Origin: Deltaproteobacteria bacterium
GTDB lineage: Bacteria; Desulfobacterota; Desulfobacteria; Desulfobacterales; B30-G6
Direction: 5' to 3'
Assembly: GCA_024639645.1 (NCBI GenBank)
Contig: JAHEIB010000010.1
Span: 1-36,354 of the forward strand
DNA: 36,354 bases
Each line of letters begins with the position of its first letter. The first letter of the stretch is position 1. Under the pieces are notes generated by a model. That model was not told where the DNA came from, ran no database searches, and saw only the letters and a program-made list of their open reading frames with translations. The translations under genes and the position numbers were made by a program. Shown here in pieces: positions 1 to 36,354 of this stretch.

Positions 1-590
1 TCCGGAAGCGTGGAGATGTCATGCAACTCGAGGTTGAGGGGACGAATGACGATTGTGGCCGGAACAGACTGGCGTTGATCTGTATAACCAATTTCACCTT
101 CAATGATCTGAATTTCTTTCATAACCAGCCTGAGGGGATCTTTTTCCTCTGTTGCCTGTGCCATGGTTTTGTCTGACGTGCCCGCTTCATCGTTTTCAGG
201 TCCCATCCGGGCAAGGTTCAAAACGCCCTCCCCATCGATGATGACATTGGCTCTGGGTCCGTCTAAGCGGATGGTTTTGAACACCAGGGCCCACCGGAAA
301 AGACTGATCAGTTCAAAATCCACGAAGCATTGCCTGAAACCGGCAATAAGAGTGCCATCCACTTCATACAGCCCGGCATCTTCTGCTTGAAAACTGAATA
401 AAAACGGGTTAATCTTTACCGCTCCCAGGCGAAGTTCCCGATGCAGTTTCTCCGCCACCATTTCAGGTGCAAAACGGTTCACCAGGTAAGGCGCCAGAAA
501 AAAACCAAACAGTGTGTAAAGTATCAGCATGACAGTCAATACTATCACGACCTTGTTGCGAATAATCCTTTGAAAAAGCGTCATATCCAT
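1..590 (-). CDS. DUF748/AsmA-like membrane-anchored protein, N-terminal part (runs off left edge)
   Basis: Minus-strand open frame from ATG at 590 (MDMTLFQRIIRNKVVIVLTVMLILYTLFGFFLAPYLVNRFAPEMVAEKLHRELRLGAVKINPFLFSFQ...) open to the window edge; N-terminal TM helix and 'NPFLFSFQAEDAGLYE' resemble DUF748 proteins. Confidence 0.75.
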   Translation of the reverse strand, partial: MDMTLFQRIIRNKVVIVLTVMLILYTLFGFFLAPYLVNRFAPEMVAEKLHRELRLGAVKINPFLFSFQAEDAGLYEVDGTLIAGFRQCFVDFELISLFRWALVFKTIRLDGPRANVIIDGEGVLNLARMGPENDEAGTSDKTMAQATEEKDPLRLVMKEIQIIEGEIGYTDQRQSVPATIVIRPLNLELHDISTLP

Positions 591-753
591 TTTCCCCCGG
601 GAAAAAAATGTTTATCAATTGGGTAATTGCGGTTATAATTACCTGACCCGAATATATCACGAAACTTGACGAGAAATTTTGAAGAACTTCGCATCAAGCT
701 GCGAGGAATCTTCGACCGCAAGGAATTTTGTCTAATTTAGATTTGCTCGCTAA

Positions 754-773
754 CCCCGCAGCAAGCTACGGGG
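754..773. repeat. REP-like hairpin CCCCGCAGCAAGCTACGGGG
   Basis: Near-perfect inverted repeat with CAAG loop; similar hairpin in reverse orientation at 28216-28235. Confidence 0.6.
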
Positions 774-947
774 AATGTGTTCGCTTTCTCGGTCCACTGT
801 TTTTCAGCCTTCGCAGTAAATTACTGCGGCGTCAGGCAGAGACGCCTTGCACCAGAACCGATCATGCTTGTGAAATTTGCGGGTTAAAGCAACGTTCTGA
901 AATAATATGAAGCGTTGGATCGTATGTCAATCAGATAGCGGTTTAAA

Positions 948-1104
948 CCTGAACTGAGCATTAAATATCTTGATCCGCACCCATCTACTGCGGATCGGGG
1001 GTTCGTAAAAAGTCTCGACAGATCCACTGGTATGCCCAGTTTTTTACAAACCCTTCTCCATCGAGATCTCGGAAAATCTCTGCGGAAAAAATCGCCCAGT
1101 TCAG
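948..1104 (+). repeat. MITE-like palindromic repeat, copy 1 (~157 bp)
   Basis: Ends CCTGAACTGAGCA ... ATCGCCCAGTTCAG are inverted; internal GGGTTCGTAAAAA...TTTTTTACAAACCC; direct second copy at 10033-10191. Confidence 0.8.
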
Positions 1105-1128
1105 CTTTTAAAAAGGAAACAAGGTCAT

Positions 1129-1707
1129 ATGAAATCACTATCGCGATGCGCCTGGACCGGCATAGATCCCCTCATGATCGCATATCATGACCGGGAATGG
1201 GGCATGCCGCTGCATGATGACCAAAAGCTGTTCGAATTTCTCTGCCTGGAGGGGGCCCAGGCCGGTCTTAGCTGGTCAACCGTTCTGAATAAACGGATAG
1301 CCTATGGTCTGGCCTTTGACGGATTTGATCCAAACCGGGTAGCTTGCTATGATGAACCCAAAGTCCAGGCACTGTTGCAGAATCAGGGAATTATCCGCAA
1401 TAAACTCAAGGTCAGAGCCTTTGTCACCAATGCAAATCGCTTTCTTAAGATCCAGTCTGAATTTGGCAGTTTCGACAGCTATATTTGGCAGTTTGTGGGC
1501 CACCGTCCCATTCAGAATCACTGGCAACAACTAGACCAGATCCCTGCCACCAGCCCTGAATCCTTTACCATGAGCAAGGATATGCGCCGGCGGGGATTCA
1601 AATTCGTCGGCCCCACCATCTGCTACGCCTTGATGCAGGCCATCGGCATGGTCAATGACCATCTTGTCGATTGCTTTCGTTATCATGAAATAAAAAGTAT
1701 TTCATGA
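1129..1707 (+). CDS. tag: DNA-3-methyladenine glycosylase I
   Basis: MKSLSRCAWTGIDPLMIAYHDREWGMPLHDDQKLFEFLCLEGAQAGLSWSTVL... and C-terminal GFKFVGPTICYALMQAIGMVNDHLVDCFRY are characteristic of Tag. Confidence 0.95.
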   Translation: MKSLSRCAWTGIDPLMIAYHDREWGMPLHDDQKLFEFLCLEGAQAGLSWSTVLNKRIAYGLAFDGFDPNRVACYDEPKVQALLQNQGIIRNKLKVRAFVTNANRFLKIQSEFGSFDSYIWQFVGHRPIQNHWQQLDQIPATSPESFTMSKDMRRRGFKFVGPTICYALMQAIGMVNDHLVDCFRYHEIKSIS

Positions 1708-1728
1708 TAGTATAATGGAGACTGAACA

Positions 1729-2919
1729 ATGAAACAAAATAAATGGCGAACCCATCATTCTGAGGGTGCCAGAAGGATTATCGTCACCAAAGATTTGCCG
1801 GGTCGACGATGGTTGGAAATTCTGGCAGAAGCCGACTGCCGTATTGATATTTGTACTTCAGAGGAAACCCTTCATAGGCAAGAGATACTGGCATTTATCG
1901 GGAATCAATGTGATGGTGCGATCGGCCAGCTCACGGAGTCCTGGGGGGAAACACTATTCAAAGCCTTAAAAAAAGCCGGTGGAACAGCTTACAGTAATTA
2001 TGCTGTGGGCTTCAACAACGTCGATGTGGCCGCAGCAACCCGGCACAACATACCCGTTGGCAATACCCCCGGTGTTCTCACCGAGACCACGGCTGAAATG
2101 GCAGTGGCTCTGACCTTTGCAGTCGCCCGCAGGACCGGAGAAGCTGAGCGCTTCATGCGTGCCGGTAAATTCAAGGGCTGGCTGCCGGATCTTTTCACCG
2201 GTCACCTGCTCTGGCGCAAGACCTTAGGAATTGTCGGAGCTGGAAGGATCGGTGAGGCATACGCCCGCATGATGGTGGAAGGGCACAAAATGAACGTTAT
2301 TTACTACGATCTGCATGCCAACCAAGCCCTGGAAATATTTATTGCCGATTACAGCCGTTTTTTGGAATCCCAGGGGCAGTCAGGTGTGACATGTAAACGG
2401 GTCCTAAACATCGAGGACCTCCTATTGCAAGCCGATTGTGTCAGCATTCATACCATTCTTGACGATTCAACCCGACATCTCTTCAATGCGGACCGTCTGG
2501 CAAAGATGAAAACAGATGCCATTCTCATCAACACCAGCCGCGGACCCGTTATCGATGAGTCAGCACTGGTTGACCATTGCAGGGCCAATCCTGATTTCCG
2601 GGCCGGTCTGGATGTTTTTGAAGATGAACCGGCCATGAAACCGGGCTTGGCCGACCTGGACAATGTGGTAGTGGTACCCCATATTGCCTCGGCAACACGC
2701 TGGACAAGGGAGGGAATGGCAACACTGGCCGCCTGCAATGTGGCGGGTATTTTATTGGGACATCCCCTGTGGCAGCAATCCGAAATTCTACCCTTTTTGG
2801 AAAACGAGCCCCCCAAAGCAATCCCCAGCATTGTCAATGCGGAGATCTTGGGTAAAAAAAGCTTGAGTATCGTGTCCAGGCATAATATGAATAGATTTAA
2901 TGAGCAGACTGAAGTCTGA
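1729..2919 (+). CDS. NAD(P)-dependent hydroxypyruvate/glycerate dehydrogenase, D-2-hydroxyacid dehydrogenase family (plant HPR1-like)
   Basis: GNTPGVLTETTAEMAVAL, GIVGAGRIGEAYARMMVEGHKMNVIYYDL, INTSRGPVIDESALVDH, GLDVFEDEPAMKPGLADLDNVVVVPHIASATRWTREGMATLAA. Confidence 0.9.
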   Translation: MKQNKWRTHHSEGARRIIVTKDLPGRRWLEILAEADCRIDICTSEETLHRQEILAFIGNQCDGAIGQLTESWGETLFKALKKAGGTAYSNYAVGFNNVDVAAATRHNIPVGNTPGVLTETTAEMAVALTFAVARRTGEAERFMRAGKFKGWLPDLFTGHLLWRKTLGIVGAGRIGEAYARMMVEGHKMNVIYYDLHANQALEIFIADYSRFLESQGQSGVTCKRVLNIEDLLLQADCVSIHTILDDSTRHLFNADRLAKMKTDAILINTSRGPVIDESALVDHCRANPDFRAGLDVFEDEPAMKPGLADLDNVVVVPHIASATRWTREGMATLAACNVAGILLGHPLWQQSEILPFLENEPPKAIPSIVNAEILGKKSLSIVSRHNMNRFNEQTEV

Positions 2920-2920
2920 A

Positions 2921-2941
2921 TAAAATCACCTGGTGATTTTA
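2921..2941. repeat. Short palindrome TAAAATCACCTGGTGATTTTA just after the hydroxypyruvate reductase stop codon
   Basis: Perfect inverted repeat apart from the central base. Confidence 0.6.
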
Positions 2942-3065
2942 TGTGGTGTATTCTTTTAGCGTCATTCATACAAAAAACTAAGATTAGCGTATCGTAATAA
3001 AGAAAAGCCATCTCAAACTCAGAGTCTGGATCAAAAGGCTTTTTTGAGATAGCTCTGAATAAACG

Positions 3066-3096
3066 ACCACGAAGGCGTGCTTTCGTGGTTTTTTTA
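3066..3096 (+). terminator. Rho-independent-type hairpin ACCACGAA...TTCGTGGT followed by T-run
   Basis: 8-bp stem plus 7-8 T residues, between the hydroxypyruvate reductase gene and the cbiM-type gene. Confidence 0.75.
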
Positions 3097-3129
3097 ATAC
3101 CTGAACTGAGTAAATTTTTCCGAATAGAC

Positions 3130-3735
3130 ATGCATATATCAGAAGGTGTTTTAAATGCTCCGGTGCTTATATCAGGCGCCGCACTCGCCATCGCAGGTAC
3201 TGCGATCGGATTGAAGCAGATGGATTATGACCGCGTTGCCCATGTGGGTGTCCTATCGGCAGCCTTTTTCGTGGCATCCCTCATCCATGTCAATGTGGGT
3301 CCATCCAGTGCACACCTGGTCCTGAACGGCATGCTCGGTTTGTTACTTGGATGGACGGCGTTCCCTGCAATCCTGGTGGCGCTGATTTTACAGTCGATCT
3401 TTTTTCAATTCGGCGGTATTACCACCCTGGGTGTCAATACGATACTGATGGCGTTGCCCGCGGTCATCTGCTATTATGCTTTCAGAAAACTGATCCACCG
3501 CTCCCCGATGCTTGCGATGATGGGATCTTTTGCCTGCGGTTTTGTTTCAGTACTGCTGTCCGCCCTTCTCCTGGGACTTGCCCTGGTGTTCACGGAAAAG
3601 AATTTCTGGTCCCTGTCGGGACTCATTGTGGCGGCCAATTTGCCGGTAATGATTATCGAGGGCATCATAACGGTATTCTGCGTGGCTTTCTTGAAGAAAG
3701 TACACCCGGAAATGCTAAATCAGGAGATTTCATGA
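3130..3735 (+). CDS. cbiM: CbiM/NikM-type ECF transporter substrate-capture protein
   Basis: Starts MHISEGVLNAPVLISGAALA; LIHVNVGPSSAHLVLNGMLGLLLG and LQSIFFQFGGITTLGVNT are CbiM motifs; start chosen in-frame inside ORF 3085-3735. Confidence 0.9.
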   Translation: MHISEGVLNAPVLISGAALAIAGTAIGLKQMDYDRVAHVGVLSAAFFVASLIHVNVGPSSAHLVLNGMLGLLLGWTAFPAILVALILQSIFFQFGGITTLGVNTILMALPAVICYYAFRKLIHRSPMLAMMGSFACGFVSVLLSALLLGLALVFTEKNFWSLSGLIVAANLPVMIIEGIITVFCVAFLKKVHPEMLNQEIS

Positions 3736-4424
3736 TGAATACAGTCAACAATGTGAAACATCTCCCGCACCGCTACTCGAACATGCCTGGTCGTGCCGCT
3801 GCAGGGCTGCTTTCCGTTCTGATCTTCCTGATATTGTTGAATGTTTCATCTGCTTTGGCACACGGGGTGAGCGTCTTTGCCTGGGTACAGGGGGATACCG
3901 TACATACCCAAAGCAAATTCATGGGAGGCAAACGGCCAAACCAGGCATTGATTGAAGTTTTCGACAAAACCGGAAACCTGTTGCTGAAAGGAAAAACCGA
4001 CACCCAGGGACTTTTCAGTTTCCAGGCGCCCAAAATATCGGACATGCAGATTGTTCTGACGGCAGGTATGGGCCATCGTGCCGTTTGGGCGCTTTCAAAA
4101 GAAGATTTCCTGGAAACTGCCGTGGAACCCGAGAATCAACAGCAAATAAATGCCATAACTTCGGAAAAATCCATTCAATCCGACCTGAAAACAAAAATTG
4201 TTGATGTATCCACCGAAAATGGATTGTCAGCTGCGGAGGTGACGGCTCTGGTCGAATCCATCCTGGATCGAAAATTAAAGCCCCTCATGGACAGGATCAC
4301 CGCCTTGAATGAAAATCGGATTTCATTGTCCGATATCCTCGGCGGCATCGGATACATCGTTGGTCTCGTGGGGCTTGCCGCGTACATGCAGTATCGTGGA
4401 AAAAGGAGTGATGCCGAGAAATGA
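3732..4424 (+). CDS. CbiL/NikL-like periplasmic accessory protein of cobalt/nickel transporter
   Basis: ATGA overlap with the CbiM gene; signal peptide; HGVSVFAWVQGDTVHTQSKFMGGKRPNQALIEVFD, carboxypeptidase-regulatory-like fold pattern, C-terminal TM; position between M and Q genes. Confidence 0.75.
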   Translation: MMNTVNNVKHLPHRYSNMPGRAAAGLLSVLIFLILLNVSSALAHGVSVFAWVQGDTVHTQSKFMGGKRPNQALIEVFDKTGNLLLKGKTDTQGLFSFQAPKISDMQIVLTAGMGHRAVWALSKEDFLETAVEPENQQQINAITSEKSIQSDLKTKIVDVSTENGLSAAEVTALVESILDRKLKPLMDRITALNENRISLSDILGGIGYIVGLVGLAAYMQYRGKRSDAEK

Positions 4425-5188
4425 TACCAGAAGTTTTTGCCGGCGGAAACTCCGTCATCCATTCCATTGATCCACGGATCAAGGTCGTATCGGCGCTGGT
4501 CTATTCGCTTGTGATCGCCTTGTCGAACAGTTTTATCATTTTGTTGTCAGCGCTTGCCATATCAGTGGCTCTGGTAATGGCAGCCCAACTGGATACCAGG
4601 GAGGTGCTTAAGCGATTGACAGTCCTGTGGGGGTTCATTTTGCTGATATGGATGCTCGTGCCCCTGACATACCCGGGTGCGACCCTATTCAGGATCGGTC
4701 CCCTGGGTTTCAGCAGCCCCGGCGTGTTCCTTGCGGCACAGATCAGCTTGAAATCAACAGCTATCCTGCTATCTCTCATGGCACTTCTGGCAACCATGTC
4801 CATCGCGGCCATGGGTCATGCACTGGGTTGCCTCGGCATACCTGACAAACTTGTACACCTGCTGCTGATAACCTATCGGTACGTTTTCGTCATGGAGCAG
4901 GAATACCAACGTTTGATCCGTGCTATGAAAATAAGGGGTTTCAAACCGGGAACCAACCTCCATTCCTACCAGTCCTATGCCTATCTGGTGGGTATGCTGT
5001 TCGTACATGCGTCGGCGAGAGCAGACCGGGTTTCCAAGGCCATGAAATGCCGCGGGTTTACCGGCAGGTTTCACTCTCTCCGACAGTTTGAGCCGGATCC
5101 ACGGAACCGCCTTTTTACTGTATTCATGGTCTTTATCATTATCTTACTGGCAACGGTTGAAGTATGGATTCAGACAATACACTCATAA
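4421..5188 (+). CDS. cbiQ: CbiQ-type ECF transporter transmembrane protein
   Basis: SIDPRIKVVSALVYSLVIAL; RAMKIRGFKPG and VSKAMKCRGFTGRF (T-protein A-R-G motifs); ATGA overlap with upstream gene. Confidence 0.9.
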   Translation: MIPEVFAGGNSVIHSIDPRIKVVSALVYSLVIALSNSFIILLSALAISVALVMAAQLDTREVLKRLTVLWGFILLIWMLVPLTYPGATLFRIGPLGFSSPGVFLAAQISLKSTAILLSLMALLATMSIAAMGHALGCLGIPDKLVHLLLITYRYVFVMEQEYQRLIRAMKIRGFKPGTNLHSYQSYAYLVGMLFVHASARADRVSKAMKCRGFTGRFHSLRQFEPDPRNRLFTVFMVFIIILLATVEVWIQTIHS

Positions 5189-5892
5189 ACCTCAAGGGTG
5201 TCTCATACCGGTATCCGGGCGGAAAGACCGTCCTGGACCAGATCGATTTCAAATTTACAAAAGGGGACCGGATTGGTCTGGTGGCACCCAACGGGAGCGG
5301 AAAGACAACCCTGTTCCATGTCATCATGGGTCTTTTGAAACCGTCCAGCGGTACCATCGAGATTTTTGGAAAAGTGCGACAGAAAGAAAAAGACTTTGTC
5401 CCCATCCGCCATCGCATGGGCCTGCTCTTCCAGGATGCAGACGATCAGCTGTTTTCCCCCACCGTCATAGAAGACGTTGCTTTTGGCCCCCTGAACCTGG
5501 GAAAATCAAAGCAGGAAGCCTTGGACATCTCCAGAAAAACCCTCGATTATCTGGGTCTGAACGGCTTTGAAAATCGGATTACCTTCAAGCTTTCCGGTGG
5601 AGAAAAGCGCCTGGTCTCCCTGGCAACGATCCTGGCCATGCAGCCGGAAGTGCTTCTCCTGGACGAGCCCACCAATGCCCTGGACACGTCTATGAAATCA
5701 CGACTCATCAACATACTCCAGGAACTCGAGCTGTCATATGTTCTGATTTCTCACGAATTCGATGTGTTGTCGAAAACTGCCCATGCGTTTTACAGCATGG
5801 AAGGCGGCAAGATCTTCAGGGATGACCGCGAACACATACATACGCATCAGCACGCCCATATAATTGGCAGACAGCCGCACAAACATGTTTAG
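5164..5892 (+). CDS. cbiO: CbiO-type ECF transporter ATPase with His-rich C-terminus
   Basis: Walker A APNGSGKTTL, Q-loop LLFQDADDQLFSPTV, signature KLSGGEKRLVSLA, Walker B LLLDEPTNALD; C-terminus EHIHTHQHAHIIGRQPHKHV. Confidence 0.93.
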   Translation: MDSDNTLINLKGVSYRYPGGKTVLDQIDFKFTKGDRIGLVAPNGSGKTTLFHVIMGLLKPSSGTIEIFGKVRQKEKDFVPIRHRMGLLFQDADDQLFSPTVIEDVAFGPLNLGKSKQEALDISRKTLDYLGLNGFENRITFKLSGGEKRLVSLATILAMQPEVLLLDEPTNALDTSMKSRLINILQELELSYVLISHEFDVLSKTAHAFYSMEGGKIFRDDREHIHTHQHAHIIGRQPHKHV

Positions 5893-5963
5893 CCCGAATA
5901 ATTCAAGAACTTCCCGGGACAGGTAATATAAATAGGCTGTGAACTGAAGAAGGAGATATTGAA

Positions 5964-7010
5964 ATGAATTATTTTATCAAAGAGTTGTGTCAGATTCTGC
6001 AACTAAAGCAGCCGGTTGTAATGGCAACGGTCTTGTCTCACCAGGGCTCCACTCCCAGGGGTGCAGGTTCCAGAATGCTTGTTTTACCCGGCGGGGAAAT
6101 CATCGGCACCATCGGGGGTGGTAAAGTGGAAGCGGAAGTCATGCATACGGCATCTGAGCTGTTTGACTCGGAAATATCACAAATACGGTACTTTGATTTG
6201 CGCACAAGACCGGACCTGGACGATCTGGATGTTATCTGCGGCGGACAGATGACGATTCTCATCGAGTACATCCATGCGACAGCTCAAAATTTCGATATTT
6301 TTCAGGAACTCCAAACGGCTCTGAAACAAGGCCGAAAGAGCCTTATGATCGCTTCACTGGAACAGACATCCAGCAGGGTTCGTTTGGGTAAGCGGTGTCT
6401 CATACAACCGCGTGGAAAAATATCCGATACTTGCCCCTATCCTGAAATTGATCTGCAGCGCCTGGTGGAAGAGCTTGGGGAAACCCAAATACCGGTGGTG
6501 CTGTCGGCAGGCAAACAGGAATATCTCGTGGAATCTTATACCGAGAGCGAAACCGTCCTCATTTTCGGTGCCGGACATGTGGCCAAACAGCTTGCAGCTA
6601 TCAGCAAAATGGTCGGCTTCACCACCGTGGTACTGGACGACAGAAAAGAATTTGCAAACCCGGAAAGATTTCCAGGTGCCGATCAGATCCTGGTACTGGA
6701 CACTTTTGAAGACTCCCTGCAGGGACTCAGCATAGACACCAACAGCTACATTGTCATACTCACCAGGGGACATCGCCATGACCAGACGGTTTTATCACAG
6801 GCCCTTAAAACCAATGCCGTGTATATCGGAATGATCGGCAGTCGTAAAAAAAGGGATACCATATACCGCAATCTTTTGGACGGCGGCTTCACGCCAAAAG
6901 ATATCGACCGGGTGCATAGCCCCATTGGCCTTGATATCCAGGCAGAGACCCCGGAGGAAATCGGTGTGAGTATTGCGGCAGAATTGATATTGGAGAGGGC
7001 AAAAAAGTAA
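5964..7010 (+). CDS. XdhC/CoxI family protein (molybdenum hydroxylase maturation factor)
   Basis: HQGSTPRGAGSRMLVLPGGEIIGTIGGGKVE, DLDVICGGQMTILIEY, C-terminal Rossmann VLIFGAGHVAKQLAAISKMVGFTTVVLDDR, YIGMIGSRKKR. Confidence 0.92.
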   Translation: MNYFIKELCQILQLKQPVVMATVLSHQGSTPRGAGSRMLVLPGGEIIGTIGGGKVEAEVMHTASELFDSEISQIRYFDLRTRPDLDDLDVICGGQMTILIEYIHATAQNFDIFQELQTALKQGRKSLMIASLEQTSSRVRLGKRCLIQPRGKISDTCPYPEIDLQRLVEELGETQIPVVLSAGKQEYLVESYTESETVLIFGAGHVAKQLAAISKMVGFTTVVLDDRKEFANPERFPGADQILVLDTFEDSLQGLSIDTNSYIVILTRGHRHDQTVLSQALKTNAVYIGMIGSRKKRDTIYRNLLDGGFTPKDIDRVHSPIGLDIQAETPEEIGVSIAAELILERAKK

Positions 7011-7137
7011 AGTTGGAGGGGTTGAGGTTTGGAGGGTTGAAGACGGCTCTATCCCTAAACAGTAGGCCATAAGCAGCTTAAAGCTTATTGCCTATCGCTG
7101 ATATCTCCCTCGGACTTTGGTATGCTGAAAAACACTG

Positions 7138-7215
7138 AGAAGCTTGGAAGCTGGGATGCTGCTGTCGGTTGATAGCTGTTAGCTACCCTTGTGTCACCCT
7201 CGGACCCTCGAACCC
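7138..7215 (+). repeat. Dispersed intergenic repeat (GAGAAGCTTGGAAGCTGGGATGCTGCTGTC...ACCCTCGAACCC)
   Basis: Strong inverse match to 26687-26765; shorter related segments near 20880-20950 and 25200-25260. Confidence 0.7.
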
Positions 7216-7265
7216 TATTTCCAATACATTGAAAAATTAACTAAAAAGGTAAGGATCCCAATAAT

Positions 7266-8909
7266 ATGAACGAAGGCGCTATACTGAACAAACCCTACCG
7301 CATATCAGCTGTTCTGTTCGATTTTGACGGCACACTGACCAAACCGGATGCCCTGGATTTCTCTGTCATCAAAGAGATTCTTGGATGCCCCGATGAGATA
7401 CCGGCTTTAGAATTTATTGAAAGTATATCGGACGCACAAAAGAAAGCGGAGGCATTTAACGAACTGAATCGTTTTGAAAGTAGGGCTGCAGCCAATTCCG
7501 AACCCAATCCAGGCGCGGAAAACCTGATACGGACGGTGCATTCAAAAGGCATTCCCATGGGTCTCGTTACCCGAAACAGCATGGATTCCGTAAAGGTATC
7601 CCTGAAAAATTTTAATAGTATCGGTCTGGATTATTTTGATGTGGTTATCACCAGGGACGATCCGGTGAAACCGAAACCGAGCCCCGCAGGCATTTTATTG
7701 GCCGCCCGCAAACTCAATGTCGATCCCGGGCAAATTCTGATGGTGGGCGATTACGTGTTTGACATCGATGCAGGAAGAAGCGCCGGCACCCTCACGGCAC
7801 TCCTGGATGTAAATCCACGCGTGGATAAACGGCATCTTGAATGTGATATTATCATTTCCTGTCTGGCAGACCTCGAACCAGTCCTCCATATGGGGTCGCC
7901 GCTACCCCAGGGAAAATTACCCAATAAGATGCTCGAACAAATCCTGAATGGGTTTTCATTTGAAGATCCAGCCCTGCTGATCTCCGCCGGCGTCGGGGAA
8001 GATATTGCAGCAGCCGATATCAGCAGGGAAGAAGTCCTGGTATTAAAATCCGATCCCATCACCTTTGCCACGGATGCCATCGGACATTATGCCGTGCTCG
8101 TGAATGCCAACGACATCACAACCTGCGGTGCGGATCCCCGCTGGCTTTTGACAACACTGTTGTTTCCCTGTGGCAGCACCGGTTCCGAGATTCAACACAT
8201 CATGCACGGACTGAACCATATTGCATTAAAATACGGTGTCACGCTGTGCGGAGGCCATACCGAGATTACCGATGCCGTCACCAGACCTGTTGTGGTGGGC
8301 TCTCTGGCCGGTACCGTCCGTAAGGACCTTCTGATAGACAAGAAATCCATGAAAACAGGTGACTGCCTGTTGATAACGAAATCGGTTGCCGTAGAAGGTA
8401 CGGCCATTATCGCACGAGAAATGGAATCCAAGCTGCTTTCATTGGGTTTCAGTGATGCAGAGGTCTGTTCCTGTAAACAGTTTTTAGATCACATCAGCAT
8501 CATGGAAGAAGCCCGAATCGCTAGAGATATTGGTGGTGTTACGGCCATGCACGACGTCACGGAAGGGGGACTGGCTACAGCGGTTACCGAACTAAGTCTG
8601 GCCGGCAATCATCGCATCCGAATCGACATGAATTGCATTCCCATCTTTCCCCAGACACAGAGAATCTGCGACGCCTTCAACATCTCACCCCTGGGTCTCA
8701 TTGGTTCAGGCAGTCTTTTGGTCTGCTGCAGCCCGGATACCAAGGATGATATCCTAACAGGCATCAGGAAAGCCGGTATCCATGCGGCCTGCATCGGTGA
8801 GATTCTTGAAAAGGGAGAGGGTGTTGTGGCCATACATGGCCGGAAACAGACAGCGTGGCCGAAATTCAATGTCGACGAACTGGCCCGGTTGTTTAAGAAA
8901 AAGCCGTAA
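7266..8909 (+). CDS. Fusion protein: HAD-superfamily phosphatase (N-terminal) + HypE/AIR-synthase-like ATP-binding domain (C-terminal)
   Basis: N-term VLFDFDGTLTKPDALDF, GLVTRNSMDS, KPKPSPAGILLAARKL, MVGDYVFDIDAGRSAG; C-term GVGEDIAAADISREEVLVLKSDPITFATDAIGHYAVLVNANDITTCGADPRWLLTTLLFP, CGGHTEITDAVTRPVVVGSLAG, MHDVTEGGLATAVTEL. Confidence 0.85.
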   Translation: MNEGAILNKPYRISAVLFDFDGTLTKPDALDFSVIKEILGCPDEIPALEFIESISDAQKKAEAFNELNRFESRAAANSEPNPGAENLIRTVHSKGIPMGLVTRNSMDSVKVSLKNFNSIGLDYFDVVITRDDPVKPKPSPAGILLAARKLNVDPGQILMVGDYVFDIDAGRSAGTLTALLDVNPRVDKRHLECDIIISCLADLEPVLHMGSPLPQGKLPNKMLEQILNGFSFEDPALLISAGVGEDIAAADISREEVLVLKSDPITFATDAIGHYAVLVNANDITTCGADPRWLLTTLLFPCGSTGSEIQHIMHGLNHIALKYGVTLCGGHTEITDAVTRPVVVGSLAGTVRKDLLIDKKSMKTGDCLLITKSVAVEGTAIIAREMESKLLSLGFSDAEVCSCKQFLDHISIMEEARIARDIGGVTAMHDVTEGGLATAVTELSLAGNHRIRIDMNCIPIFPQTQRICDAFNISPLGLIGSGSLLVCCSPDTKDDILTGIRKAGIHAACIGEILEKGEGVVAIHGRKQTAWPKFNVDELARLFKKKP

Positions 8910-8957
8910 GCGGTAAGCGATAAGCGGCTTAAGGCTTATCACTTACGGCTTACCGCT
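8903..8957. repeat. TAAGC-type palindromic repeat overlapping the 3' end of the exchanger gene
   Basis: AAGCCGTAAGCGGTAAGCGATAAGCGGCTTAAGGCTTATCACTTACGGCTTACCGCT is an extended hairpin; related TAAGC-rich segments at 7057-7101, 20489-20558 and 21066-21106. Confidence 0.65.
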
Positions 8958-10010
8958 CAAATTGAACCCATACTGGAGAAACAGATATAGCACATACACA
9001 CCGAAAAGCCACCCGCCCTGCCATCTTCTGAAGTGACCGTCCTTGTTGATAAAAATAAAAAATCGAAACAGATACAGAATAAGAAGCATGGCCGGAAAAT
9101 GGAAAAGATAGAAATTGGGCGGCACCATCAGGGGTTTGGCTGCCGCGGCAGCACCAATGACGAAGAAACAGTTCAGAACATCGGCTCCGACAATGTTTCC
9201 TACCATGATTTCAGGATGTCCCTTACGGACGGAAGCAATGGCAGTCATGAGTTCCGGCAGAGATGTACCAAAGGCCACCATAGTGGCGGCCACGACATCA
9301 TCCGGCACACCAATTCTCTGAGCAATCTCGGATGCGGCAGGTACCAGAACCCTGGCCGAAGTGACAATGATCAAAAGGCCGCCGATAATCATCAACCAGC
9401 ATAAACCCAGACCGATTGAGCCGGTGGTACCGGTTCTTCCCTTATCCATGTCTTTTTCTGCACCTTGCTTTGCCCAGGTATAGGTCATATACAAATACCC
9501 CCCCAGCAATAGCAGGAAAAGCACGCCCACCCATCTGGAAAGAACTGGTTCGCCCTCCATCCATATCAATACAGCGAGCGCTATTCCCACCAGAAGCGTC
9601 GCCGATCCCACCTGAACCCAGCCAGTGCGATTAAGAATAAATCGGTTCATGGGGATTACCGTCAGCATGCAGGTCAATCCAAATATCAGCCCGGTATCGG
9701 CAATGATGGACCCCACGCCATTCCCCAGTGCCAGGCCGGGATTCCCCATCCAGGCGGCCATCACCGACACAAAAGCCTCCGGCATGGTGGTCCCCAGAGA
9801 TATGATGGTAGCCCCGATGACAATCCGCGGTAATCCTGTTCGGCATGCCAGTTCGACCACGCCGTCGATCATCCAGTCTGCCCCCTTGGCTAACAACAGG
9901 ATGCAGACGGCGATGATACCGAGCAACGCGATGGTTGGAAATTCCTGGAGCAAATGAAGCAGGTATGTTTCATCCCCGATCCACTGCAATATCTGATGGA
10001 GCATTCCCAT
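8943..10010 (-). CDS. Na+/Ca2+ exchanger (CaCA family) membrane protein
   Basis: Two inverted alpha repeats: VIGATIISLGTTMPEAFVSVMAAWMGNPGLALGNGVGSIIADTGLI and VVAATMVAFGTSLPELMTAIASVRKGHPEIMVGNIVGADVLNCFFV. Confidence 0.93.
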   Translation of the reverse strand: MGMLHQILQWIGDETYLLHLLQEFPTIALLGIIAVCILLLAKGADWMIDGVVELACRTGLPRIVIGATIISLGTTMPEAFVSVMAAWMGNPGLALGNGVGSIIADTGLIFGLTCMLTVIPMNRFILNRTGWVQVGSATLLVGIALAVLIWMEGEPVLSRWVGVLFLLLLGGYLYMTYTWAKQGAEKDMDKGRTGTTGSIGLGLCWLMIIGGLLIIVTSARVLVPAASEIAQRIGVPDDVVAATMVAFGTSLPELMTAIASVRKGHPEIMVGNIVGADVLNCFFVIGAAAAAKPLMVPPNFYLFHFPAMLLILYLFRFFIFINKDGHFRRWQGGWLFGVYVLYLFLQYGFNLSGKP

Positions 10011-10032
10011 GTATTTCTATCCTAAATTATAA

Positions 10033-10191
10033 CCTTAACTGAGCAATTTTTATCTCGATCTGCACCAATCTATTGCGAATCGGGGGTTCGTAAAAAGCCT
10101 CGGCAGATCCACGGGTGTGCCTACGTTTTTTGCGAACCCTCCTCCATCAAGATCTCGGCACATCTCATCGGGATAAATCGCTCAGTTCAGG
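10033..10191 (+). repeat. MITE-like palindromic repeat, copy 2 (~159 bp)
   Basis: Direct, diverged copy of 948-1104 with inverted ends CCTTAACTGAGCA ... CGCTCAGTTCAGG and internal GGGTTCGTAAAAA...TTTTTTGCGAACCC. Confidence 0.8.
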
Positions 10192-10370
10192 TATAACAAT
10201 GATGGAGAAATAACGTTCATGTCAATTACTTTTTAACTTAAGTTGAGTGTATCAAATTTTGATGATAGCGGAACAGCTTCTTCCTTGTAGCTACGGCATT
10301 CTCGACAATCCCTTTACTTGGGTATAAATTTGATGGACTTCTTTTTTCGAAAATGTTATAAGCAGTTGTT

Positions 10371-12677
10371 ATGTTTTCCTTTATTAAAAATTCTTCCAAG
10401 CATGCCGACTTCAGTAGTCTTCCACTTTCTAGGTATTCATTGAATTTTTCTCTGAACCAGATTGTTCCGGGAGTAGACAATGTCAGACACGATGTCTACC
10501 TGAGTCCCTCTTTTTGTGAAGCCGCCGATAATATTGTCCCCCAGATTATTGCAAAAAATGTCCAATTGAATGAATTTTTCAGAATCGACAAGCCTGCTGT
10601 GTGGGCCAAAAAAGTGACTGGCTTCAAGCAATGTTACCACCAGCTCATTGAAAATGCCATCTATAAGTCAAAACAGGAAAACAATCCCCAAATAGATCTT
10701 TTGGCCCAGACGGCTGTAATGAAATTGCTCATAGAGGACATACGAAGTCAATTTGATAAGACCACCACCAAAATTAAAAACTTGATCCGTAAAGATCAAC
10801 TGACGGACAGGCACAAGAAAGAGGATACAGCCAATAGAAAAGAAGCGCTTTCAAATGTCCTGCAAAACAAAGATATTTTTTTGAGAAAAGTGGGACTGCA
10901 GCTCTTTTCCATGCTAGCCGACGTCAACAATGAAAAGCTTAAAACCATACGTGAGGCAAATTTCGGAGCTGAAAAGCTGCTACCGGACGATATCCTGGAA
11001 AATCCGATTTTTCATTCGCTGAATCCCTATCACGATGCTTTTCTCATCGATGAATATGATGTCATTTTTGGCAGGCGGCGCGAGGACCTGGACAACTATG
11101 ACAACTTGATCGATCTTCTGGAACAACTCTTTCGTTCCATTATTGATAAAAATTCACCCCAGGAAAAAGAACTAGATGACAGCACATCAAACATGTCGGA
11201 CAGGCCAGCCAGCACAACCGAGATCTACAACTATCTCAAACAGATCGAAAATATCGACAGTTTACTGAACTATTTTGGAACCCTTGAGAATATAAAGAAG
11301 AACAAAAAGAAGAAGTTAGACCCCCTTGATATAGAGCATCTGAAAGACCTGGCCGCCAAGCAGAAAATGATCCTCCAGGATTTTTTCAAAGCTTTTAAAA
11401 AAGCCCGTCTGATTCAACGAATTTCCGCGTCCTATGAAATGCGATCGGTTTACCAGAATTACTGCCCTCCCTTGGTGCCACAGCAGATTCTTCTTTTCAT
11501 GATCGATCCGAAATCAAGAAAAATCGTCCAAAAACGACTGAAACAGCTAAAAAAAATTTACCGCAAACCCTTCTCCCTCGGCCCCCTGAAAAAACAAATC
11601 AAAAAACTCCAATATCTGCATGTAAAGGATAAAAAGAAATACCTGATTCGATTCCTCAAAGGAATTGCCCACTATCACCGGGACATTGAAAACTATAAAG
11701 TACTCAGTGAAGCAATGGACCGGATCAATTTGACCACGGACGATAAAATTCTCAATCTGTCCAGGGCAAACAATACCCTGTATGAATTTTTGCTTTCCAG
11801 CGAGAAGTGGGAAGATGAAAAGCCTATCATCAACCACGTTGTGATAAAGGCAGATGTGAGGGGGTCGACTGACATCACACACCAGATGATAAAAAGAGGT
11901 TTGAATCCCGCCTCCTATTTCAGTCTCAATTTTTTCAATCCCATATCTAACATTCTCAAGGATTATGGGGCCGTCAAGGTTTTTATCGAGGGAGATGCCA
12001 TTATCCTGGCAATTTTTGAAAGAGAGAAAACACCCGAGGGGTGGTACGGTGTGGCCAGGGCATGCGGTATTGCCATGAACATGCTGTTTATTATCAAACG
12101 CTACAACGATAAAAGTAAAAAGAATCAACTGCCGATCCTCGAACTCGGTATCGGCATCAACTATCTTGAATCTTCACCCACATTTCTCTTCGATGGGAAC
12201 CAGCGCATCATGATTTCTTCCGCAATTAACATTGCTGATCGCCAGTCGAGCTGTTCGAAACCTTTGCACAAGATCATTTCAAAAAAAAGACCCCCTTTCA
12301 ATCTCTATGTCTACCAAACGGCTTCAGAAGAAGATATGTTCAAGACATCGGACGACATCTCTTTGAGATACAATCTCAATGGGATCGATCTAAATCCCGA
12401 AGGATTTAAAAAACTCTCTCGAGAAATCAATCTGACCACACTCAAGGCAGACCTCCCCGAACTCAATATGAAAAATGTCAAACTGCACACCGGCAAGTTC
12501 CCTTTGACATCCGGCAGATTCCAACGTCTTGTCATCAGGGAATCAAAAATTCGCCAGGTGAACCCAGATACATTTGAACTCTTAAAGCCCACCAATAGAA
12601 GCTATTTTGAAGTCTGTACCCATCCTGCGGTTTATCTGCATGTAAGAACCCAAGTGAAAACAAATACAAGGCCATAA
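10371..12677 (+). CDS. Large uncharacterised protein with divergent class III nucleotidyl-cyclase-like C-terminal domain
   Basis: HVVIKADVRGSTDITHQMIKRGLNPASYFSLNFFNPISNILKDYGAVKVFIEGDAIILAIFE ... ILELGIGINYLESSPTFLFDGNQRIMISSAINIADR follows the cyclase homology domain layout (two metal-site Asp residues present). Confidence 0.75.
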   Translation: MFSFIKNSSKHADFSSLPLSRYSLNFSLNQIVPGVDNVRHDVYLSPSFCEAADNIVPQIIAKNVQLNEFFRIDKPAVWAKKVTGFKQCYHQLIENAIYKSKQENNPQIDLLAQTAVMKLLIEDIRSQFDKTTTKIKNLIRKDQLTDRHKKEDTANRKEALSNVLQNKDIFLRKVGLQLFSMLADVNNEKLKTIREANFGAEKLLPDDILENPIFHSLNPYHDAFLIDEYDVIFGRRREDLDNYDNLIDLLEQLFRSIIDKNSPQEKELDDSTSNMSDRPASTTEIYNYLKQIENIDSLLNYFGTLENIKKNKKKKLDPLDIEHLKDLAAKQKMILQDFFKAFKKARLIQRISASYEMRSVYQNYCPPLVPQQILLFMIDPKSRKIVQKRLKQLKKIYRKPFSLGPLKKQIKKLQYLHVKDKKKYLIRFLKGIAHYHRDIENYKVLSEAMDRINLTTDDKILNLSRANNTLYEFLLSSEKWEDEKPIINHVVIKADVRGSTDITHQMIKRGLNPASYFSLNFFNPISNILKDYGAVKVFIEGDAIILAIFEREKTPEGWYGVARACGIAMNMLFIIKRYNDKSKKNQLPILELGIGINYLESSPTFLFDGNQRIMISSAINIADRQSSCSKPLHKIISKKRPPFNLYVYQTASEEDMFKTSDDISLRYNLNGIDLNPEGFKKLSREINLTTLKADLPELNMKNVKLHTGKFPLTSGRFQRLVIRESKIRQVNPDTFELLKPTNRSYFEVCTHPAVYLHVRTQVKTNTRP

Positions 12678-12695
12678 ACAACCATTCCGGACATT

Positions 12696-13499
12696 TTACA
12701 AACTTGACGAAGACTTCTTCAGTTTTAATACGGCTTGAATGAGGGTTTGAAACACATCGGGTCCCTCCACCGAAGCGGGCGCCACACCCTTGGCCACCTG
12801 GTGTACCCATTCAATTTTTTCTTTATCTGCAACCGACATACCCCCGTCAATATATTTCAGTTCGTTACGCATCTTTCCATAAAGAACCATAGGACCGAAA
12901 AATATCCCTTCTTTTGATTTTTTTGTGGACAATCCGCTGATATAAAAATGTTCGACTGCCAGCTTTTTCGGCGGAGGCTGAAAACCCAGAAGCTCCCCAA
13001 ACAAGGTGAGACACTCAATGACACCATCCTGATAGGCGTTATCCAGCGAGGCAGCCCCTTCTTCGGCAATAGCAGTCAGATCAGCCTTCTCATAGCTGAG
13101 ATCCAGTAGATCGATACATTCTTTCTGAATCGTTTCCAACGTTTCAAGCCCCTTTTTCACCATAACGTCCTTATCGTTAAGTATCTTGATGGCATTTCGA
13201 ATATTTACCATCTCTTTGACGGTTGGGCTTCTTCTCATAACGACATCTGATATCGTCGTCAAATACATGGGCAGATCATTTCCCAGAACAATGATACGGT
13301 ATTTTTCTCCATCGGTTTTCTGGACATACAAATCCAGGTCACGTTCTTTATGATGGGTATAAAGACTCATGCCAAGAAGCTCGCGCACAGCATGGGTATC
13401 AGTTCTTTTACCGCTATCAACAGATCCCATGGATACAAGAATTTTCCGTCCAAGAAACTTGATTTTTATTTTTTTTAAAAGATTTTCTTTAAAAGACAT
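12696..13499 (-). CDS. Conserved-looking hypothetical protein
   Basis: Long uninterrupted ORF; start chosen at MSFKENLLKKIKIKFLGRKILVSMGSVDSGK; no family recognised. Confidence 0.75.
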   Translation of the reverse strand: MSFKENLLKKIKIKFLGRKILVSMGSVDSGKRTDTHAVRELLGMSLYTHHKERDLDLYVQKTDGEKYRIIVLGNDLPMYLTTISDVVMRRSPTVKEMVNIRNAIKILNDKDVMVKKGLETLETIQKECIDLLDLSYEKADLTAIAEEGAASLDNAYQDGVIECLTLFGELLGFQPPPKKLAVEHFYISGLSTKKSKEGIFFGPMVLYGKMRNELKYIDGGMSVADKEKIEWVHQVAKGVAPASVEGPDVFQTLIQAVLKLKKSSSSL

Positions 13500-13654
13500 G
13501 GCAACCTCCAAAAATGGAGTAAGGTTCCGGTTTGTTCGTCAAATGCGATGATTATAGATGAATAAGGTGTCTTTTTCAATCACCTTCTTGACCGGATATG
13601 CAAATTAACGTATGTAAATGTCTTCATTTTTTTAAAAAAAGGACACCCAAACCC

Positions 13655-14947
13655 ATGCCCGAATATGCCGAATTAAATATCAATGGGAAAAAGCACAAAC
13701 TACCGGTCGTTCTTGGAACAGAGGGGGAAAAGGCCATCGACATCTCCAAACTGCGTCAAGACACTGGTTTCATAACCCTTGATGTCGGATATGGCAACAC
13801 GGGAAGTTGTACCAGCTCTATTACTTTCATGGATGGTGAAAATGGCATTCTAAGATATCGGGGTATCCCTGTAGAGCAACTGGCTGAGCATGCAACCTTT
13901 AAGGAAACCGCATACTTGTTGATACACGGTCGTCTTCCCACCTGGGAAGAACATCGACAGTTTTCAGTCCTTTTGAACGATCATTCTCTTGTCCATGAGG
14001 ACATGCGTTCTTTTTACCAGCATTATCCAAGAGGGTCGCATCCCATGGGAATACTCTCTGCCATGCTCAACGCCTTAAAAAGCTTCTACCCGGAACTGGA
14101 GAACCTGGAGGAGGAAATTAACATCACCGTGACCCGTCTCCTGGCAAAAATCCGAACACTGGCGGCCATGTCCTACAAAATCTCACGTGGTCATCAAGTT
14201 GTGTACCCCCGCCCGGACCTTGCGTATTGTGAAAATTTTTTAAACATGATGTTCGACAGCCCTGTCCGGCCATACAAAATCCATCCGGATGTGGTCAAAG
14301 CGTTGCGGCTTTTCTGGATTCTGCACGCTGACCACGAACAGAACTGCTCCACTTCCGCCGTCAGGATTGTCGGTAGCGGACGCGTCAACCTGTATGCTGC
14401 CATCTCTGCTGGAATCGCCGCCCTCTGGGGCCCGCTGCATGGGGGTGCAAATCAGGCTGTGGTCGAAATGCTTGAGAACATCCAAAATGAAGGGAGCAGT
14501 ATACAACGGGTCATCGAGCGTGCCAAAGATAAGAATGATCCCTACCGCCTCATGGGGTTCGGTCACAGGGTTTACAAAACTTACGACCCCCGGGCAAAGA
14601 TCATGAAAAATATCTGTGATACGCTTCTCTCGAAGCTGACTACCCAGGACCCCTTCCTTGAAATCGCAAAAAAATTGGAGGCGGTTGCTTTAAAAGATGA
14701 CTATTTTATCGAACACAACCTCTACCCCAATGTGGATTTTTATAGCGGTATTGTCCTGCGTGCCATCGGTATCCCGACAAACATGTTCCCGGTGATGTTT
14801 GCCATAGGAAGATTACCGGGCTGGATTGCACAGTGGTTGGAGAGTATGAACGATCCGAATTGGAAATTGTGTCGTCCTCGGCAAATCTATACAGGTCCTA
14901 AAATAACCGATTATGTCCCTTTTGAGCAGAGATACAAAAAGCCCTGA
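13655..14947 (+). CDS. gltA: Citrate synthase (hexameric type)
   Basis: GNTGSCTSSITFMDGENGILRYRGIPVEQLAEHATFKETAYLLI, GPLHGGANQAVVEML, MGFGHRVYKTYDPRAKIMK, HNLYPNVDFYSGIVL; start chosen in-frame inside ORF 13598-14947. Confidence 0.95.
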   Translation: MPEYAELNINGKKHKLPVVLGTEGEKAIDISKLRQDTGFITLDVGYGNTGSCTSSITFMDGENGILRYRGIPVEQLAEHATFKETAYLLIHGRLPTWEEHRQFSVLLNDHSLVHEDMRSFYQHYPRGSHPMGILSAMLNALKSFYPELENLEEEINITVTRLLAKIRTLAAMSYKISRGHQVVYPRPDLAYCENFLNMMFDSPVRPYKIHPDVVKALRLFWILHADHEQNCSTSAVRIVGSGRVNLYAAISAGIAALWGPLHGGANQAVVEMLENIQNEGSSIQRVIERAKDKNDPYRLMGFGHRVYKTYDPRAKIMKNICDTLLSKLTTQDPFLEIAKKLEAVALKDDYFIEHNLYPNVDFYSGIVLRAIGIPTNMFPVMFAIGRLPGWIAQWLESMNDPNWKLCRPRQIYTGPKITDYVPFEQRYKKP

Positions 14948-14983
14948 ATAAATTCGTTTCACGACATCAATTCAGGGCTTTTG
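14938..14983. terminator. Bidirectional terminator between convergent gltA and upp
   Basis: GCCCTGAAT ... ATTCAGGGC stem flanked by A-run and TTTT. Confidence 0.75.
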
Positions 14984-14984
14984 T

Positions 14985-15617
14985 TTATTTGGTACCAAAA
15001 ATTTTATCGCCCGCATCCCCTAGCCCGGGAAGAATATAGCCAATCTCATTTAATTTTTCGTCAACTGCCGCCACGTAAACATCGGCATCAGGGTGTTCCC
15101 GCTCCACCCTTGCAATACCTTCGGGAGCGGCAACGATAAAAATGCCTCTAATTTTTTCACAGCCGGACTCTTTCAAAAAATCGATTGTGGCACACAAAGT
15201 ACCGCCAGTGGCAAGCATGGGATCCAATATCAAAGCGATCCGCTCCTCCATATGGCTTGTTGTTTTGATATAGTATTTTACCGGTTCCAGTGTTTCTTCG
15301 TTCCGATAGAGACCGACGACACTCACCTTTGCGGATGGAATCAGGTCCAATACCCCATCCATCATGCCAAGACCCGCCCTTAAAATCGGAACAACTGTAA
15401 TTTTTTTTCCTTTTATTCGTTCAACTTCGACATTTCCGGCCCAGCCTTGAATAGTCCTTTTTTCCGTTTCCAGATCCTTGGTCGCTTCATATGTCAGTAA
15501 ACTTGCCAGTTCCGAAGCCAGGTCACGAAAATCTTTTACCGTCACATCATGTTTTCGCATAAATCCCAGCTTGTGTTTGATCAGTGGATGGTTAACAATA
15601 TGTATCGCCACAATCAC
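14985..15617 (-). CDS. upp: Uracil phosphoribosyltransferase
   Basis: [109 protein letters not shown]. Confidence 0.97.
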
Positions 15618-15726
15618 TCCTTCTTAAAAACACATAGTCCTATGGTTTGCCGGCTGGCAGACAGTCACTCAGATCTGGGCCTTCTCACAAGGCCGGTTAA
15701 AATAAACCGTCATTTGACAGCTTATA

Positions 15727-16029
15727 CTATAAATCCCCCAGTGGTCGTGTGAAAGTAAACTTTGCAGGAGCTACCACCAGTTTTTCTCCCGCTTCCTTTA
15801 CATTTTTCCCCAATGCTGAAAACGGTAAAGATATAACGAACAGACCCACACCCAAAACGACGGCGCAGAGACCCAGCGGTCGAACGAGAATTGCGTCCAC
15901 CACCATGTTTTCCGTACTGATCTCTTCGTCCTGGATCACTGCCTGCGCAAATGAACCCGAAGCAAATACGGTGGTTACAAAAACAGCCACCAGTAGCATA
16001 ACAACGGTTTTTTTTGCAATTGCTCGCAT
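15727..16029 (-). CDS. Small exported/membrane hypothetical protein
   Basis: MRAIAKKTVVMLLVAVFVTTVFASGSFAQA signal peptide, central hydrophobic segment, C-terminal KFTFTRPLGDL. Confidence 0.7.
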   Translation of the reverse strand: MRAIAKKTVVMLLVAVFVTTVFASGSFAQAVIQDEEISTENMVVDAILVRPLGLCAVVLGVGLFVISLPFSALGKNVKEAGEKLVVAPAKFTFTRPLGDL

Positions 16030-16238
16030 GTACGCCTCCTTGTAAAAGAGTTTTGCCGACCCTTTCTTTCTAACAACAAAAAATTCGTTCCAGGTTTGTT
16101 TCAATTTCTTGGATCTGCAACGGCAAATATATTTTTAAAAAGATTTTGCCTTAATCATCTGAAATCGGTTATAAATACATTATCAGACTTTGCCGGTTTT
16201 TTCAACAAAAGAACCGTACGGGTGTCATTTCATGCCTC

Positions 16239-18698
16239 ATGCCTTATAAAATGCAAATGAGTAAAGAAAAAAAAATCATCGATGTGGCCGTGGCGTTGCC
16301 GGTCTATGGAACATATTCGTATTCCGTGCCTGATAACCTATCAGCTATGATTGCGCCGGGAAAAAGAATTATCGTTCCTTTTGGCCGCCGTCGGGTTACT
16401 GGGTATGTTCTGGGGATACCCGATCAAATCAGTGATCTGAGCCTGAAAAAAGTCCTGGATGTACTGGATGACGGACCGCTTTTTCCAGAATCCATGGTGC
16501 CTTTTTTCAAATGGATTTCTGATTACTACATGTACCCACTCGGACAAGTTATAAAAAATGCGCTGCCAGGTGGATTGACAACCGCCGAGCAGAAGGTCCT
16601 GACCCTCACCCATAAGGGCCGCCACTTTCTAAAACAGGGCATTATGACCACCATGGAAGCAACCATTCTCAACACATTAAAAACCGAATCCCTGAGTCTG
16701 AAAGCGCTTGAAAAAAAGATCCAGCAGCCACTTCCCACAGCCATCGCCCTTGCCATGCTGGAAAGGGGGTGGGTTTGCCGGGAAAAAAAGATCAGGAGTG
16801 GCAAGACACAAGCAAAAAAAGAGAAATTTATATTCCTTACCGATAAAGAGACAGATAAAGTAAAGTTATCAAAAACAAGAAAAAAAATAATTGACTACCT
16901 AAAAAATGAGCATGAGGTTTCATTAAAGGCGTTGAAAAAAGTCGTACCAACGGCGCCAAAAATCGTTAAAGCCATGGCATCCTCCGGACAGGTCCGGGTG
17001 GACCGGAAGCAGGTCTATCGCGACCCGTTTGGAGAACCGGTAAAGAGGGATACGCCGCCATCCTTGACCAATGAGCAAAAACAGATCGTTGCAAAGATTC
17101 AAAAATTGATGGGGATAAAATTTGCGCCATTCCTTCTTTCAGGCGTCACCGGAAGCGGCAAAACAGAGGTCTATCTCCAGCTCGCACTGGAAACCCTCAA
17201 CCAAGACCTCTCGGTTATCATTCTGGTACCCGAAATTGCGCTTATTTCTCAAATGGAAAGACGTTTTCGATCGCGGTTCGGCAATCAGATAGCGATTCTG
17301 CACAGTGGGCTGTCATCTGGAGAACGCTTCGACCAGTGGTTGAAACTTGCAAGAGGTGAAATCAAAATTGCCATCGGCGCTCGCTCCGCCGTATTCGCAC
17401 CCGTCAAAAATATCGGTTTGATTGTTGTTGATGAAGAGCATGATACTTCCTACAAACAGGAGACAAGCTTACACTACAATGCCAGAGATATCGCCATTGT
17501 CCGGGCAAAGCAACACAACGCGGTGGCACTTCTTGGATCAGCAACCCCTTCCATACAGTCCTATCATAATGCAATGACAGGAAAATATACACAGGTCTCC
17601 CTCACCCGGCGTATTTTGAATCGTCGACTCCCGGACATCACCATTGTCGATTTGTGCGGTATGAGAGATCAGCGTGGATACCGACGCTATTTTTCGAAAG
17701 AACTCCTTCTGGAACTAGAAAACACCATGAAGCGCAATGAACAGGCGATTTTATTCCTCAACCGCCGAGGGTTTGCAAGTCTACCGATATGTGGCGCCTG
17801 CGGAAAGCATCTCCAATGCAAAAATTGCGATATCTCCCTGACATATCACCAGCAATTAAACGCATATCGTTGCCACTACTGCGGTTTTTCCATGTCAGGT
17901 AGCACAAAATGCCCTTCCTGCGGTATCGCAGATATCCGCCATTTGGGCTTTGGCACAGAAAAGATCGAAACAATCGTCAGGGGCCTCTTCCCGGACAAAA
18001 ACATAGCCAGAATGGACAGGGACACGGTTGCTCATAAAGGGTCCGTCCTTAAAATTCTCAAGGGCTTAAACGATGGATCCATCGATATCCTCATCGGCAC
18101 ACAAATGGTTGCCAAAGGACACGATTATCCGAACATAACTCTCGTAGGGATTATCTGTGCCGACCTGTCACTCAGTTTTCCGGACTTCAGGGCTGGTGAA
18201 CAAACCTTTCAACTCCTGGCGCAGGTGAGCGGCCGTGCAGGTAGAGGGGACAGGTCCGGCAGCGTAATACTCCAAACATACAACCCAAAGCATTTCAGTA
18301 TATTATGCGCCAAGCATCAGAATGTTCACCAGTTTTACGACCAGGAAATCACCTTTCGAAAAGATTTGAATTATCCACCTTTTTCCCGAATGGTTCAGAT
18401 CATTGTTTCAGGCCGTGATAAAACCAAAGTAAATCATCACGCACAGGCTCTAGGAACAGCCTGCAAGACATTGTTTGCAAATGAAAAAAAATTCAGGGAA
18501 ACCATTGTGATGATGGGACCCATAGAAGCCCCCTATGCCAAAATAGCCTCCAGATACCGATGGCAGATCCTGTTCAAGGGCAACCAGACGGGGTTACTTC
18601 ACCGCTATATTCACAAGCTCATGGTCCTGAATGCTCCTTTGATGAACAACCGGCAGGTCAAAACAACCATCGATGTGGACCCTGTTTTCATGATGTGA
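16239..18698 (+). CDS. priA: Primosomal protein N' (PriA helicase)
   Basis: LLSGVTGSGKTEVYL, VPEIALISQMERRFRSRFG, VVDEEHDTSYKQE, zinc-binding CGACGKHLQCKNCDISLTYH...CHYCGFSMSGSTKCPSCG, GTQMVAKGHDYPNITLVGI. Confidence 0.96.
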   Translation: MPYKMQMSKEKKIIDVAVALPVYGTYSYSVPDNLSAMIAPGKRIIVPFGRRRVTGYVLGIPDQISDLSLKKVLDVLDDGPLFPESMVPFFKWISDYYMYPLGQVIKNALPGGLTTAEQKVLTLTHKGRHFLKQGIMTTMEATILNTLKTESLSLKALEKKIQQPLPTAIALAMLERGWVCREKKIRSGKTQAKKEKFIFLTDKETDKVKLSKTRKKIIDYLKNEHEVSLKALKKVVPTAPKIVKAMASSGQVRVDRKQVYRDPFGEPVKRDTPPSLTNEQKQIVAKIQKLMGIKFAPFLLSGVTGSGKTEVYLQLALETLNQDLSVIILVPEIALISQMERRFRSRFGNQIAILHSGLSSGERFDQWLKLARGEIKIAIGARSAVFAPVKNIGLIVVDEEHDTSYKQETSLHYNARDIAIVRAKQHNAVALLGSATPSIQSYHNAMTGKYTQVSLTRRILNRRLPDITIVDLCGMRDQRGYRRYFSKELLLELENTMKRNEQAILFLNRRGFASLPICGACGKHLQCKNCDISLTYHQQLNAYRCHYCGFSMSGSTKCPSCGIADIRHLGFGTEKIETIVRGLFPDKNIARMDRDTVAHKGSVLKILKGLNDGSIDILIGTQMVAKGHDYPNITLVGIICADLSLSFPDFRAGEQTFQLLAQVSGRAGRGDRSGSVILQTYNPKHFSILCAKHQNVHQFYDQEITFRKDLNYPPFSRMVQIIVSGRDKTKVNHHAQALGTACKTLFANEKKFRETIVMMGPIEAPYAKIASRYRWQILFKGNQTGLLHRYIHKLMVLNAPLMNNRQVKTTIDVDPVFMM

Positions 18699-18951
18699 TT
18701 CAGCGGCACGTGACAGAACCGGTGGCCACTGATTGTCTTGACATTTGGCGGTATGCCGATTAGATTGTGCCGTCCTGGGAACACTGCTTAACCCGACCAT
18801 TTCATGAAACTTGACGATGATTTCTATCGTTGACTTTTTATATCAGTACGTTGCCATAATATCGCATGCTAATCAAAATGGCACTTTTTGTCATATAGGA
18901 CTAGTTGTGACCAAAAACTTTTCCGGTTTTTCCGGGTTGGGAGATAAGAAC

Positions 18952-19656
18952 ATGAAACACATTTGTGGATGGGTAATTCTTTTTGTACTGATCCCTTTTT
19001 CGGTATTAGGCCAAAGCACCACCGACCCAGGGGCTCCTTCCCTCTATGTACCTGAACCGTTATTTCAGTTTGAGCCGGTGGTGAGTGGGCAGGATGTCAA
19101 CCACGACTATCTTGTGTATAACAAAGGAACCGCCGAACTCAAAATTACCAGCGTTAAAACCGGCTGAGGTTGCACAGCGACCTCTTTTACGAGGCAAATC
19201 CCTCCCGGTGGAGAGGGAAAAGTTTCCTTGAAACTTAAAACTAGCGGTTACAATGGAAAAGATGTAAAAAAAACCGCCGTCATTCATACCAATGATCCGG
19301 CAAATCCTAAATTCACACTCACCATCTCCGGTCATGTGGAAAAGTTTCTTGATCTGAATCCAAAATATGTCCGTCTGACCGGGTATTCAGGAACGCGGAT
19401 CACCGTACCGGTAACCATTGTACCCACAGCCAAATACCCTTTTAAGATTACGGATGTGACTTCAAGGAGTGGCACCTTTATCACGTATACGCTTACAAAA
19501 AGAAAACCCAATGAAGGAAACGGCTACTCACTTCTCATTGAAAATCTGAAGAAGGATAAAGGCCGCTACTCGGATCTTCTCACCCTGACAACGGACAGCC
19601 AGATCCAGCCTAAGATCACTATTCGGGTATACGGGAATATTATGGAGCCCAAATAG
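18952..19656 (+). CDS. DUF1573-type exported protein, candidate selenoprotein (in-frame UGA at 19165-19167, codon 72)
   Basis: Two same-frame ORFs (18811-19167 and 19228-19656) join through one TGA: ...VVSGQDVNHDYLVYNKGTAELKITSVKTG-U-GCTATSFTRQIPPGGEGKVSLKLKTSGYNGKDVKKTAVIHTNDPANPKFTLTISG...; homology continues on both sides and UGA sits on the first Cys of the CGCT motif. Confidence 0.75.
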
Positions 19657-19799
19657 AATCATGAAACGCTTCTATTTGACGCGACTTTGTCGCTTTAAAC
19701 AAAACGGACCCATAAAACAAAGAAGCATTCCAAGACGGCAATATACCTTTTTTGTTTATAGTCCCGAAAATGCATTATAAAAAATCAGCAGGAGTATCC

Positions 19800-20417
19800 A
19801 TGTTGAGCTACAAGGTGATCGCCTTTGACTGTGATGGTGTGCTTTTTGACACCGCAGAGTCCAACAGGGCCTACTACAACGCCCTTCGCAACCAGTTGGG
19901 TATGCCAGACATGACGGAAGAGGAGTTTTCCTTTGCCCACATGCATACCGTCACGGAAACCCTGGCGCACCTGTTCAAAAGCCCCCAGGCACGCCTAAAA
20001 GCTGAGGCCCTAAAAGCGCAGATGAGTTATACGCCGTTTGTAGCAGCCATGAAAATGGAGCCGGCCCTGATACCTCTCCTGAAAAAATTGCGCCCGCTCT
20101 ACAAAACAGCCGTTGCCACCAATCGAACAGATTCCATGCCCACACTTCTCAGGGAACATGACATTACACCCTATTTTGACCTTATCGTATCCGCTAATGA
20201 TGTTGCCCGGCCAAAACCGTACCCGGACCAACTTCTTCGACTTCTCGATTATTTTAAAGTTTCACCCACCGAGATGCTCTACGTGGGCGACTCCAAAGTT
20301 GATGAAGCCGCTGCACAAAGCGCTCAGGTCCCTCTGATTGCATACGACAACAAATCCTTGTCCGCCAAATATCACATCTGCTCTCTCAAAGAGATAGAGG
20401 ATATATTAGAATTATGA
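19800..20417 (+). CDS. HAD-superfamily hydrolase (phosphoglycolate phosphatase-like)
   Basis: VIAFDCDGVLFDTAESNRAYYN, AVATNRTDSMPTLLREH, VARPKPYPDQLLRLLDYF, MLYVGDSKVDEAAAQSA. Confidence 0.88.
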   Translation: MLSYKVIAFDCDGVLFDTAESNRAYYNALRNQLGMPDMTEEEFSFAHMHTVTETLAHLFKSPQARLKAEALKAQMSYTPFVAAMKMEPALIPLLKKLRPLYKTAVATNRTDSMPTLLREHDITPYFDLIVSANDVARPKPYPDQLLRLLDYFKVSPTEMLYVGDSKVDEAAAQSAQVPLIAYDNKSLSAKYHICSLKEIEDILEL

Positions 20418-20560
20418 TTTTTGTATATTCGAAGCACTGAATTCGACATCCCAAACAACCCCCAGAGAGATATGCTAATCTGACTCTGAGCCGTAAGCGA
20501 TAAGCAACAAGTTGTATGCTGTAAACAGCTTAAGGCTTACAGCTTATTGCTTATGGCATA

Positions 20561-20863
20561 TTACTGATTCCCAAAACCGTTCCATTCCCCACAGTCAGGA
20601 CACTGCCAGGTAATGTGATTGCAGGACATACCCCAAACATTCTCGTTCATGCATGCCTGGCAAATGGAAAAGCCACACCGACAGGTCCAATTGAATGGGG
20701 TTATGGCATGGCAGCAGGCACAGGGAATGTCCTTTCTGCGACGAGCCCGGGTCCTTTTAGCAGGACGTCGTTTTACAGAATCTGGTATGTTCAGGTTTTC
20801 TCCTCCCTGGTTAAAAGCGGCCAGCACAACAATCCATACCAGTTGGCTTGCCTTTTCCCGCAT
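20561..20863 (-). CDS. Small Cys-rich zinc-ribbon-like protein
   Basis: CACCHAITPFNWTCRCGFSICQACMNENVWGMSCNHITWQCPDCGEWNGFG: multiple CxxC/CxC pairs. Confidence 0.6.
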   Translation of the reverse strand: MREKASQLVWIVVLAAFNQGGENLNIPDSVKRRPAKRTRARRRKDIPCACCHAITPFNWTCRCGFSICQACMNENVWGMSCNHITWQCPDCGEWNGFGNQ

Positions 20864-21107
20864 ACATGCTATATGAATAAAGGGTTTAAGGGTTCAAGAG
20901 TTCGAGGGTTGCTGACAGTTATAAGCGATAAGCTTTTTCCCTTGAACCCTTATATTGTATTCCAGGAGAACAGGCATGTCAACTAACACCGATGCCGGTA
21001 TTACACAGGTATGCCACTGAAAGATCTTGTTGCCCTTAGCCGGAAGCCATGCAGGAGATTGCAAAAGCATTGAGCAATAAGCAATAAGCTTTAAACCGCT
21101 TACAGTT

Positions 21108-21350
21108 CAACTTTCGGGTTTCACCACAGATAGAGCGAAATGGGTGATCCAATGGCGAGTTGCGCTGTTTGAGCCACCTGGGGCACCTTACATCAGCGCA
21201 TGACAATGAACAATCCAATATGGAAACATGGTTATTTATCAGCCATTCCTGTTTAACCATATGGCCAGCGCTGACGTTAGGAACCCTTGCGGCGAGTTCG
21301 CAATGCGCCAGGGGATTATTCATTTCGCGTTCGGCGAAGCCCGAAAGTTG
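21108..21350. repeat. Long imperfect palindromic (foldback/MITE-like) element upstream of polA
   Basis: Ends CAACTTTCGGGTTTC / GAAGCCCGAAAGTTG; further nested pairs GCGAAATG...AATGGCGAGTTGCG with CGCAATGCGCCAGG...CATTTCGC, and CTTACATCAGCGC with GCGCTGACGTTAGG. Confidence 0.7.
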
Positions 21351-21426
21351 CGTTACAGCTTATGACTTATTGTTTATAGCTCTCAAAACCTTTAATCAAT
21401 GGAACACGTCAAATAGGAGTTTTTAC

Positions 21427-24135
21427 ATGACCTCAAAGGTATCCAATAAATTTCCTTTTGAGCCGCACAAAACCATTTTTCTCATTGACGGCGGTGGTTA
21501 TATCTACCGCGCCTTTCATGCCATTCGGGGTCTCACGAATTCAAAAGGCCTTCCCACCAATGCGGTCTTCGGCTTTACCCGGATGCTCATGAAACTTCTT
21601 GAAGAAAAAATCTCGGATAGAATGGTCATGTTCTTTGACAGCAAAGGGCCGACATTCAGACACCAACTGTATGCAGCCTACAAGGCCAACCGTCCGCCCA
21701 TGCCGGAAGAACTGTCTGTTCAAATTCCCTATATCCATCAGGTAACCCAGGCCTTCAATATACCGACCTTTGAGTTGCAGGGCTATGAAGCAGATGATCT
21801 GATCGGCACCACAGCCAAGAAAGCCGAGGAAGACGGATATTTCATTGTGGTCGTGACAGGTGACAAAGACTTAAAACAACTTATCTCCCATCGCACGATT
21901 GTATGGGATCCCATGAAAGATACCACCCTAGCCTTGCAAGATATCATCGCCACGGGAATCAAGCCCCCACAGATAATTGATGTGATGGGATTATCGGGCG
22001 ATACTGCCGATAATGTACCGGGGGTGCCGGGAATCGGTCCCAAAACCGCTCTTTCTCTGATCCAGACGTTTGGAACCATGGAGCGCCTGTATGAGCAGGT
22101 AGATACCATCACCAAGAAAAAGCAGCATGAAAATCTAATCCGGTTTAAAGACCAGGCAATGCTAAGTAAACAACTGGTGAAATTGAATACACAGGCCCCG
22201 ATCCAGTTTAAAGTTGCAGATCTCAAGGTAGGTGAACCTGACAGATCGACACTTGCTGATCTTTTCAAGGAATTAGAATTCACACAATTGCAACGGCTCT
22301 TCCCCAAAAAAACCGATCTCAGTAAAAAACAATACCATACCATCCAGGACAAGAATGCCCTGACGGCGCTGATAACACGACTCAAAACAGCCCCGCTTGT
22401 ATCGGTTGACACAGAAACGACTTCCACAAACCCAATGCTGGCAAAGATTGTAGGCATCTCCTTTTCTATCCAGCAGGACGAAGCCTTCTACATTCCCTGT
22501 GCACATCGGTACCTGGGTGTTCCCAGTCAAATAGATCTTTCAAAGGCGTTAGAGCTGCTAAAGCCTGTCCTCGAAAATCCAGAGATCTCCAAGATAGGTC
22601 AGAATATCAAGTATGACTGGATCGTATTTGACAGGCACGGGATAAGGCTAAACGGCATTGCCTTCGACACCATGCTCGCATCCTATCTTATCAACCCGTC
22701 CAAACGCGCCCATAACCTGGATCAGATTGCACTCGACTTTCTTGACCACAAGACCATTACCTATGAAGATCTCACGGGCAAAAAAGGTAAAAATGCAGCA
22801 ACATTTGACACAGTACCCATTGAATCAGCCGCTCCTTATGCCTGCGAAGATGCCGATATCACACTCATGGCATATCATGTTCTGAACGAGAAAATGGAAA
22901 CGCTGGGTCTTTCAAAACTTTTCCAGGAGGTGGAAATGCCGCTGGTTTCCGTGCTAAAAGGCATGGAGATGAATGGGGTTGCGGTAGACAAGAAAAAACT
23001 TCAAGCGCTTTCCACAACATTTGATCATCAACTCAAAGCCATTGAGCAAAGCATCTACGAACTCGCCGATGAATCCTTTAATATCAATTCAACACAGCAG
23101 CTGGGTAGGATTCTTTTTGAAAAACTCGGTCTTCCTGTTCAGAAAAAAACCAAAAAAAAGACCGGCTACTCAACAGATGTTGAAGTCCTCACAACCCTTG
23201 CCGAACAACATGAACTGCCAAAACTGATATTGCGGAGCCGAACATTATCAAAACTCAAGTCCACATATGCAGACGCGCTAATGGAGCTCATTCACCCGGA
23301 AACAGGCCGCATCCACACCTCTTTTAACCAGACTGTCACCGCAACCGGACGGCTCAGCAGCTCCGACCCAAACCTTCAAAACATTCCCATCAGAACCGAA
23401 GAAGGCAAGGAAATCAGGAAAGCCTTCATTCCGAGAACCGGCTGGAAAATGATATCCGCCGATTATTCTCAGATCGAGCTTCGTATTCTCGCACACTATT
23501 CTGAAGACAAAATTTTAAGTAACGCATTTGCGGAAGAAGAGGATATTCACACCCGAACCGCTTCAGAGGTTTTCCAGGTTTTTCCCTCCTTTATCACAGC
23601 GGATTTGCGCCGTCAGGCCAAGATAATCAACTTCGGCATCATATACGGCATGAGCCCCTTCGGTCTGTCAAAATCACTCAACATCAGCCAGAAAATGGCC
23701 AAAGCCTATATCGACAACTATTTTGGCAGGTACAAAGGCGTCAAGGCATTCATTGAAAAGATTATCGAAGATACCAGAAAAGTCGGTCAGACCACCACAC
23801 TTTTGGGCAGGATTCGCCTCCTTCCAGAAATCAACAGTAAAAATGTAAATGAACGGAAGTTTGCAGAACGAACTGCCATCAATACGCCCATCCAGGGCAC
23901 AGCCGCCGATCTGATCAAAGTCGCCATGATTAATGTGGATAACGCACTTCGGTCCCGGAATATGAAAACCGCCATGCTTCTGTCAGTTCATGACGAAATG
24001 ATATTCGAGGTTCCGCCTGATGAAGTCGATGCCGCATCCGCCCTTATAAAAGAGAAGATGGAATCGGTATGGGATCTGAAAGTGCCATTGAAGGTTAATA
24101 TCGAGGTGGGGGATAACTGGGCCTCTGCCCACTGA
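21427..24135 (+). CDS. polA: DNA polymerase I
   Basis: FLIDGGGYIYRAFHAIRGLTNSKGLPTNAVFGFTRML, GVPGIGPKTALSLI, 3'-5' exo VSVDTETTSTNPM, polymerase DPNLQNIPIRTEEGKEIRKAF, SADYSQIELRILAH, RRQAKIINFGIIYGMS, SVHDEMIFEVP; start chosen in-frame inside ORF 21160-24135. Confidence 0.97.
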   Translation: MTSKVSNKFPFEPHKTIFLIDGGGYIYRAFHAIRGLTNSKGLPTNAVFGFTRMLMKLLEEKISDRMVMFFDSKGPTFRHQLYAAYKANRPPMPEELSVQIPYIHQVTQAFNIPTFELQGYEADDLIGTTAKKAEEDGYFIVVVTGDKDLKQLISHRTIVWDPMKDTTLALQDIIATGIKPPQIIDVMGLSGDTADNVPGVPGIGPKTALSLIQTFGTMERLYEQVDTITKKKQHENLIRFKDQAMLSKQLVKLNTQAPIQFKVADLKVGEPDRSTLADLFKELEFTQLQRLFPKKTDLSKKQYHTIQDKNALTALITRLKTAPLVSVDTETTSTNPMLAKIVGISFSIQQDEAFYIPCAHRYLGVPSQIDLSKALELLKPVLENPEISKIGQNIKYDWIVFDRHGIRLNGIAFDTMLASYLINPSKRAHNLDQIALDFLDHKTITYEDLTGKKGKNAATFDTVPIESAAPYACEDADITLMAYHVLNEKMETLGLSKLFQEVEMPLVSVLKGMEMNGVAVDKKKLQALSTTFDHQLKAIEQSIYELADESFNINSTQQLGRILFEKLGLPVQKKTKKKTGYSTDVEVLTTLAEQHELPKLILRSRTLSKLKSTYADALMELIHPETGRIHTSFNQTVTATGRLSSSDPNLQNIPIRTEEGKEIRKAFIPRTGWKMISADYSQIELRILAHYSEDKILSNAFAEEEDIHTRTASEVFQVFPSFITADLRRQAKIINFGIIYGMSPFGLSKSLNISQKMAKAYIDNYFGRYKGVKAFIEKIIEDTRKVGQTTTLLGRIRLLPEINSKNVNERKFAERTAINTPIQGTAADLIKVAMINVDNALRSRNMKTAMLLSVHDEMIFEVPPDEVDAASALIKEKMESVWDLKVPLKVNIEVGDNWASAH

Positions 24136-24307
24136 CCCCGGCATTTTGAAGCGATCTTACCGCATCCGCTTTTTTGCGGACCATTCGCGGTAGCAAACTA
24201 CAGTTTCATGGTCCGACGCCGTACGGCTGCAAGAACCACACTTTAAAATAGCCTGGATTACCATTCTCCAGCGCATTTTATTTTGAAAAGTTTTTGTAAT
24301 AGGTATC

Positions 24308-24450
24308 AAAGTGGTCGTAAAGACTTCAATCGAGTCCAAGTTCAAGGCGGGCGGTAGTGTTCAGCCGCAGGAATACTTTGGTATTTCGAGGACCGAACAC
24401 TTTCGTCCAACGCAGAAATTGGATTCGAGGGAAGTCTTTACGACCACTTT
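24308..24450. repeat. MITE-like foldback element with 20-bp perfect terminal inverted repeats
   Basis: AAAGTGGTCGTAAAGACTTC (24308-24327) and GAAGTCTTTACGACCACTTT (24431-24450), with further internal complementarity (CGAGTCCAA / TTGGATTCG; GTGTTC / GAACAC; AATACTttggTATT). Confidence 0.85.
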
Positions 24451-24612
24451 TTAGTCTTCTTCGGAAAGTAGTCCCAACGCCGTCTCCTTGATGGTCAGGT
24501 GCACACTCCTGAAAGTTTCATGGAAACCGGCAGGGGAAACCCTCCCAGCTTCAATAAATTTGACAACAATTTCCTTGGTCGCTTTTAAAATCTGCTCATC
24601 CAGACTGGCCAT
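24451..24612 (-). CDS. Small (53 aa) hypothetical protein
   Basis: Below ORF-track cutoff: MASLDEQILKATKEIVVKFIEAGRVSPAGFHETFRSVHLTIKETALGLLSEED*; protein-like composition; stop codon abuts the foldback element. Confidence 0.6.
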   Translation of the reverse strand: MASLDEQILKATKEIVVKFIEAGRVSPAGFHETFRSVHLTIKETALGLLSEED

Positions 24613-24774
24613 GGCTATCACCTTTGTACTGAAAGTTGGTAATCAAAAAATAGCACAATTATTTTAATCCCATTTTCTTAAAATTTGAAACGCTCATCTT
24701 AGGTTTGACAAAGTTACGCAGGTCTATTAGGACAGAACTCATTTAAACGCATACAGACAAATGAAAGGTATAGC

Positions 24775-25179
24775 ATGAGCTCCCAATCCGATCAATATAC
24801 AACCCATTATACCATAGAGAGCCCGGATATCATCAGCAAGGGCATGATCGATCCCATCGATTATCAATATCAAGGCAAACGGGACGTCGATATCACTATC
24901 CGGCAACCGGAATTCACGTCCGTATGCCCCATGACCGGTCTGCCCGATTTCGGTCGTATCAGCATTCAGTATATCCCGCACAGTAAAATCGTTGAGTTGA
25001 AATCTTTAAAATATTATCTGATGCAGTATCGAAATGTTGGAATCTTTTACGAGCATGTCGTCAATCGAATCCTGGACGATCTGGTGACCATGCTGAAACC
25101 CAAGTCCATGAAGGTGACAGGCGATTTCACATCTCGCGGCGGCATCGACACAACGGTTTCGGCAGCCTACAAAGGCTGA
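24775..25179 (+). CDS. queF: NADPH-dependent 7-cyano-7-deazaguanine reductase (preQ0 reductase), short type
   Basis: EFTSVCPMTGLPDFGRISIQYIPHSKIVELKSLKYYLMQYRNVGIFYEHVVNRILDDL, FTSRGGIDTTV. Confidence 0.95.
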   Translation: MSSQSDQYTTHYTIESPDIISKGMIDPIDYQYQGKRDVDITIRQPEFTSVCPMTGLPDFGRISIQYIPHSKIVELKSLKYYLMQYRNVGIFYEHVVNRILDDLVTMLKPKSMKVTGDFTSRGGIDTTVSAAYKG

Positions 25180-25279
25180 ATGCAGCCCGTGTTACGTTTT
25201 AGGTGTTGGGTTTTAAGCTTTCCAAAAGCCAAAAGCTGTCAGCGACCCTCGAACCCTGAATAATACGCATGTGGGCGTT

Positions 25280-26662
25280 CTATTCCCTGCACGTCAACAG
25301 CGGGTACTTCACAAATGCCACAGACGCATCCCTTCCATGCCGTTCCCTGGCCATGTCAATCGCCATCTCCACAGTCCGGGCATACTCAAAACCGATGTGG
25401 CTCACCAGGGAAGGATTCTCAGCTCCTGCCACCATGACATGCCCGGCATGTCGCAAGCGTTTCAAGGGATGGGTCACCATGATGCCGTGCATGGGATGAA
25501 ATCCATAGCAATGCCGGTATTTGTAGATATATTCCGGTCGGTGGGCAAAGTCCTCTTCAAACAGATCAACAATCTCATAGGGGTCACGGTAAAATGGTAG
25601 AATTTTTTCCCAGATTTCTTTGTGGCTAGGATGGTGCTCATGGTGCCAGACATCGGGAACCGGGCTCGCCAAGATAACGGTACAGCCGGGCTTTCCCATG
25701 GCCTCGATGACACCCCCGAAATAGCCAAGCCCTGTGGAAATCATGGTGAGCATGGGATTCATAATCGAAAAGGCCGCATATGGACTCCAATTCGGTATGC
25801 CGTATAATACAATATCGGCTTTTTCCTTCAAAATCTCTCGCCGGGGTGTGAGTTCCGACCTCATCAGTTCCAGGGCAGCCTGTCGGCACTCAAAGATATC
25901 CCCTGCCCATACAGTATGCACCTGGAGAGGATTTGCCAGAACCGTTTCAATCTTGAAAATACGATCTTTACCGATGCTTTCTTCCACCAGTTCTCCCATC
26001 TCATCCAGAATTTCGTGCATCCTGTTCTTATTCATGGACATGGACATACTGTCAGGCGTGTGATGCCAACGGATACCCCGATACGATGCCAGACCCACAC
26101 AAATTGACTTCCAGCCCCCGTTGAATCCCCGCCACACTACGGTGTTGATATACACGGTGAGATCCGACTCTGTTACCAGTTTGTTGATCTCTACGTCATA
26201 CCCGTTTCGAGTGGTACCAAGATATGACAGATTGCTTTGATCCTCGGCGTCATGGCAGATCAGGCGGTAACCGAATTCTTTCACCAGGTCTTCACCGATA
26301 ATTTTCGCCAGTTCGCGTCGTGTAAATTTTCTATGGATGCCACCGGCACTCACAAGCGTTATGTTGGAACGCTTGACACCCCCTTTTTCCAGCTCTCCGA
26401 TTACCAGCTTTATGGCGGGTTCCCATACCGGCGCAAAACAAGGCACCGTGGGATCATCAAATGCGATGGTTACCCGGGAACCGGGTGCCACGATTTCATG
26501 CAGTGGTGGTCGGCCCAGCGGGTTCTGAAGCGCCTTCTGGATGCTAGCCTGAATGTCCTCTGTCGCTGTCAAGGTTGTCGAAAGACCCGGAGGTGCAGTT
26601 ATTACATTGTCCGGAAGGGCTACCGGGATGGTGCCTGCTCCAAAAACGATCTGTTCTTGCAT
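25280..26662 (-). CDS. LarA-family (DUF2088) protein, nickel-pincer racemase/epimerase-like
   Basis: GSRVTIAFDDPTVP, SAGGIHRKFTRREL, GGWKSICVGLASYRGIRWHHTP (equivalent of the LarA pincer Lys segment GGxKxxxPGxx), GHVMVAGAENPSLVSHIGFEYARTVEMAIDMARE. Confidence 0.8.
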   Translation of the reverse strand: MQEQIVFGAGTIPVALPDNVITAPPGLSTTLTATEDIQASIQKALQNPLGRPPLHEIVAPGSRVTIAFDDPTVPCFAPVWEPAIKLVIGELEKGGVKRSNITLVSAGGIHRKFTRRELAKIIGEDLVKEFGYRLICHDAEDQSNLSYLGTTRNGYDVEINKLVTESDLTVYINTVVWRGFNGGWKSICVGLASYRGIRWHHTPDSMSMSMNKNRMHEILDEMGELVEESIGKDRIFKIETVLANPLQVHTVWAGDIFECRQAALELMRSELTPRREILKEKADIVLYGIPNWSPYAAFSIMNPMLTMISTGLGYFGGVIEAMGKPGCTVILASPVPDVWHHEHHPSHKEIWEKILPFYRDPYEIVDLFEEDFAHRPEYIYKYRHCYGFHPMHGIMVTHPLKRLRHAGHVMVAGAENPSLVSHIGFEYARTVEMAIDMARERHGRDASVAFVKYPLLTCRE

Positions 26663-26686
26663 AAAGCGCCTCCTTTAAAACAGGGT

Positions 26687-26765
26687 TTGAGGGTGGTACA
26701 AGGGTAGCCGACGGCTATCAGCGGACAGCAGCATCCTAGCCTCCCAGCTTCCGAGCCTTCTCATA
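26687..26765 (-). repeat. Dispersed intergenic repeat, inverted relative to 7138-7215
   Basis: Reverse complement GAGAAGGCTCGGAAGCTGGGAGGCTAGGATGCTGCTGTCCGCTGATAGCCGTCGGCTACCCTTGTACCACCCTCAAACCC aligns to 7138-7215. Confidence 0.75.
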
Positions 26766-26814
26766 TTTTCCCCGTATTATCAGAATCCAAGACGAATGAA
26801 AATGGTGAAGTCTA

Positions 26815-27810
26815 TCATTTTGATTGAACCCTGTATATTCTGATGGGTTTATCAACGCCTTTTACCAACACAGGCGCAAGCGGATGGGTATTTATTTTGT
26901 CCGGCAGACGCGTCAGTGTATCTTCTGTAATCAATACCTCGCCTTCCCGGGCCAGACCCTGCAGGCGGGCAGCGATGTTGACCGCCATACCAATGGAAGT
27001 GAACTCTTTTTTTCGCACAGATCCCAAAACACCCGAAAAAACTTTGCCAGTGGAAATGCCGATTCCCAGCCTCAGTCGAAACCCATTTTTTTGACTGAGA
27101 CCCTCATTTATCTCCCGCGCCTTTGCCTGCATAGCCACGGCGGATCTGATCGCCTTGGTCGGGTCATCCTTGCGGGAAACAGGCACGCCATATACCACCA
27201 TCATACTGTCACCGATGTGTTTGTCCACTGTCCCGTGGTAGGTGTGGGCAATCTCGCCCATGGGGGTAAAAAAGTAATCATTCAGGTAATGGGCCAGCAT
27301 CTCCGGTGGAATATCCCGGGACATCCGCGTGAAACCGCGGATATCTGAAAAGAGTATCGAGACTTCGTGATATCTCGGCTTCAATATGCCGGCCGAACTG
27401 TTCATCTCCTGAAACACCGACTCGGGAACAAACTGACGGAGATATTTTCGGACCGATATATCGTGAATCTTGGCCCTGAGTTCCATGTTGTCAAAAGGCT
27501 TGGTCAAAAATCCATCGATGCCCTGATTGGTTGCCTCGATAGCTGTCTCCACCGATGCATAACCTGTCAAGATTATGCGGGTGATCTCCGGATTCAGTTT
27601 GTATACAGCCATCAGGGTCTGGAGCCCATCGATTCCCGGCATACGAAAATCCGATATGACCGTACTAATACGTGCCACATGTTTTTTCAGAATGTCGAGG
27701 CCACTGTTGCCGTCACCAGCAGTAAACACCTCGTAAGACTCCTGGCCCAAGGCTCTGATAATGGATCGGCGGATCCCTTCTTCATCATCAATAAACAGTA
27801 GTCCATTCAT
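26815..27810 (-). CDS. Response regulator receiver domain fused to class III adenylate/guanylate cyclase
   Basis: REC: LLFIDDEEGIRRSIIRAL, VISDFRMPGIDGLQTL, IILTGYASVETAIEA, FLTKPFD; cyclase: VSILFSDIRGFTRMSRDIPPEMLAHYLNDYFFTPMGEIAHTYHGTVDKHIGDSMMVVYG, LGIGISTGKVFSGVLGSVRKKEFTSIGMAVNIAARLQ; start chosen at MNGLLFIDDEEG. Confidence 0.93.
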   Translation of the reverse strand: MNGLLFIDDEEGIRRSIIRALGQESYEVFTAGDGNSGLDILKKHVARISTVISDFRMPGIDGLQTLMAVYKLNPEITRIILTGYASVETAIEATNQGIDGFLTKPFDNMELRAKIHDISVRKYLRQFVPESVFQEMNSSAGILKPRYHEVSILFSDIRGFTRMSRDIPPEMLAHYLNDYFFTPMGEIAHTYHGTVDKHIGDSMMVVYGVPVSRKDDPTKAIRSAVAMQAKAREINEGLSQKNGFRLRLGIGISTGKVFSGVLGSVRKKEFTSIGMAVNIAARLQGLAREGEVLITEDTLTRLPDKINTHPLAPVLVKGVDKPIRIYRVQSK

Positions 27811-28215
27811 GACAGGCCTCCTTCGCCCGGATATTGCAAGATGCCACAAGACGTTGCGGATGATCTCCAGCATGCCACAAATTCATTTGATTTCAATACG
27901 GTAAATATATGTATTCACTACGGGTTAAAATTGAGTAGTACTGAAACCACCGATGGGTCAGGCATATCAACGGATTTGGGTGTAAATGATATTCCCATCT
28001 TTTAGATGGCTGTCTAAGAAAAAAACAAGAGGAAATAGTTTTAGTAACGCATTGTAGACTTACGGGATTATGTAAACCAGGTTCTGGCGTTACTGCATCC
28101 TACCTTCTGTTACAAAACCTGGGACCTTTCCTGTAGATAGATTTTGGGTCAGCGAGCAAATCAAATGGATAAAATCCTTACCGAGATGCGAAGCACTGCC
28201 GCACGGCAGAACATT

Positions 28216-28235
28216 CCCTGCAGCTTGCTGCAGGG
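28216..28235. repeat. REP-like perfect hairpin CCCTGCAGCTTGCTGCAGGG
   Basis: 8-bp perfect stem, 4-nt loop; reverse-complement relative of 754-773. Confidence 0.65.
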
Positions 28236-28300
28236 TACGCTTCAATATCATTTCGTCAACAGTTTCTTTTTCAATGATTTTCAAATGGTAGGGCACAATG

Positions 28301-29602
28301 CTAGTGGGTGGCACAGCTCAAGCACGGATCCAGCAAACGCACACAGCGGCCGATAAGGTGTTCGCCTTCCTGTGAGATGGTGTCCCCCTTCAGGTATCTC
28401 TGGGACAAATCCTTGATCAAAAGATTGATGTAGGCGTTGTTGAACTGGGTAGCTACTAGCAAGCGCAGCTTTTCCAGCATGCCTTTTCTAATCAGATAGC
28501 TATGTACGAGGACACCCCGTGGGGCCTCCAACACGCCGAAGCCTTGCCCGTTGATAGAGAAATCAGGCTTAACGCCCGTGTCCTTCAAGTCTACTTGGTC
28601 TAGGAGGGATAGAATGCGCTTGGCAGCCCAGAAGATTTCAAGCAGCCGGCAGATGTCCAGACTTTCGAGGCTCAACAGTTTCCGGTCCTTCAGCTGGCTA
28701 CTCAACGGAAATGCCTGTATTATTGGATCCGCAAGAAAACCCTTGTCCAGAAAACTGCGGGAAAGTGGCCCGACCATCATTATCCCTTCGGGAAACCCCA
28801 AATGGGAGAGGTAGGGGGTTTTGGACAAGGTCCATTCCGTCATGATTTCGGCGACGGAATCTTCAAAGGATTCAACATCAAACGCTTCCCTGAGTTGGCC
28901 TTCCCGGCTAAACGCTTTAAAAGTTCCTGTTTTACCATTGGGTTCGAAAGCCAGATAATTGAGCTGGATGTCTTTCGGAAACACAATGGCAGACGGGTTG
29001 ATATAGGTTTGACCAACGGTAGTTATTAGCTGTGCGGCTCTCGTCTGAACACCGCGTGCGATGCTGCGTACCTCATCCAGGTCCGCAGCGGTGGGCGGCT
29101 GAAGAAAATGGCCAATCCCCATAGAAACAGGATGAATGGCCCTTTTACCCAGCAGTTCGCTGATTTTTAATCCACCCTCTCTGAGGAAAAAAGCATCTTT
29201 GGAAACTTCCGGGTGTTCGGCAGCAAATTCGAATATTCCTCCAGCAGCACCGATAACATCGGGTAGGCTAAGAAAAAAATAGCTCAGGGAATGGCTGCTG
29301 ATCCATTCGCCCAAAACGATAATCTCCCTTAGATATTCGACTGAGAAAGGGACATCCAGACTCATGGCATTTTCGATAGCCCGCAAGCTGGCCACCTGGT
29401 GGGAACAAGAGCACAATCCGCAAATCCGTGAAATAAGGTGGGGGACATGTTCCACTCGGCGCCCCCGAAGAAAGCGCTCGAATCCTCTGAACTCCTGAAT
29501 TAAAAACCTAGCTGTCCGAATGCGTTCATTCGATATTTCAATATCGATATTAGCGTTCCCTTCGATCCTGGTTGCTTTTTTAAACAGCAGCTTTCGGCTC
29601 AT
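28301..29602 (-). CDS. [NiFe]-hydrogenase large subunit (group 3/Mvh-like), no C-terminal extension
   Basis: KATRIEGNANIDIEI, L1 motif RICGLCSCSH, L2 motif DPCLSCATH immediately followed by stop; ATGA overlap with the small-subunit fusion gene. Confidence 0.92.
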   Translation of the reverse strand: MSRKLLFKKATRIEGNANIDIEISNERIRTARFLIQEFRGFERFLRGRRVEHVPHLISRICGLCSCSHQVASLRAIENAMSLDVPFSVEYLREIIVLGEWISSHSLSYFFLSLPDVIGAAGGIFEFAAEHPEVSKDAFFLREGGLKISELLGKRAIHPVSMGIGHFLQPPTAADLDEVRSIARGVQTRAAQLITTVGQTYINPSAIVFPKDIQLNYLAFEPNGKTGTFKAFSREGQLREAFDVESFEDSVAEIMTEWTLSKTPYLSHLGFPEGIMMVGPLSRSFLDKGFLADPIIQAFPLSSQLKDRKLLSLESLDICRLLEIFWAAKRILSLLDQVDLKDTGVKPDFSINGQGFGVLEAPRGVLVHSYLIRKGMLEKLRLLVATQFNNAYINLLIKDLSQRYLKGDTISQEGEHLIGRCVRLLDPCLSCATH

Positions 29603-31464
29603 CTCAACCTCGATGTATCCTTAACAAAGTCGTTGTCAAAATTCAGCGAACTTCCGCCCTTTAACCGTAGCAGCCTGACTAGGCCTCTCAGTTTATCCAC
29701 CCGCAGCTTGGATCGGTGGGCAACGGTGTCGATTACCAGGTCTTCATATATGGATCCAGATTTAATTTTTTCGACAGCTTTTTGCATAGGTCCCCGGCAC
29801 CCCCAGCAGGGAAGCCCCCCCTGAAGGCAAACAGCCCCACATCCGCCTTTGGAAATCAAACCCAAGCACAGTATTCCCTGGGAAACAAGGCAGGTCTCTT
29901 TGTTGACAGCATGGTTTGGAAAGATGTGCATGTCCTTGGGTGCAAGCTTTTTTGGCTTGCGAGGGCATTCCGCACATACGATGGGTTTAATGGTATTCGT
30001 GAGTTCATCGCCCCTCAACTCCTCAATCAAGCTTTTTGCTAGGGATGCCCGAGGGGGACAGCCCGGTAGAAAATAGTCAATCCTTACAACATCGTCCAAC
30101 TTTCTTGCCTTACGCAGCAGGTCGTTAGCTTGGGTCTCCGCAGAATGGTTGCCCGTTTTCTTTCCGGTAGACAGATAATAGGAAAATGGATCGATCGCCT
30201 GACCATAGCTTTCCTCGAGAAGTTCTTCCAACTCGAATTGGTTGGCCATGGCGGGAATGCCGCCAAAGGCGGCACAAGTCCCCCATGCGGCGACAAACCG
30301 GCTTTTTCTGCGGATCTCCAGCAGTAACTGTTCATCCTCTCGTGTGCGAACAGCGCCGTCCACCAAGGCGACATCCACATCATTGATGGTGTCGGCATCC
30401 ATCAACATGGGGCAATAGACAATATCCGCAATTTTTGTCAGAACGGAGAGATCTGAATGGATTTGAATCATGGCGGCGGTGCAGCCACCACAGGTGCTCA
30501 ATGAGACCAGAGCGATGCGGATCTTTTTTTCCTTCTTGAATACCGGTGATATTATCTGGCGGACAATCTCCACAGAACGTTCGGGCGATTCAAGGGCAGT
30601 GGTGCTGATACGTAACCGGGTAATGAGCACCTTTACAATAAAAAAGGCCAGTTTTGGATTTGCGGACAGGCTTTTTTTCAGTTGTGTGCTGTTAATGGCC
30701 ATCAGTTGGGTATTACTTGTCGCTACGGCAGTGGCTGTTCTCGTATTGCCGGTGACCAAGGCCATTTCACCGAAAAAATCACCGACCTGCAATCGATTCA
30801 GTAAGATTTCACGCCCAGCGGCTTCCGTATAGATGTCGACACTACCTTTGGCGACAATATACATCTCCTTGCCTTCGTCTCCCTCTTTAAAAATAATTTT
30901 TTCCCTGGAATAAGAAACTACCGATTTATCGCTGTCCCATGGGAAATTGGCAGGAAGCCGCGGGTATAGTGTTTCAGTACCGGGCGGGGACGTTTCTTCG
31001 AGGGGTGTCGTTCGGGTAATGCTGTCTTCCGGTTCTTGGGAATAATGTGCCGGCAATGTTTCAGATGAAGATAATGTCGAGCGTAGATGATCGTCGGACA
31101 TGATGAGGAAGCGTAACAATTCATTGGTTCTCTCGATACGATGGCACAAGGATTTGATAAGTTGAAGGATAACGGTTGTATCGTATTTGGTTCGGCTGAA
31201 AAAAGAACCTCGATGGACCGGTAAGAGCCTTGTGCGGCAGAGGGCTATTGCGGTGGCTGATCTGGGCTGGCTGTCGATAAGGGCCATTTCACCGAAAAAT
31301 TCACCTTGTTCAAGGAGGGCGATGACAACTTTTTCTCCATTACGCAGGCAGCTGATTTCAATGGCACCGGACTGGACGATGAACATGCTATTCCCTGAGG
31401 AACCTTGTTCGAAGATTACATCGCCATGGTTGAATACAGAGCCAAACAGGTCAATATCGCTCAT
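29599..31464 (-). CDS. Two tandem cyclic-nucleotide-binding domains fused to [NiFe]-hydrogenase small subunit
   Basis: CNB1 GEFFGEMALIDSQPRSATAIA; CNB2 GDFFGEMALVTGNTRTATAVA; small subunit RIALVSLSTCGGCTAAMIQI, AAWGTCAAFGGIPA, IDYFLPGCPPRA, CAECPRK...CLVSQGILCLGLISKGGCGAVCLQGGLPCWGCRGP. Confidence 0.93.
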   Translation of the reverse strand: MSDIDLFGSVFNHGDVIFEQGSSGNSMFIVQSGAIEISCLRNGEKVVIALLEQGEFFGEMALIDSQPRSATAIALCRTRLLPVHRGSFFSRTKYDTTVILQLIKSLCHRIERTNELLRFLIMSDDHLRSTLSSSETLPAHYSQEPEDSITRTTPLEETSPPGTETLYPRLPANFPWDSDKSVVSYSREKIIFKEGDEGKEMYIVAKGSVDIYTEAAGREILLNRLQVGDFFGEMALVTGNTRTATAVATSNTQLMAINSTQLKKSLSANPKLAFFIVKVLITRLRISTTALESPERSVEIVRQIISPVFKKEKKIRIALVSLSTCGGCTAAMIQIHSDLSVLTKIADIVYCPMLMDADTINDVDVALVDGAVRTREDEQLLLEIRRKSRFVAAWGTCAAFGGIPAMANQFELEELLEESYGQAIDPFSYYLSTGKKTGNHSAETQANDLLRKARKLDDVVRIDYFLPGCPPRASLAKSLIEELRGDELTNTIKPIVCAECPRKPKKLAPKDMHIFPNHAVNKETCLVSQGILCLGLISKGGCGAVCLQGGLPCWGCRGPMQKAVEKIKSGSIYEDLVIDTVAHRSKLRVDKLRGLVRLLRLKGGSSLNFDNDFVKDTSRLR

Positions 31465-31840
31465 AGTGTAACTTTTTCAAATAGCATTTCAGGATGCTTT
31501 CTTAGCGGTCAACTGATGATCATACGGTTTTCGAACTGATCGAGTTTAAAGCCGATCGGGTCTGCGCTGACAATAATAGCCCAACCCCTTTGACCAAGTT
31601 GCATCATACCTACAGTATAGAGCATGTCAATTCATTTAAGCAAAGAATGTGATGTCACGACATATCCACCACAACGATAAATTGCTTGCGGACCCTTAAT
31701 AAAATAGAAACCACGAATAGGAGACTGGTTGGGTTCCAAAAAATACCACTAAACGAGATTAGATTGACTTTGCACATAGGAGATATCAATTTTTTTACAA
31801 AAAAGAAATAAGAGCAAATCCCATTGAGTCGGGATTGCCC

Positions 31841-31883
31841 ATACCAATCAAAATATATTTGACCCCACAGAATTTATTGGTAT
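31841..31883. promoter_or_regulatory. Inverted repeat ATACCAAT...ATTGGTAT in the divergent intergenic region (possible operator)
   Basis: 8-bp perfect arms separated by 27 bp, between the minus-strand hydrogenase fusion gene and the plus-strand phosphatase gene. Confidence 0.3.
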
Positions 31884-32029
31884 ATATTTTAATTTATTTT
31901 ATGCTCTTCTTTCAGCTTTCCGAATGCACTTTTTAAATAAAACTGAATCCAACGCTACAGCACATTTCTAATCTACTATTTTTACTGATATATCCTTTGA
32001 GTTAGTCACTAAAAAGAATGGGGGAGCCC

Positions 32030-33478
32030 ATGACTGATGAACGAGTCAGACGAAAAGTCAGCAGTATTCTCAGTGCTGATAAAGTGATGGCCGCTTTTCA
32101 AGCCCAGTCCATACTGTTTGAAAAGTTCATTTCTATGGCAAGGTCTCCTAATGAGCTAGAAATCATTAAACACATGCTACGCGAAACAATTGAGATTTCA
32201 ACCGAACTGACCGGGGCGGAGCTTGGGAGTCTCATTCTACTCGACAACGAAGGCCTTGTGACCGACAGTGTATTATCCCGTGATGAAATTTCCCCTGAAC
32301 TTAGTTCTATGCTCATAAAATCGGTATTAGAAGACGGTCTTGCCGGATGGGTAATGCGTCATCAAAAAATGGGTCTGGTCAATGAAACCGAGAAGGATGA
32401 TCGCTGGCTAACCTTTCCCGATCAACCTTATGTCGCCCGATCGGCCCTATCGCTGCCGATTATCAGTAATGAAATGCTGCTGGGTGTTCTAACGCTGATG
32501 CATTCCATGCCAGATCATTTCACAAAGAAAATTGTAGAGCTAACAAAGATCACGACAAACCAGATAGCGCTGGTTTTGGAAAATGTATACTACTTTAACA
32601 ATCTCAATGATTCCTTTGAGTCTCTAGGACAAGCTAACAAGAAGATCGAGGCTTATTCGCAAGCTCTCGACCGGGAGCTTGAAAAATGCCGTCAAATTCA
32701 AATCGACTTTTTACCAAAACAATTACCGAAAATACCCGGTTGGCACATTGAGGAGTTTTTTTTCCCGGCAACTCGGGTTTCCGGAGACTTTTACGATGCT
32801 TTTATATTGCCCTGCGGCTACACTGGATTGGTCATCGGCGATGTCTGTGACAAAGGGGTTGGATCGGCGCTTTTCATGGCGCTATTCCGAAGCTTGATCC
32901 GGATATTCACCGGCCAAGCGCAGTTGAACAGAACGCTTGTCGATACAAAATCACGGACCGTCGGCGGTACACGCGACTCTGCGTCCATTCGAAAATACAA
33001 TCATGTCGAAGCCCTACGTGCAGTTGCCCTCACCAATGATTACATCGCACAGGAACACAATGAGATGTGTATGTTTGCAACACTTTTTTTTGGTGTTTTA
33101 GATCCAAACAATGGGAAGCTGATTTATATTAACGGCGGTCATGAAGCTATATTTGTCATTGGTCAAAATGGCGTAAAGGAAAGTCTATTGCCCACTGGAC
33201 CGGCTGTGGGTACGTTTCATGGAGTGCAATTTAAATATAAGGAGATTCAATTGCAACCAGGGGAAATATTGTTTGCCTATACCGATGGCGTTATCGACGC
33301 ACGATCACCAAATGGGAATCGCTTCACCCGAAAGCGTTTGAAATCCTTATTGTCTCAACCTGCGGTTGACGCATTGAAACTCATGCAAAGAATCGGAACA
33401 CATCTTTTTGCACATATCGGCAAAGCCCCCCAGGAAGATGATATTACGATGCTGACGATTCAGCGAAAAATCCAATAA
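32030..33478 (+). CDS. GAF domain + PP2C/SpoIIE-type serine phosphatase (RsbU-like)
   Basis: GAF-like region ELTGAELGSLILLDNEGLV...ALSLPIISNEMLLGVLTL; PP2C: PATRVSGDFYDAFILPCGYTGLVIGDVCDKGVGSALFMALFRSLIR, GKLIYINGGHEAIFVI, GEILFAYTDGVIDARSPNG, QEDDITMLTIQ. Confidence 0.9.
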   Translation: MTDERVRRKVSSILSADKVMAAFQAQSILFEKFISMARSPNELEIIKHMLRETIEISTELTGAELGSLILLDNEGLVTDSVLSRDEISPELSSMLIKSVLEDGLAGWVMRHQKMGLVNETEKDDRWLTFPDQPYVARSALSLPIISNEMLLGVLTLMHSMPDHFTKKIVELTKITTNQIALVLENVYYFNNLNDSFESLGQANKKIEAYSQALDRELEKCRQIQIDFLPKQLPKIPGWHIEEFFFPATRVSGDFYDAFILPCGYTGLVIGDVCDKGVGSALFMALFRSLIRIFTGQAQLNRTLVDTKSRTVGGTRDSASIRKYNHVEALRAVALTNDYIAQEHNEMCMFATLFFGVLDPNNGKLIYINGGHEAIFVIGQNGVKESLLPTGPAVGTFHGVQFKYKEIQLQPGEILFAYTDGVIDARSPNGNRFTRKRLKSLLSQPAVDALKLMQRIGTHLFAHIGKAPQEDDITMLTIQRKIQ

Positions 33479-33859
33479 GAGTCAAACATAGTCTTGTCCC
33501 CTATTCTGCACGCTGAAACTGCGCCGTAAATATCGTTTTGCCGGAAAAGTAATAATTTTTAACGCCTTGACAGTGTTATCATTCGCTGATTTTTTTTGGC
33601 AGAGACGAACTGTCTCCTTAATATGACTTCACCTCTATGACATCAGGATTGGACTTTATGATTGGAGCCTAAAATAGAGGAAAAACCTTGGCTGGGGTTT
33701 TCATCCTCACTTGATTAGCTTCAAATCTGGTAAGGAATTTTGACACACATCAAACATCAGGATTTAGGTTGGATATTGCTTATAGATCCCAACTTGAGCG
33801 AAACTGTAACTTAAGAGAATATTTCGTTTAAGGTCGAAAGATAATAGATGGAACCGTTT

Positions 33860-34408
33860 CTAATGGTTTTCTTTCTCTTTGATATAGATAGAAATATTCT
33901 CCTCAACTATATTTTTTATTCCTGGGCAGGACACCTCATTCACTTTTACCAGCTCAATATTCTTAATACAGTAATTCTGACGAAGATGTTGGTTAAGTGT
34001 TTTTACTATGGTTTGTTGCACATGGGGTGTATTGAAGTATCCCAATTTTTTTTTGCTGATAACATGTTCTGTAATTTCAAAGACGTCTGGGCAGCCTTTC
34101 GGGGTGTCCTCCGTATTCCTGGTCCGGAAGTCCTCATCTTTCCCTGAAAAATATTGTTCCAAAGGGCGTTCGGTATTGTGGCAATTTCTCGTCACTTTGA
34201 GTCTTTCATCTATTGCTGTTATTATATCGTCTTCAGAGAAAGACATGCTTCCCTCTGACCCTGCAAAAGAATGATTGGGACAGGATTCACCGACCTCCTT
34301 CCTAAGGTTTTCAGATGGAAAATCATCGGGAGAGACGGTATCCTTTTTCTTTGATATAAAAATATCCGCAATGTCCTCAAGCCCCCTGCCAAGACTCTTC
34401 TTTTCCAT
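33860..34408 (-). CDS. Hypothetical protein with a ParB-like N-terminal SLGRGL motif, overlapping the ParA-like gene
   Basis: MEKKSLGRGLEDIADIF start; overlaps the upstream ParA fusion by 32 nt on the same strand; no ParB HTH core recognised. Confidence 0.65.
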   Translation of the reverse strand: MEKKSLGRGLEDIADIFISKKKDTVSPDDFPSENLRKEVGESCPNHSFAGSEGSMSFSEDDIITAIDERLKVTRNCHNTERPLEQYFSGKDEDFRTRNTEDTPKGCPDVFEITEHVISKKKLGYFNTPHVQQTIVKTLNQHLRQNYCIKNIELVKVNEVSCPGIKNIVEENISIYIKEKENH

Positions 34409-35507
34409 TTAGAATGTCCTTTTTCCCAATTTCCAAAACCGAATTAGTGCCACCATAGGCATTGTTTATGTAATTCGAATTATTTTGATCTTCGACCCAT
34501 TCACCATCGACAATAAATTTGTATTGATAAATGCCTGGCTTGAGTAAAACATTTTTTGTCCACATGCCATATTCATCACGTTTCATTAGAAACTCATCGG
34601 TTGGGTTCCAATCATTAAAATTCCCTCCGACCCTTACGGATTTTGCATCAGGCCCAAAATAGGAAAATCGTCTTTCAAAATCTGAGTTTAAAAACATTGA
34701 TTTATTATCCTCAACAGACAAGGTTTGTTCCATTCTTTTCTCTGTAAGAACTTCTTCGGTCAGCATCATATAATCTTGGAACCCGCTCGCTTTTTTTGAA
34801 TAATCTATGATCGGTTTTCCATACCCGGCAGCCTCTTTCAAGGTGACATTGGAACGTATGACCGTTTCAAACATGCTGTCACTGAAATGGTTTTTCATAT
34901 TTTCTAATACTTCCCTCGAAATTCTAGTCCGTTTATCAACGATGGTTCCAAAAACTTTTGTATTGATTTCATGCCCGGTTTTCTTTTTGATGGATTCTAT
35001 AATTTCCATGAGTCTGCTAATCCCATGCAAAGAAAACAAGCTCATCTCTATGGGCACAAACACTTCTGATGCGGCAATAAGCGCGTTAAAGGTCAACAGT
35101 CCAAGACTTGGTGGGCAATCTATGATAACGATATCGTACAGTGAGTGAACTTGGCTGATAGCATGTTTTAAACGGCTCTCTCTTCCCTCTACCATTGAAA
35201 GGTGTTGATCCAAAGTGCTGAGTGAAATATCTGCGGGTGCCACATCAAAGTTTTCTGAAACATTTTCAGAAATATCGGCCAACGATAATCGGCTGTCGTT
35301 AGAAAGCTCCAGGATACTAAGAACTGTATTCTCTCTATCATGGATATCAATATTCAGCCCTAATGAAACATGACCTTGAGGATCCATATCGATTAAAAGC
35401 ACTCTTTTACCTCTATAGGCAAGACAGGCGGATAAATTGATGGCAGTGGTCGTCTTACCACAGCCGCCTTTTTGATTGGCAATCGAAATTGTTCTCATTT
35501 TCTTCAA
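34377..35507 (-). CDS. ParA/Soj-family ATPase fused to C-terminal AMPK/CBM48-type glycogen-binding-like (E-set) domain
   Basis: N-term ISIANQKGGCGKTTTAINLSACLAYRGKRVLLIDMDPQGHVSLGLNI, DIVIIDCPPSLGLLTFNAL; C-term RFSYFGPDAKSVRVGGNFNDWNPTDEFLMKRDEYGMWTKNVLLKPGIYQYKFIVDGEWVEDQNNSNYINNAYGGTNSVLEI. Confidence 0.93.
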   Translation of the reverse strand: MKKMRTISIANQKGGCGKTTTAINLSACLAYRGKRVLLIDMDPQGHVSLGLNIDIHDRENTVLSILELSNDSRLSLADISENVSENFDVAPADISLSTLDQHLSMVEGRESRLKHAISQVHSLYDIVIIDCPPSLGLLTFNALIAASEVFVPIEMSLFSLHGISRLMEIIESIKKKTGHEINTKVFGTIVDKRTRISREVLENMKNHFSDSMFETVIRSNVTLKEAAGYGKPIIDYSKKASGFQDYMMLTEEVLTEKRMEQTLSVEDNKSMFLNSDFERRFSYFGPDAKSVRVGGNFNDWNPTDEFLMKRDEYGMWTKNVLLKPGIYQYKFIVDGEWVEDQNNSNYINNAYGGTNSVLEIGKKDILNGKEESWQGA

Positions 35508-35668
35508 TCCTCCTCATTCGTGTGATTTGATAAATCGGATGAAAAAAAGGGCTTAATGCTCATGGTTTCCCATTATCTCAAAAGATTGGCGAGCAGATAT
35601 AAAATAATTAAACGTCTTCTCAAGAAGATCTTCTGTTCGTATTGATCCATGTGAAGAGATCAAAACAA

Positions 35669-35714
35669 AAAAAACCTCCTGAGGGATTGGAAATCTCTTT
35701 GGGAGGTTTTGATT
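35669..35714. terminator. Rho-independent-type terminator-like hairpin
   Basis: AAAACCTCC ... GGGAGGTTTT with flanking A/T runs. Confidence 0.6.
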
Positions 35715-35881
35715 AAAATTTTTTTAACCTCTATAATCATGATATTGTCACGGTTCAGAGGTAAACTTATAAACATTAATTTTTTGGACTATACTATACT
35801 ATATGTTGTAAGTCAAGGAATAAAAACACAATATATAGGGTATCTGTCATATTTGCGTTCAGATAGTGGCCGTTTTATTAA

Positions 35882-35986
35882 ATCGAAGATACCGCCGGTG
35901 TAGCCATCATGCTGGCCACCAGAGCCGGTGCCTTTACTACAGGGCAGATTATCCCCGTAGATGGAGGAACTACGCTGGTGAGCTGA
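35882..35986 (+). pseudogene. C-terminal remnant of a short-chain dehydrogenase/reductase
   Basis: In-frame IEDTAGVAIMLATRAGAFTTGQIIPVDGGTTLVS* matches the SDR C-terminal pattern (..TGQ.. VDGG..); preceded immediately by an in-frame TAA and no SDR core upstream. Confidence 0.7.
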
Positions 35987-36206
35987 TATAATAAATAATT
36001 GGCGAATTTCAATGAATATTATATCCGTAGAAAATTTTACGGACTGGAAAATCCTTTTTTTGAGGCCGGTCAAGTGTTTATACCGCTTGTCACAATAATG
36101 TTTCGAAAATAGGATGGCTGCATAAGGGTTTGTAGCGGAAAACCGGTCCTCAATCGGAACGTTTTTCTGACAACCCCTATAAAATTATGATAAGCAAGAT
36201 GGATCC

Positions 36207-36224
36207 CCACGGGTAAACCCGTGG
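36207..36224. repeat. Perfect hairpin CCACGGGTAAACCCGTGG
   Basis: Inverted repeat, near-copy of 36329-36346. Confidence 0.7.
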
Positions 36225-36328
36225 TCCCATTTAAATACCCGTCTTCGCCTTCGGCTACGCCGCGGTTATCCGCCTTTTCCATGGGGTGACATCGCGCCGT
36301 AGCAATGAACTTATTTTTAAGCATTCAT

Positions 36329-36346
36329 CCACGGGCATGCCCGTGG
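36329..36346. repeat. Perfect hairpin CCACGGGCATGCCCGTGG
   Basis: Inverted repeat, near-copy of 36207-36224. Confidence 0.7.
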
Positions 36347-36354
36347 TATGCTGC

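Follow-up and report, generated by a model that had tools for sequence, protein, structure and literature searches.

A group 3 [NiFe]-hydrogenase of sulfate reducers with two cyclic-nucleotide-binding domains in its small subunit, possibly gated by locally made cAMP

A 36,354-nucleotide stretch of a Deltaproteobacteria genome (contig JAHEIB010000010.1, here called the window) encodes a [NiFe]-hydrogenase whose small subunit begins with two cyclic-nucleotide-binding (CNB) domains. This is a rare sulfate-reducer hydrogenase, and the two built-in CNB domains together with the usual cyclase neighbour suggest that a second messenger controls, or is read alongside, H2 chemistry. Known hydrogenase control is mostly transcriptional, or acts via redox and O2 chemistry. 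We argue that this hydrogenase may be gated by locally made cAMP, and on the sequence evidence we give that reading an even chance. Slightly more tentative is our broader proposal of a new group 3 subgroup in which cAMP allosterically gates H2 activation or is co-sensed with it, maturation needs no proteolysis and the local cyclases vary.

The gene pair lies on the reverse strand. The first gene (29599..31464) is a single ORF encoding 621 residues, identified as a CNB-CNB-small subunit fusion from Pfam, NCBIfam and full-length homologues. CNB-A covers residues 6-123 (31096..31449, -), carries the cassette FGEMALIDSQPRSAT and is followed by a predicted long helix. CNB-B covers residues 182-292 (30589..30921, -) with the cassette FGEMALVTGNTRTAT. 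The MvhG-like small-subunit domain, with ligands for the proximal and two further FeS clusters, makes up residues 313-621 (29602..30528, -). The fusion stop codon overlaps the start codon of the large-subunit gene as ATGA. The large subunit (28301..29602, -) has 433 residues and ends in DPCLSCATH. An earlier reading of the DNA, made from the sequence alone, had described this arrangement and proposed a domain search; the ORFs agree with it and every family it named was matched, with two PF00027 stretches (E 4.9e-47, 158 bits) and PF01058 over residues 325-474 (E 3e-24) in the fusion, and PF00374 (E 2.7e-26) in the large subunit. Some 140 bp before the start of the fusion gene there is a sigma-70-like promoter candidate, TTGACA-16-TATGAT (31603..31630, -). 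It matches 11/12 consensus positions, but it is weak since the region has about as many such sites as shuffling predicts.

The fusion recurs in other genomes. A same-order sample of 390 genomes was searched for homologues and gave two more full-length fusions at about 38% identity (38-39%), one in the complete genome of Desulfosarcina widdelii PP31 (G326, NZ_AP021875.1) and one in G189 (JAHLLR010000042). A large-subunit scan of a wider contig collection added two Desulfonatronovibrio MAGs (L016 and L017); the scan used two peptide patterns only, so it is a weak test of absence elsewhere. About 1,570 overlapping genome searches, in samples of the class, the phylum, the Desulfosarcina family, the source's own family and the Desulfonatronovibrio order, gave no other members. 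A plasmid search returned no fusion, only CRP-like CNBs and one Streptomyces group 3b-like locus. The five members thus come from Desulfobacterales and Desulfonatronovibrio. They score 769-796 bits versus at most 308 for complete relatives, and all five share one gene order with the same end-to-start overlap. By these comparisons the fusion group is real, old and patchy.

A skeptic could hold that the locus is what remains of a hydrogenase that is decaying or no longer active, or that the assembly produced it by mistake. The distribution is indeed very sparse, two members differ at one FeS ligand, and a sixth large subunit (L023, in G155) is a truncated remnant that we accept as a pseudogene. 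Yet the members are intact at 38-54% identity in five genomes, one of them a complete chromosome, and their catalytic residues are conserved. Conservation across this much divergence largely refutes the idea, which we regard as very improbable. The sequence-only reading had named a frameshift or an assembly join between the CNB and hydrogenase parts as fatal to the fusion; either is excluded by its intact presence in four other genomes, including the D. widdelii chromosome. A pseudogene is likewise ruled out for the five members by the conserved active site.

The residues themselves can be examined in both subunits. The small subunit of the source protein has the proximal-cluster cysteines C325, C328, C397 and C469 and eight more (C497, C500, C525, C533, C542, C546, C553 and C556), in line with the several FeS clusters expected from the first look at the sequence. 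Eleven of these 12 are invariant across the five homologues; in both sequences of the Desulfosarcina type, the C542 position holds His or Tyr. The small-subunit core is 48-53% identical between lineages. The large subunit has both nickel-ligand pairs that had been noted (RICGLC and DPCLSC), and the members keep all four Ni-ligand Cys, the RIEG Glu, the Asp after SLPD/QPD (PDxx) and the EAPRG Arg. HypD is encoded in all five member genomes. With the two CxxC pairs, the RIEG Glu, the EAPRG Arg and Pfam matches over the cut-off, the gene pair has what identifies a [NiFe]-hydrogenase by sequence.

The nearest sequence family for both subunits is group 3c, MvhAG/VhuAG, which is F420-non-reducing and linked to heterodisulfide reductase. 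The best solved relatives of the small-subunit domain in a phmmer search are MvhG chains, 9sfi_I (E 6e-51) and 5odc_E (E 3e-48), and those of the large subunit are 7t2r_D and MvhA. The 12 FeS-ligand Cys and the cytoplasmic type are shared too. However, the candidate that this is just a group 3c Mvh can be rejected. NCBIfam scores fall well under the cut-offs of every named family (VhuA 174 of 800 bits; VhuG, the best for the fusion small subunit, 190 of 450). Typical 3c loci (L024 and L025) carry an MvhD-like gene, whereas neighbouring ORFs and Pfam place no MvhD or heterodisulfide reductase gene next to the pair in the source window, L012 or L013. The two fused CNBs and the missing C-terminal extension, discussed below, are further differences. 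An IQ-TREE tree of 42 large-subunit sequences places the five members in one clade (100/100 support, stem of 1.37 changes per site), separate from an 11-row clade of 3b-like rows and a 24-row 3c/3d clade that includes HoxH. The branching order among these three group 3 branches is unresolved in the tree. It must be noted that HydDB divides group 3 into 3a-3d; its sensory types belong to group 2, namely the kinase-linked 2b and the diguanylate-cyclase-linked 2c, and its paper does not mention cyclic-nucleotide-binding domains (PMC5037454). Judged by the tree, the five large subunits branch deeply within group 3 as one lineage. By the features tested they fall outside 3c and 2b and form a candidate new subgroup. 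The source genome has a gene for a NiFeSe-type hydrogenase as well (L001, G000 C11:4626-6113); its in-frame TGA likely encodes selenocysteine.

All five large subunits stop at the final ligand motif, with 0 residues past DPCxxCATH (CATQ in L016), so they have no C-terminal extension for a maturation protease to remove. Elsewhere there are 19-32 residues past it in complete 3c/3d relatives, 7-9 in most 3b-like sequences, 15 in HoxG and 0 in HoxC. The sequence-only reading mentioned neither this feature nor the response-regulator/class III cyclase gene 0.43 kb downstream. The trait is rare but not unique in group 3, since a 3b-like large subunit (L053, 1474-2718), which adjoins an FNR-type diaphorase gene, also lacks the extension; the idea that it is unique there was dropped for that reason. 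Extension-less enzymes listed so far belong to groups 2b, 2d, 4c, 4e and 4g (PMC7294309).

The extension is missing from sensory enzymes too, and this counts against reading the protein as a gated catalyst. One can imagine an H2 sensor like group 2b. Turnover would be slow, and a redox state set by H2 would alter the affinity of the CNBs for cyclic nucleotide, or a partner's activity, making the enzyme a coincidence detector of H2 and cAMP. The extension is absent as in HoxC, and the H2-sensing groups 2b and 2d are among the extension-less enzymes; however, so are the energy-converting 4c and 4e (PMC7294309), and L053 with its diaphorase shows the same end. The RIEGH motif reads RIEGN in all five members and EGD in HoxC, which counts for a sensor. 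The gas channel points the other way. In an alignment to HoxG and HoxC, all five members have Leu/Leu at its end where HoxC has Ile and Phe, which we take to be bulky gas-channel residues. The absence of an adjacent electron-accepting subunit would suit a sensor, as would the regulatory surroundings (the cyclases, plus an MMPL-CNB-GGDEF gene near a CHASE2-cyclase in D. widdelii and G189). Against this, a CNB is normally an input and not an output, and no kinase or GGDEF domain is fused. Known H2 sensors signal to a kinase or, putatively, to a diguanylate cyclase (PMC5037454). The group 2b enzymes HoxBC/HupUV share the extension-less large subunit but belong to another [NiFe] group and have a histidine kinase partner instead of CNBs and a cyclase; no histidine kinase was found adjoining the pair in the source window. 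The members do not group with HoxC/HupV in the tree, so phylogeny, partner and gas channel all misfit a group 2b identity. Group 2c is putative; it ties a hydrogenase to cyclic-nucleotide signalling by gene context, but it lies in group 2, concerns c-di-GMP and has no CNB fusion (PMC5037454). We consider an H2/cAMP co-sensor rather unlikely, though it is a close rival to cAMP gating.

CNB domains are usually signal receivers that act on the domain joined to them, and CNB folds often do not bind cyclic nucleotides at all. The two copies in the fusion have to be judged separately. In the source protein both have the phosphate-binding cassette pattern, just as the sequence-only reading quoted it. 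CNB-A (FGE...RSAT) has the cassette Glu and Arg in all five members and is 46-54% identical between lineages, on par with the small-subunit core. Its best PDB relatives are the regulatory CNBs of PKG and PKA and the cAMP-binding EAL enzyme Bd1971. These proteins also place one or more CNBs N-terminal to another domain and have matching cassettes; their output is a phosphodiesterase or a kinase, while here it is a redox metalloenzyme. CNB-B is only 23-35% identical between lineages, and its cassette Glu and Arg are kept in three of five members and lost in both Desulfonatronovibrio proteins.

CNB proteins are known as separate partners of group 3b and 3d hydrogenases (PMC12319191, PMC13332983), so the link is not wholly unprecedented. 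A genetic tie between a CNB and a group 3 hydrogenase is seen with HoxI, from the soluble group 3d hydrogenase of Cupriavidus necator, and with the CNB protein of 3b operons. HoxI is a separate protein with a single CNB whose cassette Arg is His (TPHSLS), and its enzyme sits in a different clade; the fusion has two covalent CNBs and keeps the Glu and Arg of CNB-A. Such partners allow a scenario where the CNBs are structural or take another ligand, docking a subunit or a nucleotide cofactor as proposed for HoxI, with no cAMP response. HoxI's missing Arg and the degenerate CNB-B of two members fit it. But CNB-A has the full cassette in all five members and is the best conserved regulatory part, and cyclases are adjacent in three lineages, so we hold this scenario to be unlikely, a little more so than the co-sensor. 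Since CNB-A is conserved with its cassette intact throughout, while CNB-B diverges with losses and HoxI has His for Arg, CNB-A is the probable ligand site. The sequence-only reading had linked cyclic nucleotides directly to H2 chemistry. The intact CNB-A and the adjacent cyclases favour that coupling. A pair of working CNBs is not a general feature, given that two of the five members have a degenerate CNB-B.

The cyclases are found next to the gene pair itself. At the source locus a response regulator-class III nucleotide cyclase (26815..27873, -; PF00072 and PF00211) follows the large-subunit gene on the same strand after 428 bp; the 3.4 Mb genome has 6 cyclases, including this one. In D. widdelii, which has 19 in 7.3 Mb, a convergent FHA-cyclase is 456 bp away (a weak match, E 2e-9) and a CHASE2-cyclase lies 5.8 kb upstream of the pair. 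In the Desulfonatronovibrio MAG L017, with 3 in 2.8 Mb, a convergent cyclase-AAA-TPR protein is 74 bp away. The nearest PF00211 cyclase in G189 is a CHASE2-cyclase at 5.7 kb. Three independent lineages therefore have a cyclase within 0.5 kb of the pair, and its architecture differs in each. The proximity p values are 0.0015 (source locus), 0.0024 (D. widdelii) and 0.00016 (Desulfonatronovibrio), or 1.4e-7 by Fisher's method, and 6e-6 when the radius is fixed at 1 kb, in a post hoc test on few genomes that assumes random gene placement. The other group 3 hydrogenase of D. widdelii is 45 kb from any cyclase. The neighbouring response-regulator cyclase is probably the source of the ligand.

Several other genes deserve mention. 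Upstream of the Desulfosarcina-type loci a conserved gene encodes an MMPL/RND transporter-like protein with CNB and GGDEF domains (L060:1490-4720 in D. widdelii, L061:3480-6737 in G189). It adjoins the CHASE2-adenylate cyclase near the CNB-hydrogenase, and the two may form a cAMP to c-di-GMP relay. In the window, a LarA-like protein (nickel-dependent lactate racemase N-domain; 25280-26662, -) directly follows the response-regulator cyclase gene, and a CbiM/CbiQ/ABC ATPase cluster for cobalt or nickel uptake (3085-5892, +) could supply nickel. A 768-residue protein with no Pfam match (10371-12677, +) has a C-terminal third that by eye resembles a divergent class III cyclase (KADVRGSTDITH..., IEGDAIILAI). 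A HAD hydrolase is fused to an AIR-synthase/HypE/SelD-like module (7266-8909, +), with an XdhC-like gene upstream. A ParA-type ATPase (AAA_31) is fused to an AMPK1 glycogen-binding (CBM48-like) domain (34377-35507, -), an unusual combination.

We argue that cAMP gating accounts best for these loci. A cytoplasmic two-subunit group 3 [NiFe]-hydrogenase would have its cyclic-nucleotide receptor built into the small subunit. The neighbouring class III cyclase would make cAMP nearby, driven by its own input domain, which is a receiver at the source locus, FHA or CHASE2 in Desulfosarcina and AAA/TPR in Desulfonatronovibrio. The cAMP would bind CNB-A, and CNB-B where that is intact. The helices after each CNB would move, and this motion, passed on to the end of the small subunit that holds the FeS clusters, would switch H2-dependent electron flow or the docking of an electron partner. 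That the cyclase input domains vary while the CNB receiver is constant favours a signal that runs from the cyclase through cAMP to the hydrogenase. This, and the fact that CNBs are usually inputs, is also why we prefer gating to the co-sensor and structural scenarios. We infer cAMP binding, catalytic competence, gating and the direction of gating. The conserved fusion and CNB-A cassette, the kept active-site residues, the cyclase proximity and HypD argue for gating. The degenerate CNB-B in two of five members, the distant cyclase of G189, the post hoc proximity test and the lack of an electron partner (MvhD, Hdr or diaphorase) adjoining the gene pair argue against it. An AlphaFold model (5 sequences, mean pLDDT 51, CNBs partly resolved) was uninformative on contacts between the CNBs and the FeS clusters, and it was excluded from this reasoning.

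The sequence-only reading did not know the architecture as a characterised hydrogenase class. It is conserved, and our search of openly available journal papers found none on a CNB-hydrogenase fusion. The members add a group 3 lineage that would mature without a C-terminal peptide to the groups known for this (2b, 2d, 4c, 4e and 4g; PMC7294309). Sulfate reducers encode many class III cyclases (D. widdelii has 19), and gating, if true, would give some of them a testable role. It would also apparently be, in the literature found, the first direct wiring of classical second-messenger signalling to H2 metabolism in anaerobes.
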